From positions 6,165,465 to 6,229,464 of the forward strand of contig NZ_CP104694.1 of the NCBI RefSeq assembly GCF_025398735.1: DNA of 64,000 nucleotides, written 5' to 3'. Source of the stretch: Tahibacter amnicola. GTDB taxonomy: Bacteria > Pseudomonadota > Gammaproteobacteria > Xanthomonadales > Rhodanobacteraceae. Numbering within the stretch: position 1 is the stretch's first letter; every line of letters starts with the position of its first letter. The notes beneath the pieces were generated by a model. The model was given only the letters and a program-made list of their open reading frames with translations. It did not search any database and was not told the origin of the DNA. Made by a program: the position numbers and the translations under genes. This document shows positions 1-64,000 of the stretch, piece by piece.

Positions 1-1005
1 CAGGATGATCGTCGCTGCCACGATGACAACGGCGATCGCGCCGACCAGCGCAAACCGGAACCGTCGTGCCGCCGGCGCGCGGACAGGTCCCGTGGGTAGC
101 GCCACGAGCGTATCCGCATCGATCACGCGCGTGGGCGTTTCGTCCGTCCGGATGGTCGGAAGCGTCGGCGAATAGGCATCGACGTCGGAGTCCGGCAATG
201 CCTGGCGCATCGCCGCAGCCATCTCGGCCGCGCTCTGGAAGCGCTTTTCCGGTGACTTCGCCAGGGCATGCAGGATCACCCGTTCGAAGGGTTCCGGCAG
301 GTGCGGATTGAGCGTACGCGGCAGCACCACGGCTTCGTCGCGATGTGCACGCAGCCAGTCGGCCGCGCCGCGCGCGCGGAACGGCAGGCGGCCGGTGGCC
401 ATCTGGTAAAGAATCACGCCCAGCGCGTAGACGTCGCTGCGGAAATCGGCAACGCCCTGGGCCTGCTCCGGCGCGAGGTATTCGGGCGTGCCCAGCGCGT
501 GCCCGGCCTGGGTCAGGCGTTCCGCCCCGAGGGTGAGGGCAATGCCGAAGTCCGCCAGGTGTACCGTGTCGTCTTCGTCCAGAAGGACATTCGCCGGCTT
601 CAGGTCACGGTGGACCACGCCGCGAAGATGGGCGTATCCCAGGGCCTCGCACAGTTCGAGCCCGATGCGGCGAACCTGGGCCAGTGGCAGGGGGCCGTCC
701 TCGCGATTGATGCGATCGGCAAGGTCGCCCTGGCGCAGCAACGGCAGCACCAGATAGAGCTGGCCGTCATCGCTGCCAGCGTCCAGCAGCGGCACAATGT
801 GCGGATGGTCGAGCTCGCCCAATACCGCCGTTTCGCGGGCGAAGCGGGCGCGCAGCGACTCGTCGGCGCCCGCCGCCAGCCACTTGACCACCACCTCGCG
901 ACCGTCGCGAGTGTCCAGCGCCCGGAACAGGCGCGCCATGCCACCTACCGCCAGCGTCTCGGTCAGCTGATAGGGCCCCAGACGATCACCCGGTCGAGCC
1001 TGCAC
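1..1005 (-). CDS. Hanks-type serine/threonine protein kinase, 3' end cut by window edge
   Basis: Reading the complement from a GTG at 1005 gives 335 codons open to the window edge. The kinase domain fills residues 10 to about 275: a glycine loop (AVGGMARLFRA), the ATP-binding Lys41 (VVVKW), the catalytic loop HRDLKPANVLL (Asp134), the DFG motif (Asp152) and APEQ. A basic stretch and a hydrophobic segment (FALVGAIAVVIVAATIIL) follow at residues 317-335, so the enzyme is probably membrane-anchored with its kinase domain in the cytoplasm and a sensor domain beyond the edge. The GTG is chosen because GGGAGG (1011-1016) lies 5 nt upstream and the kinase fold begins at once. It is divergent from the DmsC-like gene. 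The substrate is unknown. Confidence 0.9.
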   Translation of the reverse strand, partial: MQARPGDRLGPYQLTETLAVGGMARLFRALDTRDGREVVVKWLAAGADESLRARFARETAVLGELDHPHIVPLLDAGSDDGQLYLVLPLLRQGDLADRINREDGPLPLAQVRRIGLELCEALGYAHLRGVVHRDLKPANVLLDEDDTVHLADFGIALTLGAERLTQAGHALGTPEYLAPEQAQGVADFRSDVYALGVILYQMATGRLPFRARGAADWLRAHRDEAVVLPRTLNPHLPEPFERVILHALAKSPEKRFQSAAEMAAAMRQALPDSDVDAYSPTLPTIRTDETPTRVIDADTLVALPTGPVRAPAARRFRFALVGAIAVVIVAATIIL

Positions 1006-1091
1006 GTTTGCCTCCCTTCCGTTGCGCGACGGTGCGCGTGGCGCCGCCACAAGGGCTAAACTGCGCACGTTCCCGCCCTGCCCTGCCAGCC

Positions 1092-2075
1092 ATGCATCCT
1101 GCGTTGTCGGTCCTATTCTTCACTACTCTGTCGGGCGCCGGCTACGGCCTGTTGTTCCTGCTCGGTACGGGCGTCGCACTCGGCATCTGGCCGCACTTGC
1201 CGCTGGAGATCGCGATGCCGCTGGCGATCGGCCTCGGACTGGTGGCGCTCGGGCTGGCCTCGTCGATGGCCCACCTGGGCCAGCCGGCCCGCGCCTGGCG
1301 CGCCTTCACCCAGTGGCGCACCTCGTGGCTTTCGCGCGAAGGCGTCCTGGCCGTCCTGGGTTTTGCACCGGCGCTGGCACTGGGTTTTCTCTATTTCACA
1401 CCGGTGGAGGGGGGAATGAACCCGCCACTGCAGCGGGCCTGCGGCGCGACGATGGCGCTCCTGGCCGTCGCCACGGTGTATTGCACGGCGCAAATCTACG
1501 CCAGCCTCAAGACGGTGCCTGCCTGGCACAACCCCTATGTCACGCCCGGCTATTTCCTGTTCGCGCTATACAGTGCCGGCCTGTGGCTGTGGGCGCTGGG
1601 CGCCTGGTATCGCCGCGGTGACCCGCAGTTCTGGCCACAACTGGGCCTGCCGCCGGGCGTACTGTTCATGGTCGTCGTCGTGGCCATGCTGGCGTGCGTG
1701 CAGAAACTGCTGTACTGGCGCCACATCGACAATCCGCCCGTGACAGCCACGGTCGAATCGGCCACCGGCCTCAATGACGTCGGTGCGGTCAGCGCCTTCG
1801 AACGCCCGCACACGGAAGAAAATTATATTACGCGTGAAATGGTATTTGTTCTGGCACGCAAGCACTCGACCAAACTGCGTGCGATTGCCCTGCTGTTCGC
1901 GTTTGCGCTGCCGCTGGCCGCGCTGGTCTTCGCGATGCTGTGGGTACCGACGAGCTTCGTGCTCGCCACCGTGGCCCTGGTTTCGGCCAGCGTGGGCATC
2001 TTCGTCGAGCGCTGGCTGTTCTTCGCCGAAGCGCGCCACGTCGTCTCGCTGTACTACGGCGAACAGAAAGCCTGA
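1092..2075 (+). CDS. DmsC-family molybdoenzyme membrane anchor subunit
   Basis: This 327-residue integral membrane protein has eight or nine hydrophobic segments, as in DmsC/NrfD-like anchors that hand quinol electrons to a periplasmic molybdopterin enzyme and its Fe-S subunit. The start MHPALSVLFFTTLSGAGYG is typical of DmsC. A longer frame from 1008 would add 28 non-hydrophobic residues and is less likely. The odd point is context: no catalytic or Fe-S subunit is adjacent. The upstream gene is a divergent kinase and the downstream gene encodes an outer-membrane protein. The only molybdenum enzyme here, the soluble formate dehydrogenase at 31-37 kb, does not use such an anchor. Family membership is fairly sure; the physiological partner is unknown. 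Confidence 0.8.
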   Translation: MHPALSVLFFTTLSGAGYGLLFLLGTGVALGIWPHLPLEIAMPLAIGLGLVALGLASSMAHLGQPARAWRAFTQWRTSWLSREGVLAVLGFAPALALGFLYFTPVEGGMNPPLQRACGATMALLAVATVYCTAQIYASLKTVPAWHNPYVTPGYFLFALYSAGLWLWALGAWYRRGDPQFWPQLGLPPGVLFMVVVVAMLACVQKLLYWRHIDNPPVTATVESATGLNDVGAVSAFERPHTEENYITREMVFVLARKHSTKLRAIALLFAFALPLAALVFAMLWVPTSFVLATVALVSASVGIFVERWLFFAEARHVVSLYYGEQKA

Positions 2076-2220
2076 CCACGCAAAGCCCGCTCCGTCAAGC
2101 CGGAAACGCCCTTCCGGCCGACCGGGTTCACGCCGGATTCAATCCCCGCCGGTACGATGCCCTGGCGCCGGCGTCGTCCCGTGCCCGCGGCCAGCCCCAT
2201 AGAAAATACGGTAGAACGTC

Positions 2221-2976
2221 ATGAAGAAACTCCCGCTTGCCCTCGTTTTTTGCAGCCTGATGCCACTCGCCGCCCACGCAGACGGCGACTGGAAAGGCTC
2301 GGGTGAACTCGGTTTTGCGGCTTCGCGCGGCAACACCCGTTCGGAAAACCTCAACGCCAAGCTGAATTTCAGCATGGAAGACGACACCTGGAAAGATAAC
2401 TTCTACTTTTCTGCACTTCGCAGCAAAGGCGAAGTCAAGGTCACCAACGTCGACTCCAACGGCCAGGTGGTCAGCCAGGACAGCTACCAGCTCACCGCCA
2501 ACCGGTATGAAACCGGCGCGTCCCTGGGCTACAAGTTCGACGAGCGCAGTTATCTGGTCGGCGCGCTGCGCTACGAAAACGATGAGTTCTCGCCGTTCGA
2601 CTACCAGGCCGTGCTCTCGCTGGGCTACGGCTACACGGCGATCAAGAACGAGCGCACCGAGCTGTCGCTGGAAATCGGCCCGGGTTACAAGCGCTACAGC
2701 ATGACCCTCACGGGCGAAGACGAAAGCGAAGCCGTTGCCCGCGGCCTTATCGGCTACAAGCAGCGCGTCACCGAAAACACGGCATTCGAGAACACCCTGC
2801 TGGTGGAAGCCGGTTCGGACAATACTTTCATCCAGAACGACGCGGGCCTTGTCGTCAACATGAACAAGACGCTGGCGCTCAAGCTCGGCTACCAGGTGCG
2901 CCACAACTCCGATGTCACGCCGGGTACGAAAAAGACCGACCAGCTGATGACGACCAATCTCGTCTACAACTTCTGA
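2221..2976 (+). CDS. DUF481 (YdiY-like) outer-membrane beta-barrel protein
   Basis: This 251-residue protein begins with a clean Sec signal peptide (MKKLPLALVFCSLMPLAAHA, cleavage after AHA). Amphipathic strands follow, with alternating aromatic residues, ending in TTNLVYNF; a terminal Phe is typical of outer-membrane barrels inserted by BamA. The start ...DGDWKGSGELGFAASRGNT and the repeated Tyr-rich strands match DUF481, the salt-induced outer-membrane protein family YdiY. Its function in the family is not established. It is monocistronic, with a strong hairpin just after the stop, and converges on hemC. Confidence 0.8.
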   Translation: MKKLPLALVFCSLMPLAAHADGDWKGSGELGFAASRGNTRSENLNAKLNFSMEDDTWKDNFYFSALRSKGEVKVTNVDSNGQVVSQDSYQLTANRYETGASLGYKFDERSYLVGALRYENDEFSPFDYQAVLSLGYGYTAIKNERTELSLEIGPGYKRYSMTLTGEDESEAVARGLIGYKQRVTENTAFENTLLVEAGSDNTFIQNDAGLVVNMNKTLALKLGYQVRHNSDVTPGTKKTDQLMTTNLVYNF

Positions 2977-2992
2977 CGGCATTCGTAGCACC

Positions 2993-3019
2993 GGGAGCCC
3001 CTTGCATCGCGGGGCTCCC
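2993..3019. terminator. Hairpin between convergent DUF481 gene and hemC
   Basis: A perfect 9-bp stem (GGGAGCCCC at 2993-3001 pairing with 3011-3019) with a 9-nt loop sits 17 bp after the DUF481 stop and 11 bp after the hemC stop on the other strand. There is no clear T run on either side, so it is called as a probable shared transcription end rather than a canonical intrinsic terminator. Confidence 0.5.
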
Positions 3020-3029
3020 CTTCGCGGCG

Positions 3030-3950
3030 TCAGCTGGCGCTGCGCCCCAGCAGCGGCCCGGCGCCCTGCGCCAGCAGCAGGTCGGCGACCTGCAAACCCA
3101 AGGCTTCACCCTGGTCGCGCGGCGCCGTTGCCCGCGCCCGCAGCAGACGGCCCGTGGCGGCATCGCCGACCAGGCCGACCAGGTCCAGCGCGTTCTCGGT
3201 TTCCCAGCAGAATCCGGCAATCGGCACGCTGCAGCTGCCGTGCAGCGCCAGGTTCATGGCCCTTTCGGCGCCGGTGCAGCGGGATGTCTCCGCGTCGTTG
3301 AGCGGCGCCAGGAGGCCCGCGACCTCCCGGTCAATCGTGCGGTACTCGATCGCGATCGCGCCCTGCGCTACGGCCGGCACCCAGTCCGGCGGAGCCAGAC
3401 GATTGCGGATACGGGCAGCCAGGCCCAGGCGATCGAGCCCGGCACAGGCGAGAATGATGGCGTCGTACTGGCCCGCATCGAGCTTGGCCAGCCGCGTGCC
3501 GACATTGCCGCGCAGGTCGAGCAATTCCAGGTCCGGACGGAAGGCGCGCAACTGGGCCTGGCGCCGCAGCGACGAGGTGCCCACGCGCGCGCCCTGGGGC
3601 AGTTCGGAGAGCCGCTCGTACGCGTTGCTGACGAAGGCGTCCGCCGGATCCGCCCGTTCGAGCACGGCACCGATCGAAAAGCCGGCCTCCAGCGACATCG
3701 GCACATCCTTGAGGGAATGCACGGCGATGTCGGCACGTCCTTCGGCCATTGCCACCTCCAGCTCCTTGAGGAACAGGCCCTTGCCGCCGATCGCCGCCAA
3801 CGGGCGATCGATGATCTCATCGCCGCGCGTGGTCATCGGCACCAGTTCCACCAGGACATCCGGATGCGCCTGGCGCAACCGGGCGGCCACGTGTTCCGCC
3901 TGCCAGACTGCCAATGCGCTCTGCCGCGTGGCAATGCGAAGTGATTTCAT
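3030..3950 (-). CDS. hemC: Porphobilinogen deaminase (hydroxymethylbilane synthase)
   Basis: HemC joins four porphobilinogen molecules into the linear tetrapyrrole hydroxymethylbilane, the precursor of haem and sirohaem. The 306-residue product is the normal length. It starts [20 protein letters not shown], has the conserved [12 protein letters not shown] segment and carries the dipyrromethane cofactor cysteine in [11 protein letters not shown]. It lies directly downstream of an algZ-algR-like two-component pair, the order known from Pseudomonas, but hemD does not follow: the next gene is convergent. The sirohaem made downstream of HemC would serve the CysI encoded at 18 kb. Confidence 0.97.
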
Positions 3951-4029
3951 GCCGTTCCTGTCGCGCCGCTAAAGCACAACAGGATAGAAGGCTTGGCGAT
4001 GGAGGTGAAGAACCAGCACCGCTGCCACC

Positions 4030-4761
4030 TCAGAGGCTGCGCACCAACTTGCGCAGGGCAGGCAGGTTCCGGCGCGAAACTTCAAGCACGTCCGGACTGC
4101 CGTCCACGCGCGCATGGATGCGGCCGTCCGCACCGCGGCTCAGGCCGCCCAGGCGATCGCGTGCGACCAGGCAGTTGCGGTGAATACGGACGAACCGGTC
4201 ACCGAATTCATCTTCCAGGCCCTTGAGCGCATCCTCCACGAGCACCTGGCCCTTCAGATGGTGCACGACAACGTACTTGTCCTCGGCCATGAGGTAGAGG
4301 ATCTCGTTCACCGGAACCAGCACCAGGTTGCCACGCACCCGCGCGCAGACATGGGTGCGTTGCCGGTTCGACGCCATGGCGCCCGCCATCGCGTCCAGCT
4401 TGGGCGGGCGCAACCGGCGCGCTTTCTCCAGCGCCTGTGTCAACCGCTCCTGTCGGACAGGCTTGAGCAGGTAGTCGACCGCATTCTCCTCGAACGCGCG
4501 GACCGCATATTCGTCATAGGCGGTGCAGAACACGATCGCCGGCGCCTCGGGCATCGCACCGATCATGCGCGCCGCGTCCAGGCCGTCCATCAGCGGCATG
4601 CGGATGTCCAGCAGGCATACATCCGGCTGAAGCCGCTCGGCTTCACGGACGGCCTCTTCGCCATTGGCCGCCAGGGCCACCACCTCACCCTCGGCGGAAG
4701 CGACCAGCGCCGCCAGGCGCTCGCGTGCCAGCGGTTCGTCATCGGCGATGAGTATGCGCAT
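4030..4761 (-). CDS. algR: AlgR/LytTR-family response regulator
   Basis: This 243-residue regulator has an N-terminal receiver domain (MRILIADDEPLARERLAALV, acceptor Asp in CLLDIRMPLMDG, LKP near residue 105) and a C-terminal LytTR DNA-binding domain (residues about 140-243, including EILYLMAEDKYVVVH and FVRIHRNCLV). The frame opens at 4860, but the receiver begins at the ATG at 4761, which overlaps the end of the histidine kinase by 23 bp and suggests translational coupling. In Pseudomonas the homologue controls alginate and type IV pilus genes. A full type IV pilus locus is present here at 49-54 kb, but a regulatory link is only inference. Confidence 0.88.
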   Translation of the reverse strand: MRILIADDEPLARERLAALVASAEGEVVALAANGEEAVREAERLQPDVCLLDIRMPLMDGLDAARMIGAMPEAPAIVFCTAYDEYAVRAFEENAVDYLLKPVRQERLTQALEKARRLRPPKLDAMAGAMASNRQRTHVCARVRGNLVLVPVNEILYLMAEDKYVVVHHLKGQVLVEDALKGLEDEFGDRFVRIHRNCLVARDRLGGLSRGADGRIHARVDGSPDVLEVSRRNLPALRKLVRSL

Positions 4762-5863
4762 GCTCAATTCCCCCAGGTGCGGTGCCATCGTCCGGCAGGC
4801 GCAGGACGCAGTCGAAAGTATCGTGGCCCTGGTGGATTTCCAGGGCGCCACGGTCGTCAAAATGGTAGGCGATCCGGCTGCGGATGTTTGCGACCGCGAT
4901 ACCGTTGCCGCGCGGCGAACGCTTGCCGGGCGCCGGGCAGGGATTGGCGATGCGGATCTCCACCATGCCGCCCGAATGCCGCCCCGTCACGGTGACCGTT
5001 CCCCCGTCGGTCAGGGGCTGGATGCCGTGGTACACGGCATTTTCGACCAGCGGCTGCAGCAACAGCGGCGGCAGCGGAAGGTCACGCGGTAAGGACGCCA
5101 CATCCCACACCACCTGCAAGCGCTCGCCGAGACGCAATTCCTCGATACGCAGGTAACCGCGCGCCAGATCCAGCTCCTCGCCCAGCGTGCGCGGTGTGTC
5201 CACGGACCCGAGCGAGGCGCGGAAAAGGTCCGCCAGGTCCTCCACCGCCGTTTCGGCCTGGGCCGGCCGGATGCGGATCAGGCTGGCGATCGTGTTCATG
5301 CTGTTGAACAGGAAATGCGGCCGGATGCGCGCCTGCAGCGCCTCGTAGCGCGCCCGTGCTTCGGCTCTGACGCGATCGCGCCACTGTTCCTGCACGTAGA
5401 AGTAGCGCAGCACGGCGGTCGCCACGAGCGCGCAGATGACGCTGTTGCGCAGGATGAAGCGCTCCTGCCCGCTCAGGATGCCGATCAGGCCCAGCGACAG
5501 GGAATTGTCGATCGTATAGGCGAGCCAGCTGGCGATCGCCGTCGTGCCGACCATCAGGGCGAACGCGGCGAATTCGCTCATCCACGGACGCATGCGCACC
5601 AGCAACGGCCGCGCCTTGCACAGGCAGACGGTCCAGACGACCGCCAGCCACTGCACGAACACCGTGGCCGTTCCGAGCCGCTGCCAGCCGGGCGAACCCA
5701 CGTCGCTCGACGCGAGCACGACGATCAGGGCGACCAGTTCGCCGATCACCATGAGCGCAAACAGGATGGGCAGGCTGCAGAAATTCGGCAGCCAGTGATT
5801 GGCGAGCGCCACCTCGCCGGAACTGTCGTTGGCCGTGGCCGACCGCGGTTCCGAATGCGCCAT
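4739..5863 (-). CDS. AlgZ/FimS-like LytS-family sensor histidine kinase
   Basis: This 374-residue membrane kinase has four to five hydrophobic segments in residues 25-160, then a His_kinase domain with the acceptor in ARIRPHFLFNSMNTIASLI and an ATPase domain containing LVENAVYHGIQPL and GNGIAVANIRSRI. This is the LytS/AlgZ type, which pairs with LytTR regulators. The chosen start (MAHSEPRSATANDS) sits 32 bp after the esterase stop. A longer frame from 5983 would overlap the esterase and adds an unconvincing N-terminus. It is presumably cotranscribed with algR and hemC. The signal sensed is unknown. Confidence 0.88.
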   Translation of the reverse strand: MAHSEPRSATANDSSGEVALANHWLPNFCSLPILFALMVIGELVALIVVLASSDVGSPGWQRLGTATVFVQWLAVVWTVCLCKARPLLVRMRPWMSEFAAFALMVGTTAIASWLAYTIDNSLSLGLIGILSGQERFILRNSVICALVATAVLRYFYVQEQWRDRVRAEARARYEALQARIRPHFLFNSMNTIASLIRIRPAQAETAVEDLADLFRASLGSVDTPRTLGEELDLARGYLRIEELRLGERLQVVWDVASLPRDLPLPPLLLQPLVENAVYHGIQPLTDGGTVTVTGRHSGGMVEIRIANPCPAPGKRSPRGNGIAVANIRSRIAYHFDDRGALEIHQGHDTFDCVLRLPDDGTAPGGIEHAHTHRR

Positions 5864-5895
5864 GCGCCCTCCCGGCGCCTGCGTAGGTCGCCCGA

Positions 5896-6561
5896 TTATG
5901 CCGCCAGCCGCGCTCCAAGCCATTGCCGCAGGTCGGCAATTTCTTCCGAACACACCTGATGGGCCATCGGATAGGTGTGCCACTGGACCGCGTACCCCAG
6001 CCCGCGCAGGTAGTCGCGCGACGCCGTGCCGAGGGTCTGCGGTACGACATTGTCGAAACTGCCATGCGCCATGAGGATCGGTACAGCCTTGTTGGCGTCG
6101 TGGCGGTCCGCGGCGGTCTTCTCCGCCAGTGGCAGGTAGGTCGACAAGGCCATGATGCCGCCCAGGCGCGCCGCGTGCCGCACGCCGCCCGCCAGGACCA
6201 CCGCGCCGCCCTGTGAGAAGCCGGCCAGGATCACGCGTTCGGCCGGCACGCCGCGCTCAGCCTCGCGCGCGATCAGCGCGTCGAGCTGGCCGATCGAGGT
6301 GCGGATACCGGGCTCATCCTGCTTGGACGCGATATCCACGCCGCCAATGTCGTACCAGGCACGCATGGGCATGCCGCCGTTGATCGTCACCGGGCGCACC
6401 GGCGCATGCGGAAACACGAAACGCAGGGCAGGCCACTGGCGCGAGACCAGTTCCGGCACGATCGGCTCGAAATCATGGCCATCGGCCCCCAGACCGTGCA
6501 GCCAGATGACGCTGTGGCGCGGATCAGGCGCTGTTTCAAGTTCGACGGAAGGAAGGATCAT
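5896..6561 (-). CDS. Alpha/beta-hydrolase carboxylesterase (phospholipase/carboxylesterase family)
   Basis: This 221-residue cytoplasmic hydrolase of the Abhydrolase_2 family acts on carboxylic esters. The oxyanion segment is VIWLHGLGADGHDF, the nucleophile is the Ser in LAGFSQGGAVVL, the acid lies in ILMAHGSFDNVVP and the catalytic His in YPMAHQVCSEE. It is the usual length for EstB-type enzymes. The ATG at 6561 is preferred over an upstream in-frame ATG because GGAG lies 8 nt before it. It is the first gene of a minus-strand run (esterase, algZ, algR, hemC) with short spacings, so it is probably the operon leader. Confidence 0.88.
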   Translation of the reverse strand: MILPSVELETAPDPRHSVIWLHGLGADGHDFEPIVPELVSRQWPALRFVFPHAPVRPVTINGGMPMRAWYDIGGVDIASKQDEPGIRTSIGQLDALIAREAERGVPAERVILAGFSQGGAVVLAGGVRHAARLGGIMALSTYLPLAEKTAADRHDANKAVPILMAHGSFDNVVPQTLGTASRDYLRGLGYAVQWHTYPMAHQVCSEEIADLRQWLGARLAA

Positions 6562-6720
6562 CAGAACGTCTCCGGGGCCGGCAGGCCAGGGCAAACGGCG
6601 ATAGTGCCCGAACGGCCCTGGACGGGAAAAGCCGCTGCCGGACGCGGGGGGCCTGACTTATTGCCGATCCACCCTCCCACCTTCTGGGCTACCCTGCCCG
6701 GGTTCCCCGCGGAGGTATCC

Positions 6721-9168
6721 ATGTCACGCCTGTTTACCGGAGGCTTAGCCTTCCTGTTCGTCCTTGCCGCGCAACCGTCCACGGCGGCCCTGTCGCTGGA
6801 CCAGATCATGGCCGACCCGGACTGGATCGGCCCGGCCGTCGAGGCCCCCTTCTGGGCTGTCGACGGCAGCGCCGTGTACTACTCGCTCAAGCGCACCGGC
6901 TCGCCCATACGCGACCTGCATCGGATCACACTGGGCGATAAGTCTGACCACATCCTCACGGACGCCGAACACGCCAGCCGCGACGCCATCGGCGCCGTCT
7001 TCGACACCGCACGCCAGCGTGCCGCCTTCGTCCGCAACGGCGACATCTTCGTGCGCGAACTGCCGGGCGGGCGCCTGGTACAGGTGACGCGCACCGCCGA
7101 AGACGAATCATCGCCGCAGTTCTCCGCCGACCAGCGCCAGCTGCACTATCGCGTGGGGAACGACTGGTTCAGCTATGACTTCGCCAGCGCCATCAACGCC
7201 CCCATCGCCCTGCTCAAGGCCGAGAAGAACCCCGACGACAAAAAACCTGGCGAGTTGGAAGAGCTGCAGCTTCGCCTGATCAGTACGCTCAAGCGTGACC
7301 GCGACAACCGCCTGGCACAGAAGGCGCGCGAGAATGAACTGCGCAAGACAGACCCCACTCGCGCCGTGGCCCCGCATTTCCTGGGCGATGACGTGAAAAT
7401 CGCCGATACGGCCCTGTCGCCATCCGGCCGCTGGCTGGTAGCGGTGACTACGCCCAAATCCTTCGATGCGGGCCGCGCCGGCAAGATGCCCGACTACGTC
7501 ACCGAATCCGGCTATGAGGAAGTCGAAGACGTCCGTACCCGCGTCGGCCGTGGTGACCCCGTGCCGCACACCGTGTGGTTCATCGATCTTGAAACCCACA
7601 CGCGCACCGAGCTTTCGGTAACAGGACTCGACGGCATCAAGGACGACCCGCTCGCGGCCGTCCGCGCGGAAAATGCGAAGGTCCGTGATAAAGACAAAAA
7701 GACAGATTCTTCCAAGGAGAAGAAATCCACAAAAGAAGCGAAGGAACCTGCCGCTCGCCCCATCCAGGTCGCCGGCGTGCAGTTTACGCGCGACGGCAGC
7801 ATGGCCGCCATCCAACTGCGCGCCAACGACAACAAGGACCGCTGGATCGCCACCGTCTCGCCGGACGCAAAACCGGCACTCACGCAGCGGCACCGCCTCA
7901 CCGACCCGGCCTGGATCAACTGGAACTTCAACGAATTCGGCTGGCTGCCGGACAATCGCACGCTGTGGTACGTCTCCGAAGAGACGGGCTACGCCGGCCT
8001 GTACGTACGCCAGGGCGACCAGAAGCCCACGCGCCTGGCCGGCGGATCGTTCGAGATCTCGACGCCGACGGTATCGCCGGATGGTCAATGGATCTACGTA
8101 CGCGCCAATGCCGAGGCGCCGTATGTCTATGACGTCTACCGTGTACCGGCCCGCGGCGGCGAGTTCGAACGCCTGACCACGCTCAAGGGCGTGGAAGGGT
8201 ACAGCCTCTCGCCCGACGGTACGCAGCTGCTGCTGGCTCATTCGGGCAGCTACCAGCCCCAGCAGATCAGCGTGCGCGACGCCCAGGGCCAGCTGCACGC
8301 ACTGACCGACACACGAACAGCGCAGTTCAAGGCCATGAGCTGGCAATCGCCGGAAATCGTTGCGGTGCCCTCCAGCCACACCAGGGCGCCGATCTGGGGC
8401 AAGCTGTATCGCCCGACGACGCGCAGTGCGCAGCCCGCGCCGATCGTGCTGTTCGTCCACGGCGCCGGCTATACGCAGAACACGCACCTGTCGTACCCGT
8501 ACTACTTCCGCGAGCAGATGTTCCACAACCTGCTGACGGAAAAGGGCTACCTCGTGCTGGATCTGGACTATCGCGCCTCCGAGGGCTACGGGCGCGACTG
8601 GCGCACGGCGATCTATCGCCAGATGGGCACGCCGGAACTGGAAGACCTGATCGACGGCGTGAACTGGCTGGTGAAGGAACACAACGGCGATGCGAAGCGC
8701 GTCGGTGTCTACGGCGGGTCCTACGGCGGATTCATGACACTCATGGCAATGTTCCGCGCACCGGATCGCTTCCATGTCGGCGCCGCGCTGCGGCCGGTCA
8801 CCGACTGGACCCAGTACAACCACGAATACACCTCCAACATCCTCAACACGCCGCAGGTCGATGACCTGGCCTATCGCCGCAGCTCGCCGATCGAGTTCGC
8901 CGACGGCCTCAAGGGCCCGCTGCTGATCGCCCACGGCATGATCGACGACAACGTGTTCTTCCAGGATTCGGTGCGTCTGTTCCAACGCCTGATTGAACTG
9001 CACAAGGACAACGTGGAACTGGCGCCCTATCCAATGGAACGGCACGCGTTCACGCACGCCTCCGCCTGGCGCGATGAATACGCGCGCATCCTGAAACTGT
9101 TCGAAGGCACGCTGCGGACACCGCAGTCTGGCACCACCGGCGCCGCCGCCGCGCCACCTGCCCAGTAA
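6721..9168 (+). CDS. Exported S9-family prolyl oligopeptidase-like serine peptidase
   Basis: The 815-residue product has an N-terminal signal peptide (MSRLFTGGLAFLFVLAAQPSTA), a beta-propeller region (residues about 30-560) and a C-terminal hydrolase domain. The catalytic triad is visible: Ser667 in YGGSYGGFM, an Asp in GMIDDN (742-743) and His775 in ERHAF. This is the DPP-IV/acylaminoacyl-peptidase class, probably acting on peptides in the periplasm. A Lys-rich low-complexity insert (residues about 315-345) interrupts the propeller. The frame is open from 6406, but the signal peptide sets the start at 6721. It is divergent from the esterase. Confidence 0.9.
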   Translation: MSRLFTGGLAFLFVLAAQPSTAALSLDQIMADPDWIGPAVEAPFWAVDGSAVYYSLKRTGSPIRDLHRITLGDKSDHILTDAEHASRDAIGAVFDTARQRAAFVRNGDIFVRELPGGRLVQVTRTAEDESSPQFSADQRQLHYRVGNDWFSYDFASAINAPIALLKAEKNPDDKKPGELEELQLRLISTLKRDRDNRLAQKARENELRKTDPTRAVAPHFLGDDVKIADTALSPSGRWLVAVTTPKSFDAGRAGKMPDYVTESGYEEVEDVRTRVGRGDPVPHTVWFIDLETHTRTELSVTGLDGIKDDPLAAVRAENAKVRDKDKKTDSSKEKKSTKEAKEPAARPIQVAGVQFTRDGSMAAIQLRANDNKDRWIATVSPDAKPALTQRHRLTDPAWINWNFNEFGWLPDNRTLWYVSEETGYAGLYVRQGDQKPTRLAGGSFEISTPTVSPDGQWIYVRANAEAPYVYDVYRVPARGGEFERLTTLKGVEGYSLSPDGTQLLLAHSGSYQPQQISVRDAQGQLHALTDTRTAQFKAMSWQSPEIVAVPSSHTRAPIWGKLYRPTTRSAQPAPIVLFVHGAGYTQNTHLSYPYYFREQMFHNLLTEKGYLVLDLDYRASEGYGRDWRTAIYRQMGTPELEDLIDGVNWLVKEHNGDAKRVGVYGGSYGGFMTLMAMFRAPDRFHVGAALRPVTDWTQYNHEYTSNILNTPQVDDLAYRRSSPIEFADGLKGPLLIAHGMIDDNVFFQDSVRLFQRLIELHKDNVELAPYPMERHAFTHASAWRDEYARILKLFEGTLRTPQSGTTGAAAAPPAQ

Positions 9169-9177
9169 GTGACGGAC

Positions 9178-9212
9178 GCCAGTGTCGCGCAGCGCTGCTA
9201 CGCGACACTGGC
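9178..9212. terminator. 12-bp stem hairpin between convergent S9 peptidase and glutaminase genes
   Basis: GCCAGTGTCGCG at 9178-9189 pairs perfectly with 9201-9212. The loop holds the glutaminase stop codon (9198-9200), and the stem starts 9 bp after the peptidase stop. There is no T tract, so it is a probable shared end of two convergent transcripts. Confidence 0.45.
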
Positions 9213-10136
9213 ACCGAAAATCGAAAGGCCCGTTTCCGCCGCAAAGCGCTCGATCGCTGCCGCTGCCGCGATCGAGTTGCCGTTCGCATCCAGCCGCGGC
9301 GACCAGGCGCACAGGCTCATGCGTCCCGGCACCACCGCGAGAATGCCGCCGCCCACGCCGGTCTTGGTCGGAAGACCGATGCGACAGGCGAAATCCCCCG
9401 CTGCATCGTAGGCGCCGCAGGTAAGCATCAGGGCATTGATGCGCCGTGCCGCCAGTGCATCCACCACCGGCGATCCACCCAGCGGATCACGACCGTCGGC
9501 CGCGAGAAACAGGCTCGCGCGCGCCAGGTCCGCGCAGCTCATGGCGATCGCGCACTGGGCGCAATAGGCATCGAGCACCGTCGCCGGCTGGCTGCCCAGT
9601 TTGCCGAAGCTGCGCATGAAATGCGCAATGGCCGCATTGCGGTCGCTGTGCTGCCGCTCCGAACGTGCCACGCCCGCGTCGATGGCGACATCCGTCCGGC
9701 CAAGCAGGCCATGGATGAACTCCAGCACCGCGCGCTCGGGCTGCAGGAAGCGCTGGCACAGCACGTCCGTGATGACCAGGGCACCGGCATTAACGAAGGG
9801 GTTGCGCGGAATACCCTGCTCCCGCTCCAGTAGCACCAGCGAATTGAACGGCGTACCGGAAGGCTCGCGGCCAACCCGCCGCCACAAGGACTCGCCTTCC
9901 CGGCGCAGCGCCAGGGTCAGCGCAAACAGCTTTGAAATACTCTGGATCGAAAACGGTTCCGTGGCATCGCCGGCCCGCAGCACCGTGCCGTCGAGCGTGG
10001 CGATCGCCATGCCCAGCCGGTCCGGCGGTACTTTCGCCAGCGCCGGGATGTAATCGGCGACCGCGCCTTCGTCGCAGCGCGAGCGCGTCGCGGCGACAAT
10101 ATCGTCGATCAGCGCCTGCAGAGACGAGGCGTTCAC
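9198..10136 (-). CDS. glsA: Glutaminase
   Basis: Hydrolyses glutamine to glutamate and ammonia in the cytoplasm. The 312-residue protein is the typical length of the beta-lactamase-fold glutaminase family. The nucleophile Ser and Lys are in FSIQSISKLFAL, followed by RNPFVNAGALV, SERQHSDRNAAIAHFM and the late TKTGVGGGI motif. Its ATG overlaps the glnE stop (ATGA, 10133-10136), so the two are translationally coupled. Coupling glutaminase to the glutamine synthetase adenylyltransferase puts glutamine breakdown and glutamine synthesis control in one unit. Confidence 0.95.
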   Translation of the reverse strand: MNASSLQALIDDIVAATRSRCDEGAVADYIPALAKVPPDRLGMAIATLDGTVLRAGDATEPFSIQSISKLFALTLALRREGESLWRRVGREPSGTPFNSLVLLEREQGIPRNPFVNAGALVITDVLCQRFLQPERAVLEFIHGLLGRTDVAIDAGVARSERQHSDRNAAIAHFMRSFGKLGSQPATVLDAYCAQCAIAMSCADLARASLFLAADGRDPLGGSPVVDALAARRINALMLTCGAYDAAGDFACRIGLPTKTGVGGGILAVVPGRMSLCAWSPRLDANGNSIAAAAAIERFAAETGLSIFGASVA

Positions 10137-12994
10137 CGCACGGCCAGGCCAACGGAATGGGCCACTTCGAGGACGACCGTCGTGGCCTCGTCGAGCGCGT
10201 CGTCGCGCGGCGCGATGCGGGGGCGCGCGTCCAGCGTGCAGGTCAATGCCCGCTCAAGCAGGCAGGCGTGAGCCGCCAGCAGCTGCGTGGCCTGCGGTTC
10301 GTCGAACAGTCCCAGCTTCGCCGCCGCGCGGATCAGCCCGCCGCTGTCACTGCTGGCGAGCAGTTCGCGGTGATCCGCCGCATGTGCCAGCACCAGTGCC
10401 TGTAGCAGGAATTCGATATCCAGCAGCGCGCCGGCCCCTTGCTTGAGGTCCAGCTCCACCGCGTTGGACCGGTCGCGTTCGGCACGCCAGCGCGCACGCA
10501 TATCGGCGACATGGCGCAGCACTTCGGAAGGTTGCCGCGGCTGCCCGAGCACCGCGCTGCGCGCCTGGTCAAAACGAAGCGCCAGCTGCGGGTCGCCGGC
10601 GAGGAAGCGCGACCGCACCAGGGCCTGGTGTTCCCAGGTCCAGGCCCGCTCGCGCTGGTAGTCGGCAAATCCCTGCACGCTGGTCACCAGCAGGCCCTTG
10701 CCACCATCCGGACGCAGGCGCACATCCACTTCATACAGGCGGCCGGCACGCGTGAGCGTGGTCAACAGGTGCACCACGCGCTGCGCGATACGCGCGAAGT
10801 AGCGCTGGCCATCCAGCGGACGCGGGCCGTCGCTTTCGGCCTGGCCCAGGCTTTCGTCATAGAGAAAAACGAGATCCAGGTCGGAAGCGAATCCCAGCTC
10901 GGCCGCCCCGAGCGACCCGTAGCCGACGATGCCCAGCCCGCTGCCATCGGTGGCATGGCCGGGCATCCGGCCATGCTGGCGGATTGCATCGCGCTCGGCC
11001 TGGGCCAGTACGGCTGCAATGATCGATTCGGCCAGGACGGCCATTCGTCGCGCCGTCTGCACCGCATCCGCACGCCGCGCCAGGAACGCAAGGCCCAGAC
11101 GGAAACCCAGGCTGTGCTTGAGCTCCTGCAGGACCTCGATCTCTGCCTCGGCGTCGGCCTCGTCGAGCGTGGCGACGCGACGGGCGATCTCACCCTCGAT
11201 GGCGCGGCGGTCGACCGGCACCTGCTCCAGACGCGGGTCGAACAGGTCATCCAGCAGCAGCGGATGGGCGATCACGCGCTCTGCCAGCCAGGCGCTGTCG
11301 GCAAACAGCGCGATCAGCCGGCGCCGTGCGCCGGGCTGCTCATCCAGTAGCACCAGGTAGGCGGCGCGACGCACGATCGCGTGCAGCAGGCGCACCAGGC
11401 GTTCCAGGCAGGCTGCAGGTACACGCGTCGCGGCAGCGGCCTGCAGGAGCTGCGGCATCAGGCGATCGAAACGCTCGCGCGAACTGGCGGCCATCACGCG
11501 GACCGACGGTGATCGCGCCAGTCCCACCAGCGCCTCGCGCACCGGCTCGCCGGGAACGAAACCGGCGGCCTCGAGTGCGGCCGTGGTATCGCCGTTCCCG
11601 TCCGCATCGATCGCGCGCCACAGCGTGATCCAGCTGTCCGGCGTGGGCGAATGCGTTTCGGGCGTGAGCGGCGCCAGCAGCTGGCGGAACTCCTCGGCAA
11701 CAATGGCACGCTCGACGGTCAAGGCTCGTCCGAATGCGTCGGCATCGGGAAAGTCCAGCGCGCGGGCAATGCGCCCCACGAGATCCGCATCACCCGGCAG
11801 GGCGTGCGTCTGTTCGTCGCGCAACATCTGCAGCCGGTTCTCCACGCGCCGCAGGAACAGGTACGACTGGCGCAGCTGGGCCGCGCGGGCCCGATCGAAC
11901 AGGCCCAGCTGCTCGCAGGCCGCCAGTGCCGGCAGCAGGCCGCGCACGCGCAGGCTGGGCTCACGGCCACCGCGGATCATCTGCAGCAGCTGCACGATGA
12001 ACTCCACTTCGCGGATACCACCGGGGCCGAGCTTGAGATTGTCGGTCAGGTCTTTGCGCGCCACTTCAGCGTCGATCAGCGCTTTCATCTCGCGCAAACC
12101 GGCGAAAGCGGTGTAGTCGAGATAGCGCCGGTAGACGAACGGCCGCAGCGTCTCGGTCAGGCGCTTGCCGGCCCCCAGGTCACCAGCGACCGGGCGCGCC
12201 TTGATCCACGCGTAGCGCTCCCAGTTGCGGCCTTCGCGCTGGTAGTACTGTTCCATCGCGGCGAACGACAGGGCCACGCGGCCGGAATGGCCGAACGGGC
12301 GCAGGCGCAGGTCCACGCGATAGACGTAGCCGTCCGCGGTCACCTCGGCCAGCAGCTTGACCATCTGCTGTCCGACGCGCGCGAAAAATGTTTCGTTGTC
12401 CACGACACGCGCGCCGTCGGTCTGTCCATTCTCGGCGTAGGCGAGAATCAGGTCGACGTCGGAGGAGAAATTGAGCTCGCCGCCACCGAGCTTGCCCAGG
12501 CCCAGCACGACCAGGCGCTGTGCCTTGCCTGCGCTGTCACGTGGCGAGCCGTGGCGGGCGCCCAGGTGCGCCTCGGCGTAGCGCAGCGCCAGTTCGATAC
12601 AGGTTTCCGCCAGCGTGCTCGATCCAGCGAGCGTATCGGCGACTTCGTCCAGTCCGTTGACGTCGCGCCAGATCAGGCGCAGCGCCTCGCGCTTGCGGAA
12701 GCGGCGCAGCGCGCTCATCTGGCGCGCCTCGTCGCGTTCAGTGGCATCGAGCTGGTAAACCCGCGCATCCGCCGGACGCGGATCGCTCATCAGCATCAAC
12801 GCATCGGGCGCCATCAGCGCCGGATCGCGCGAAAAGCAGTCGTAGGCGAAGTCGCTGGCCAGCAGCACGCGCTGCAGCTGCTCGGCAACGCCGGCATCGT
12901 CATAGAAGGGAACGCCGCATTCGCGGCAGCGCGCCAGCAGATGGCTGTAGCGGGATTCGGTGAGGCCTGCGAAAGGCGCGACGGTCGTGGGCAT
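10133..12994 (-). CDS. glnE: Bifunctional glutamine synthetase adenylyltransferase/adenylyl-removing enzyme
   Basis: GlnE modifies a tyrosine of glutamine synthetase with AMP and removes it again, according to the PII state. The 953-residue product has the two expected nucleotidyltransferase domains: the N-terminal deadenylylase (GKLGGGELNFSSDVDLILAY) and the C-terminal adenylylase (GYGSLGAAELGFASDLDLVF), each with the Asp-x-Asp pair. The ATG at 12994 (MPTTVAPFAGLTESRYSHLL) is chosen; a longer frame from 13072 would run through the upstream hairpin. It is followed by the overlapping glsA. Confidence 0.95.
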   Translation of the reverse strand: MPTTVAPFAGLTESRYSHLLARCRECGVPFYDDAGVAEQLQRVLLASDFAYDCFSRDPALMAPDALMLMSDPRPADARVYQLDATERDEARQMSALRRFRKREALRLIWRDVNGLDEVADTLAGSSTLAETCIELALRYAEAHLGARHGSPRDSAGKAQRLVVLGLGKLGGGELNFSSDVDLILAYAENGQTDGARVVDNETFFARVGQQMVKLLAEVTADGYVYRVDLRLRPFGHSGRVALSFAAMEQYYQREGRNWERYAWIKARPVAGDLGAGKRLTETLRPFVYRRYLDYTAFAGLREMKALIDAEVARKDLTDNLKLGPGGIREVEFIVQLLQMIRGGREPSLRVRGLLPALAACEQLGLFDRARAAQLRQSYLFLRRVENRLQMLRDEQTHALPGDADLVGRIARALDFPDADAFGRALTVERAIVAEEFRQLLAPLTPETHSPTPDSWITLWRAIDADGNGDTTAALEAAGFVPGEPVREALVGLARSPSVRVMAASSRERFDRLMPQLLQAAAATRVPAACLERLVRLLHAIVRRAAYLVLLDEQPGARRRLIALFADSAWLAERVIAHPLLLDDLFDPRLEQVPVDRRAIEGEIARRVATLDEADAEAEIEVLQELKHSLGFRLGLAFLARRADAVQTARRMAVLAESIIAAVLAQAERDAIRQHGRMPGHATDGSGLGIVGYGSLGAAELGFASDLDLVFLYDESLGQAESDGPRPLDGQRYFARIAQRVVHLLTTLTRAGRLYEVDVRLRPDGGKGLLVTSVQGFADYQRERAWTWEHQALVRSRFLAGDPQLALRFDQARSAVLGQPRQPSEVLRHVADMRARWRAERDRSNAVELDLKQGAGALLDIEFLLQALVLAHAADHRELLASSDSGGLIRAAAKLGLFDEPQATQLLAAHACLLERALTCTLDARPRIAPRDDALDEATTVVLEVAHSVGLAVR

Positions 12995-13042
12995 GAAGGC
13001 CGATTGTAGCCTTGGCCGGCGTGCCGGATGTAATACCCCGGT

Positions 13043-13069
13043 CCGGCCTCCCCGCAGCGGGGAGGCCGG
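13043..13069 (-). terminator. Hairpin after the secreted protease gene, upstream of glnE
   Basis: A perfect 12-bp GC-rich stem (13043-13054 with 13058-13069, 3-nt loop) lies in the 96-bp gap between the protease stop (13091) and the glnE start (12994) on the same strand. No U run follows on the minus strand. It probably ends or stabilises the protease message. Confidence 0.4.
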
Positions 13070-13090
13070 CACTTCCGATAGAGCCGAGGG

Positions 13091-15784
13091 TTATGGTTCG
13101 AAGCCGTTGCGGAAGATCAGGTCGGCGCCAACGCTGCAGCTGCTGCCGTAGAACAGGCGTACGTCATCGATCCACCAGCCGTCACGGCCGACGGAATTGT
13201 CGCTGCCTGTACGGAAGCGCAGCTTCACGATGCGTCCGGCGAAATCCGCCAGGTCGGCCTGGACGCGGCTCCATTCCAGGTGTGCGCCATGCCAGGCGTT
13301 GCGCCCCGGGAACGCGCCGGCGGAATTGAGCGCCCCGTTATAGCCGCCTTCGATGAGGCGATTGGCGTTCGCGGGCACCGGCCCCTGCGCCGCAAGGATG
13401 TCCGTCCAGGTCGTTCCGCCGTCGAGCGAGTATTCCAGCACCGCACCGTCGTAGGCCGTCTCCAGCTCGTAGCGGTGCCAGAACTCCAGCAGCACGCCGC
13501 CCTCGGCCGGCACGGTGACGGGAGTGATCTGGGTCAGGGTGCGGTCCTGCACCTCGCCCGGATCCGGCGAATGCCAGGCACGCGTGGGCGAATGGACATG
13601 ATCGGTGACGACGCTGAATCCGCCGTTGGCGGGGCCGGTGCCCGCCGTGACCCAGGAAGCAGCCCCTTCCACGTCATCGCCGAAGGCCACGATGTCCGGT
13701 CCCGTCGGCCGTACGTCGAGACGCTGCGTGTTCGTATCCTGCAGACCACTGGCGCACAGGCCGTTGCCGGAACCGCTGATGTCCTCGGCACGCACCGCGT
13801 AGTAGTAGCGCGTGGCGTTGGCAACTGTGGTGTCGGTAACCTGTGTATCCGTGACGCACGAACGGATGAGGTTGTCCGCCGACGGCGTGAAGTTCGCGCT
13901 GGTCGAACGGAACACGTTGTAGCGCATCTGCCCCGCCGCTCCGCAGCTGGGGGTTGCCGAGGCCCAGCTCAGCTGCGCCGCGCAGGTGGCAGTGTGTGCA
14001 TTGGTGGCGGCGCCAAGGCCCGTGAATGCGGGCGCCAGCGTACATACGCCCGTCGCCACGGCGTTGGAGCACTGGCTGAGCACGGATTCGCAGGGCTGGG
14101 TTGTGTCGTAGGACGTCACCTTGTAGCTGTAGGTCGTGCCGCCGGAGACCGTGGTGTCGACAAAGCGGGTGGCATTTTCCACATCGCCGACCGGCACGAA
14201 GGTGGCGCCGGGGCAGGCACCGGTCGAACGCAGGATGCGATAACGCGTTATGCCAGGCACGGCCGTCCAGGTGACCGCGACGCGGTTGGCGCCGTCCACC
14301 GCCGCAGCCACGTCTGTCGGTGCCGCCGGCAAGGTGCATTGGCTCACGCCGTCCAGGAATTCCGCTGCGCCACCGGTGACCGGATCCAGGTGCGACTTCA
14401 CCGCCGTGGCCGGCGTGCCACCGCCCTCCCAGGCGTTGGAAAGCCGGCCGTAGAAATCCGACAGGTCACCGCCGGTGGAGCCGCACTGGGACGGCCCGCC
14501 ACTGAGCACGCCGACGAAGCGCTTGTCGGCACTGTAGAGCGGCGAACCGGAGGAACCGGGCTCGGTCACGTTGGGCACCACCGTGGTCGGCGCCGGCGTG
14601 ATACCCGGCAGCAGCGGCGGCGTGGGGTCCCAGTACGGATGCAGGTGGCTGTTCTGGCCACCGGAGAAATTGGAAACTTCCATCGTCTGCTCGACGAAGG
14701 TGATGCGCTTTTCCTGCACGCCGGGGTGATGGATGCTGGCACACAGCCCTTCGGTCGATACCAGGTTCGCCGGCGCGGTGCAGGTGTGGCTGCGGTCGCG
14801 CCGGTCCCAGCCGGCCCAGTAGAGATTGTGTGCGGGATTGGCCGGCTGCAGGAACTCCACCAGGGTGAAGTCCGAGTTGAACGCGCTGCCGATCTGCGCA
14901 TTGAAGGGGCTGCCGGTCTGCGCCAGGAAGCGAGCGCCGGTGGATGTCGTTGTCGGTCGCGGAACCGATGTGCCGCTCGCCTGCGAACCCGGCGTGCGGC
15001 AGCTGGCCGACTCGTAGTTCCAGTAGGCCACCAGGGTGGCTGCGACGGAATCGGAGCTCACGCCGCAGTGCGTCGCCGTGGCGAACAGCATGCGCCGGTC
15101 GTTGGCCGTGTTGTTGAGCAGCGAACCGGTACAGGCGAAACTGCCGTTGCGGGAATAGGCGGCGACCGACCGGCGCGGCTGATTCCAGCTGTCGTTGTTG
15201 CCCAGGCAGGCCACGTCCATGTTGCAGGCGCCCGAACGGCAGTACTTCGCCGTCGCGCCAAAGCCACGATAGCCCTGCCCGATGTGCACGAGGCCCAGCT
15301 TGACCTCGCCCTCCTTCCCGGCCGGAACGACCAGTTCCACGCGCGCCTCGGCGACCGGAAGTATCGGTGTCCACAACTGCGCCGACGGGTTGTTGTCCCG
15401 CTCGGTAAACGGGCCCAGCACCTGTTTTCCATCGCGGGACACGATGCGTAGCGACGCACCGGCCGGCAACTGGAACGGGTTGAAGCCGAAGTTGAGATGC
15501 ACCGCGTCCGGCGTGTGGACGTCAAACTGCCACTGCCGCGACCCGTCGGCGCGCGATGACCACAGGCCATCCGCCGTGGGATTCACCGCGACGGCGCGCG
15601 CAATGGCAAACCGGAACGCTTCGCCCTTCCGGTCGTTGCGTTCGTCTTCCGCGGCGATCGAAGCCAGGTCCAGGGCCTCAAAGCCGATGGCACTGCGATC
15701 GGGCGCCATCCCCGACGCCGATGCCTGTCCCCCAATGCCAAACAGCCCTGCCAGCACGAGGCCGGCAAACATACTTTTGCGCAC
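13091..15784 (-). CDS. Secreted Lys-C-like trypsin-fold serine protease with FN3 repeats and C-terminal IFRNGFEP tail
   Basis: This large exported protein (about 897 residues) has a signal peptide (FAGLVLAGLFGIGGQASASG) and a trypsin-like domain at about 190-490: His in LFATATHCG, Asp in NSDFTLVEF, Ser in TEPGSSGSPLYS. Many cysteines and the order of motifs resemble lysyl endopeptidase of Lysobacter/Achromobacter. Two fibronectin-like repeats follow (about 495-690), then a jelly-roll domain (LLEFWHRYELETAYDGAVLE). The last residues are DLIFRNGFEP, a tail seen on many secreted proteins of this family of bacteria and possibly a sorting signal. Two starts compete: an ATG at 15790 abuts the Shine-Dalgarno GGGAG (15791-15795) with no spacing, whereas the GTG at 15784 has 6 nt and is preferred. 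Confidence 0.88.
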   Translation of the reverse strand: MRKSMFAGLVLAGLFGIGGQASASGMAPDRSAIGFEALDLASIAAEDERNDRKGEAFRFAIARAVAVNPTADGLWSSRADGSRQWQFDVHTPDAVHLNFGFNPFQLPAGASLRIVSRDGKQVLGPFTERDNNPSAQLWTPILPVAEARVELVVPAGKEGEVKLGLVHIGQGYRGFGATAKYCRSGACNMDVACLGNNDSWNQPRRSVAAYSRNGSFACTGSLLNNTANDRRMLFATATHCGVSSDSVAATLVAYWNYESASCRTPGSQASGTSVPRPTTTSTGARFLAQTGSPFNAQIGSAFNSDFTLVEFLQPANPAHNLYWAGWDRRDRSHTCTAPANLVSTEGLCASIHHPGVQEKRITFVEQTMEVSNFSGGQNSHLHPYWDPTPPLLPGITPAPTTVVPNVTEPGSSGSPLYSADKRFVGVLSGGPSQCGSTGGDLSDFYGRLSNAWEGGGTPATAVKSHLDPVTGGAAEFLDGVSQCTLPAAPTDVAAAVDGANRVAVTWTAVPGITRYRILRSTGACPGATFVPVGDVENATRFVDTTVSGGTTYSYKVTSYDTTQPCESVLSQCSNAVATGVCTLAPAFTGLGAATNAHTATCAAQLSWASATPSCGAAGQMRYNVFRSTSANFTPSADNLIRSCVTDTQVTDTTVANATRYYYAVRAEDISGSGNGLCASGLQDTNTQRLDVRPTGPDIVAFGDDVEGAASWVTAGTGPANGGFSVVTDHVHSPTRAWHSPDPGEVQDRTLTQITPVTVPAEGGVLLEFWHRYELETAYDGAVLEYSLDGGTTWTDILAAQGPVPANANRLIEGGYNGALNSAGAFPGRNAWHGAHLEWSRVQADLADFAGRIVKLRFRTGSDNSVGRDGWWIDDVRLFYGSSCSVGADLIFRNGFEP

Positions 15785-15978
15785 TGTCATCTCCCTTTGC
15801 GATGAAGACGCCCGCGCCGGCCACGGGCGGCCAGCGAGGTCGGACGTCATTCGATTGCCGGCGCGTGCAAACGACGCCGGACGCTGTGGCCGGATCGGTC
15901 CACTCCGGCGGCGCCAAGGATAATTACGCTACAGTGCAACAAATAGACATTACGCCACGCATCCGCGCACAAGGGCAT

Positions 15979-16011
15979 AAAAAAACCCGCCGCAGTCGCC
16001 CGCGGCGGGTT
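15979..16011 (-). terminator. Strong Rho-independent terminator, minus strand
   Basis: AACCCGCCGC (15984-15993) pairs perfectly with 16002-16011 across an 8-nt loop. On the minus strand the stem is followed by seven consecutive T (plus-strand A at 15979-15985). No protein gene ends here on the minus strand, so it must serve a non-coding or leader transcript. Confidence 0.85.
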
Positions 16012-16118
16012 CCCTCCCCGCAGGCTCTGTGGCCCGCGCGGCCGGATTGTGGCGATCCGTCCTGCGGAGTCACGCGGCAGCGCAGCACGGAGCGCAGTGT
16101 CCGGCCGCCCTTGCCCCC
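15979..16118 (-). ncRNA. Candidate structured small RNA (or leader) between a sigma-54-like promoter and an intrinsic terminator
   Basis: Between the promoter-like motif at 16129-16144 and the terminator at 15979-16011 lies about 140 nt with no credible gene. The minus-strand transcript can fold well: a closing helix pairs 16018-16024 with 16061-16067 (7 of 7), and two helices sit side by side inside it (16031-16034 with 16040-16043; 16044-16047 with 16055-16058). The terminator stem has 10 perfect pairs. It does not look like 6S RNA, tmRNA, SRP RNA or RNase P RNA. It could be a free small RNA or an attenuator-type leader for the protease gene, whose start is 195 nt beyond the terminator. Expression is not shown. 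Confidence 0.4.
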
Positions 16119-16128
16119 GTCGACATCG

Positions 16129-16144
16129 TGCCAAAGTGGTGCCA
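16129..16144 (-). promoter_or_regulatory. Sigma-54 (RpoN) type -24/-12 promoter motif
   Basis: The minus strand reads TGGCACCACTTTGGCA. It matches the RpoN consensus at the invariant GG and GC, with the required 12-base offset, and at TGGCAC. The expected transcription start is near 16118, reading toward the terminator at 15979. An activator site upstream was not identified, and a chance match cannot be excluded. Confidence 0.45.
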
Positions 16145-16326
16145 GCCACCCAGGCAATCCGCCGCCCCATATCCAACCGATTGATCTGCAAAGCTAATTC
16201 CAAACCGGAATGGCACATGTCGCGGCGGCATAACCGAATAACCCCCCATCCTTTCCGCCGCCCCGCACCGATCCCTAGCATCCCCTGTCAGTTGGCGTTT
16301 AGACGTCCAAATGATTCGGTGCTGCC

Positions 16327-18132
16327 ATGTCCTCCAACGCCGCTCTTCCACTCATTCCGCTGCCCGAAGCCAAGGCCGGCGAACTGCTGCGGCTGGTCGA
16401 CGGTCTCGACAGCAGCGCCCTGTGGTGGCTGTCCGGCTATGCCGCCGGGCTCGCTTCGCAGCCGGCATCGCTGCCACGCGCCGTCAACGCGGCGCTGGCC
16501 AAGGACGCAACGCCCGCGCTCAAGCTCTCCATCGTGTACGGCAGCCAGACCGGCAACGCCAAGCGCCTGGCCGAGCAGCTGGCGCAAAAGGCCGAAGCCG
16601 CCGGAATCGCGGTGCGTCTGTTGCGCGCCGACGCCTACCCGACGCGTGAACTCAAGGCCGAGCGCCTGCTCTACATCGTGATCAGCACCCAGGGTGATGG
16701 CGATCCGCCGGACGACGCCCGCGGCCTGGTCGAATTCATTGCCGGCAAGCGCGCGCCGGAACTGCCCGAACTCCAGTACGCCGTGCTGGGTCTGGGCGAC
16801 AGCAGCTATCCGCAATTCTGCGCCATCGGACGCCAGCTCGATGAGCGCCTTTCGGCGCTCGGTGCGCGGCGCCTGGTCGCACGCGGCGATGCAGACGTCG
16901 ACATCGACAGCATCGCCAAGCCCTGGCTGGAGCAGGCCCTCACCGCCGTGCGCGAAGCGACCAAGGGCGCTGCGCCGCTGGCGACAGTCACGCCGCTGCG
17001 TCCGCCCGCCGCGCCCGCGTTCTCGCGTGAGAAGCCCTTCGCCGCCGAGTTGATCAAGAATCAGCGCGTGACCGGCCGCGGCAGCGACAAGGACATCCGT
17101 CACGTCGAACTGTCGCTGGAAGGTTCCGGCCTGCGTTACGAGCCGGGTGACGCGCTGGGCCTGTGGCCGCGCAATCCGGCGGCACTGGTTGACGCCGTGC
17201 TCGATGCGCAGAAACTCAACGGCGATACGCCCGTCACGCACGACGAGGTCACGCTGTCGCTGCGCGAATGGCTGTCCAGCCGCCGCGAGCTGACCAAGCT
17301 GGCGCGTCCCTTTGTCGCGCAGCACGCGGCGCATGCCGGTGATGCGGAACTCAACCGGATCCTCTCACCCGACCACGCACCGGCGCTGACGCGCCTGCTC
17401 GGTGAGTACCAGATCATCGACCTGCTGCGTGCCTTTCCAGCGGCGTGGTCCGCCGAGGAACTGGTCGCCGCCCTGCGCCCGCTGGCGCCGCGCCTGTACT
17501 CGATCGCCTCGAGCCAGCGCCTGGTCGGCGACGAAGCGCACCTGACCGTCGCGCACGTGCAGTACGAAGCCTTCGGCAGCACGCACTGGGGAGCGGCGTC
17601 GCACCAGCTGGCCGCCAGCGACGAAGGCGCGGCCTTGCCGATTTTCATCGAGCACAACGATCGCTTCCACCTGCCCAAGGACACCGCCCGCGACGTGATC
17701 ATGATCGGTCCCGGCACCGGCGTGGCACCGTTTCGCGGCTTCGTACAGGAACGCCAGGCCATCGGCGCTACGGGCCGCAACTGGCTTTTCTTCGGCAATC
17801 CGCATTTCCGGTCGGACTTTCTCTACCAGACCGAGTGGCAGGAAGCGCTCAGGAACGGCTCGCTGCACCGGCTGGACCTCGCCTTCTCGCGTGACCAGGC
17901 GGAAAAAGTTTACGTGCAGCATCGCCTGGTCGAGCAGGGCCGCCAGCTCTACGCGTGGATTGAATCCGGCGCGCACGTATACGTCTGCGGTGACGCCACG
18001 CGCATGGCCAAGGACGTGCACAACGCGCTGATCGAAGTGGCCATGAGCCACGGCGGCAAGAGCCGCGAAGACGCCGAAACGTATATCAACCAGTTGCAGC
18101 AACAGGGCCGTTACGCCCGAGACGTGTATTGA
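16327..18132 (+). CDS. cysJ: Sulfite reductase (NADPH) flavoprotein alpha subunit
   Basis: CysJ passes electrons from NADPH through FAD and FMN to CysI. In the 601-residue product the flavodoxin domain (residues about 60-205; [19 protein letters not shown]) precedes the FAD/NADPH domain (about 240-601), which contains [25 protein letters not shown] and the C-terminal ARDVY typical of CysJ. It is the first gene of a cysJIH run, with a 2-bp gap to cysI. The 190 bp upstream contains only a short near-palindrome (ATTCC-N5-GGAAT near 16197); no clear CysB site is visible. Confidence 0.95.
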
Positions 18133-18134
18133 CG

Positions 18135-19823
18135 ATGAGCGCGTTGCCTTCCCCCGTTGAAAAGATCAAATCCGAAAGCCGTTACCTGCGCGGGACGCTC
18201 AAGGAAAGCCTGGCCGACGCCGTCACCGGCGCGCTGCGCGAATCCGACACGCAACTGATCAAGTACCACGGCAGCTACCAGCAGGACGACCGCGACGTGC
18301 GCGAGGAACGGCGCCAGCAGAAGCTGGAGCCGGACTACAGCTTCATGATCCGTACCCGTACGCCCGGCGGTATCGCGACGCCGGAACAGTGGCTCAAGCT
18401 CGACGCCATCGCCACGCGCTACGCCAACGGTACGCTGCGCGTCACCACGCGGCAGGCGTTCCAGTTCCATGGTGTGATCAAGCGTGAACTCAAGGCGACA
18501 CTGGCAGCCATCAACGGCAGCCTGATCGACACCATCGCCGCCTGCGGCGACGTCAATCGCAATGTGCTGGCGGCGGCCAATCCGCTCGAATCGCAGGTCC
18601 ACGCGGTCGTGTACGAGCAGGCCAAGGCGCTGTCGGAGTACTTCCTGCCCAAGACGCGGGCGTACTACGAGATCTGGCTCGACGAAGAGCAGGTTGCCGG
18701 TACGCCCGAGCACGAACCGATCTACGGCGCGACCTACCTGCCACGCAAGTTCAAGACCGCGTTCGCCGTGCCACCCGTCAATGACGTCGACATCTTCGCC
18801 AACGACCTCGGCTTCATCGCCGTGGTCGAGAACGGCGTGGTGGTCGGCTATAACGTCACCGTCGGCGGTGGGTTCGGCGCCACCCACGGCGATCCGACCA
18901 CCTATCCGCGACTGGCCGATGTCATCGGCTTCGTGACGCCGGAACAGGTCATTGCCGTCGCCGAAGGCGTGATCACCACGCAGCGCGACTGGGGCAATCG
19001 CAGCGAACGCAAGCGCTCGCGCCTGAAGTACACCATCGATGATCATGGCCTCGACGCGTTCAAGGCCGAAGTCGAGCGCCGCGCAGGCTTCGCCCTTGCG
19101 CCGGTACGACCGTTCCATTTCGATCACAACGGCGACCGCTTTGGCTGGGTCCAGGGCCACGACGGCCGTTGGCACCTCACCCTGCGCATCGAGGCCGGCC
19201 GCATCGCCGACCGCGGCGAGCGACGTCACCTGAGCGGCCTGCGTGAAATTGCCCGCATCCATACGGGCGATTTCCGTCTCACACCGAACCAGAACCTCGT
19301 CATCGCCGCTGTCGCCGACAGCGACAAGGCGCGCATCGACGCCCTGGTCACCGAATACGGCCTGGACGGCTTCCGTACGGCCAGCCCCGTGCGTCTCAAC
19401 GCGCTGGCCTGCGTTGCGCTGCCGACCTGCTCGCTGGCCATGGCCGAGGCCGAGCGCTACCTGCCCGATTTCCTGACCCAGGTCGAGACACGCCTGGCTG
19501 CGCACGGCCTGCGGGACACGCCGATCAATCTGCGCATTTCCGGTTGCCCCAACGGCTGCTCGCGCCCCTACCTGGGTGAAATTGCCCTGGTCGGCAAGGC
19601 ACCCGGCCGCTACAACCTGATGCTCGGCGCCGATCACCGCGGCCAGCGCCTGAACCGCCTGTACAAAGAGAACAGTGGCGAGAGCGACATTCTCGACACA
19701 TTGGACGGCCTGTTCGCGCGTTATGCCGCCGAGCGCGAAGCCGATGAAGGATTCGGCGACTTCCTCGTCCGCAGCGGCATCGTGGCCGCCAAGGCCGGTA
19801 TTCCGCTGGAGATACGTGCATGA
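18135..19823 (+). CDS. cysI: Sulfite reductase (NADPH) hemoprotein beta subunit
   Basis: CysI reduces sulfite to sulfide with six electrons at a sirohaem coupled to a 4Fe-4S cluster. The 562-residue product has the conserved sirohaem-binding segment [20 protein letters not shown] and the paired cluster cysteines in ACVALPTC and [15 protein letters not shown] at 18129 could also start the frame, but the ATG at 18135 gives the usual [15 protein letters not shown] terminus. It is followed by cysH with a 4-bp overlap (ATGA). Confidence 0.96.
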
Positions 19824-20542
19824 ACTTTCCGGACCTGATCAGCGCCGCCGAAGACGCCCGCGCGCTGTCCGAACTGAACCAGAAACTCGATGCGCTCAGC
19901 GCGCAGGACCGTGTCGCCTGGGCGCTGGCCAGCCTGCCGCAGAGCCGGGCGCTGTCCTCGTCCTTCGGTGCGCAGTCAGCCGCCTCGCTCCATCTGGTGA
20001 CCCAGCAGACGCCGGATATCCCGGTGATCCTGGTCGATACAGGCTACCTTTTCCCCGAAACCTACCGCTTCGCCGACGAGCTGGCCGAACGGCTCAAACT
20101 CAATCTCAAGGTCTATCGCCCGAATATCAGCCGAGCCTGGATGGAGGCCCGCCACGGCCGGCTGTGGGAGAACGGCGTCCAGGGAATTGACGAATACAAC
20201 CGCCTGCGCAAGGTCGAGCCGATGCGGCGCGCGCTGGAGGACCTGGCCGTCCGCACCTGGTTCGCCGGCCTGCGCCGCGCACAGGCCCGCTCGCGCAGCG
20301 ACGCGCAGGTGCTGGAACTGCGCAACGGACGCTGGAAGTTCCATCCGCTGGTCGACTGGACCGATCGCGACATTTACGTCTACCTGCAGCAGCACGACCT
20401 GCCGTACCACCCGCTGTGGGACGAGGGCTATGTCTCGATCGGCGACGTGCACACCACGTCGCGCTGGGAGCCGGGCATGCGCGAAGAAGACACACGCTTC
20501 TTCGGCCTGAAGCGGGAGTGCGGTATCCATGTGGAAATCTGA
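19820..20542 (+). CDS. cysH: Phosphoadenylyl-sulfate (PAPS) reductase
   Basis: Reduces PAPS to sulfite using thioredoxin. The 240-residue protein has the PP-loop-like SSSFGAQSA, the dinucleotide region [14 protein letters not shown], and the catalytic cysteine in the C-terminal [10 protein letters not shown]. The two cysteine pairs that bind a 4Fe-4S cluster in APS reductases are absent, so PAPS rather than APS is the expected substrate. That agrees with the APS kinase domain encoded 130 bp downstream. Confidence 0.95.
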
Positions 20543-20675
20543 TTCCGCGCGTGCTGCCGCCGCATGGCGATGTTGACGCACGCGCTGGCACGGCAATAGC
20601 GCCGCCACGCGGCGTCCAAACCCCGAATACCTGCATCCGGCCACCGAAGCCGGACTTCGCCCACGGCTGATTCCC

Positions 20676-22421
20676 ATGACCCATACGGCTCTTGCTCCGC
20701 AACTCGTCGATACCCTCAATGCGCCGCACGGCGGCGTGCTCAAGGAGCTCTACGTTCCCGCCGCCGAACGCGCGGCCCTCAAGCAGCGCAGCGCGACGCT
20801 GCCCGGCTGGGACCTTTCCATCCGTCAGCTGTGCGACCTGGAACTGCTTCTCAACGGTGCCTTCTCGCCGCTGGAAGGCTTCCTGACCCGGCGCGACTAT
20901 GACCGCGTCGTCCAGGAACTGCGCCTGGCCGACGGCACGCTGTGGCCGATGCCGATCACGCTGGATGTATCGGAGGCATTCGCCGCCAGCATCCAGGTCG
21001 GTGCCGAGATCGCGCTGCGCGATTCCCAGGGCGTGCCCCTGGCCGTGCTGGACGTGCAGGACATCTATTTTCCGGACAAGCTGCGCGAAGCCCGCGAGGT
21101 CTTCGGCACCACGGATACCACCCATCCCGGTGTCGCCGACCTGCTCGAGCGCAGTCATCCGGTCTATGTGGGCGGCACGCTGCGAGGCATCCAGCCGCCG
21201 CAGCACTACGACTTCGCCGAACTGCGCCAATCCCCGCGCGAACTGCGCGACTGGTTCGCCCGGAACGGCTGGGAAACGATTGTCGCCTTCCAGACGCGCA
21301 ACCCGATGCACCGCGCCCATCGCGAGCTGACGCTACGCGCGGCGGAGCAGGTTGGGGCACGCCTGCTGATCCAGCCGGTGGTCGGCCGGACCAAGCCCGG
21401 CGACGTCGACCACTACACCCGCGTGCGCTGCTACCACGCCCTGCTCAAGCACTATCCGCGCAACGAGGCGACGCTGTCGCTGCTGCCCCTGGCCATGCGC
21501 ATGGGCGGCCCGCGCGAGGCGGTATGGCACGCCATCATCCGCAAGAACTACGGCGCCTCGCACTTTATCGTCGGACGCGACCATGCCGGCCCCGGCAACG
21601 ATCGCGACGGCAAGCCCTTCTACGATCCCTTCGCGGCGCAGGAACTGCTCGCACGCCACCAGCAGGAAATCGGCATCCGCATCGTGCCGTTCCCGGCGAT
21701 GGTCTATGCCGCCAATCGCGATACCTACGTGCCGTCCAACGAAGTGCGCCCCGACGACGTCGTCAAGGACATCTCCGGCACCGAGCTGCGCCGCCGCCTG
21801 CAGACCGGCGAAGACATTCCCGAGTGGTTCACCTTCCCGGAAGTGGTGGACATTTTGCGCGAACGCTACCCCGCGGGCGCCAAGAAGGGTGTGGCCCTGC
21901 TCTTCACCGGTCTTTCCGGTTCGGGCAAGTCGACGCTCGCCGAAGCGGTGATCGCCAAGCTCCTGGAACGCAGCAGCCGGCCGATCACGCTGCTCGACGG
22001 CGACGAGGTGCGCAAACACCTGTCCAAGGGACTGGGGTTCTCACGCGAGGACCGCGCCGCGAATGTCACGCGCATCGGCTGGGTGGCCAGCGAGATCGTC
22101 AAGCACGGCGGCATCGCCATCTGCGCGCCGATCGCACCATACGCCGACACACGGGCGGAAATCCGCCGCCTCGTCGAACAACATGGTATTTTTGTGGAGA
22201 TATACGTTTCTACGCCGATTGACGTATGCGAATCCCGCGATCGCAAGGGCCTGTACGCGCAGGCCCGTGCCGGTAAGATTCCGCAATTCACCGGCGTGAG
22301 CGATCCCTACGAAGTACCCGCCAATCCCGAGTTGTCCTTCGACACCAGCACCGCCGACGCCGGCGCGCTGGCCAACCAGATCCTGGCGCATCTGCGCAAT
22401 CGCGGCTGGCTGGTCGACTGA
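20676..22421 (+). CDS. Fused sulfate adenylyltransferase (Sat type) and adenylylsulfate kinase
   Basis: This 581-residue bifunctional enzyme makes APS from sulfate and ATP and then phosphorylates it to PAPS, the substrate of CysH. Residues 1 to about 395 are a homomeric ATP sulfurylase: a PUA-like N-terminus, then the catalytic QTRNPMHRAHRE and GRDHAGPGNDRDG. Residues about 405-581 are an APS kinase with the P-loop LFTGLSGSGKST and FSREDRAANVTRIG. Many gammaproteobacteria use the heterodimeric CysD with CysN or CysNC instead. Together with cysJIH it completes sulfate to sulfide. Confidence 0.93.
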   Translation: MTHTALAPQLVDTLNAPHGGVLKELYVPAAERAALKQRSATLPGWDLSIRQLCDLELLLNGAFSPLEGFLTRRDYDRVVQELRLADGTLWPMPITLDVSEAFAASIQVGAEIALRDSQGVPLAVLDVQDIYFPDKLREAREVFGTTDTTHPGVADLLERSHPVYVGGTLRGIQPPQHYDFAELRQSPRELRDWFARNGWETIVAFQTRNPMHRAHRELTLRAAEQVGARLLIQPVVGRTKPGDVDHYTRVRCYHALLKHYPRNEATLSLLPLAMRMGGPREAVWHAIIRKNYGASHFIVGRDHAGPGNDRDGKPFYDPFAAQELLARHQQEIGIRIVPFPAMVYAANRDTYVPSNEVRPDDVVKDISGTELRRRLQTGEDIPEWFTFPEVVDILRERYPAGAKKGVALLFTGLSGSGKSTLAEAVIAKLLERSSRPITLLDGDEVRKHLSKGLGFSREDRAANVTRIGWVASEIVKHGGIAICAPIAPYADTRAEIRRLVEQHGIFVEIYVSTPIDVCESRDRKGLYAQARAGKIPQFTGVSDPYEVPANPELSFDTSTADAGALANQILAHLRNRGWLVD

Positions 22422-22460
22422 CCCTCCCTATTCAGCGGTATTGCCCCGCCGAATGACGTG

Positions 22461-22485
22461 ACGCCCGGCCCCCTGTGCCGGGCGT
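22461..22485 (+). terminator. Hairpin after the sat-cysC gene
   Basis: ACGCCCGG (22461-22468) pairs with CCGGGCGT (22478-22485) about 40 bp after the stop at 22421. The following bases are CGTCGTCCTGG with no proper T tract. It is the probable end of the sulfate assimilation transcript. Confidence 0.45.
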
Positions 22486-22521
22486 CGTCGTCCTGGTACG
22501 GAAAGAATCTGAAAATTCCGA

Positions 22522-22538
22522 GGAATCTGCAGGATTCC
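22522..22538. promoter_or_regulatory. Dyad GGAATC-N5-GATTCC upstream of DUF4124 gene
   Basis: A perfect 6-bp inverted repeat with a TGCAG centre lies within a short run of related GAATC/GGATTC words (22505-22547), about 60 bp before the DUF4124 start. The spacing would suit a dimeric repressor or activator site. No regulator is assigned. Confidence 0.2.
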
Positions 22539-22596
22539 CGCGGATTCGCCGCATTTCGCACACGCCTACGCTGGTGGCCCCCACAAGGAGTCCACC

Positions 22597-23166
22597 ATGC
22601 ATCGACGCATCGCACTGCTGGCAATAGTGCTGGCCACCATCGCCTGCCAGCCGGATGGCGCCATCGCCGCCACGCCGATCCACAAATGCCAGCGCGCCGA
22701 CGGGCACGTGACATACCAGGACATCGCCTGCCCGGCAGACAACCAGGAACTGCCGGTCGGCTGGATGCCGCGCGAGGTGACGCCCGCTGACACGGCTGCG
22801 CGACCGCACACACACAGCTGGCCGCAGCGGCCGGCGCTGCTGCCGCGTGTGGTAACCCGCCCGGCGCGATCCAGGCCCGTGGCGGCCGCCGTCTCCTACG
22901 AATGCCGCGCCAGCAATGGTGAAGTGTTCTACCAGCACGTGGGCTGCCCGGCGACGATTCCCGCCGACCTGCGCAGCGCTGGAAAGTCATCCCGGCGGCG
23001 CAGGAATAGTGGCAGCGGTGACCTCGCCGTCACCGGCCGTCCGATCGCGCGTGCCGAAGCCTGCCGTCGCATCCACGCCGCCAGCGCAAGTGACCGTCCC
23101 GGGCATGCCCGGGACGAAGATGTTTCCACTTACGAACGGATACTCGGACGCGATTCCTGCGACTGA
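22597..23166 (+). CDS. Exported DUF4124-type protein with two tandem Cys-rich motifs
   Basis: This 189-residue protein has a signal peptide (RIALLAIVLATIACQPDGAIAA) and two copies of the DUF4124-like motif, HKCQRADGHVTYQDIACP and YECRASNGEVFYQHVGCP. Each has two cysteines that could form a disulfide in the periplasm. A low-complexity linker and a C-terminal segment with two more cysteines (AEACRRIHAA ... RDSCD) follow. An ACCAGG-type lipobox is not evident. Function is unknown. The 3' end overlaps the convergent small gene at 23130-23558 by 37 bp. SD AAGGAG is 6 nt from the ATG. Confidence 0.75.
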   Translation: MHRRIALLAIVLATIACQPDGAIAATPIHKCQRADGHVTYQDIACPADNQELPVGWMPREVTPADTAARPHTHSWPQRPALLPRVVTRPARSRPVAAAVSYECRASNGEVFYQHVGCPATIPADLRSAGKSSRRRRNSGSGDLAVTGRPIARAEACRRIHAASASDRPGHARDEDVSTYERILGRDSCD

Positions 23167-23558
23167 GCCGCCAGCTCCGCACGCACATGGGGCGGCGTGT
23201 TGACCACCTGCGGATCGCACACGATCACCTCGCCGGTCAGGTTGTCGCGTACCACCAGTGCCAGCTGCATCAGGTAGGGCGCCGTATTCCGGTTCTCCAC
23301 CTGTACCCGGCGCCGGTCTGCATCGATCAGCGGTTCGCCCAGCTGCTGCAGGGCGTCGCTGCTGATCAGGCTTTCGATGACCAGATCCTTGGGGGTCTCC
23401 TTGGACAGCTGGAAATCCAGGATCGCCGCCGTGTCGCCCGTCTGCACCGGGTGGGGATCGAAGGTGAAGAAGTAGCGGCCATTGCCGGCGTTGCCGCCCT
23501 CGTGAATACGCGCAATCGACAGCAGGATCGGAATGGTGCGAACGATCTGGGTGCTCAT
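23130..23558 (-). CDS. Small DP-EP-like beta protein, second gene of the STAND-regulator unit
   Basis: This 142-residue protein has no signal peptide or membrane segment. Recognisable features are the segment GRYFFTFDPHPVQTGDTA, then LDFQLSKETP, and a late DPQVVNTPP. These resemble a family annotated as DP-EP proteins, whose biochemical role is unknown; the resemblance is from memory and unsearched. It starts at MSTQIVRTIPILLS, 10 bp after the stop of the large regulator and preceded by GAGGG, so the two genes form an operon. A longer frame from 23648 runs back into the regulator and is rejected. Confidence 0.6.
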   Translation of the reverse strand: MSTQIVRTIPILLSIARIHEGGNAGNGRYFFTFDPHPVQTGDTAAILDFQLSKETPKDLVIESLISSDALQQLGEPLIDADRRRVQVENRNTAPYLMQLALVVRDNLTGEVIVCDPQVVNTPPHVRAELAAQSQESRPSIRS

Positions 23559-23568
23559 GGTCTGGCCC

Positions 23569-26500
23569 TCAGGGTGAGTGGTGGCGTGCGAACCGCAGGT
23601 AGTCCGGATGACGGTACCCCATGCGGTCCAGACGCTGTTGCAACGCACGGGCGTCTTCTTTCCGGTTCAGCAGGATCAAGGCGCGCTGGCGAAGATCGAT
23701 ACTGGTGGCGTCCCGCGCCGAGGCGTCGCCGTCGAGCGAGGCCAGCAGGTGCAGTGCATCCTCGCTGGCCGCCAATTCAGACGTTGCTTTCTCGGCGCGC
23801 GCGGCGAGCAGGTTCTGCAGCAGGCGCTGGGACTGGGAATCCTGCGGCGCGCGCGCCAGCACAGCTGTCTGCTCCGCAACCAGAACATCCAGGACGCCCG
23901 TGGCACTTTCCGGCGCCGCCGGATCCAGCTGGTGGCTGCGCCAGCGTGCCAGTACCTGCAGCCGGCGCCAGGTGACGTTGTTGGGCGACTTCTCCAGGAG
24001 CGCGCTGATTGCGCCGAGCCCGGACTGGGTCAGCGACCGCGCACGTGCGATGTCGCCGGCAAATTCGGACGCCGTTCCATTGTGGATGGAGGCCAGTGCG
24101 GCATCGTGCTGCCAGGCGACGTTGCTGGGGTCCGAAGCGGCCAGGTCCACAAGCGCCCCGCGCGCCGCGTCATAGTTGGCCAGTGCGACGGAACGTTCGC
24201 CGCGCATGAGCGCGATACGCGCGACATGCATCCGCGCCAGCGCTTCCCGGTGGCGCCAGCGCGGATCGTCCGGACGACGATGGCGGACAATGCCAAGCGT
24301 CGTCAGTGCCGCCTCGTACTGCGTCGCGGCGGCGGGCAACGCCAGCTCGACTTCCTCCAACGTGCCAAGCCAGGTCAAGGTGTCGGCCAGGTCCGCCAGG
24401 ATGGCGTCATCGTCTGGCGCCGCCTCCGCGGCGGCGCGCTTGAGCGTTGCCGATTCGGTGAAACGCAATCGGGCGGCAGCATGGCGGTTTTCACGCAGGT
24501 CCAGTGTGGCCAGGTTGTTCAGCGCGTACGACAGTTCCAGCGTTGCGGCAGGATCTTTCGGTTGCAGTGCCACCACGCGCCGGGCCGCTTCCAGATAACG
24601 CTGCCAATGCGTGGCGGCGTCCGCATACCGCGATTCCTGGAAAGGAATCTGGCCCAGCCAGAATTCGGCCAGCCCGAGCTCGGTCCAGGCCTCGGCGTCG
24701 TCCGGCGCGCGTGCGGTCAACGCGCGCGCCAGATCGCTGGCGTGGGCGAAGGCTTCGGCCGGCGCCGATTCCGCGCGTGCCAGCCGGATTTCACCGATCT
24801 GCCGCGACGCGCGGATACGCAGCAGCTGAGTGCGCGCGTTATCCGGATCCGCCGGCAGTGACACGAGATAGCGCATCGCCTCGTTGCCGACCGCATCGAG
24901 CACGTCGAGCTTGCCCAGGCCGCGCAGGCGTTCGGTCAGGTCGCCCAGCATGAAGCCCACCAGCCCTTCCGCCTGGCTGCGTCGCTGCTCCGCCTCGCGC
25001 TGGGCAAACAGCGCCAGCGTGCCGGCAACGGCGGTCGCAAGACTGAGCACGATGACGACAGCGATTCCGGCGATCCAGCGCCCCCGCTGGCGACGCCGGC
25101 GACGCGCGCTGGCCCGCACGAAATCCTGGATGTCCGGTGGCAGCGGCGCGTGTGCCTGGTTGAGCAGCGCTTCGCCGTCATCCAGCTGCGCGCCAGACGG
25201 CAGCAGAAAATCCGCGCGGCGTCCTTCGGTACACCAGCGCCGGAATGCCTGTTCCAGGCGGGTTCTCGCGAGTAGCAGGCGACGGTTCTCGGTCACCCAG
25301 TCGCGCGCCCGCGGCCAGTTGCGGAAGAGCGATTCGTGCGCAGCCGCGAAAGCGGGAATCTCGCCGCTGCGCTCGGCGACGAAGAGGCGATGCTCGACCA
25401 TGGCCTCGGCCAGCCGACGCTCGTCGTCATCGGCCAGGGCGCTCCAGGCGACACGCCGTCCGACCGGCACGGTTTCATCCGGCCCGAGCGCGACCATCCG
25501 GCGCAGAAGCACCGGCAGGCGCTGCCGACTGGCAGGCGGCAGCATTGCGAAGGTGGCCTCGGCGCGCTGGCCGAGCGCGCCGGCCAGTCCGCCGATGTCG
25601 TGCAGGGCGGCAAAGCTCAGCACGCTGCCGCCTTCGCGCCGCTGGTAAAGCTCGACGAGCGCATGCGCGAGGAGCGGCAGCGGCTGCGGTTGCGCAATGG
25701 CCTCGTCGCGCAGCACATCGTCCAGGCGCATCGCGGTGTGTGGGTCGGTGTCGAAACGCAGGCCCGCCGCCAGTGCGGGCGCGCGGATGATCTGCGCCAG
25801 CTCACCGGCGGTGAGCAGGGGAATGTCGACGGTGCCGTCGCCGGATTTCAACTCCGCCAGCGCAGGCACATTGCCCAGGTGCTGGTAGAAATCGTCGCGA
25901 CACGACGCGATGACCGCAATGCGTCCGTTGCTGATGAGCGCCGACAGCATCTGGCAGCAGCGTTCCAGCGCATGAGTGGCACCGGCGGTGAAAGCCCGTT
26001 CGAGCTGGTCGATCACCAGCAGCACGACGGCCGAATCGTCGGCCAGTCCACCGGCGGCGCGGCGCGACAGGCGTTCGTCGAGCAACAGCGCGACATGGGT
26101 CGGTTCCGATTCGAGCAACTCGACCAGGAAACTGCGTTCGGCGGGGAAGAACACGGGTTCGCCACCGACTTCCCATCCGAGCAGGCCATCGGCCAGTGCC
26201 GCCGCGGCGCCGTCGGTCAGGCGCAGGGCATCCAGCGTGCTGGCCGACAGCACGCGGCAACCATCGAAGCCGCCTTCCTGTTGCAGCAGCGGCAACACGC
26301 CAGCCTGGATCAGCGAGGTCTTGCCACAGCCACTGGGCCCAAGCAGCAGCACAAAGCCGCATCCTTCACGTAGCCGGGACCGCAGCCGCGACAGCACGGC
26401 CGCCTGCGCCCTTGTCCGCCCGAAAAAGACGTAGCGATGGGCGGAGCCATAGGCACCCAGGCCCACATACGGGCATCCGCCGCCCCAGACGGGCAGCGAG

Positions 26501-26859
26501 GCGGGCGCGGCGCGGTATTCCTCCGGAAAGGTGACCTTGGCGACGATGCGGTAGCCCCGCTTGCGGATGGTGGCGAGGTAGCGTGGCGCAGTCGCGCTGT
26601 CACCCAGTGCGCGCCGCAGCTGCGCGATGGTCTTGTGAACGGGGTTGTCGCCGTAGAACGTGCCGCGCCAGCATTCGATCAACAGCTGTTCGGCGCTGAC
26701 CACTTCGCCGGCGCGCTCACACAGCACGACCAGCACATCCATCAGGCGCGGTTCCAGCGGGACGCGTCCACGCGCGTTTTCGATGGCGCACTCGGCCGGC
26801 AGCACGAGCCAGCCGCCAAGGCGGAACCGCGAGGAGACGGAGGAAGCGACGGTCGCCAT
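23569..26859 (-). CDS. Winged-helix / STAND NTPase / transmembrane / TPR signalling protein
   Basis: This roughly 1096-residue protein has four parts. Residues 10-105 are an OmpR-type winged helix (LEPRLMDVLVVLCERAGEVV ... HKTIAQLRRALGD ... IRKRGYRIVAKV). Residues about 140-560 are a STAND-type ATPase with Walker A LLLGPSGCGKTSLIQAG and Walker B VVLLVIDQLERAF. A single hydrophobic helix lies near 590-615 (IAGIAVVIVLSLATAVAGTL), and residues about 640-1096 are TPR-like repeats, which would then be periplasmic. The layout is CadC-like: a membrane transcription factor whose outer repeats sense something and whose ATPase gates DNA binding. It is divergent from the TonB receptor, with the DP-EP-like gene 10 bp downstream. 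Start at 26859 precedes MATVASSVSSRFRLGG. Confidence 0.82.
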   Translation of the reverse strand: MATVASSVSSRFRLGGWLVLPAECAIENARGRVPLEPRLMDVLVVLCERAGEVVSAEQLLIECWRGTFYGDNPVHKTIAQLRRALGDSATAPRYLATIRKRGYRIVAKVTFPEEYRAAPASLPVWGGGCPYVGLGAYGSAHRYVFFGRTRAQAAVLSRLRSRLREGCGFVLLLGPSGCGKTSLIQAGVLPLLQQEGGFDGCRVLSASTLDALRLTDGAAAALADGLLGWEVGGEPVFFPAERSFLVELLESEPTHVALLLDERLSRRAAGGLADDSAVVLLVIDQLERAFTAGATHALERCCQMLSALISNGRIAVIASCRDDFYQHLGNVPALAELKSGDGTVDIPLLTAGELAQIIRAPALAAGLRFDTDPHTAMRLDDVLRDEAIAQPQPLPLLAHALVELYQRREGGSVLSFAALHDIGGLAGALGQRAEATFAMLPPASRQRLPVLLRRMVALGPDETVPVGRRVAWSALADDDERRLAEAMVEHRLFVAERSGEIPAFAAAHESLFRNWPRARDWVTENRRLLLARTRLEQAFRRWCTEGRRADFLLPSGAQLDDGEALLNQAHAPLPPDIQDFVRASARRRRRQRGRWIAGIAVVIVLSLATAVAGTLALFAQREAEQRRSQAEGLVGFMLGDLTERLRGLGKLDVLDAVGNEAMRYLVSLPADPDNARTQLLRIRASRQIGEIRLARAESAPAEAFAHASDLARALTARAPDDAEAWTELGLAEFWLGQIPFQESRYADAATHWQRYLEAARRVVALQPKDPAATLELSYALNNLATLDLRENRHAAARLRFTESATLKRAAAEAAPDDDAILADLADTLTWLGTLEEVELALPAAATQYEAALTTLGIVRHRRPDDPRWRHREALARMHVARIALMRGERSVALANYDAARGALVDLAASDPSNVAWQHDAALASIHNGTASEFAGDIARARSLTQSGLGAISALLEKSPNNVTWRRLQVLARWRSHQLDPAAPESATGVLDVLVAEQTAVLARAPQDSQSQRLLQNLLAARAEKATSELAASEDALHLLASLDGDASARDATSIDLRQRALILLNRKEDARALQQRLDRMGYRHPDYLRFARHHSP

Positions 26860-27427
26860 CGACAGGACACACCAAGCGGGACGGACATCGTAATACAAAG
26901 CATCGGAGTTTTGGGCCGCGCATTTTCTCTGAGGCGACTAATCCGCATATTCCCATACGCCACATACTGCACCGGATCGCGAGGCACGCAGCAGAGTGTC
27001 TTCCGCTTAACCGGCATCCGGCCCTCGGTGTCGATACATGCGGCGGCGTAATCCTGTCGGCCGCTGCCGCGCCCAGGCTGCCTTCGACGGCCGGGATAGC
27101 AGAAGTGGTTGGCGGAACACCGGGCCACCCGGTCGCCGAGCTCCTTCCGGCGAGCAGCCGGTCAAACAGCCGCCGGATTCCGTACGACCACGAGTAACCC
27201 GTGTCCTACCCGTCGATTCCAGCGTGGCTGCCCGTTATTGCGGCGTCCCGCAAGGGCATAAGGGGAATTGACCGGTCCGCTGTACAGCGCCGGTGCGGAT
27301 CAGCCACACTTTCGCCAGCGCTGTGCGCTTCCCGCCGGGGACGGGATTGTTATCGAGGCCCCAGGCTGTCGCGGCAGATGCCGTACGGCAAGGAGCCGTT
27401 GTTTTACGGAAACGGAGTGCTTTAACA
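26860..27427. other. 568-bp divergent intergenic region
   Basis: Lies between the STAND regulator (minus) and the TonB receptor (plus). An A/T-richer stretch at 26885-26970 probably holds the regulator promoter. The plus side has GGAG 10 nt before the receptor ATG. No gene, tRNA, riboswitch or clear operator could be supported. The length suggests regulated divergent promoters. Confidence 0.5.
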
Positions 27428-29908
27428 ATGAATAGGTATTACCGCCGCGCGCAGCGGCGCGCTGCGTTGTATGTGTCCCTGATTGCTGCGCTGGCCAATC
27501 TGCCCGTCTTCGCGCAGGAAGACGCGGACAAGCTGGAAACCATCAACGTCGTGTCCACGGGTACCCGCGCCGGCAACCGCTCGGATACCGACACCGCCGC
27601 GCCGATCGACGTCATCAACATCGACGCCATCGAGGCCACCGGCGCCCTGGAAACCGGCAAGCTCCTGCAGAAGCTCGCCCCTTCGTTCAACTTCCCGACC
27701 AATTTCGTCAGCGACGGTACGGACCTGATCTGGCCGGCCACGCTGCGCGGGCTGGGCCCGGACCAGGTGCTGGTGCTGGTCAACGGCAAGCGCCGCCACC
27801 AGCAGGCGCTGGTCAACGTGCAGCAGAGCATCGGCCGCGGTTCGGCCGGCACCGATATCAACTCCATTCCCATCGCCGCGATCGAGCGCATCGAAGTGCT
27901 GCGTGACGGCGCCTCGGCCCAGTACGGTTCCGACGCGATTTCCGGCGTGATCAACATCATCCTGAAGGATCAGACCGACCACACCGACCTGGGCGTGGAG
28001 ATCGGCGAAACCTACGCCGGCGACGGTGACCAGTACCGCGCCAGCCTCAACACCGGCTTCAAGATCGGCGATGAAGGCTTCATCAACCTCACCGCCGACT
28101 ACCTCAAGCGCTTTGAAACCAACCGGGCCGGCCCGGACAGCCTGCGTGTCGACCCGCCGCGCGTCACCCAGCGCCTGGGCGAAGCCGACATGGAAGGCGC
28201 CCAGCTGTGGATGAACGCCGAGATCCTGCTCGCCGGCGGCGAACTGTACGCCTTCGGTGGCCTCTCGCGCCGCGAGGGCGATTCGTCGGGCTTCTTCCGT
28301 TCGGCCGGTGACGGCCGCACGATTCCGCAGCTCTACCCGAACGGCTTCCTGCCAACCCTCCTGACCACTACCGACGATGCGTCGCTGGCGGTTGGCTACC
28401 GCCACGCGATCAACGACCGCTGGCGCTGGGACCTGAGCATCAACCGCGGCTGGAACGAGTTCGAGTTCGCCTCGGAAAATTCCGCCAACGTCAGCTATTT
28501 CTACGAACCCAAGCCCGGCGGCGGCATCTTTGGCGAAACACCGACCTCGGCCAGGGACGGTACGCTGCGCTACAAGCAGACCACCGCGAACTTCGACGTG
28601 AGCGGCGATATCGACTGGGGCATCGGCGCCGAGCCGCTGTACCTGGCGTTCGGCACGGAATGGCGTCGTGATGGTTACCAGATCATCGCCGGCGACCCGG
28701 TGTCCTACCAGTACGGCCGCGCCAACGACCGCTCGGTGCAGATCCTGAACCAGGCCGGTGGCACCGCAGCCGCCGGTATCCAGGGCTTCCCGGGCTTCAC
28801 GCCGGGCACCGAGGTGGACAAGAGCCGCCGCAGCTACGGCGTCTATGTCGATGCCGAGTCCTACATCACCGAGAAATTCCTGATCGGTGCGGCTGGCCGC
28901 TTCGAGGACTACAGCGACTTCGGCACCAACTCCACCGGCAAGCTGTCGTTGCGCTACAACTTCACCGACACCTTCTCGATCCGCGGCACGGCCTCGACCG
29001 GCTTCCGTGCGCCGAGCGTGCAGCAGCAGTACTTCAGCCAGGTGTCGACCAACCTGAACTCGGCCGGCGTCCTCACCGACACCATCACCGCGCGCCAGGG
29101 CAGTGGCCTCTACAACGCCTTCGGCCTCAAGCCGCTGCAGGAAGAAGAATCGAAGAACTACTCGGTGGGCTTCATCTTCAAGCCGACCAACGAGTTCAGC
29201 CTGACGCTCGACTTCTACAAGATCAGGATCGACGACCGCATCGTGTTCTCCGGCGCGATCGGCCCGGAAGCCAACAGCACCAGCTGCACCGACGCGACGG
29301 TGTGCCCGATTGCCGTGCTGCTGCGTCCGTTCAATGTCGGCCAGGCCACGTTCTTCACCAATGCGATCGACACCGACACCAAGGGCGTGGACATCGTCAC
29401 CGAGTACAACACCGAGCTGGCCAACGGTGCGAAGGTCGGCGTGTCCACGGCGTTCAACTTCAACCAGACCGAAGTCCTGCGCGTCAACTCGCCCTCGTCG
29501 CTGTTCCCGGCTTCGGTCATCTTCGGCCAGGAACAGATCACCCTGATCGAGGAGGGCCAGCCGCGCCAGCGCGCCACCATCGGTGGCAACTACGGCATCG
29601 GCGCCTGGCGTGCAGACCTGGCGTTCAACTACTACGGTTCGGTCGCCGGCGAAGGCTTCACCCCGGGCCTGAAGCAGAAGTGGGGCGGCAAGTGGCTGAC
29701 GGACCTGGCCTTCAGCTACAACTTCAACGACGACTTCAAGCTCACGGTCGGCGGCAACAATATCTTCGACGTGTACCCGGACAAGTGGGAAACCACCGGT
29801 CCGGACCAGAACCCGTTCCCCGCGCTGGGCTTCAAGTACGGCTGGGAAACGCTGCCGTTCGGCCTGAACGGCGGGTATTACTACGCGCGCATGAACTACC
29901 GCTTCTAA
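27428..29908 (+). CDS. TonB-dependent outer-membrane receptor
   Basis: This 826-residue outer-membrane transporter is energised by TonB. It has a signal peptide (ALYVSLIAALANLPVFAQ), a TonB-box-like LETINVVSTGTRAGNR, a plug domain (PIDVINIDAIEATGALETGK ... RIEVLRDGASAQYGSDAISG) and a long 22-strand barrel ending GYYYARMNYRF with terminal Phe. The barrel lacks features that name a substrate; siderophore, sugar or peptide uptake are all possible. The frame opens at 27293, but the signal peptide fixes the ATG at 27428. A strong terminator follows 14 bp after the stop, so it is monocistronic. The neighbouring divergent STAND regulator may control it. Confidence 0.93.
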   Translation: MNRYYRRAQRRAALYVSLIAALANLPVFAQEDADKLETINVVSTGTRAGNRSDTDTAAPIDVINIDAIEATGALETGKLLQKLAPSFNFPTNFVSDGTDLIWPATLRGLGPDQVLVLVNGKRRHQQALVNVQQSIGRGSAGTDINSIPIAAIERIEVLRDGASAQYGSDAISGVINIILKDQTDHTDLGVEIGETYAGDGDQYRASLNTGFKIGDEGFINLTADYLKRFETNRAGPDSLRVDPPRVTQRLGEADMEGAQLWMNAEILLAGGELYAFGGLSRREGDSSGFFRSAGDGRTIPQLYPNGFLPTLLTTTDDASLAVGYRHAINDRWRWDLSINRGWNEFEFASENSANVSYFYEPKPGGGIFGETPTSARDGTLRYKQTTANFDVSGDIDWGIGAEPLYLAFGTEWRRDGYQIIAGDPVSYQYGRANDRSVQILNQAGGTAAAGIQGFPGFTPGTEVDKSRRSYGVYVDAESYITEKFLIGAAGRFEDYSDFGTNSTGKLSLRYNFTDTFSIRGTASTGFRAPSVQQQYFSQVSTNLNSAGVLTDTITARQGSGLYNAFGLKPLQEEESKNYSVGFIFKPTNEFSLTLDFYKIRIDDRIVFSGAIGPEANSTSCTDATVCPIAVLLRPFNVGQATFFTNAIDTDTKGVDIVTEYNTELANGAKVGVSTAFNFNQTEVLRVNSPSSLFPASVIFGQEQITLIEEGQPRQRATIGGNYGIGAWRADLAFNYYGSVAGEGFTPGLKQKWGGKWLTDLAFSYNFNDDFKLTVGGNNIFDVYPDKWETTGPDQNPFPALGFKYGWETLPFGLNGGYYYARMNYRF

Positions 29909-29922
29909 GTGCATAGCACGCT

Positions 29923-29953
29923 ACCCGGCGCGAGCGATCGCGCCGGGTTTTTT
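29923..29953 (+). terminator. Rho-independent terminator of the TonB receptor gene
   Basis: ACCCGGCGCG (29923-29932) pairs with 29939-29948 across a 6-nt loop and is followed by six T (29948-29953), 14 bp after the receptor stop. Confidence 0.9.
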
Positions 29954-30223
29954 GTGCCCGAGTTCGCGGCTCGTCGCGCGGAACCACTTCAGACCCGACG
30001 CCCGCGCACTGTGGCGACTGCTTCACAACTCGCCCGTCGAATGCTTAACACATCCCAAAATCGTTCAGCTTCCACCACGCCCATGGACCGAAACCTGGGA
30101 TAGAGTGCGCGCGCCGTGCCCGACACGGCGGCCGCCGGCGGCTGCGTTCGCTTCGGCGCTGCCCGGACGTTGTACATCCATCGCTCTTTGGGGGGCGATG
30201 CCATAGAACATTAGGAGACGTCG

Positions 30224-30640
30224 ATGACCCGTTTTGCTCGCCCTGCCCTGGCCATCCTGGCCGCTGCGATCCTCGCCGCCTGCCAGCAGCAGGCCGAACC
30301 CGCCAAGACCACCACCCCGCCGCCGGCTGCCCAGACTGCGCCGGCGCCGACCGCTCCGGCAGCCACCCCGGCTCCGGCGCCCGCCGCTCCGGCCGCCACG
30401 GCGGACAGCGTCGGTATCCCCGAGTGCGACAGCTACCTGACCAAGTACGAAGCCTGCGTGTCGGAAAAGGTGCCGGCTGAAGCGCGCGCCATGATGAAGC
30501 AGAGCATGGACGGAATGCGCGCCCAGTGGCGCGGCCTGGCTGCCGACGCCACCACCAAGGCGGGTCTGGCGCAGGCCTGCACCGCGGCCAAGGAAGCGGC
30601 CAAGGCCAGCATGTCCGCCTACGGCTGCACCGACTTCTGA
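30224..30640 (+). CDS. Small lipoprotein, first of a tandem paralogous pair
   Basis: This 138-residue protein has a lipoprotein signal (ALAILAAAILAAC, lipobox LAAC), a 40-residue Pro/Ala/Thr-rich linker and a small globular domain with four cysteines (ECDSYLTKYEACVSEK ... QACTAAKEAAKASM ... YGCTDF). The spacing suggests two disulfides. The same domain recurs in the next gene (CDEYLSKYEAC ... YGCSDL), so the pair arose by duplication. SD AGGAG lies 6 nt before the ATG. No known function. Residue +2 is Gln, so outer-membrane sorting is expected. Confidence 0.8.
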   Translation: MTRFARPALAILAAAILAACQQQAEPAKTTTPPPAAQTAPAPTAPAATPAPAPAAPAATADSVGIPECDSYLTKYEACVSEKVPAEARAMMKQSMDGMRAQWRGLAADATTKAGLAQACTAAKEAAKASMSAYGCTDF

Positions 30641-30646
30641 TCGGCC

Positions 30647-30689
30647 GCCTGCCCGCCCGGACCGCCATCCGGCGGCCGGGCCGGCAGGC
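30647..30689. terminator. Long nested hairpin between the two lipoprotein genes
   Basis: Three collinear helices (30647-30653 with 30683-30689; 30656-30660 with 30676-30680; 30662-30666 with 30671-30675) form one GC-rich stem 7 bp after the first lipoprotein stop. There is no T tract. It may attenuate or stabilise the message between the paralogues. Confidence 0.4.
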
Positions 30690-30827
30690 GCGATGGCTTG
30701 CCTTCGCCTCTCCTTTCCGGTCGAATCCGCCACGTTTTGCCCGGTTGACCGGGCTCGACACGGAACCGATCCGCATCGACCCAGTCAGAAAGACCAGTCA
30801 CCGCTCCGCGGATGCCAGGAGAGCTGC

Positions 30828-31214
30828 ATGAATCGTTTGATCCCCCTTGCCCTTGCCGTTGCCGCCCTCGGCCTTGCTGCCTGCCAGCGCGATCCCGCGC
30901 CAGCGGACCAGGCCCAGGCTGACGCCGGCACGGACACCGCCGCGCTCAAGTCCGCCACCCGGCCGCCGTCCACCAAAGGCGCCACGACCACCATCGACGC
31001 CTGCGACGAGTATCTTTCCAAGTACGAAGCCTGTATCGCCAAGCTGCCGGACGAGACACGGCAGGGCATGCAGGAATCACTCGAACTCAATCGCGCCGCC
31101 TGGCGCACCGCCGCATCGACCGAAAGCGGCCGCCGCACCATGACCACCAAGTGCAAGAACGACTGGGAAGCCGCCAAGGTCGCGCTGGCTGCCTACGGCT
31201 GTTCTGATCTGTAG
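30828..31214 (+). CDS. Small lipoprotein, second of a tandem paralogous pair
   Basis: This 128-residue protein has lipobox LAAC (LALAVAALGLAACQRD), a short linker and the same four-cysteine domain as its upstream neighbour: IDACDEYLSKYEACIAKLP, then TTKCKNDWEAAKVALAAYGC and a terminal SDL. The shared frame is CDxYLxKYEAC ... AYGCxD; the linker is shorter and not Pro/Ala-rich. The open frame begins at 30693, but the lipoprotein signal sets the ATG at 30828. Function is unknown. It converges on the formate dehydrogenase cluster. Confidence 0.8.
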   Translation: MNRLIPLALAVAALGLAACQRDPAPADQAQADAGTDTAALKSATRPPSTKGATTTIDACDEYLSKYEACIAKLPDETRQGMQESLELNRAAWRTAASTESGRRTMTTKCKNDWEAAKVALAAYGCSDL

Positions 31215-31290
31215 TCGCCGCACCGCATCGCCACTCTTTTCGTCACGATGCTGTCCGATGCACTGGGCCTTTGCTGGCCCGGTTCAGCCG

Positions 31291-31515
31291 CTAAGTCACC
31301 GATGCCTGCCGCAGGCGCTGCGCGGCTTCCAGCGCCAGCGTCTCCAGGCCGGCGCCGCCACCGTCGACATAAGCCAGGAGCTGGCGTCGCATGCCCGGCT
31401 CCCAGAAGCGGCGAAGGTGCGCGACGATCGCCGCCAGCGCCTCCTCGCGATCCGGCTCGACACCAAGATTGGCAGCGATATCGTTGAGCATGTCGACCAG
31501 GCGTTCGGGATTCAT
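31291..31515 (-). CDS. fdsD: NAD-dependent formate dehydrogenase subunit delta
   Basis: A 74-residue soluble protein beginning MNPERLVDMLNDIAANLGVE, with the LRRFWEPGMRRQLLAYVDGG segment typical of FdsD. In Cupriavidus and Rhodobacter the delta subunit belongs to the soluble FdsABGD formate dehydrogenase and is needed for an active enzyme. The ATG overlaps the fdhD stop (ATGA), and it is the last gene of the cluster. Confidence 0.9.
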   Translation of the reverse strand: MNPERLVDMLNDIAANLGVEPDREEALAAIVAHLRRFWEPGMRRQLLAYVDGGGAGLETLALEAAQRLRQASVT

Positions 31516-32354
31516 GGCGTGATGAGGCGTTCGGGAAAGGTATACACGGTACAGCCGCTGCCGCGCGCAAAGCCCACCAGCAGCAGGCCGCAGGTCTGGG
31601 CCAGCGCCACTGCCATGGCAGTGGGTGCCGACACCGCGGCCACGGCGGCAATCCCCGCGCGCGCCGCTTTCAGCACGATTTCATAACTGGCACGGCTGGT
31701 CACGACGGCAAATCCGTCCGTATCGAAAACAGTCTCACCCCAGCGCGCGCCGATGACCTTGTCCATGGCGTTGTGACGGCCGATATCCTCGCGAACAAGG
31801 TGGATCTCACCATCGCTGCGGCACCAGGCCGCCGCATGCACGGCACCCGTGGCCTGGTTCAAGCGCTGCTGCGCCGCCATTGCTACCATCGCCCGTGCGA
31901 TGGCATCGGCCCGCACGCATACGACGGGGAGTTGACCCGCCGGCAGGCGCAGCACGTCCTCGGCCACGGGATTGCCGCACAGCCCGCAGCCGCTGCGGCC
32001 TTCGATCAGGCGGACGCGGTCGCGCAGGCGTTCCGCCTGCGGTTCGGCCAGCGTCATGGCCAGCTCGACGCGTTCCAGCTCGCGTCGCACGTGGATACCA
32101 TGCAGCTGGCCTGGCTGGTCGACGAGCCCTTCAGTCAGCGCGAAGCCGCGGCCGAAGTCTTCCAGGTCGCCGGGGCTCGCCATCATGACCGCAACGGGAT
32201 GTCCGTTGCAGTGGATGGCCACGGGCACTTCCTCCGCCAGCCATTCACGCCGCGGCTCGCGCCGTCCGTCGCGCCAGCGCGTGACCTCGCGCAATGCCAT
32301 TCCGGTCGCGCTGGCAACTTCCGGCGCCACGCTAGCGCGGTCGTCGTGTGGCAT
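31512..32354 (-). CDS. fdhD: Formate dehydrogenase accessory sulfurtransferase FdhD (FdsC)
   Basis: FdhD delivers sulfur to the molybdenum cofactor of formate dehydrogenase. The conserved pair of cysteines appears in EGRSGCGLCGNP, with REDIGRHNAMDKVIG and the ending RGSGCTVYTFPERL. The start is uncertain: the frame is open from 32402, and the ATG at 32354 (MPHDDRASVAPEVAS, 280 residues) is the latest sensible one. None has a good ribosome site, as expected for coupling to the overlapping fdsA end (32332). Confidence 0.92.
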   Translation of the reverse strand: MPHDDRASVAPEVASATGMALREVTRWRDGRREPRREWLAEEVPVAIHCNGHPVAVMMASPGDLEDFGRGFALTEGLVDQPGQLHGIHVRRELERVELAMTLAEPQAERLRDRVRLIEGRSGCGLCGNPVAEDVLRLPAGQLPVVCVRADAIARAMVAMAAQQRLNQATGAVHAAAWCRSDGEIHLVREDIGRHNAMDKVIGARWGETVFDTDGFAVVTSRASYEIVLKAARAGIAAVAAVSAPTAMAVALAQTCGLLLVGFARGSGCTVYTFPERLITP

Positions 32355-35199
32355 CGTCGGGTGCCACGGCAGCATCGACAAAGGCGCGTTGCTGCGCATC
32401 AAAGGCCTGGTGACGCCGCTGCCAGTCCGAGGGCTGCTGCACGCGTACCACCTGGACGGCGGTGACCTTGTACTCCGGGCAATTGGTCGCCCAGTCGGAG
32501 TTCTCGGTCGTAATGACGTTGGCGCCCGATTCGGGAAAATGAAAGGTTGTATACACGACGCCCGGCGCGACGCGATCAGTCACGCACGCGCGCAGCACCG
32601 TATCGCCGGCACGACTGGAAATGCCACACCAGTCGCCCTCGGCAATGCCGCGATCGCAGGCGTCCTGCGGATGAATCTCCAGGCGATCCTGGTCGTGCCA
32701 CACGACGTTGTCCGTGCGGCGCGTCTGCGCACCGACGTTGTACTGGCTCAGGATACGCCCCGTCGTCAGCAGCAGCGGGAACCGCGCATTCACCCGCTCG
32801 CGCGTCGGTACGTAACCGGTGAGCATGAACTTGCCCTTGCCGCGTACGAACTGGTCGACGTGCATGGTCGGTGTACCCTGCGGATGGGCCTCGTTGCACG
32901 GCCACTGCACGCTGCCGAGCCCATCGAGCAGCGCATAGCTCACACCGGCGAAGGTCGGCGTGAGCGCGGCAATCTCGTCCATGATCTGCGCCGGATGCGC
33001 GTACGCCATGGGATAGCCCATGGCCCGCGCGAGCAGTTGCGTCGCTTCCCAGTCGGCATAGCCGGCACGCGGACTCATCACGCGGCGCACGCGCGAAATA
33101 CGGCGCTCTGCATTCGTGAACGTGCCATCCTTTTCCAGGAAGGACGATCCCGGCAGGAATACGTGCGCGTACTTGGCAGTCTCGTTGAGGAAGAGATCCT
33201 GCACGATCACGCATTCCATCGCCCGCAGCGCGTCCGTCACGTGCTGGGTGTTCGGATCCGACTGCGCCAGATCCTCGCCCTGGATATAGATGCCCTTGTA
33301 CTCGCCCGCGAGCGCCGCCTCGAACATGTTCGGAATGCGCAGTCCGGGTTCATCGTGCAGGCTCACCTGCCAGGCGCTCTCGAAACTGGCGCGGACCGCC
33401 GCATCCGACACGTGACGGTAGCCGGGCAGTTCGTGCGGGAACGACCCCATGTCGCACGAGCCCTGTACGTTGTTCTGGCCGCGCAACGGATTCACACCGA
33501 CGCCGACGCGTCCGAGATTGCCCGTGGCCATCGCCAGGTTGGCAATGGCCATGACGGCGGTCGAGCCCTGCGCATGCTCGGTGACGCCCAGGCCATAGTA
33601 GATCGCCGCGTTACGCGCGTTCGCATACAGGCGCGCCGCCGCGCGCACCGCGTCCGCCGGCACACCCGTCTCTGCTGCGAGTGATTCCGGTGACTGCGCC
33701 GGATCGGCGATGAAGTGCCGCCACTTGGCATAGGCTTCCGCCTCGCAGCGTTCCGCAACGAACGCCTCGTCGACGAGGCCCTCGCTGACGATGACATGCG
33801 CCAGGCTGTTGAGCAGCGCGACATTGGTGCCCGGCTTGAGCTTGAGGTGCTGCGCCGCCGCGATGTGCGGCGTGCGCACCAGGTCGATGCGGCGCGGGTC
33901 GACGACGATCAGCTGCGCGCCTTCGCGCAGGCGCTGTTTCAGCCGGGATCCGAAGACCGGATGCCCATCCGTCGGATTGGCGCCGATGACGAGGACGACA
34001 TCCGCCTCCATCACCGAATCAAAATTCTGCGTACCGGCCGATTCGCCCAGCGTCTGCTTCAGGCCGTATCCCGTCGGGGAGTGACACACGCGTGCACAGG
34101 TATCGACATTGTTGTTGCCGAATGCGGCGCGCACCATCTTCTGCACCAGGTAGGTTTCCTCGTTGGTACAGCGCGACGAGGTGATGCCGCCGATGGCGAA
34201 TCGCCCATAGGTGGATTGAATGCGCTTGAGTTCCGACGCCGCATAGGCAATGGCCTCGTCCCAGCTGACGGCGCGCCAGGGATCGTTGATCGACGCCCGG
34301 ACCATCGGCTGGGTGATGCGGTCCGGATGCGTCGCATAGCCCAGCGCAAAGCGGCCCTTCACGCAGGCGTGGCCGCGGTTGGCGGCACCGTTGCTGTCGG
34401 GAACCATGCGCAGCAGCGTCTCGCCGTGCATCTCGGCCCGGAACGAGCAACCGACACCGCAGTACGCGCAGGTGGTGACCACACTGCGCTCCGGCCGCGG
34501 CGCGCCAATAAGGGATTTCTCCACCAGGGCCGTCGTCGGGCACGCCTGCACGCAGGCGCCGCAGGAAACGCATTCGGAACCGAGAAAGCCTTCGTCGATA
34601 CCGGCGCTGACACGGGACGCAAATCCACGCTCTGCAATCGATAGCGCGAAAGTACCCTGGACTTCGTCACAGGCACGCACGCAGCGCGAGCAGACGATGC
34701 ACTGCGACGGATCGAAGCGGAAATAGGGATTGCTGGCGTCGACCGGCGCGGCGGCGTGGCTGGCGCCGGAACTGCCGTAGCGGTTTTCCTCCAGGCCGAC
34801 GGCCGCCGCCATGTCCTGCATTTCGCAGCGCCCATTCGACGGGCACGTGGGGCAATCCAGGGGATGGTCCGAGACGTAGAGTTCCATCACGTTGCGGCGC
34901 AACTGCGTCAGCCGCTCGCTTTGCGTGCGCACGCGCATACCCGCCGCGACGGGCGTCGTGCACGAGGCCGGATAGCCCTTGCGGCCTTCGATCTCCACCA
35001 GGCAGAGGCGGCAGGACCCAAACGCATCGAGCGAGTCGGTGGCGCAGAGCCGGGGGATGGCCGTGTCGGCCAGTGCCGCGGCACGCATGACCGAGGTTCC
35101 TTCCGGCACGCTGACGCTGACACCGTCGATATCCAGGGTGATGGTGCGGGTGGATCCGGTATCCGGGGTGCCCCGGTCGATTTCGCCGTACGCGCGCAT
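32332..35199 (-). CDS. fdsA: NAD-dependent formate dehydrogenase catalytic alpha subunit
   Basis: The 955-residue molybdopterin enzyme oxidises formate to CO2. It has an N-terminal 2Fe-2S ferredoxin domain (FGSCRLCLVEIEG), a NuoG-like His/Cys 4Fe-4S site (HPLDCPTCPSNGRCEMQ), two more 4Fe-4S motifs (CIVCSRCVRAC; CVSCGACVQACPT) and a cluster next to the active site (CAYCGVGCSF). The active-site Cys is in VDTCARVCHSPT, so the enzyme uses Cys rather than selenocysteine. The bis-MGD domain fills the rest. Electrons pass to FdsB. 137 bp separate it from fdsB. Confidence 0.96.
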   Translation of the reverse strand: MRAYGEIDRGTPDTGSTRTITLDIDGVSVSVPEGTSVMRAAALADTAIPRLCATDSLDAFGSCRLCLVEIEGRKGYPASCTTPVAAGMRVRTQSERLTQLRRNVMELYVSDHPLDCPTCPSNGRCEMQDMAAAVGLEENRYGSSGASHAAAPVDASNPYFRFDPSQCIVCSRCVRACDEVQGTFALSIAERGFASRVSAGIDEGFLGSECVSCGACVQACPTTALVEKSLIGAPRPERSVVTTCAYCGVGCSFRAEMHGETLLRMVPDSNGAANRGHACVKGRFALGYATHPDRITQPMVRASINDPWRAVSWDEAIAYAASELKRIQSTYGRFAIGGITSSRCTNEETYLVQKMVRAAFGNNNVDTCARVCHSPTGYGLKQTLGESAGTQNFDSVMEADVVLVIGANPTDGHPVFGSRLKQRLREGAQLIVVDPRRIDLVRTPHIAAAQHLKLKPGTNVALLNSLAHVIVSEGLVDEAFVAERCEAEAYAKWRHFIADPAQSPESLAAETGVPADAVRAAARLYANARNAAIYYGLGVTEHAQGSTAVMAIANLAMATGNLGRVGVGVNPLRGQNNVQGSCDMGSFPHELPGYRHVSDAAVRASFESAWQVSLHDEPGLRIPNMFEAALAGEYKGIYIQGEDLAQSDPNTQHVTDALRAMECVIVQDLFLNETAKYAHVFLPGSSFLEKDGTFTNAERRISRVRRVMSPRAGYADWEATQLLARAMGYPMAYAHPAQIMDEIAALTPTFAGVSYALLDGLGSVQWPCNEAHPQGTPTMHVDQFVRGKGKFMLTGYVPTRERVNARFPLLLTTGRILSQYNVGAQTRRTDNVVWHDQDRLEIHPQDACDRGIAEGDWCGISSRAGDTVLRACVTDRVAPGVVYTTFHFPESGANVITTENSDWATNCPEYKVTAVQVVRVQQPSDWQRRHQAFDAQQRAFVDAAVAPDDATRRPR

Positions 35200-35336
35200 A
35201 AACTAGGTTCCGCTACAGGCCGTGCGCGCCGGGGCGCCCAGCCGTGGATAGGGTGGCGCAGGGCCTATTCTGTGCCTTTCCCGGCGCCGTGGCGCGTGGG
35301 TCCGCGCCATCGCATCCGGACGTCGTTCCGTCCGCT

Positions 35337-36878
35337 TCATCGGGAAGTTTCCGTGCGGCGGAAATCATCCGGGAAATGGTCCAGGGCGCTGAGCACCGGA
35401 TACGGCGTCATGCCCCCGAGCGCGCACAGCGAGCCATTGAGCAAGGTGTCGCACAGGTCACGCAGCAGGGTTTCCTGCGCGACATCGCCGGCGCGCAGCC
35501 GATCGATGACTTCCATGCCACGCACCGAGCCGATCCGGCACGGCGTGCACTTGCCGCAGGATTCCGCCGCGCAGAACTCCATCGCGAAGCGCGCCTGCTC
35601 GGCCATGTCGACGCTGTCGTCGAAGACGACAATGCCGCCATGACCCAGCAACCCGCCGTTCGCCGCGAGCGACTCGTAATCGAGCGCCGTGTCGAAGTGC
35701 TTCTCTGCCAGATACGCGCCCAATGGGCCGCCGATCTGCACCGCGCGAATCGGCCGGCCGCTCAGCGTGCCGCCGCCGATGTCATACAGCAGCTCGCGCA
35801 GAGACATGCCAAAGGGCACCTCGTACAGCCCGCCATGGCGGATATTTCCCGCCAGCTGCAGCAGCGCGGTGCCGCGCGAATTTCCGGTGCCCAGCTCGCG
35901 GTAGGCCGTCGCGCCATTGGCGAGGATCCAGGGCACTGTCGCCAGGGTCACGACGTTGTTGACGACCGTGGGCTTGCCGAACAGCCCCACATGCGCCGGC
36001 AGCGGCGGTTTGAAACGCACCTGCCCGCGCTTGCCTTCGAGGCTTTCCAGGAGCGCCGTTTCCTCGCCGCAGACATAGGCCCCGGCCGCCATGCGTACTT
36101 CGAGCTCGAAGCCGAAGTCCGTACCGCCGATGGACGGTCCCAGCCAGCCGGCTGCCCTCGCATGCGCCAGTGCGGACAGCAGCATCTGCTGCGCGTGCGG
36201 ATATTCGATGCGCAGGTAGATGTATCCCCGGCTCGCACCGACCGCGTACGCCGCGATCGTCATACCTTCGATCAGGGAATAGGGATCGCCCTCCATCAGC
36301 AGGCGATCGGCGAATGTGCCCGAATCGCCTTCATCCGCATTGGCCACAATGTACTTTTGCGTGCCCGCGGCCTCGGCGCAGGTTTTCCACTTGATGCCGG
36401 TCGGAAAGGCCGCGCCTCCGCGGCCCCGCAGGCCCGATCCGGTCACCTCGGCAACGACATCGACCGGCGACATCGCCAGCGCGCGGCGCAATCCGGCGTA
36501 GCCGCCGGTGGCCACATAGGCCGCGAGGTTGTCGCCTTCGTCTTGCCCCAGACGCGCCGCTGTCACGCGTTGCTGCCGCCGAAGCGCGGGGATGGCGTCG
36601 ACCGGACCGAGGGCGAGCGTGTGTGCCGCGCCCGACAGAAAGCCAGCGTCAAACAACGCGGGTACATCGGCGGTGGCGACAGGTCCGTAGGCCAATCGCC
36701 CCTGGGGCGTCTCCACTTCAACCAGCGGTTCCAGCCAGGCCAGGCCGCGCGATCCATTGCGGCGCAGGCGAATGGATTCACCGCGTCGCGCGGCCTCGCG
36801 CGCGATCGCGCTGGCGACCTCGTCGGCGCCCACCGATACCGCGCTGGCGTCGCGCGGCACGTAGACCGTGACGCTCAT
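35337..36878 (-). CDS. fdsB: NAD-dependent formate dehydrogenase beta subunit (NuoF-like diaphorase)
   Basis: This 513-residue protein carries FMN, a 4Fe-4S cluster and the NAD site. The N-terminal 110 residues are thioredoxin-like. The NuoF core starts near 150 with SGLRGRGGAAFPTGIKWK, then ANADEGDSGTFADR, GAYVCGEETALLESLEGKRG and the cluster CAAESCGKCTPCRIGSVRG. It passes electrons from FdsA to NAD+. Its ATG overlaps the fdsG stop by 4 bp. Confidence 0.96.
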   Translation of the reverse strand: MSVTVYVPRDASAVSVGADEVASAIAREAARRGESIRLRRNGSRGLAWLEPLVEVETPQGRLAYGPVATADVPALFDAGFLSGAAHTLALGPVDAIPALRRQQRVTAARLGQDEGDNLAAYVATGGYAGLRRALAMSPVDVVAEVTGSGLRGRGGAAFPTGIKWKTCAEAAGTQKYIVANADEGDSGTFADRLLMEGDPYSLIEGMTIAAYAVGASRGYIYLRIEYPHAQQMLLSALAHARAAGWLGPSIGGTDFGFELEVRMAAGAYVCGEETALLESLEGKRGQVRFKPPLPAHVGLFGKPTVVNNVVTLATVPWILANGATAYRELGTGNSRGTALLQLAGNIRHGGLYEVPFGMSLRELLYDIGGGTLSGRPIRAVQIGGPLGAYLAEKHFDTALDYESLAANGGLLGHGGIVVFDDSVDMAEQARFAMEFCAAESCGKCTPCRIGSVRGMEVIDRLRAGDVAQETLLRDLCDTLLNGSLCALGGMTPYPVLSALDHFPDDFRRTETSR

Positions 36879-37384
36879 GGCCGCTCCCGGCTGGCCAGCA
36901 GCGCGTCAATCCGCTCGGGCGTCAACCGTCCCACGAGTTTCCCGTCGATGAATGCGGACGGGCCGCAGGCGCAGTTGCCCAGGCAATACACCGCCTCCAG
37001 CGTAACGGCACCGTCAGCGGACGTCTCTCCGAAATCAATGCCCCATCGCGACCGGATGTGAGTCTCCAGCGCCCGCGCACCGACCGACTGGCAGGCTTCC
37101 GCGCGGCACAGGGCCAACACCTGGCGACCGGGCGGCGTGGACCGGAAATGGTGGTAGAAGCTGACCACCCCGTGCACCTCGGCGCGGGACAGATTGAGCG
37201 CGTGCGCAATCCGAGGCAGGCAGGCCGGCGGTACATACCCCAGAGCCTCCTGCACCGCGTGCAGGATCGGCAGGAGCGGGCCTTCGCACGACTGGTGCGC
37301 GGCGATGGCCGCATCCACGGTGGCGCGCTGCGACTCGCCCAAGGGCGGCAGCGGCGCGTGCAGTGGCAGGGTTTCCGGGGACAC
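36875..37384 (-). CDS. fdsG: NAD-dependent formate dehydrogenase gamma subunit (NuoE-like)
   Basis: This 169-residue 2Fe-2S protein of the NuoE family has CRAEACQSVGA and later YCLGNCACGP, the four cluster cysteines, and a helical N-terminal part (ILHAVQEALGYVPPACLPRI). It starts at a GTG (37384) with GGAG 6 nt upstream. It is the first gene of fdsG-B-A-fdhD-fdsD, the classical order of the soluble Cupriavidus enzyme. The enzyme gives NADH from formate in the cytoplasm. Confidence 0.94.
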   Translation of the reverse strand: MSPETLPLHAPLPPLGESQRATVDAAIAAHQSCEGPLLPILHAVQEALGYVPPACLPRIAHALNLSRAEVHGVVSFYHHFRSTPPGRQVLALCRAEACQSVGARALETHIRSRWGIDFGETSADGAVTLEAVYCLGNCACGPSAFIDGKLVGRLTPERIDALLASRERP

Positions 37385-37486
37385 GCGGCGCTCCAGGACG
37401 AACAGGACACGCAGGGTAATCCAAGCCTGTCGCGATGGGAACGCGCGCCGCGACGCGGAATTCCGCCATCCGCCGCGCGGCGCGGA

Positions 37487-38663
37487 CTATCGGAGCAGGG
37501 CCACGGCCTCGGCAATCGGCAGCGGCTTGCCGATGAGATAGCCCTGGGCGTACTTGCAGCCCAGCGAATCGAGCGTAGCCAGCTGCTCGTCGGTCTCCAC
37601 ACCCTCGGCAACGATGTCGCAGCCCAGGGAATCGGCCATGCCGACGACCGCCCGCACGATAGCCAGGCAGCGCGGATCGTGCATCTGGCGGATGAATCCC
37701 TGGTCCATCTTGAGCGTGTCGAACTGCAATTTGTGCAGGTGACCCAGGTTGGAATAGCCGGTGCCGAAGTCGTCGAGCGCGACCTTCATACCCGCCCCGT
37801 GGCAGCGCTCGATGATGCGCGACACCTGGGCGTAGTCCAGAACCAGGCTTTCGGTAATCTCCACTTTCAGCTGCGCCGGAGACACCTCGTGGGCACGCAG
37901 CACGGTCAGGAACCGATCCAGCAGACCCGGGTCGTCGAGCTGGCGGCCCGACACATTGAGCGCGATAAACGGCTGTGGACTGCCCGGAGGCGTGGCGATA
38001 CCGCGCAGGGCGCCGCACACTTCGTGGAGCACGTAATCGCCGACCGGTACGATGAGCGAGGTTTCCTCCGCCAACGCGATGAAATCCGCCGGTGAAACCG
38101 GACCGCGTTCGGGATGCGTCCAGCGTGTCAGCGCCTCGAAGCCCGCCACCCGCTTGGCGTGAATATCGAGGATGGGCTGCAGGCGCACCTCGAGCAACTT
38201 GCTCTCCAGCGCCTCACGCAGATGGCTTTCCAGGCGGATCTTGTCGAGCGCCAGCAGGGCATCCGGCGACTGCTGCGCCGCCGCCTGCGGCGAAGCGTGG
38301 TGTTCGCCCTGCCCCGACAACTGGGCCAGCGCCGACCGATAGCGCGAGATCTGGCTCAGCAACAGCGCCCGCACCACCGGATCCGCCGAATCCAGCCGCT
38401 CCGCAAACTGCTTGCGGTCAATCGGCATCAGGGTGCAGTCCGTCAGCGCCCGCGCCGTGGCCGTGCGCGGCGAATCATCCAGGACCGCCATCTCACCCAG
38501 CAGATCACCGTCCGCCAGCAGCCCCAGCCGCCTCACCTCCCCCGTGGCGCGTCGTAACTTCAATCTGCCCGTGCTCGAGCAGAAACGCCGACGTCGGCGG
38601 ATCGCCCTGCTCGAACAGGACCGCACCAGCGGGCACATCCACGCGAAACGGAGTTGAAGCCAT
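37487..38663 (-). pseudogene. cNMP-binding/EAL c-di-GMP phosphodiesterase, disrupted by a +1 frameshift
   Basis: The start MASTPFRVDVPAGAVLFEQG (38663) and the next 35 residues are the beginning of a Crp-like nucleotide-binding domain, but that frame stops at 38505. The rest of the domain (LGLLADGDLLGEMAVLDDS) and an EAL domain (residues about 150-390) lie in another frame. Deleting one G from the G5 run (plus-strand C at 38539-38543) restores HGEVRRLGLL and a protein of about 391 residues. The EAL part keeps the catalytic EALTRW, NVSGRQ, EITES, ALDDFGTGYSN, KMDQGF and AEGVET, so it is otherwise active-looking. It may be a true pseudogene, a slippage switch or an assembly error. It lies 102 bp upstream of fdsG. 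Confidence 0.8.
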
Positions 38664-38727
38664 TGACCTTCGCTCCTCTGCCGAGGCCGATGGTAACAGG
38701 GCCGGTTGGGGCTGGCAGCAGGGGCCT
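38625..38727. repeat. About 100-bp repeat covering the EAL gene 5' end, copy 1
   Basis: Nearly the same sequence as 45888-45989, in the same orientation, differing at a handful of bases and single-base gaps. It covers codons 1-13 (MASTPFRVDVPAG on the minus strand), the ribosome site and about 60 bp of upstream DNA. This copy belongs to the frameshifted EAL gene. Confidence 0.85.
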
Positions 38728-38728
38728 G

Positions 38729-39064
38729 TCAGCGGCCCGAGGTGCAGGGAATCAGCCTCCCCCAAACGAGCCGGACCACCGCGAGCGGCAGGCACGCGAT
38801 GACGCCCCCCAGGAGAAACGACACACCGGCACTGATGAAACTAGTGAAGGGCCCGAAAAGGACCAGCGACGAAACGCAGCCCACCGTGAACATCACCGCA
38901 TCCAGCAGCACGAACACATATTCGCGGCCCGCCGACAATCTGAGCTTTCCCCCGCACTGTCGGCAAGAAAATCGTGAGGCGACGCCAACCCCCAGGCGCC
39001 GCCACATCGAGATAGCCGAGTTACCGCAAAGCGGGCATTGAACTGACCTACTTGGTTTCTGCAT
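38729..39064 (-). CDS. Small zinc-ribbon membrane protein, unknown function
   Basis: This 111-residue protein has an N-terminal zinc ribbon built from two Cys pairs (CPLCGNSAISMW and FSCRQCGGKLRL) and two hydrophobic helices (VFVLLDAVMFTVGCVSSLVLF and FISAGVSFLLGGVIACLPLAV). Similar small membrane zinc ribbons are common near mobile or phenotype-unknown loci; no function is known. It lies upstream of the broken EAL gene on the same strand. Confidence 0.65.
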   Translation of the reverse strand: MQKPSRSVQCPLCGNSAISMWRRLGVGVASRFSCRQCGGKLRLSAGREYVFVLLDAVMFTVGCVSSLVLFGPFTSFISAGVSFLLGGVIACLPLAVVRLVWGRLIPCTSGR

Positions 39065-39103
39065 TGTAACGTCCTACATCTACACACCTACACATCTACA
39101 AAT

Positions 39104-39172
39104 CCATGGCACCAGAGGGTGCCATGGACTTCACATCGTGGGATCGTTTGAGGGAAGTCCTGAAATGGCCCT
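39104..39172. repeat. Palindrome plus degenerate direct repeat, copy A
   Basis: CCATGGCACC (39104-39113) pairs with 39118-39127 across a 4-nt loop. From 39116 the sequence GGTGCCATGGACTTCA and the following 40 bp recur imperfectly at 39912-39973 (GGTGCCATGGGCTTCA ... CCTGAAAT). The pair brackets the two small genes at 39245-39896. The region 39065-39244 holds no gene. Confidence 0.6.
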
Positions 39173-39244
39173 GCCTTCGGGGCATACTTCCTTGCTTACC
39201 TCTACCGGCGCGCGTGCTAGCCCAGATCCTGGGGATCGAAACTA

Positions 39245-39589
39245 TTACTTATTGATGGTGGCCAATGTCTCGTTCCTGGAAACATTCCACGCCTGATCAA
39301 GCTGCAGCCGAAGTTCTGGGTCCGACACAGTCTCGATGGAATTCATCAGGACCGGAAGGAAAACTTGCGCCTCCTCGCCCCGCATCAGAAAACGGAGATG
39401 CCCCGAAAGTCCGTGACAAATCGAAATAACAGCGCGCACCCTTGATACCGAACCAGGATCGACTTCTAAGGAATTACTGTACATCCTGCCGATAGTCGTC
39501 AGCGCATGCACGAGCTCGACCAGAAAGATGCCCCGAGCTTCCGCAGAAAGAGACACCAACCAATGCAGCTCTTCTTCTACGTTCATCAT
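39245..39589 (-). CDS. Hypothetical helical protein, candidate orphan immunity gene
   Basis: This soluble 114-residue protein is mostly helical (MMNVEEELHWLVSLSAEARG ... QLDQAWNVSRNETLATINK) with no signal peptide or motif that I recognise. Base composition is lower in GC than the flanking core genes. It begins 13 bp after the stop of a ParB-like fragment on the same strand, the order seen for the 3' end of a polymorphic toxin followed by its immunity gene. Function as an immunity protein is inference from position only. Confidence 0.5.
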   Translation of the reverse strand: MMNVEEELHWLVSLSAEARGIFLVELVHALTTIGRMYSNSLEVDPGSVSRVRAVISICHGLSGHLRFLMRGEEAQVFLPVLMNSIETVSDPELRLQLDQAWNVSRNETLATINK

Positions 39590-39602
39590 CCGTCCCCCTC
39601 GT

Positions 39603-39896
39603 CTACGGATCGATTCGTAAGGACGTCATCGGATAGCGAGGCGGGCTCATCGCGGCCGTCCACGGTTGTATTCCTACCGGCCTGCTGCAAAGTTGGCCTG
39701 CTATATATCGATGATTGCCGTCCACGATGACGTTCTCGTCAACCAGTATAGGCATCAAAGTATTTCCCAACTGAATTAGCGACACGTACGCCTGAATTGC
39801 GGCCCGTGAAACCGTTGGTTGCATAGCGGACATTGAAGTGACGCATCGGTCCTCATTGGCCTTTCCGTCTTCCGTTTGAGTGTCCGCTACCGACAA
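39603..39896 (-). CDS. ParB-like domain fragment, probable remnant of a polymorphic toxin C-terminus
   Basis: The 97-residue frame has little recognisable in residues 1-25, then a ParB/Srx-like stretch (VSRAAIQAYVSLIQLGNT followed by ILVDENVIVDGNHRYIAGQL). The GNHRYIAG motif is typical of ParB-like domains found at the C-termini of large secreted toxins. A full toxin would have hundreds of residues of delivery domain before it, so this is either a displaced toxin tip or a stand-alone fragment. It is coupled at 13 bp to the 114-residue gene. Start uncertain. Confidence 0.5.
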   Translation of the reverse strand: MSVADTQTEDGKANEDRCVTSMSAMQPTVSRAAIQAYVSLIQLGNTLMPILVDENVIVDGNHRYIAGQLCSRPVGIQPWTAAMSPPRYPMTSLRIDP

Positions 39897-39911
39897 GCCC
39901 TGACACCCCGA

Positions 39912-39973
39912 GGGGTGCCATGGGCTTCATATCGCGAGAGCCATATCGCTTGAGAGCATCCTGAAATCGCCCC
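39912..39973. repeat. Degenerate direct repeat, copy B
   Basis: Matches copy A (39116-39172) at roughly four of five positions, with a 5-bp insertion, and also begins with a short hairpin (CACCCC-GA-GGGGTG at 39904-39917). It lies upstream of the ParB-like fragment and ends about 60 bp before the IS3-family element. Between them (39974-40036) I see nothing else. Confidence 0.55.
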
Positions 39974-40070
39974 ATTTCCGCGCCCAAAGCGCCTGGCTTT
40001 TCCCGCGCATGTCACTCATCGGTTGCACCGGAGGTGTGATCTTGCCCCGATTTCCCGGACACCTGCCTAA

Positions 40071-40942
40071 GAGTGCCTAACAAAACCGTTCAATCGCACG
40101 CCAGCAGATCAATGAGCAAGCGAGCAATCCGAAGGCCAGATAGATTTCAGGGCGGCGCTCATACCGGATGCGAAGGCGTTTGAATCGGTTGAGCCAAGCA
40201 AACGTTCTTTCGACGACCCAACGATGCTTGCCCAGTCGCTGGCTAGATTCGACGCCTCGCCGAGCGATACGCTGGACGATTCCACGGTGCCGTAACGCGT
40301 GTCGGCAATGTTCGTAGTCGTATCCCTTGTCAGCATGAACCTTGTCTGGCCATCGCCGAGGACGCCCTCGAAGACCACCAACCGCAGGTAACGCATTGAC
40401 TACGGCTTCGAAGCACTTGCTGTCGTGCGTGTTCGCGCCGCTGATGTGGAACGAGAGCGGCGTGCCCCTGGCATCGACCGCAACGTGCCTTTTGCACCCC
40501 AACTTTCCTCGATCGGTAGGATTTGGACCGGTTTCCTCCCCGCCCGGGGGAAGGAACACTCGCTGCATCCACACTCACTCGCGACATGTCGATCTGATCG
40601 TAGCTACGCAACCGCCGCAACAGTTCCTTGTGCAATCGATCCCAAACACCGCTCTGCTGCCAGTCTCGCAGCCGTCGCCAGCAGGTCATGCCGGATCCAT
40701 AGCCTAGCCGGAGCGGCAAATGCTCCCATGGAATCCCCGTCCTCAGGACAAACACGATGCCGTTGATGGCAGCACGATCCGGCACTCTTGGCCGACCACC
40801 TTTCGGGCGATCTGGCTCCGGCGGAAGTAGCCGCCGAATCACGTCCCATAGATCGTCCTTGATCTCAAGCTTACTCATCCGTCAGCACTCAACTCTTTGT
40901 GGCTGACGCATTGTAGACTACGCGGCGTTTTGTTAGGCACTC
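40071..40942 (-). mobile_element. IS5-family (IS427-like) element nested in the IS3-family copy 1
   Basis: This 872-bp element has inverted repeats beginning GAGTGCCTAACAAAAC at 40071 and its complement ending at 40942. It is flanked by the target duplication TAA (40068-40070 and 40943-40945), matching the TNA preference of this group. It inserted 34 bp from the end of the IS3 element, at the OrfB stop codon. Confidence 0.9.
40077..40878 (-). CDS. IS5-family transposase, two overlapping frames
   Basis: The first frame (40878 to 40330) encodes the N-terminal part, MSKLEIKDDLWDVIRRLLPP ... LRTGIPWEHLP ... SVDAASVPSPG. The second frame (upstream limit 40574, stop 40077) encodes the C-terminal DDE part, ETGPNPTDRGKLGCKRH ... 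DKGYDYEHCR ... HRWVVERTFAWLNRFKRLRI. The frames overlap near 40530-40560, where a C5/G3 and G4 run offers a slippery site. In this IS group the full transposase is normally made by ribosomal or transcriptional frameshifting, so the split is likely natural. The catalytic Asp and Glu (VERTFAW) are present. Confidence 0.88.
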
Positions 40943-41802
40943 TAAGCGACTTTTGGCAGCTCAAACTCTTCTGGGATGACGTAGCCCAAGGTGGAGTGGA
41001 GCCGCAGTCGATTGTAGTAGACCTCGATGTAGTCGAACACGTGCGATCTGGCTTGTTCACGCGTGCTGAATCGTTCGCCGTGGATAGCTTCGACTTTCAA
41101 ACTGTGATTCCAGCTCTCCATTGCAGCATTGTCGTAGCAGTTGCCTTTGGCGCTCATGCTGGCAACCAGATCGTTCTCCGCGAGCAGGGCGCGATGTTCG
41201 CGTGAGCAGTACTGGCTACCACGATCCGAGTGGACGATAACACCGCGCGGCCGCTGGCGACGAAATAGCGCCATTCTTAGCGCGTCACTTACCAGCGTTG
41301 CGGTCATCCGATCCGACATCGACCAACCGACGACACGCCGCGAGAATAGGTCCAGCACGACTGCCAGGTAGAGCCACCCTTCTGTAGTGTCGATGAACGT
41401 TATGTCCGATACCCAGGCCTGGTTTTGTCGTTCAACACGGAAGTTCTGTTGCAGGAGATTGGGTGCCACTGGCAGCGAGTGCGCCGAGTTGGTCGTCGCC
41501 TTGAATTTGCGTGCCGCCTTCGCGCGCAAACCCTGACGACGGAGGCTTTCCGCCACTTGATTGCGTCCTGCACTTAACCCGTCGCGTTTGATCGCGTGCG
41601 TCAGACGTGGCGCTCCAGCACGACCTTTCTGTGCTTGAAATGCATCCTTCACCGCGCCGTCCAATGCAGCGCGCTGTGTTGCTCGCCGCGACGGCTTGCG
41701 TTGCCGCCAATCGTAGTACCCACCCGGCGATACAGCGAGGACGCGACACATCAACCGAATCGCGTGCTCGCCCTCATGCGTATGGATCACGGCGTACTTC
41801 AC
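40942..41802 (-). CDS. IS3-family transposase OrfB, copy 1
   Basis: This 286-residue integrase-core protein has the DDE motifs VSDITFIDTTEGWLYLAVV, HSDRGSQYCSREHRALL and the Glu in NAAMESWNHSLKVE. It begins at a GTG overlapping OrfA by 4 bp. The nested IS5 insertion falls exactly at the stop codon and regenerates TAG, so the protein is complete although the element's end is displaced by 875 bp. It is clearly related but not identical to copy 2 (residue differences throughout). Confidence 0.92.
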   Translation of the reverse strand: MKYAVIHTHEGEHAIRLMCRVLAVSPGGYYDWRQRKPSRRATQRAALDGAVKDAFQAQKGRAGAPRLTHAIKRDGLSAGRNQVAESLRRQGLRAKAARKFKATTNSAHSLPVAPNLLQQNFRVERQNQAWVSDITFIDTTEGWLYLAVVLDLFSRRVVGWSMSDRMTATLVSDALRMALFRRQRPRGVIVHSDRGSQYCSREHRALLAENDLVASMSAKGNCYDNAAMESWNHSLKVEAIHGERFSTREQARSHVFDYIEVYYNRLRLHSTLGYVIPEEFELPKVA

Positions 41803-42095
41803 TTGGGCTGCTTCGCGAAGTACGCCGTGGCTTTTTTTAGGAACGCAACCTCTTCTTCCAGTCGCGCCAGGTCCCGCTTCAGGCGGGCATTTTCGGCCTG
41901 AATCGTGCGCTGCTCTTCCGTCACTTGGCCTACCTGCTTGGCCTTGGCTCTCCACGCGTACAGCTGGCTCTCCGCCAAGCCCAGATCCTGGGCTGCAACA
42001 GCAACCCCGTCCTTGTCTGCACGAGCCAGCGCCTGCTGCTTGAACTCCGCGCTATAGCGGTTGCGGGACTGCTTCACTGCCACCTTCTTTGCCAT
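41799..42095 (-). CDS. IS3-family transposase OrfA, copy 1
   Basis: This 98-residue DNA-binding protein has a helix-turn-helix (AVKQSRNRYSAEFKQQALAR ... LGLAESQLYAWRAKAK) and a C-terminal leucine-zipper-like helix (ENARLKRDLARLEEEVAFLK). The open frame extends to 42146, but the ATG at 42095 (MAKKVAVKQ) matches copy 2. Fusion with OrfB would need a frameshift near the GTGA overlap. Confidence 0.88.
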   Translation of the reverse strand: MAKKVAVKQSRNRYSAEFKQQALARADKDGVAVAAQDLGLAESQLYAWRAKAKQVGQVTEEQRTIQAENARLKRDLARLEEEVAFLKKATAYFAKQPK

Positions 42096-42161
42096 CTGCG
42101 TCACCTCGGGTTGCGATATTGAATCGCTTATCGGGGTGTCCGGCAAACTGGGGTAGGATCA

Positions 42162-42472
42162 GTGTGATCTTCTGCGGTAAGGCGTTGCGGTGGAAGATGG
42201 TTTCGCCGGACGCTTACGAAGCCCCTTGTTACCCCGAGTCGATGGAATAAGGCGAGTTGGCGCACACACCAACTCGACACCGATACGCGCGGGATCCAGA
42301 TCAAGTATACACATCCACAACTAAGGTGTAGCTGTGGCCTATTGCGTCAGCCCCAATACCGGCAGCGTCTAGGAAAAGTCAGCGTTGCGGCTGACTTGAG
42401 CGAAGCATAGACCCGACTTCGTATCCGGTTAACAGGCCCCACCCGCCGTGGGGAAGGCGAGATCAGCTTTCA
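42162..42472. other. Non-coding flank right of IS3 copy 1
   Basis: No gene is supported. Two simple hairpins are present: CGAGTTGG (42253-42260) with 42269-42276, and AAGTCAGC (42376-42383) with 42390-42397. It is probably remnant intergenic DNA of the accessory region. Confidence 0.4.
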
Positions 42473-42709
42473 TCAATCCATACCAGCCCTCGCCACCAAC
42501 TCCAAATCCGGGCATGGCTTATCGATATGGACCAAGCCCAACTCATTAAACTTTACCAAAATACCATATTTTAAATATGACCACTCATCCGACGTATACT
42601 CTTTCGAAAACTTTCCTTCGTCAATCACGGCGACAACGACACCGTGACTAGTTGTGGCAAGAAGAACCTCATCACCCAAATCTACTCTGTTCCCGTCCGG
42701 ATAATTCAT
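42473..42709 (-). CDS. Small hypothetical protein, candidate orphan immunity protein
   Basis: This 78-residue acidic, beta-rich protein reads MNYPDGNRVDLGDEVLLATT, then VVVAVIDEGKFSKEY, LKYGILVKFNELGLVHI and DLELVAR. A small family with this pattern (YPDG ... GDxV ... GVLVxF ... GLIHY ... DLxLI) occurs downstream of Rhs and T6SS toxin genes, which suggests an immunity role; this is from memory and unsearched. There is no toxin gene beside it now. Codon use and lower GC differ from the core genome. Confidence 0.55.
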   Translation of the reverse strand: MNYPDGNRVDLGDEVLLATTSHGVVVAVIDEGKFSKEYTSDEWSYLKYGILVKFNELGLVHIDKPCPDLELVARAGMD

Positions 42710-43352
42710 TGTCCGCCGCCTTCAAAGGTGTTGCGACATCTACTTTGTGTCGATAGTGGAGCTCCCGGTAACCTGGCGGCAATTTACAATCACCGCGCAA
42801 ATGGCTTTACCTCAATAGAGCCGGGCGGAGGAGTTGCACTACCACGCCCTTGATGACGTCAAACTGGACTTTCCCCCAGATCCCGGACTCCTCGCGAACG
42901 CGATAACCGCCTCAACGGTCTGGCAGTGGCTGCGACTGACCGCACGAAGGAGCATTTCCAGTTCCCTCAGCACATTGGTGCGATCGCCCCCACTTCAGAA
43001 AGACGCGCCACTCATCCTCCCCAGCGATGCAATCGGCAAAGACGAAACAGTTCTGGCAGCGCCACGTTGGAGGCTGGCGATCAAGCGGCCTGACGCAGAA
43101 GCAGTACGGCCAGTAGCACGGCGTCAACGCGTTGACGTTGGCTGTCAACGGCAACCCAATAATCCCCACCTCCGGGCGGGGATTATTGGGTTGCCGCTGA
43201 CACTGGCACAGTGGAGCCACCGGCTCAAGCGTAAACGCTCGACCGTGCCTGGTCGCGCGCTGGTGCCAGTCCGGGTTGCCGTTGACAACTGCAGCACGGC
43301 GCATCGTTCTAGAGAGCCGCACGACGTAGGGATCAAGTAGCCGCAAACGGTC
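42710..43352. other. 643-bp region without a supportable gene
   Basis: Both strands have long but unconvincing frames (for example 42834-43340 plus and 42912-43346 minus) that read through strong inverted repeats. Apart from the structure at 43123-43287, I see nothing. Confidence 0.4.
43123..43287. repeat. Large nested inverted-repeat (cruciform-forming) structure
   Basis: This 165-bp stretch holds a 14-bp palindrome GTCAACGCGTTGAC (43123-43136) and a perfect 18-bp stem with 10-nt loop (43150-43167 with 43178-43195). An outer 15-bp inverted repeat (43143-43157 with 43273-43287) encloses an 8-bp pair (43202-43209 with 43263-43270) and two small hairpins (GAGCC-ACC-GGCTC and AGCG-TAAA-CGCT). 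The left arm can pair either with the near 18-bp partner or with the far 15-bp partner, so two folds compete. Confidence 0.8.
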
Positions 43353-43967
43353 TCAATCTGACTGCTTCATACGTCTCGCCACCGACTCGTCCACGAGTCC
43401 CTCCAACCGAATGCAGTGCTCTTGGTGCCACTTCCAGGCGCTGTCATTCCTGCAAACAACGTATCTGTAGATGTCTCTCTGTGTGTAAAGTCGATCAAAT
43501 GCGTTGTCAAACATCTCAAGTGAATAGGTGTCGCTACAGAGCAGTCGGCGGAGCTCATCGTCTCCGAAAGTCGAAATGAGCCTGGCAAGATGCAGCGAGT
43601 TCTCTTCAGCATGCTGTGCAACCGCACTGACGACATATGCTGTTCCAACGTCACCGGCGTCGCTACGCTTGATGGCCTCCACGGACAAATCATCCGCCCA
43701 ACGTTTGCCCAGTTCAAATATCGTCAAAGCCAATGCGACACGCCCCTCTACTTTCACTTTCTCCACTGCGCGACACCACGCATTGACAGTCGAGTGGACA
43801 GCACGCATCGCCTCTTCGCTTGAGGCTGGCGCCACGTGCCGCACGATTAGTACATCCTCTATTGCTTCGGCCCGAATCGACACCGTGATATGCCGAAACG
43901 CTTCCGGCACGCCGCGATATACAACAAAGAACTCGAACCCCGCTCGCTCAATGAAGGAGTTTTCCAT
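43353..43967 (-). CDS. Hypothetical 204-residue cytoplasmic protein of the accessory region
   Basis: This soluble protein (MENSFIERAGFEFFVVYRGV ... LEGLVDESVARRMKQSD) has no motif that I recognise. The first 60 residues look like a mixed alpha/beta fold and the remainder helical (AVAQHAEENSLHLARLI). Base composition is below that of the core genes. It sits between the two IS3-family elements and near other small orphan genes, so an immunity or other conflict-related role is possible but unsupported. Alternative frames on the plus strand are shorter and unconvincing. Confidence 0.6.
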   Translation of the reverse strand: MENSFIERAGFEFFVVYRGVPEAFRHITVSIRAEAIEDVLIVRHVAPASSEEAMRAVHSTVNAWCRAVEKVKVEGRVALALTIFELGKRWADDLSVEAIKRSDAGDVGTAYVVSAVAQHAEENSLHLARLISTFGDDELRRLLCSDTYSLEMFDNAFDRLYTQRDIYRYVVCRNDSAWKWHQEHCIRLEGLVDESVARRMKQSD

Positions 43968-44051
43968 ACCTAGAAATATTTCGTGGGAAAACCGGGATCA
44001 CGGGTCACTTCAATATCGGCCTCTGGATTGTACGGCCGAGGCCTCGCCTTT

Positions 44052-44080
44052 GCCGCGGCAATATTTTCTCGCGGCTTTTT
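44052..44080 (+). terminator. Possible terminator left of IS3 copy 2
   Basis: GCCGCG (44052-44057) pairs with CGCGGC (44070-44075), followed by five T. No plus-strand gene precedes it, so it may be a relic of a deleted gene. Confidence 0.3.
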
Positions 44081-44164
44081 CCTGACAATTTGGTACAGTG
44101 ATCCTACCCCAGTTTGCCGGACACCCCGATAAGCGATTCAATATCGCAATCCGAGGTGAACCCA

Positions 44165-44461
44165 ATGGCAAAGAAGGTGGCGGTAAAGCAGACTCGCAAT
44201 CGACACAGCGAGGAGTTCAAGCAGCAGGCTCTGGCTCGTGCCGAGAAGGACGGGGTAGCGGTAGCGGCAAAGGATCTTGGCTTGCAGGAAAGCCAGATTT
44301 ACGGCTGGCGTGCTAAGGCCAGGCAAGCCGGTCAGATAACGGATGAGCAACGCACAATCCTGGCTGATCACGCCCGCCTGAAGCGCGAGGTAGCCCGCCT
44401 TGAAGAGGAAAATTCCTTTTTAAAAAAAGCGGCAGCGTACTTCGCGAAGCAGCCCAAGTGA
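44165..44461 (+). CDS. IS3-family transposase OrfA, copy 2
   Basis: This 98-residue helix-turn-helix protein (AVKQTRNRHSEEFKQQALAR ... LGLQESQIYGWRAKARQ) has a C-terminal zipper-like helix (RLKREVARLEEENSFLKKA). About four in five residues match copy 1. The frame is open from 44114, but the ATG at 44165 gives MAKKVAVKQ. It overlaps OrfB by 4 bp (GTGA). Confidence 0.9.
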   Translation: MAKKVAVKQTRNRHSEEFKQQALARAEKDGVAVAAKDLGLQESQIYGWRAKARQAGQITDEQRTILADHARLKREVARLEEENSFLKKAAAYFAKQPK

Positions 44462-45318
44462 AGTACGCCGTGATCGCCCACCACGAAAGAGAGTACGCCG
44501 TCCGCATGATGTGTGATGCACTGAGTGTCTCGCCTTCCGGATTCTACGAATGGCGTGAACGCGAACCATCCGAGCGGTCCAAACGGCGCGACACCTTGGA
44601 CGCCTGCGTACAGGCCAGGTTTGTTGCCGAGAAGGGACGCGCAGGCGCACCGCGGTTGACGCACCGCCTGAAGCGGCAAGGACTCAGTGCCGGGCACAAC
44701 CAGGTAGCGGAAAGCCTGCGCAGACAGGGTCTGCGCGCGAAAGCCGCGCGTAAGTTCAAGGCAACAACGAATTCCGTTCACTCGTTACCTGTGGCACCAA
44801 ATCTATTGGAGCAAAACTTCACGGTGGAGCGTCCGAATCAAGTGTGGGTCAGCGACATAACGTTCATCGACACCGCCGAAGGGTGGCTCTACCTGGCGGT
44901 TGTGCTGGATCTATACGCTCGTCGCGTCGTAGGTTGGTCGATGTCGGACCGAATGACCGCCACGCTGGTTTGCGACGCCTTGCGAATGGCCATATTTCGC
45001 CGCCAGCGGCCCCATGGCGTGATCGTTCACTCGGACCGGGGTAGCCAGTACTGCTCACGTGAACACCGCGCCTTGCTCGCGCAGAACGGCTTGATTGCGA
45101 GCATGAGCGCCAAAGGCAATTGCTACGACAATGCAGCCATGGAGAGCTGGAATCATAGCTTGAAAGTTGAAGCGATTCACGGAGAACGGTTCGACACGCG
45201 TGAGCAAGCCAAAGCGCATGTGTTCGACTACATCGAGGTCTACTACAATCGACAGCGGCTCCACTCTACCTTGGGCTACGTCAGCCCCGAAGAGTTTGAG
45301 CTTCTCAAAGTCGCTTAG
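44458..45318 (+). CDS. IS3-family transposase OrfB, copy 2
   Basis: This 286-residue integrase-core protein has DDE residues in VSDITFIDTAEGWLYLAVV, HSDRGSQYCSREHRALL and NAAMESWNHSLKVE. It starts at a GTG (44458), as in copy 1, and stops 30 bp before the element's right end. It is complete and probably functional when made as an OrfAB fusion by frameshifting. Confidence 0.93.
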   Translation: MKYAVIAHHEREYAVRMMCDALSVSPSGFYEWREREPSERSKRRDTLDACVQARFVAEKGRAGAPRLTHRLKRQGLSAGHNQVAESLRRQGLRAKAARKFKATTNSVHSLPVAPNLLEQNFTVERPNQVWVSDITFIDTAEGWLYLAVVLDLYARRVVGWSMSDRMTATLVCDALRMAIFRRQRPHGVIVHSDRGSQYCSREHRALLAQNGLIASMSAKGNCYDNAAMESWNHSLKVEAIHGERFDTREQAKAHVFDYIEVYYNRQRLHSTLGYVSPEEFELLKVA

Positions 45319-45443
45319 CCGAGTGTCCGGAAAACTGGGGCAAGATCACAGGTCCGGGTGACCGACGTCATCGTGGGGACGAACATGCGATCTTGCGTGC
45401 CCGCCGCCACGCGTACCGGAGGCCATCTGACTCACCGCTGGGG

Positions 45444-45776
45444 TCATAGTCGCCGCGAAACAAACTTCCATATGGCTGGCACAAGGACGAACCACTGCAG
45501 TGCGCCGACCACCAGATAAGCAATTTGCCTGATCACAAATGGCCACGGCGCTTTCTCCACAAACTGCAGCCATCCATTCGTCTCCAATGGATACCAAACC
45601 AATCCAGGCACGAGTACCCCTGATGGAGCAGACAGTAGACCAGCCAGCAATTCGGATGCAGCCATGCGTTCCGTGTCGCCAGACAAAAGCGATATGTAGG
45701 AATGGCCCGCAACTAGCAGACAGGCCACACCATAGATGAGCAACGCGACCCTGCGATTTCGGACCTGACTAGGCAT
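45444..45776 (-). CDS. Small hypothetical membrane protein
   Basis: This 110-residue protein has about three hydrophobic segments (RVALLIYGVACLLVAGHSYI, LLSAPSGVLVPGLVWYPLE, FVIRQIAYLVVGALQWFVLV) and a basic C-terminus (FVSRRL). No known family. The frame is open further upstream (to 45902) into the repeat at 45888-45989, so the start is uncertain; the ATG at 45776 (MPSQVRNRRVALL) is used because the preceding residues look random. Confidence 0.5.
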   Translation of the reverse strand: MPSQVRNRRVALLIYGVACLLVAGHSYISLLSGDTERMAASELLAGLLSAPSGVLVPGLVWYPLETNGWLQFVEKAPWPFVIRQIAYLVVGALQWFVLVPAIWKFVSRRL

Positions 45777-45887
45777 CGTAGCCCCGCCACTTGAATGCCG
45801 GACCATCAGAGGCTTCTGGATTTGTCCCTGCACGTGGACTGACACCATTCGGTAGTCTTCCTGGCGCAGTCCCAGCCATTTTGGAGG

Positions 45888-45989
45888 TCCCAGCAGGTAC
45901 ATCGACGCGAAACGGAGTTGAAGCCATTACCTTCGCTCCTCTGCCGAGGCCGATGCTAGCAGAGCCGGTTGGGGCCGGCAGCAGGCTTA
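45888..45989. repeat. About 100-bp repeat of the EAL gene 5' end, copy 2
   Basis: Direct-orientation copy of 38625-38727. On the minus strand it encodes MASTPFRVDVPAG (start 45927) after the same ribosome site, then diverges into an unrelated reading frame that stops at 45769. It is therefore the detached head of an EAL-type gene. The two copies flank the whole insertion-sequence region (about 7.2 kb apart). Confidence 0.85.
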
Positions 45990-46056
45990 GCGCGGATGGC
46001 ACTGACGGGCGGGCTGGACGCCACCACAGGGCTCGTCGCGTCGTCGGCGGCGCGAC

Positions 46057-46299
46057 TTGGCCCAGACGATATCCGCGAAGCGACTACCGGCTGTGCGTGA
46101 CCAATGGCGATCGCGCTTTCTTGCATCTGTGCGCGAGAAGGTACTGGCGGCACTGTGCGCGCAACTATCAGCACGCGACCTAAGGATGCCCGCGGATTCG
46201 CGAGGTGATGTTGAAATAGATATATGTGAAAAATCATGGAGTCTATGGCGGCTCATCCTTCCGGAAGGATTCGTCTTCTATGATCCTGAGGAGGAGTAA
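46057..46299 (+). CDS. Doubtful small hypothetical protein
   Basis: An 80-codon frame from a TTG start, with a plausible second half (EKVLAALCAQLSARDLRM, then VEIDICEKSWSLWRLILPEG and the end FYDPEEE). No family is recognised and there is no convincing ribosome site. The first 25 residues look like translated non-coding DNA, so it may be the tail of a lost gene. Confidence 0.3.
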   Translation: MAQTISAKRLPAVRDQWRSRFLASVREKVLAALCAQLSARDLRMPADSRGDVEIDICEKSWSLWRLILPEGFVFYDPEEE

Positions 46300-46410
46300 G
46301 GCGCCGTAAGTCGCCGCGTTCGATCCGGCGCCTGCCTGGACAGAGCAGCTAGCTTTCCGGATGCAGGTAGCGTGTGAGTCAACGGCAGTCCCGCCAGGCG
46401 CCTTGGAATG

Positions 46411-46436
46411 GTCCGGGCACGCCAGCGTGCCCGGAC
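46411..46436. repeat. 26-bp near-perfect palindrome
   Basis: GTCCGGGCACGC (46411-46422) pairs fully with 46425-46436 across 2 nt. There is no T tract. It lies about 65 bp beyond the stop of the DUF4279 pseudogene. It could be a transcription end or an extragenic palindrome. The surrounding 46300-46499 has no other feature. Confidence 0.5.
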
Positions 46437-46499
46437 CGCTTCCCGTCGATGCGCAGGGCGCCCTTGCTCGACGCGAAACACGGTCATGCAGCCATGGCG

Positions 46500-46917
46500 C
46501 TAGGGCACGTCGTCGGAGAAGTAGTTGTCGATATAGAGCGGAATCTTCTACCCGGCGAGAAGGCAAAGCGCTTCCGGCGACAAAAGAGGGCCGCCGTCGA
46601 AGCTCGACTGGAAGTGTCCGCACCACCACACAAGGGAACCGCCTGCCATGCAGGCCATCAGCTTCTCGCGGTGGGGCTTCAACTCGTCCATCAAACGACG
46701 CAGCGCGGCGTCGAGGTCGATGTACTCCGCTTCACCACTGGTGAGCGTACGACCAAAATCCTTCTCGGCCTGGAACCCGCGGCGCCTGATGCGTTGGTTT
46801 CAATGCCAACTTCTCGGTGATCCGGTCGGGATCCCCCGAAATGCGAAGGGCAACGGTATAGCGATGACCTGGCTGGACTGCTGTCATTTGATCCGTGGCG
46901 TCGGTTTGATCGGCCAT
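46500..46917 (-). pseudogene. DUF4279-family gene with a frameshift and a nonsense codon
   Basis: The start MADQTDATDQMTAVQPGHRY (46917) and the segments VALRISGDPDRITEKLALKP and GREGFWSYAH follow the DUF4279 pattern. That frame stops at 46732 just after HQW. One nucleotide later the homologous continuation reads EAEYIDLDAALRRLMDELKP, then SLVWWCGHFQSSFDGGPLLS, is cut by an in-frame TAG after LLAG, and resumes as KIPLYIDNYFSDDVP to the stop at 46500. Two independent lesions mean a decayed gene, not a sequencing slip. DUF4279 proteins are often found in toxin/immunity neighbourhoods. Confidence 0.75.
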
Positions 46918-46922
46918 GAGAC

Positions 46923-46952
46923 GACAAAGGGCCGATTTCTCGGCCCTTTGTC
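46923..46952. terminator. Bidirectional hairpin before the Ig-like lipoprotein gene end
   Basis: GACAAAGGGCCGA (46923-46935) pairs perfectly with 46940-46952 across the loop TTTC. The stem lies 25 bp after the stop of the minus-strand Ig-like lipoprotein gene and just upstream of the DUF4279 pseudogene. It probably ends the pil/Ig-like transcript. Confidence 0.7.
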
Positions 46953-46977
46953 TTGCCTCATGGAAGCGCTGCCGCGT

Positions 46978-49314
46978 TTACGGACAGGTGGGCGGACTGA
47001 AGTCGTCGCAGGCCACACCGTTGAAGCGGACCGATCCGGTCAATCCGCTCGTCGTCGTGAACGTACAAACTCCCTGGCCAGGTGCGCCACCTGCCGTCGT
47101 TGCGCCGAAGCCGGTGGCTGTTGCCACGACAGTCAGGACACCGCTGCTGTTGGTAGTGCCGCTGGTCGGCGTCACCGTCAGCGACGCACCCGCGCCACCA
47201 GAAGCGGTGCAGCTGCCGTTGATCTGCACACCCGGAAGACCGGCACCCTGGTCGTCCAGCGCACGAATCGTGATGGTCGCGTTTTCCGGATTGTTATTGA
47301 CCGTCACATTCGCCGGCGAAACCTGCAGGGTCGCCACGTTGACCACGATGGTCACCGAGCGGCTGATGCCGGCGACGGTGAAGGTCACGGTGCCGCTGCC
47401 GGTCGTCTGGTCGTTGCTGGCCGGAACGTTCTGGGTGACCACGTTGGCGACCGCGCAACCATCCGGACCGGTGAGGCTGTCCAGGTAGCCGGGCGAGGTG
47501 TTGCCGTCGACTGTGCCGGTACCACCGGTCAGCTGGAAGCGGAAGCCCACCGGCAGCATCTGGATCGGCGCTTCGAGGGCGTCGACCACGCAGATCGTGA
47601 CCTGCTGCGGACGGTTGCCCAGGATCGGGTTCGGCGAGACCGTCACCGCGGCGTCAGCGATACCCGGGTAGCGCAGGGTTTCGACGTCGGTGGCGCGGCG
47701 GGTCGTGCCGGTCAGCGGATCGATGCTCTCGCCTTCGGCCCAGATGGCGACCGGGCGGCCCAGCGACGTGATCGGATAGTTCAGACGAACCGTTGCCGCA
47801 CCGTGCTGGTCGACCTGCGCCGTCGCACCGATGTTGCCGTGCATCGAGCGACCCATGATGTACGGCAGGACACTGCCGTAGTTCACGCTCGTACCCGTGG
47901 TGTTGTTCAGGTTGAACGGGCTGGTCGTCGCGGCCGTCGTTTCGTTGATGATCGTCTGGATCGTGACGGCGGATTCGAGATCGGCGTTGCCGGTCACGTC
48001 CTTGCCGAAGACCAGCAGCGCGTCACCCGGGCCGGCACCGCCACCCGCCGTGCGGAAGCGGCCGGTCGGCGCGGTGAACATGTTCCCGCCTTCCTGCGGA
48101 TTGCCGTCGCCGCCCGAGATCAGGAACTGGCCAGCCAGCGCACCGGCGTCGTACTCACCCACGGGGGAGTCGATCGAACCGAAGCGGATCAGCGTGCCCG
48201 GGAGTGCCGGATTACCCTGGCGGTCCTGCGCTTCTGCCGTGACGGTGAGCGAATAGGTGCCTTCGCACTCCGAGGGCGGCTGCGGATCAATGCAGGAATC
48301 CAGCTCGTTGGTGACGGAATTGGCGATGATGGCCGCCAGCGTCGGGATCGTCAGCTTCACCGAATACAGCTTGCCGTCAGAGACGACAATGTTCTTGGTG
48401 ATCGCGATCGGCGTCGTGATGCCGTTGTCGACGTTGTTGTCGGCGGCGTCAGACGTGGCGCGCACGACAATGGCGCCCTGGATCGAACCGGCCGTGAACG
48501 TCGCACCGGCGATACCCTGGATGGTGCGCGTCTTGATCAGGTTGCCGGTGTGCGAAGCACCACTGGCGTCTACGGCGGTGATGGTGCCGCTGCCGGCCTG
48601 GCCGAGGACTTCCAGCTGCACATTGTTGACAGCGCCGTTGCCCGAGCCCGGGTTAGGTATGTTGGCACCGTTACCGTCCGCGACGCGAACGGTCAGCTGA
48701 TTCGTGCTGGTGCCACCGGAGTTCGCCAGGTACACGGCGCCCGGCGACGTGGTGATGGTGATGGACGCAGGCAGCGGCGGCGTTCCGGAAACAATGCGGA
48801 TCGGAACGGTGGTCGAGATCGTCGTCGGAGACGCCGGATCCTTTGCGGTGATCGTCAACATCGCGGTACCGGTCTGGTCATCCGCGTGCACGAAGATCGT
48901 GGCATGACCGCCCGTGGTGTGCACCGGGGCCGAACCCATGAGGGTCAGGAACTCGTTGCCTTCCGCGGTGGGTGGCGTCTTGGTCTGGCCGATCCACGGC
49001 GTCGTGGGATCGTCCAGCATCGAGAACGAGGCGATCGTGGTCGGGGCGATCGATACGTTGACGTCGGTGCCGGACACGAGGTCGCCATTGGCGCGGCGCC
49101 AGGCCACATTCACTTCGCCCATGTACGGCGAACCGAAGAAGGGACCGACGCCATCCCGGTTGACGGGCAGCTCGATCACCGACGGCGTGGCGACCAGCGT
49201 ACCGCTCGGCGTGGGTTGGAACGCACCGTCGCTGCCGCTACCGCCGCCACCTCCGCAGCTGGCCAACATAATGCTGGCCGGCAACAGGGCGAGGCATTGT
49301 TTGAAAGCTCTCAT
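46978..49314 (-). CDS. Large Ig-like (invasin-type) surface lipoprotein encoded behind pilQ
   Basis: This 778-residue protein has a lipoprotein signal (QCLALLPASIMLASCGGGGG, lipobox LASC) followed by a Gly-rich linker and a chain of bacterial Ig-like domains with Thr/Val/Gly-rich strands (for example VNNNPENATITIRALDDQGA and SGVLTVVATATGFGATTAGG). A few Cys pairs are present (ELDSCIDPQPPSECEG; the last CDDFSPPTCP). It is probably on the outer membrane. It follows pilQ by 76 bp on the same strand, so it may be part of the pilus transcript and could act with the secretin or in adhesion; this is inference. The ATG at 49314 is used because the signal begins there. Confidence 0.8.
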   Translation of the reverse strand: MRAFKQCLALLPASIMLASCGGGGGSGSDGAFQPTPSGTLVATPSVIELPVNRDGVGPFFGSPYMGEVNVAWRRANGDLVSGTDVNVSIAPTTIASFSMLDDPTTPWIGQTKTPPTAEGNEFLTLMGSAPVHTTGGHATIFVHADDQTGTAMLTITAKDPASPTTISTTVPIRIVSGTPPLPASITITTSPGAVYLANSGGTSTNQLTVRVADGNGANIPNPGSGNGAVNNVQLEVLGQAGSGTITAVDASGASHTGNLIKTRTIQGIAGATFTAGSIQGAIVVRATSDAADNNVDNGITTPIAITKNIVVSDGKLYSVKLTIPTLAAIIANSVTNELDSCIDPQPPSECEGTYSLTVTAEAQDRQGNPALPGTLIRFGSIDSPVGEYDAGALAGQFLISGGDGNPQEGGNMFTAPTGRFRTAGGGAGPGDALLVFGKDVTGNADLESAVTIQTIINETTAATTSPFNLNNTTGTSVNYGSVLPYIMGRSMHGNIGATAQVDQHGAATVRLNYPITSLGRPVAIWAEGESIDPLTGTTRRATDVETLRYPGIADAAVTVSPNPILGNRPQQVTICVVDALEAPIQMLPVGFRFQLTGGTGTVDGNTSPGYLDSLTGPDGCAVANVVTQNVPASNDQTTGSGTVTFTVAGISRSVTIVVNVATLQVSPANVTVNNNPENATITIRALDDQGAGLPGVQINGSCTASGGAGASLTVTPTSGTTNSSGVLTVVATATGFGATTAGGAPGQGVCTFTTTSGLTGSVRFNGVACDDFSPPTCP

Positions 49315-49390
49315 GTCGTCTCTCCAAAGCTCGCAATTCACCTGATGCTTTGATCCGCGGCGACCAGGGTCGCCGGCGAGCTCAAATGGC

Positions 49391-51667
49391 TTACTTCAGG
49401 CTCTCGTTCAAAATCCGCGGCGTCACGAAGATCAGCAGTTCCGCCTTGTCGCTGGTGTTCTTCTTGTTGCGGAACAGCGCGCCCAGGCCCGGCACGTCGC
49501 CGAGGAAGGGAACCTTCTTGATGTCATCGCGCTTTTCAACTTCGTAGACGCCGCCCAGCACGACCGTCTGGCCGTCGTCGACGAGCACGGACGTATTGAT
49601 CTCGCGCTTGTCGATCTGCGGCACGAAGCCACCGCCGGGGTTCGGCACCAGGGCCGCGATGTTGTCTTTCTTCACCGCGAGGGCCAGGAACACGCGGTTG
49701 TCGTTGGTGATCGTCGGCGTGACCTTGAGCTCGAGCACCGCGTCCTTGAAGCTGACGGTGGCCTGGCCGCCGCCGCCGGCGCCGCCCTGCTGGAAGGTCA
49801 CGTAGCCGATTTCCTGACCCTGCTTGATCACGGCTTCCTGCTGGTTGGTCGTGATCACACGCGGGCTGGAGATCACTTCGCCGCGGGCTTCCGTCTGCGC
49901 GGCAGACAGTTCCAGGTCGAGCAGGTAATCCGCGCCGAGGATCGCAAGGCCGAAGCTGCCGGCCGGGGTGGCCGCGGGCAGGTTCACACCAAGACGATTA
50001 CCGAGCGAGGGCACGGCGACACCACCCGGGATGACCGAGGGGTTGGACACCGGCGTGCCACGATTGCCTTCGAAGCGGTTGATCAGGGCGATGTTGGTCA
50101 TCTGGTCAACGGCCGCCTGCGTGCCGGAGAGGCTGATCACATTGCCGTTGTTATCTTCATAGCCGCCCGACACGCCGAAGCGCACGCCCAGTTCCTTGGC
50201 GAAATCGTCGGTCGCAATGACGATGCGCGATTCGATCAGGACCTGCTGAACCGGACGGTCCAGCGTCAGGACGAGTTCGCGGATCTCGTTGATCTTGTCC
50301 GGAGTGTCGTTGACGAGCAGCGTGTTCGTGCGCTCGTCCCAGGTGACGCTGCCGCGCGGCGACAGGAAGCCGGAAACCGCGCCGGCACCACCACCCGCAC
50401 CGCCGCCCGCCGGCGCCGCACCACCAGCCGCCCCACCGCCCGAGCCACCGGAGGAGTTGATCAGCGCGGCGATGTCCTTGGCCTTACCGTAGCTGACCGG
50501 GATATAGGCGGACTGCAGTTCCACGCGCTGTTCGAGCGCGATGCGTGCGTCTTCGATCGCCTGCTCGCGATCAGCGATTTCTTTCTGCGGAGCGACCCAG
50601 ATCACGTTGTCGCGGCGACGCTTGTCCAGGCCCTTGGCCTGCAGCACCAGATCCAGCGCCTGGTCCCACGGCACGTTGATGAGGCGCAGGGTCACGTTGC
50701 CCGACACGGTGTCGGCAACGACGATGTTCAGGTCGGACACGTCCGCGATCAGCTGGAGCACCGAGCGGGTCGGGATGTCCTGGAAGTTGAAGGTCACGCG
50801 GGCACCGGTGTATTCCGGCGGCGCGTTCTTGTCTTTCTTCTTGGGATCTTCGCGCTTGGGAGCGATCTCCAGGATGTACTCATTGCCAGTCTGGTAGGCC
50901 AGCTGCTCGTACGGACCCTTTGCAGAGATCTCCATGCGTGCGCCATTGCCACGGCTGCGCGTCTCGACGAACTGCACGGGCGTGGCGAAATCGAGCAGAT
51001 CCAGACGCTGAGCGAGATTGTTCGGCAGCTGCGCGTTGTAGAGATCCAGGGTGATCTTGTCACCGTCACGCTTGACGTCGGTCGTGGCACCTTCACCGGT
51101 GAAGGTGATGATGATGCGGCCCTCGCCGTTCGCGCCGCGGCGGAAGTCGACGTTGGAGATCTGTACGTTGCCCGCCGCAATCGCCTTGGTCGGGTTGTTG
51201 TTGGTGGAAGCGGTCGCTTCTGCCGAACCCGTCACGCCATTAGCGATGGTCAGGACCAGGTTGTTGCCGTCGATCTTGGTGACGTGGCTCGACGGCCGCA
51301 CCAGGTCGACCACCACGCGGGTGCGACCCGCGGCCTCAATGGCCGATACCGATGTCGTCGAACCGACATTGATGGTGAGGTTGCGCTGCGCGACGGCGCT
51401 GCGCGTATCCGCCAGGTCCAGCGCAATGCGCGGCGGCGTATCCGTGGTGAAGATCTGCGGCTCGTTGACCGGGCCTGAAAGCTTCAGGGTCAGCTCGACC
51501 TTGCCGCCTGGCAAGGTGTTGTAGCTGACGTCTTCGAGCACATTCTCCGCCCGGGCTGTCGCCATTCCGGCGGCCCCGACGAACGCCAGCACAGTTAAGC
51601 AACGGCGCACCACCCGGATGACGGGACCAGACGCACGTCCCTGATTGTTGGCAGCTGTCGTAGTCAT
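49391..51667 (-). CDS. pilQ: Type IV pilus secretin
   Basis: The 758-residue outer-membrane secretin lets the pilus pass. It has a signal peptide (LTVLAFVGAAGMATARAE), two AMIN domains (residues about 45-260, for peptidoglycan), an STN/N0-type domain (VTFNFQDIPTRSVLQLIADV), N1 domains and the secretin core (about 470-758; VPFLGDVPGLGALFRNKKN). A Gly/Ala-rich loop (SSGGSGGGAAGGAAPAGGG, about residue 405) interrupts N1. The ATG at 51667 has GGGGGTGA 6 nt before it. Last of pilMNOPQ. Confidence 0.96.
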   Translation of the reverse strand: MTTTAANNQGRASGPVIRVVRRCLTVLAFVGAAGMATARAENVLEDVSYNTLPGGKVELTLKLSGPVNEPQIFTTDTPPRIALDLADTRSAVAQRNLTINVGSTTSVSAIEAAGRTRVVVDLVRPSSHVTKIDGNNLVLTIANGVTGSAEATASTNNNPTKAIAAGNVQISNVDFRRGANGEGRIIITFTGEGATTDVKRDGDKITLDLYNAQLPNNLAQRLDLLDFATPVQFVETRSRGNGARMEISAKGPYEQLAYQTGNEYILEIAPKREDPKKKDKNAPPEYTGARVTFNFQDIPTRSVLQLIADVSDLNIVVADTVSGNVTLRLINVPWDQALDLVLQAKGLDKRRRDNVIWVAPQKEIADREQAIEDARIALEQRVELQSAYIPVSYGKAKDIAALINSSGGSGGGAAGGAAPAGGGAGGGAGAVSGFLSPRGSVTWDERTNTLLVNDTPDKINEIRELVLTLDRPVQQVLIESRIVIATDDFAKELGVRFGVSGGYEDNNGNVISLSGTQAAVDQMTNIALINRFEGNRGTPVSNPSVIPGGVAVPSLGNRLGVNLPAATPAGSFGLAILGADYLLDLELSAAQTEARGEVISSPRVITTNQQEAVIKQGQEIGYVTFQQGGAGGGGQATVSFKDAVLELKVTPTITNDNRVFLALAVKKDNIAALVPNPGGGFVPQIDKREINTSVLVDDGQTVVLGGVYEVEKRDDIKKVPFLGDVPGLGALFRNKKNTSDKAELLIFVTPRILNESLK

Positions 51668-51690
51668 GAAGATCACCCCCAATGGGCCTC

Positions 51691-52212
51691 TTATTTGTCA
51701 CCGAGCGCGATCGACGCCTGGCGTTCCATCCAACCGCCGGCACCGTTGGGAACCAGCTCGACGAGTTCGATTCTGTCCTCGGCGATGGTCGTAATACGGC
51801 CGAAGTTCTGGCCTAGATAGTTTTTCACATGGACGCGATGCACCACGCCGTCCGGATCCTTTACGAGGCCTTCCATCGCATCGCCGATGCCAAGTGTCCC
51901 GACCATCGACAGTCCGTCCAGGGGGAAGCTCTCCAGCGGTTCCTTGACGCGATTCTCGTCAGGCCGCGGTCCTGATCCTTCCGAGGTCAGTTCCGCGCTC
52001 TGCTCTTCGGCACTCGGGCTGAAGGGGTCGCGCAGGCCCTGATCCTTGTATTCAAATGTTTCGAACGTCTTGATGATGGGCAGTGGATCGATCGGCGCGC
52101 CCTTTTTTGCCTTTTCAGCGGCGACCCAGTCTTCCAGATCGCGGCGACCGGCGGTGCAGCCTGTCAGCGTCAGCGCGACCCCCACAGTGATTACAGCGAT
52201 TCGCAGGCGCAT
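51691..52212 (-). CDS. pilP: Type IV pilus inner-membrane lipoprotein PilP
   Basis: This 173-residue lipoprotein (RIAVITVGVALTLTGCTAG, lipobox LTGC) has the PilP beta domain at residues 60-170 (GLRDPFSPS ... LDGLSMVGTLGIGDAMEGLV). It links the PilMNO inner-membrane platform to the PilQ secretin. The gap to pilO is 2 bp and to pilQ 23 bp. The usual length for the family is 170-180. Confidence 0.94.
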   Translation of the reverse strand: MRLRIAVITVGVALTLTGCTAGRRDLEDWVAAEKAKKGAPIDPLPIIKTFETFEYKDQGLRDPFSPSAEEQSAELTSEGSGPRPDENRVKEPLESFPLDGLSMVGTLGIGDAMEGLVKDPDGVVHRVHVKNYLGQNFGRITTIAEDRIELVELVPNGAGGWMERQASIALGDK

Positions 52213-52214
52213 GC

Positions 52215-52946
52215 TTAGTGCCCTCCGTGAGGCGACGGCGGCGGCGGAGTTGCCGGTTTCGCGCCTGGCGGTGGCGGTGCAGCCGGTGTTCCTGCGGCAC
52301 CTGTGGCGGTCGGCATTTCATCATCTTCAACGTAGCGATACGTCTTTACCGTGCCTTCCAGCGTCAGACTGCCGGCGTCAGCGAGGTTCTGTGCCGATTT
52401 GCCCGCGGCGCCCTGCTGGCCCTTCGGGCGCAGCGAGACGTCGTGCATGGTGAGGATCACCACGCGTGGCAGCGAGGCAACGCCGCTGATGAACGTACCG
52501 AACTGGTGATAGCCGCCGACCATCCGCAAGGTGATCGGTTTCTCGGCGTAGAACTCCTTGATGATTTCCGCGCCCGGCTGGAACAGATCGTTCTCGATGC
52601 CCGACGACAGCGCCGTCTGCGAGATGTCGACCAGCAGCTCCGGCATTTCGGTCTTGCTCGGCAGCTGGCGCAACATCTGGCGTAGCATGTCTTTCATTTC
52701 TTCCAGCTGTACGCGCAGCGCTTCGAGGTTGACGGCTTTCGCCTGCATCGTGGCGAAGTCGGTGCGCAGTCCCTTTTCCTTGCGTTCCAGGGATTCGAGA
52801 CTTTCCTGCTGCCCCTTGATCTGGAACCACCAGCCGCCCAGAACGATCAGGCCGAACAGCAGCACACAGAAGGTGAGTTTGACACTCTTGGGCCAACCAC
52901 CGATGTTGCCTGTGTCAAGGTTTCGGAAATCCGAGAAGAAACTCAT
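52215..52946 (-). CDS. pilO: Type IV pilus assembly protein PilO
   Basis: This 243-residue bitopic inner-membrane protein has a short cytoplasmic start, a TM helix (VKLTFCVLLFGLIVLGGWWF, residues about 22-41), a coiled coil (EKGLRTDFATMQAKAVNLEA) and a periplasmic ferredoxin-like domain. The C-terminal tail is Pro/Gly-rich (PPPGAKPATPPPPSPHGGH). It dimerises with PilN. The start overlaps the pilN stop by 4 bp (ATGA). Confidence 0.94.
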   Translation of the reverse strand: MSFFSDFRNLDTGNIGGWPKSVKLTFCVLLFGLIVLGGWWFQIKGQQESLESLERKEKGLRTDFATMQAKAVNLEALRVQLEEMKDMLRQMLRQLPSKTEMPELLVDISQTALSSGIENDLFQPGAEIIKEFYAEKPITLRMVGGYHQFGTFISGVASLPRVVILTMHDVSLRPKGQQGAAGKSAQNLADAGSLTLEGTVKTYRYVEDDEMPTATGAAGTPAAPPPPGAKPATPPPPSPHGGH

Positions 52947-53589
52947 GGCGTCGCTCCCTTCGGCGCGGGCGGAGTCGCCGCCTTCGGCGCAGCCGGGATG
53001 GCACCCGGCGCGGCGGGGGACGTCGCGTCAGTCTGTTCTTCGCCGGCGGGCTTGCGCAGCTTCACGTCCATGGCGAAGTCGTAGGGCATGCGCTTCTCGT
53101 TCGTGCGCTTGATTTCGGTCTTCTTGAGGTCGGGATGTCCGAGCCACGGCGATGCCTCGACATTGCGCATGTACGTGGCGACGCTGGCGTTGGACTGCGC
53201 GACACCTTCGAGCGTCAGCACATCACCGACCTGCTTGAGGGAGGTCAGACGCACGCCGTCGGGAATCGTGCGCACCAGCTCGTCGAACATGTGCACCATC
53301 TGCGAGCGGTTGGCCTGCAGCTGTTCGATGACCTGCTTGCGCGCGAGCAGCTTGCTGCGCGTCTTGTCCAGTTCCTTGATTTCCTCAAGTTTCTTCTGGA
53401 CTTCCTTGATCTCTCTTTCCAGGTACGCGTTTCGGTCGTTCTGGTTCTGGATACGGGCATCCATCCAGAACATCAGACCGAGGAATACCGCGATGCCGAC
53501 GACCGCAGCCATGCCGAGCATCATGTAGAACTCGCGCTCGCGCTGCTTGCGCCTTTCGGCTCGCCACGGAAGTAGGTTTATTCTGGCCA

Positions 53590-53590
<1 letters not shown>
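52943..53590 (-). CDS. pilN: Type IV pilus assembly protein PilN
   Basis: The 215-residue protein starts MARINLLPWRAERRKQRERE, the conserved PilM-binding INLLPWR motif, then a TM helix (MLGMAAVVGIAVFLGLMFWM), a coiled coil and a periplasmic domain. The Ala/Pro-rich tail (PAAPGAIPAAPKAATPPAPK) is unusual in length but common in this group. It overlaps pilM and pilO at its ends. Confidence 0.94.
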
Positions 53591-54771
<1,181 letters not shown>

Positions 54772-54885
54772 TCACGCAAACTGGACGGATTACCGGCGAA
54801 ATCGGCTATCAGCCGAGCCGGGGCGAGATCTATACTCTGGCCTAAGTCATACCGACTTTGACTGCCATCACAATCCCGGTTGATC

Positions 54886-57453
54886 ATGCGCGTTCTCCTC
54901 CGCTTGGTCCGCTACGCGCTCTATCTGGCGCTCAGCGGAGTCCTGCTCGGGTGCCTCGCAATAGGCATCGCTTATTGGTTGATTTCCCCACGCCTGCCGT
55001 CGGTCGAAACGTTGCGCGATGTGCGCCTGCAGGTGCCGTTGCGAGTCTACACCTCCGACGACAAGCTGGTAGCTACTTTTGGCGAAACCCGCCGGATACC
55101 GGTTTCCATCGAACAGGTACCCGCCAAGGTCAAGAACGCCTTCCTCGCTGCCGAGGACGCCCGGTTCTACGAGCACCCGGGTTTTGACATGCAGGGCATT
55201 TTCCGTGCGGTGTGGCACCTGGTGCGTACCGGTGGCGACAAGGGCCCGGGCGGCTCAACCATCACGCAGCAGGTCGCGCGCAACTTCTTCCTGAGCCCGG
55301 AACAGACGTATACACGTAAGATTTCGGAATTGTTCCTGGCACTGCGTATTGAAAATGCACTGTCCAAGGACGAGATCCTCGCGCTGTACCTCAACAAGAT
55401 CTTCCTCGGACACCGCGCCTACGGCGTGGCGGCCGCCGCCGAGTTCTACTACGGCAAGACGCTCGACCAGCTCGACCTTGCCGAATGCGCGATGCTGGCC
55501 TCGCTGCCCAAGTTCCCCTCGACCGGCAATCCGCTGTTCAACCGCGACCGTGCGGTACAACGCCGCAACTATGTGCTCGCGCGCATGAGCGAGAACAAAT
55601 TCATCACCGAGAAAGAGATGAAGGAAGCGATGGAGCAGCCTGATCGCTCCTACGCGCACGAGCCCCCGATCGAGGTCGAGGCCCCCTATCTCGCCGAGAT
55701 GGTGCGTGCCGACGCCATGGAACGGCTGGGCAACGACGCCCTGACCGACGGGTATTCCATTCGAACGACCATCGACAGTCGCATGCAGGAGGCCGCCAAC
55801 AAGGCACTGCGCGACTCGCTGATCGACTACGACCGCCGCCACGGCTACCGCGGCGCGGAAGCGCACGTCGAGCTCAAGCCGGGCGCGAAGCCTGAGGACC
55901 TCAACCGCGAACTGGCCAACTTCCGTCCGATCGCTGGACTGGTTCCCGGGATCGTCTCCGAAGTGAGCAAGGAGCAGGCCCAGGTTTACCTGGCCGACGG
56001 CCAGACGGTCATCCTGGACAAGGCCTCGGTGGAATGGGCACGTCCGTACCAGAGCGAGAACAGCCGGGGTCCGGCACCCAAGACCGTCGACAGCGTCCTC
56101 AAGGCAGGCGACATCGTCCGGGTTGCCCGGAACGATGAGGATAAATGGACTTTGGGACAAATCCCCGCCGCGCAGTCCGCCCTGGTGTCGCTGGACCCGG
56201 ACGACGGCGCGATCCGCGCCCTCGTCGGCGGATTCAGCTTTGGCCGCAGCAAGTTCAACCGCGCCACGCAGAGCGCACGCCAGCCGGGCTCGGGCTTCAA
56301 GCCCTTCCTGTATGCGGCGGCGTTCGAGCACGGCTTCACGCCGGCATCCATTCTCAACGACGCGCCGTTGTCCTTTCCCGATCCCTCTCGGCCGGGCGGC
56401 GTGTGGTCGCCGTCCAATGACGATGACAAATTCGAAGGCCCTATGCGCCTGCGCGAGGCCTTGGTCAAATCGGTCAACCTCATCTCCGTGCGCCTGCTGG
56501 ATGCGATCGGCGTGCGTTACGCGCGCGAGTTCATCACGCGCTTCGGCCTGCCCCTGGAAGCGATGCCCGAAAACCTTTCCATGTCGTTGGGTACGGCTGC
56601 GGTGGCACCGCTGATGATGGCACGCGGCTACGCCGTCTTTGCCAACGGCGGCATGCTGGTCGATCCGTACTTCATCGCCACGATCAAGGACCGCGACGGC
56701 AAGGAGATCTATACCGCGCAGCCGGCCCGCGCGTGTCGCGACTGCCCCGAGCGCCTGCTGGACGACGCCCGCCTCGCGCGCGCGGCAGCGGCCTCCGCGG
56801 CCACGGCAGCTACAGTGCCCTCTGCTACTCCGGGCGATATTGCCGCGGCGGCGACGATCGCTCCTGCCGCCAGCCCCGCCAGCCGCTTCGCTCCGATCGC
56901 CGCGGCCAGCGCCGCCACCACGGCGCCGGCCACGCCAGCCGAACCGGGCAAGCCGCGCCTGGCCCCGCGTACCCTGGACGTACGCACGGCCTACCTGGTG
57001 TCCTCGCTGCTACGCGATGTCGTGCGGCGCGGCACCGGCCATGCGGCGATGGAACTCAAGCGCAACGACCTTGCCGGCAAGACCGGCACCACCAACGAGC
57101 ACCGTGACGCGTGGTTCAACGGCTTCAACGACCGCGTGGTCACCAGCGTGTGGGTCGGCTTCGACGACTTCAGCTCGCTCGGACGCGGCGAGTTCGGCTC
57201 CAAGGCAGCCCTGCCGATCTGGATCAACTACATGCGCGTGGCGCTCGACGGCCTCGCCGAGCGGCCATTCGCCACGCCTCCGGGTATCAGCACGGCGCGC
57301 ATCGATCCGGGCTCAGGCTACCTTGCCTCCAGCGATGACGCCGGCGCCATTCTGGAATATTTCAAGAGTGAAGATATCGACCGCCTGGCGGCGCCGCCGC
57401 CGGAAGACATGCTCGATGAGGAAGGCCACCAGGAGGCCTACGACATTTTCTGA
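54886..57453 (+). CDS. ponA: Penicillin-binding protein 1A, bifunctional peptidoglycan synthase
   Basis: This 855-residue inner-membrane enzyme polymerises and cross-links peptidoglycan in the periplasm. One TM helix (YALYLALSGVLLGCLAIGIA) is followed by a GT51 domain (AEDARFYEHPGFD, GGSTITQQVARNFF), an OB-like insert and a transpeptidase with the triad SGFK (in PGSGFKPFLYAAA), SVN and KTG (GKTGTTNEHRDAW). An Ala/Thr/Pro-rich stretch of about 65 residues (56770-56950) sits just before the KTG part. The ATG at 54886 is used; a TTG 6 bp upstream adds only two residues. It is divergent from pilM and overlaps the next gene. Confidence 0.95.
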   Translation: MRVLLRLVRYALYLALSGVLLGCLAIGIAYWLISPRLPSVETLRDVRLQVPLRVYTSDDKLVATFGETRRIPVSIEQVPAKVKNAFLAAEDARFYEHPGFDMQGIFRAVWHLVRTGGDKGPGGSTITQQVARNFFLSPEQTYTRKISELFLALRIENALSKDEILALYLNKIFLGHRAYGVAAAAEFYYGKTLDQLDLAECAMLASLPKFPSTGNPLFNRDRAVQRRNYVLARMSENKFITEKEMKEAMEQPDRSYAHEPPIEVEAPYLAEMVRADAMERLGNDALTDGYSIRTTIDSRMQEAANKALRDSLIDYDRRHGYRGAEAHVELKPGAKPEDLNRELANFRPIAGLVPGIVSEVSKEQAQVYLADGQTVILDKASVEWARPYQSENSRGPAPKTVDSVLKAGDIVRVARNDEDKWTLGQIPAAQSALVSLDPDDGAIRALVGGFSFGRSKFNRATQSARQPGSGFKPFLYAAAFEHGFTPASILNDAPLSFPDPSRPGGVWSPSNDDDKFEGPMRLREALVKSVNLISVRLLDAIGVRYAREFITRFGLPLEAMPENLSMSLGTAAVAPLMMARGYAVFANGGMLVDPYFIATIKDRDGKEIYTAQPARACRDCPERLLDDARLARAAAASAATAATVPSATPGDIAAAATIAPAASPASRFAPIAAASAATTAPATPAEPGKPRLAPRTLDVRTAYLVSSLLRDVVRRGTGHAAMELKRNDLAGKTGTTNEHRDAWFNGFNDRVVTSVWVGFDDFSSLGRGEFGSKAALPIWINYMRVALDGLAERPFATPPGISTARIDPGSGYLASSDDAGAILEYFKSEDIDRLAAPPPEDMLDEEGHQEAYDIF

Positions 57454-58097
57454 TGGGTGAACACCGACCCCACTCGCGCGGACGCGCCAACGTGCGCGCC
57501 GATGACAACCGACGCCGCATCGCCGTGGAGGCGGCGCGGCTGATCAGTGAACTTGGCCTGCGTGACTATCACCAGGCCAAACTGCGTGCGGCCGAGCGCC
57601 TGGGTATCCATGACGAGCGGGCGCTGCCGCGCAATACGGAAATCGAGGACGCGCTACGCGAGTACCAGCGGCTGTTCGGCGGCCAGGCACGGATCGATCA
57701 CCTGGACGCCCTTCGGCGCTGCGCGGTCGAGGCCATGCGGTTCTTCCACACGTTCCAGCCGCGACTGGTGGGTGCGGTGCTGGAGGGCACGGCGGACGAA
57801 CACTCGGCCGTCTGCCTGCACCTCTTCAGCGACGATCCCGACGCGCTGTCCCATTTCCTGATCGACCAGAATATCCCGTTCGAGCAGATCGATCGCGTGC
57901 TGCGCTGGGAGCGGGACGAGCCGGAATCGTTTGCCGCTTACCGATTCCAGGCCGACGATATTCCGGTCGACCTGACTTTGCTGCCGCTGGATGCGCTGCG
58001 CCAGGCACCGCTGGACCGTATCGACGGCAAGCCGATGCGCCGGGCCAACGTCACGGGCGTGCAGCAACTTCTGGGCGAGTCCGCGTCCGATTCCTGA
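57453..58097 (+). CDS. Conserved hypothetical protein coupled to ponA
   Basis: This 214-residue soluble protein has a helical N-terminal half (VEAARLISELGLRDYHQAKL) and a C-terminal half with LHLFSDDPDALSHFLIDQNI and ADDIPVDLTLLPLDALRQAP, which resembles a nucleotidyltransferase-like fold; this is uncertain. Such genes are common in Xanthomonadales next to ponA but have no established function. The ATG shares one base with the ponA stop (TGATG), so translation is coupled. It converges on gltA with a shared hairpin. Confidence 0.75.
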   Translation: MGEHRPHSRGRANVRADDNRRRIAVEAARLISELGLRDYHQAKLRAAERLGIHDERALPRNTEIEDALREYQRLFGGQARIDHLDALRRCAVEAMRFFHTFQPRLVGAVLEGTADEHSAVCLHLFSDDPDALSHFLIDQNIPFEQIDRVLRWERDEPESFAAYRFQADDIPVDLTLLPLDALRQAPLDRIDGKPMRRANVTGVQQLLGESASDS

Positions 58098-58123
58098 GCC
58101 GGATTTTCCGCACCCGGAAACGA

Positions 58124-58149
58124 CGACGCCCGCCGAATGGCGGGCGTCG
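58124..58149. terminator. Bidirectional hairpin between ponA unit and gltA
   Basis: CGACGCCCGCC (58124-58134) pairs perfectly with 58139-58149 across GAAT. GTTTC follows on the plus strand and GTCGTTTCC on the minus strand. It lies 27 bp after one stop and 24 bp before the gltA stop on the other strand. Confidence 0.7.
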
Positions 58150-58172
58150 GTTTCAAGCGCCAGCGACGGTAC

Positions 58173-59465
58173 TCAGCGCTTGTCGACCGGTACGTAATCG
58201 CGGTTGCCCGGGCCGATATAGACCTGGCGCGGACGGCCAATCTTGGCGTCCGGCGTTTCGTTCTGTTCGAGCCAATGGGCGACCCAGCCCGCCGTGCGGC
58301 CAATGGCGAACATTACCGTGAACATCTCCGTCGGGATGCCCAGCGCCTTGTAGATGATGCCCGAGTAGAAGTCGACGTTCGGGTACAGCTTGCGCTCGAC
58401 GAAGTAGGAATCCTTCAGCGCGGCCTGCTCCAGTTCCATGGCCACTTCCAGCAGCGGGTCATTGACGCCCAGCTCGCCCAGCACCTGGTGGCACATCTCG
58501 CGGATGATCGTGGCGCGCGGATCGAAGTTCTTGTAGACGCGGTGACCGAAGCCCATCAGGCGGAAGCCGGAGTTCTTGTCCTTGGCGCGCTCGACCGCCT
58601 TGCCCACGTTTTTCGCGTCGCCAATTTCGGCGAGCATCTTGAGCACGGCCTCGTTCGCACCGCCGTGCGCCGGCCCCCACAGGGCGGCAATGCCGGCGGC
58701 GACGCAGGCATACGGGTTGGCGCCAGTCGAACCGACCAGACGGACGGTCGATGTCGACGCGTTCTGTTCGTGATCGGCGTGGAGGATGAACAGCAGGTCC
58801 AGCGCCTTCGCCGCCACCGGCGACATCTGCAACGGCTCGCTGGGCACCTCGAACATCATGTGCAGGAAGCGCGTGCAATATTCCAGATTGTTGCGCGGAT
58901 AACGGATGGGCCAGCCGATCGAATAGCGATACGCGGCAGCAGCGATCGTCGGCATCTTGGCGATCAGGCGAATCGCCGCCAGCTTGCGCTGGGCCGGATC
59001 GTTGATGTCCAGCGAGTCGTGGTAGAAGGCCGCCAGCGAGCCAACCGCAGCCATCAGCATGGCCATCGGGTGCGCGTCGTAGTGGAAGCCCTGGAAGAAG
59101 TTCTTGAGCGACTCACGCATCATCGTGTGGTGCGTGACTTCGTGCTCGAATTTGCCGAATTCCTGCGCATTAGGCAGTTCGCCGTTGATCAGCAGGTACG
59201 CCACTTCGAGGAAGTTCGACTGCTTGGCCAACTGCTCGATCGGATAGCCGCGATACAGCAGGACGCCCTTGTCACCATCGATGAAGGTCACCGCACTCTT
59301 GGTCGCGGCGGTCGACATGAATCCCGGGTCGTAGGTGAAGTAGCCGGTGTCCTTGTTCAATTTGCCGATGTCGAATGCAGGATCGCCCAAAGTTCCCGAA
59401 ACCACCGGCAGGCTGGTCGAGCGGTTGGACGTGGCATCGGTTAGAACGACGGTCTTGTCGGACAC
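58173..59465 (-). CDS. gltA: Citrate synthase (type II, hexameric)
   Basis: This 430-residue enzyme condenses oxaloacetate and acetyl-CoA. It begins [20 protein letters not shown] from a GTG (59465) with AAGGAG 6 nt upstream. Conserved segments are [32 protein letters not shown] (active-site His), [17 protein letters not shown] and [16 protein letters not shown], with the catalytic Asp in [15 protein letters not shown] long frame to 59558 adds 31 non-homologous residues and is rejected. A terminator (59673-59692) separates it from rpmE2 upstream on the same strand. Confidence 0.97.
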
Positions 59466-59672
59466 GAGTGGCTCCTTGGCGCGGTACGGGCCATTACGGC
59501 GGTTAGTGCGGGTCGAACCGGCGGTCGAAACCACCGTTGGCCGCGATGCGGCGCACAATTATCGCACAAGCGTTTGAATGGGAAAGCGGTAGGCGCACAT
59601 CTCGCCGCACGCACACAGGAAAGGCGCATTTCCCGCCTGTTCGCGGCCGTTTCCGGAAGCCGGAAACACAAA

Positions 59673-59692
59673 CGCCGACCCGAAGGTCGGCG
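59673..59692 (-). terminator. Rho-independent terminator of rpmE2
   Basis: CGCCGACC (59673-59680) pairs with 59685-59692 across CGAA (a TTCG tetraloop on the minus strand), then TTTGTGTTT on the minus strand. It lies 72 bp after the rpmE2 stop. A second hairpin with 8-bp stem lies at 59703-59721. Confidence 0.75.
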
Positions 59693-59764
59693 CTGGTGTT
59701 CACCACCGGATCATCCGGTGGAACGGGCGCATCCCTGCGCCACGCAAAGCCCTGTGAGCTTCGC

Positions 59765-60007
59765 TTACTTCTGATAGCGGCGCTTGAACTTGTCGACGCG
59801 GCCGCCGGTATCGATGATCTTGTGCTTACCGGTGTAGAACGGATGCGAAGCGCTGGAGATATCCACCTTGATGAGGGGATATTCCTGACCGTCTTCCCAT
59901 TTGATCTTTTCCTTGCTGCTCATGGTGGAGCGCGTAAGGAACGAGAAATCGGTGGTCACATCCTGGAAAACCACCGGGTGGTACTTCGGATGAATGTCGG
60001 CTTTCAT
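59765..60007 (-). CDS. rpmE2: Ribosomal protein L31, type B (zinc-independent)
   Basis: This 80-residue protein ([20 protein letters not shown] ... [20 protein letters not shown] ... RRYQK) lacks the CxxC pairs of zinc-type L31. Type B L31 usually replaces the zinc form under zinc limitation; whether the zinc form is also encoded elsewhere cannot be seen here. The 5' end extends in an open frame to 60274, but the ATG at 60007 is the family start, with an AGCCACC leader. Monocistronic, divergent from the channel gene. Confidence 0.96.
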
Positions 60008-60150
60008 GGTGGCTCCAGAAAGAAAACGTCGGGCGGAAAAGGGCAGTATGTTATCGTCTCCAATGCCCCCGGCGCAAGTTCTGCCAGGAGCAGGGCTTTC
60101 CGCCCCTGGATGACGCGCCCCGTTCCACCCCCGGAGTACCACCCATCGCC

Positions 60151-63100
60151 ATGTTCCAGTGGCTGCAATCTGTTGTCCTGGCCGGTTTTTTTGCCGGCGG
60201 TAGCGTTTCCGCGGCGGAGCCGGCGGATTCCCTCGTCCAGTGGCGCCAGCGCCATGCCGAGATCCGGGTCGCACCGGATCCGGACTTCGCGCCGATCGAC
60301 GCCACCGACGCCAACGGCCAGCACCATGGCCTGGCGGCCGACTACCTGCGCCTGATCAGCGAGCGTTCCGGGCTGAAGTTCCGCATTGTACCCGTCCGGT
60401 CGTGGCCGGAGGCGCTTTCGGCGCTGCGCGAGCGACGCGTCGACATGCTTTCCAGCGCCTTCGTGACGGCCACGCGGGAGGAATTTGCCCTCTTCAGCGT
60501 TCCCTACCTGCGCCTGCCCTGTGCCGCATTTTCGCGCAAGGGCCGCGATATCCGCCTGGAACAGCTCAACGAACTGGCGGTGGGCCTGGCCCAGGAACAC
60601 GTCTGCCAGGAAAACCTCGCGCGGCAGGCCCCTCAGGCCAAGGTGACCTTCTACCCCTCCACCTCAAAGGCGCTGACGGCGCTGCACCAGGGCAAGATCG
60701 ATGTGCTGGTCGGCGACCTGGTGACCGCGCAGGCCGCGGCCAACCGTGCCGGCATCCGCGGCGACCTTGTCGTCGTCGGCCAGATCGGCGAGGACGACCC
60801 GCTGGCATTCGCCGTGCGGCGCGACTGGCCGGAGCTCAAGCAGATTCTCGACCAGGCGCTCGGCCAGGTCAGCGTCGAGGACGAAACGCGGCTGCGCCAG
60901 CGCTGGCTGAAGGACCTCCTGCCCGGGGTGCAGACCGCGGCACCGGCGCCGGCGGCCGAACCGCAGGCCAGCAGCCTGGCCGGCCAGATCCGGGCCGCGA
61001 AACAGGCGCTGGGCGAGGCGACGGCCGCCAACGCCGATGCCCATCGCGCCGCGGTGGGCGAGCTCGATGCCGCACTGGCCGACGATGCCCAGGCCGACGC
61101 GGCCAACGCCGAATGGCAGGCATTGCGTACAGCGGCGGCCAGCGCCGCCGCGGATCTGGCCGCGCTCGAACAAGGCCTCGCGCGCGACAACACCGCGAAC
61201 CTCCTGGCCTGGCGCGCCAGCCTGCCGGAGCGCGCCTCGGTCGAGCAGCTGGAAAGCCTGCTGGCCACCGAACAGGCGCAGCTGGCCGATGCGCGCAGCG
61301 CCGTGACGGCGCTGCAGGGCAGCGTCACCCGCCAGCTGGAACGCCCGGCGCAGATCCGCGACGAAATGAAGTCGGCGCAGGATCTGGCCGAAAAATCCAG
61401 ATCGGCCCCGGAAGCCGCCAAGGACGCCCCCGCCCTCGGTGTCGAGCCGGCGCGTTTGCGGCGCCTTGCCGCCGCGCGGCTGGCCCAGGCACGCATTGCC
61501 AAGCTGGAAGAAGAACTGCGCAGCTATGACCTGCGCGTGCGCCTGGAATCGGCCCGCCTGCGCGAACGGCAGCGCGAGGCTGCGGACCGGCAGAGCAAGG
61601 TGGAGGCGCTGCAGAACCTTATCCTTGACCGCACCAGCGCTATCGCCGCAACGCTCAACGAGCGCCTGCAGCGCGAAGCTGCCGCATTGGCGGACGCCCA
61701 TCCCGTACTGCGCGAACCGGCCCGGCTCAACGCCGCCTACGGTGACGAGCTCGCCCAGGACATCTCGCGACTGGCCGAAATCCGCACGCAGAAGGACGAG
61801 TACGCGCGACTGCGCCGCGATACGGTGCAGGCCCTGGAGAACACCCGCGAACGCGTGAAGTTTGGCGGAGTCAGCGAAGCGGTCGGCCTCATTCTGCTGG
61901 CCGAGCGACGCAAGCTGCAGCCGGTGGCGGTGCTGCGGCGCAAGCTGTCTGCCCTGCAGACTGAACTGGCGCAGACGCGCATCCGGCTGGTCGACCTGCG
62001 CGAGGCCCAGCGGGCGCTGGAAGACCCGACCGCACGCGTCGCCGAAGAACTGCGCCGCGTGCCGCAGGACGGCGAGGCCGATCCCACGCTGCGCCAGGCG
62101 CTCTACCAGCTCTTCGCCACGCGTGCGGAAGTGCTGCCCCAGCTCACCCTTGCGCAAACGCGCCTGGCCGACGCCCAGACCGAAGCCGAGCAGGAGCTGC
62201 GCGACCTCACCCAGTCCACCGCCGACCTGCGCGACATGCTCGACGCCCGGCTGCTGTGGACGCCCAGCCATTCGCCGGTGAACGCTCGCTGGCCACTGGA
62301 AATCGTCAACGGCGCGATCGACACGCTGCATCCGGGACGCTGGTGGGACGCCGCCAAGCTCACGGCCCGACTGCTGTGGACGCGCCCGCTGTCGACGCTT
62401 CTGGGCGTGGCGGTCCTCACTGCCCTCTGGCTGGCGCGTCGCCGCGTGCCAGCGGCACTGGAGGCGATCGCCCAACCGATGCGCCGGATCCGGACAGACC
62501 GCTACCGCCTCACCGGGCGCGCGCTGCTCCTGACGCTGCTGGCCAGCCTGCCGCTGCCGGCGGCGGTGTGGATGCTCTCGCGCCTGCTGCAGCGCGCGGC
62601 CGAAGCGGGCTACCCCTTCAGCGATGCGCTGGGCCTCGCCCTGGGCGAGCTGGTCGCGCCGCTGGCCACGCTCTCGTTCCTGCGCTGGCTCACCGCCGAT
62701 CGTGGCCTGGCAGCCGCGCATTTCCGCTGGGCCCAGGGGCGACGCCATGCACTCGACACCCTGCGCCGCTGGTTGACCGCGGTTTTTGCACCTGTCCACT
62801 TCTTCCTTTCGCTGTATTTCTACTACGGTGAACAGCTGGCCAATGCGGGCCTGGCGCGACTGGTGTTCGCCGGCAGCAGCCTGCTGCTGGCGTGGCTGAT
62901 CTGGCGCTCGTTCACCGACACGGGGCTGTGGGCCCAGCGCGGCAGCCAGAATACGCCACGGCGATTGCAGCAGATCCTGCGCGTGCTGCTGACCGGGTTC
63001 GCGCTCTCGTGTGCCGTACTGGCGCTGGCGGGCTATTTCCTGACGGCGGTCACGCTGGCCCGTCACCTGGTCGGCTCGGGCATCGTGGTGCTGGCGATCG

Positions 63101-64000
63101 GCGTGTTGCAGGGCATGGCCATGCGCTGGCTGTCGCTGGGCGAGCGTCGCCTGGCCCTCAAGCGCATGGAAGAAAAGCGCGGCAGCGAAGAAGCGACGCG
63201 CGACGACGGCGAGCTGGAAACGCGCGCGGAATTCGCCGCAGAAGCCGAGCAGATCACGCTGGCCAGTATCAACCAGCAGACCCGTCGCCTGCTGCGCGCC
63301 CTGACCACCGTAGTGCTGGCCGGCGCGCTGCTCTGGGTCTGGTCGGAGGTGACGCCGGCGCTGGCCTTCCTGGGCAACGTCAACGCCTGGGAAACCACGT
63401 ACGCCGTCGATGGCAAGTCGATCACCATCACCGTCACGCTCCGTTCCCTGCTGTTTGCCGCCGTGGCCTTCATGCTCACCTGGGTCGCCACGCGCAATAT
63501 TCCGGGCCTGCTGGAGATCGGCGTGCTGCGCCGGCTCGACCTCGATGCGCCAACCCGCTACGCCGTCACCGCAGTTTCACGCTATGCCCTTGCCATCGTC
63601 GGCGCATTGTTCGGCCTTTCCCTGCTGGGGCTGCGCTGGGGCCAGCTGCAATGGCTGGCGGCCGGCCTCACCGTCGGCCTGGGTTTCGGGCTGCAGGAGA
63701 TCTTCGCGAACTTCGTCTCGGGCCTGATCGTGCTGTTCGAGCGGCCGATCCGCGTAGGCGATGTCATCACCATCCGCGGCGTCGAAGGCACCGTGATGCG
63801 CATCCGCACACGCGCCACGACCATCGTCGACTGGGACAACAAGGAAGTCGTGATTCCGAACAAGACCTTCATCACCGACCAGCTCATCAACTGGACCCTT
63901 TCGGACAGCGTGACGCGCGTGGTGCTGAAAGTCGGCGTGGCCTACAACAGTGATCCGGATCTCGTGCGTACCCTGCTGCTGGAGATGGCGCGCAACCATC
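60151..64000 (+). CDS. Solute-binding-domain / coiled-coil / MscK-type mechanosensitive channel fusion, 3' end cut by window edge
   Basis: One uninterrupted frame of 1283 codons runs to the edge. It has a signal peptide ([20 protein letters not shown]) and residues about 30-250 form a type-3 extracellular solute-binding domain of the amino-acid binding class ([58 protein letters not shown]). Residues about 265-740 are coiled coil, as in the MscK periplasmic domain. From about 745 there are around ten TM helices and an MscS core ([20 protein letters not shown], then [17 protein letters not shown]). Classical MscK lacks the binding domain. It could make a channel whose opening depends on a periplasmic ligand. 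No other gene is coupled to it. The ATG has a distant GGAG only. Confidence 0.88.

Follow-up and report, generated by a model that had tools for sequence, protein, structure and literature searches.

A Venus flytrap domain fused to an MscK-like channel in Tahibacter amnicola: a candidate ligand-modulated osmotic valve

We report that a gene of Tahibacter amnicola encodes an MscK-like mechanosensitive channel with an N-terminal, periplasmic Venus flytrap (VFT) domain of the receptor type found in BvgS and RmcA. The interpretation that we favor, with moderate confidence, is that the binding of a small ligand to the VFT biases the periplasmic ring of the channel and thereby shifts its tension threshold, which suggests that a chemical outside the cell may tune an osmotic safety valve. 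Both halves of the protein are of known kinds; the novelty lies in their being combined, in the apparently single origin of this combination, and in its maintenance by selection.

Results

Gene and domain organization

The fusion gene lies at the end of the window, by which we mean the whole 64,000-nucleotide stretch of T. amnicola DNA that was analyzed. A preliminary description of this DNA had claimed a single uninterrupted frame, and it was found that the gene is indeed one unbroken ATG frame on the + strand that begins at 60151 and is open through the window end (in-window part 60151..64000). The frame was completed on the same contig, which is the single 6.46 Mb contig of the genome, and the full gene (60151-64272) has 1373 codons, with the stop codon at window-equivalent positions 64270-64272, ending 272 bases beyond the window. 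The secretion signal in the same description is supported by a hydropathy peak at residues 4-22, and a signal peptide was placed by eye at residues 1-22 (60151..60216, + strand) on the basis of a hydrophobic run with an SAA end. The neighboring genes, which we consider to be outside the system, are a divergent ribosomal protein L31 gene (59765..60007, - strand, start chosen by eye) and a citrate synthase gene (58176..59558, - strand, longest frame).

The domain search proposed in the preliminary description was run with Pfam, and SBP_bac_3 matched residues 38-254 over its curated cut-off (4.7e-21), which refutes the absence of a solute-binding fold from residues 30-250. Using this match together with AlphaFold2, Foldseek, and alignments, we delimit the VFT domain to residues 28-258 (60232..60924, + strand). 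It is followed by a fast-evolving linker of residues 259-288 (60925..61014, + strand), recognized by low identity and dN/dS, and by an MscK-type periplasmic helical domain of residues 289-745 (61015..62385, + strand), which was assigned from profiles and from the helices in an AlphaFold2 model. The MscS_porin profile (PF12795) matched residues 289-521 of this domain over its curated cut-off (5.2e-14, 52.9 bits). Therefore, the fused architecture described at the outset stands as to the solute-binding fold and the MscS/MscK core, but the supposed coiled coil of about 470 residues corresponds to the periplasmic helical domain of MscK-type channels.

The remainder of the protein is a channel. The peripheral membrane helices were matched by MscS_TM (PF12794) at residues 747-1080 (62389..63390, + strand; 1.5e-71, 241.5 bits), and the pore-lining helix region was located by alignment at residues 1165-1195 (63643..63735, + strand). 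The MscS β and C-terminal domains (63700..64000, + strand, and past the window end) were matched by MS_channel_2nd (PF00924) at residues 1184-1249 (4.1e-23, 81.7 bits) and MS_channel_3rd (PF21082) at residues 1257-1340 (1e-15, 58.3 bits). These matches are over the curated Pfam cut-offs, and the MS_channel_1st profile (PF21088, helices 2/3) fell under its own, at 19.7 vs. 23.1 bits. No hydropathy value greater than 1.03 was obtained between residues 28 and 740, so that there is no membrane-like window (threshold 1.3) in this region, and the 10 peaks from residue 741 on roughly resemble the 11-TM arrangement of MscK. Pfam gave no cytoplasmic kinase or c-di-GMP output domain, and the output of this VFT protein is the channel.

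The NCBI MscK equivalog profile NF008438 matched residues 267-1352 with 642.6 bits, below the equivalog cut-off of 991 bits; by this measure, the protein is MscK-like and not an MscK equivalog. The periplasmic helical domain, MscS_TM, and MscS core are arranged as in E. coli MscK (KefA; 7UW5/7UX1) and MscM (11SM/11SO), the best matches of which start at residue 360 or later of the fusion protein, with none in the VFT. In E. coli MscK, W914, V921, and F925 are described as gate residues and G926 as the hinge (PMC9653487). They align with W1168, V1175, F1179, and G1180 of the fusion protein, and these are identical in all 14 of the fused proteins that we collected. The T. amnicola genome also encodes one MscL and one shorter MscS-type protein, which, with the VFT-MscK protein, brings the candidate valves of this organism to at least three.

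Fold and pocket of the VFT domain

The claim of a full-size type-3 solute-binding fold was confirmed by structure prediction as well as by Pfam. The AlphaFold2 model of the VFT had a pLDDT of 90.7, and when it was used as a Foldseek query, the best match was the PBP domain of P. aeruginosa RmcA (7EJG, TM 0.90) and the second best was BvgS VFT2 (3MPK, TM 0.87), with the LAO- and arginine-binding proteins ranked behind both. Similarly, the top PDB matches by sequence were BvgS, RmcA, and EvgS.

The pocket was evaluated by alignment with binding proteins of known ligand contacts. D43 and F46 presumably correspond to LAOBP D11 and Y14, and residue 189 to LAOBP D161, the acidic residue for the amino group; an LAOBP D161A entry appears as a PDB title among the structure matches. 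Both D43 and the carboxylate-binding R109 are invariant in the 14 fused VFTs, F46 is kept in 12 of 14, and residue 189 is Asp in 12, with Glu and Asn in one divergent member each. Position 104, five residues before Arg109, is Phe in 12 and Ala in two of the fused VFTs and is never Ser or Thr, whereas the Ser/Thr at the matching position of LAOBP and GlnBP touches the ligand (PMC5431781). The lobe motifs of amino-acid-binding proteins seen in the preliminary description are therefore present in part: Arg109 and the acidic residue 189 are there, but Phe104 occupies the place of LAOBP Ser72. All eight Tahibacter VFTs retain two cysteines, C124 and C152.

The conservation of five pocket columns (43, 46, 104, 109, and 189; positions drawn from LAOBP, GlnBP, and CdgH (PMC5431781), with the addition of D189) was compared to that of random sets of VFT columns in nine of the 14 fused sequences, five Tahibacter sequences being left out. 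It was found that 0.225% of 20,000 random sets reached the mean conservation of the pocket. In comparison to the two closest structures, the fusion shares the equivalents of Asp43, Arg109, and Asp189 with RmcA, which has Met at the Phe104 position, whereas it shares Phe104 and the Arg with BvgS VFT2, which is without both acidic residues (Leu and Thr). The output of RmcA is a c-di-GMP enzyme and that of BvgS is a kinase, in contrast to the channel pore of the fusion.

Receptor-type VFT relatives answer to pH, alkali metals, or nicotinate, and because the VFT looks receptor-derived, its ligand could be something other than an osmolyte. The most likely candidate ligand is probably an α-amino acid, and our second guess is another carboxylate. 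An α-amino acid comes first because the Asp/Arg/Asp pocket is RmcA-like and the SBP_bac_3 (PBP) domain of RmcA is reported to sense L-arginine (PMC8846402). The other close structure, BvgS VFT2, is described as closed without ligand and as binding nicotinate (PMC4352136).

Distribution of the fusion

The fusion was present in all eight Tahibacter genomes, including that of T. amnicola, and the other seven proteins were 63-67% identical to the T. amnicola protein. The Tahibacter relatives that bear species names are T. aquaticus and T. caeni. Outside this genus, the fusion was found in a different family of the order (f12; five of nine genomes) and in a family from another part of the class (f145; one of five genomes). 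A scripted check placed the VFT and the channel in the same open reading frame in all 14 cases, and the 14 proteins can be aligned end to end. When six of the fused relatives were scanned with Pfam, SBP_bac_3 and MscS_TM were over cut-off in all six and MscS_porin in just one, which indicates that the helical coupling domain has diverged. A long MscK frame (L114) was considered as another N-terminal fusion and rejected, the extra length being an upstream frame as judged by eye.

In evenly drawn samples, the order yielded fused genes in at least 10 of the 398 genomes sampled, the class in at least three of 369, and the phylum in at least two of 349, the latter both Tahibacter; these counts are lower bounds, with three to four candidates scored per genome and the channel checked only in hits that were given loci. 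Two scans of viral contigs found no relative, and two plasmid records matched through the VFT alone. The architecture is rare but stable.

As to the surroundings of the gene, it is flanked in T. amnicola by gltA on one side and a gene for a nucleoside hydrolase on the other, and the same was seen by eye in five other Tahibacter loci (L051-L055). A gene for a Na+/alanine symporter adjoins the fused relative L059. This symporter was recognized in one of the seven loci compared, and no neighbor common to the seven was seen by eye, neighbors having been domain-scanned at two of them (L003 and one at L059).

Selection on the VFT and the linker

The degree of conservation of the parts of the protein was evaluated by comparing T. 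amnicola with the seven other Tahibacter. Identity was 63-69% in the VFT, 66-69% in the peripheral membrane part, 58-62% in the periplasmic helices, 75-82% in the MscS core, and 20-34% in the linker. Simple pairwise counts in four species pairs gave dN/dS values of 0.06-0.33 in the VFT, as against 0.11-0.25 in the MscS core and 0.28-1.13 in the linker, which consists of just 29-30 codons; the VFT value was under that of the MscS core in two pairs and over it in two. Thus, purifying selection acts on the VFT to a degree similar to that on the channel, and with dN/dS values of 0.06-0.33 the VFT is unlikely to be vestigial.

Origin of the VFT and history of the fusion

A tree was built from 94 VFT domains, and all 14 fused VFTs fell into one clade (99/89), which was recovered in 98% of 200 bootstrap trees, although the bootstrap was unsettled (0.987) and some rows were long-branched. 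Second gene copies and matches shorter than 190 residues or weaker than 1e-9 had been dropped beforehand, as had L050, L048 (covered by L063), L057, and L078 (partial or with stops). The nearest unfused VFTs were those of two histidine kinases (L065 and L067), on a joining branch of modest support (91/61). Of the 11 unfused VFT proteins that were scanned, seven were histidine kinases and two were diguanylate cyclases, so that nine carry receptor outputs; the other two were cut frames that showed a CHASE/PAS or weak Cache match. From this tree, which included no set of transporter proteins, together with these scans and the nearest solved structures, the VFT came probably from a sensory receptor of the sensor-kinase or diguanylate-cyclase type and not from a transporter binding protein.

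A quick search without bootstrap was used for a tree of 51 MscK cores. The 13 fused cores of the order and six VFT-less cores of families f1 and f3 formed one group (SH-aLRT 100), with the VFT-less cores nested among the fused ones; the groups of 13 and 20 tested in the core trees were named after inspection of the tree. Monophyly of the 13 fused cores of the order was rejected (AU p 0.00015), as was monophyly of all 14 (AU p 1.6e-48). A placement of the G745 core as sister to the group of the order was not rejected (AU p 0.328), and the VFT of G745 takes the corresponding position, as sister of the remaining fused VFTs, in the 94-domain tree. The nearest VFT-less relative of the T. amnicola fusion was 48% identical.

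These trees are best fitted by one old fusion followed by at least two later losses of the VFT, one in family f3 and one in the non-Tahibacter members of f1. Independent fusions were rejected as an explanation because the VFT tree gives one clade, and it is possible that the VFT domain was transferred repeatedly instead of being fused once and then lost. The nesting of VFT-less MscKs among fused ones means that the channel can do without a VFT.

Discussion

A role of the VFT as a ligand switch on a tension-gated valve may fairly be inferred from the purifying selection on the VFT, the kept anchors of its pocket, and the co-gating of E. coli MscK by periplasmic K+. Weighing against it are the Phe or Ala at position 104, the Glu or Asn at residue 189 in two divergent members, the VFT-less MscKs nested among the fused ones, and the divergence of the helical coupling domain. 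The structural work on E. coli MscK describes a heptamer that requires periplasmic K+ along with tension, with periplasmic domains that form a ring that dilates from 154 to 178 Å on opening of a pore about 20 Å wide (PMC9653487). The resolved portion of that periplasmic domain is the C-terminal one (PMC9653487). In the fusion, the VFT precedes the N-terminal portion. A joint AlphaFold2 model of the VFT and the periplasmic domain was poor (pLDDT 60.7), with the VFT part low, and was not used for the coupling geometry.

If the fusion protein is a heptamer like E. coli MscK, seven VFTs would sit around or above the ring of periplasmic helices. Membrane tension would flatten the membrane domain and dilate the ring, opening the pore. 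A small ligand held between R109, which would contact its carboxylate, and D43 and D189 would close the VFT clamshell, and this closure would strain or relax the ring by way of the helical domain, such that dilation becomes easier or harder and the threshold shifts in either direction. A stronger version of this proposal, which we regard as possible and put forward tentatively, is that the protein is a dual-gated channel that is opened or primed by a VFT-bound amino acid together with tension, and that it arose independently of GluR0 and the ionotropic glutamate receptors.

A different explanation is that the VFT modulates the channel by reading a physical or ionic cue such as pH, alkali metals, or redox, as EvgS or the apo-closed VFT2 of BvgS may do. 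The ligand-free closure of BvgS VFT2 (PMC4352136), the K+ dependence of E. coli MscK (PMC9653487), the Phe104 in common with BvgS VFT2, and the cysteine pair C124 and C152 of the Tahibacter VFTs are all consistent with this. However, the retention of D43 and R109 in every fused VFT, and of D189 in 12 of 14, is not, and because BvgS VFT2 has Leu and Thr where RmcA has Asp at both acidic positions, the fused pocket is closer to that of the ligand-binding RmcA. We consider this explanation rather unlikely.

It is also unlikely, and to our minds slightly more so, that the VFT has a structural or docking role without a ligand switch, for example, as a spacer in the ring or a contact to another protein or to the cell wall. 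Close relatives do keep the channel without the VFT, and according to a review, components of the cell wall and the periplasmic domains of mechanosensitive channels may evolve together (PMC4005912), but pocket columns more conserved than random VFT columns would not be predicted for a mere spacer.

Far less probable is a scavenging or efflux pathway in which the VFT, instead of regulating a valve, binds a solute and hands it on to the pore. Mutations in Salmonella mscK can ease the uptake of quinolinic acid (PMC1890815), and the symporter gene beside L059 would fit such a pathway; however, it was recognized at one of the seven loci (neighbors scanned at two), the VFTs nearest the fused clade belong to signaling receptors, and the approximately 20 Å open pore of E. 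coli MscK (PMC9653487) leaves little need for a loading protein. Finally, an origin of the fusion in an assembly join or frameshift is a negligible prospect, with nothing found in its favor: as claimed in the preliminary description, it is not a stitching error, for the fused frame lies on the own contigs of 14 genomes, and the two halves are not separate genes in every relative.

The coupling of a VFT of the same fold class to an ion channel is found in GluR0 and the ionotropic glutamate receptors, in which the pore is a P-loop tetramer and splits the VFT, whereas the fusion has an MscS-type pore and an intact N-terminal VFT. The fusion of a ligand-binding domain to an MscS pore is found in bCNG channels, but there the cNMP domain is cytoplasmic and C-terminal, whereas the VFT described here is periplasmic and N-terminal and the scaffold is the larger one of MscK. 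A search of the open-access literature by title and start of abstract, with most subscription papers and bioRxiv preprints outside its scope, found no description of a VFT-MscK fusion among the papers listed. Domain databases very probably show the architecture uncommented. For E. coli MscK, K+ and similar ions are the known co-stimulus (PMC9653487).

By placing a ligand-binding clamshell on the periplasmic domain, the fusion bears on how this domain tunes the tension-gated pore of MscK. The fused and VFT-less relatives constitute a natural experiment on how a chemical signal might set a tension threshold and on whether osmotic valves are chemically addressable. If the dual gating proposed above is true, it would be a second bacterial route to a VFT-gated ion channel, and the valve would sense the chemistry of the outside water or solutes just released by the cell itself.

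Results

As shown by comparison of the 14 fused VFT-MscK channel proteins, the cysteines C124 (codon at window positions 60520-60522, + strand) and C152 (60604-60606, + strand) of the Venus flytrap (VFT) domain are present in all eight Tahibacter proteins, and none of the six proteins from other genera has a cysteine at either position. A disulfide bond between C124 and C152 is possible, and the pair might conceivably serve a redox function.

Among the unfused VFT relatives, a Pfam scan of the L045 protein identified an NMT1-like binding domain, a VFT and a GGDEF domain in a single chain, a diguanylate cyclase bearing two different solute-binding folds. The same architecture was ascribed to L046 from its similar start, the scan being that of L045. 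At locus L092 (genome G915), a Pfam scan found a single receptor frame in which CHASE and PAS domains lie C-terminal to a VFT.

A 435-aa open frame (58137-59444, + strand) lies antisense to the neighbouring citrate synthase gene and is probably a high-G+C shadow ORF. Between the penicillin-binding protein gene and citrate synthase is a 214-aa ORF (57453-58097, + strand), for which a Pfam search at 1e-5 gave no match and the C-terminal sequence of which was found again in T. aquaticus and T. caeni loci; it is a conserved protein.

In one genome (G111), the fused gene ends at L059:11289 and is soon followed by a sodium:alanine symporter gene (L059:11388-12917, + strand; PF01235, 3.2e-130), a weak hint of an amino-acid theme.
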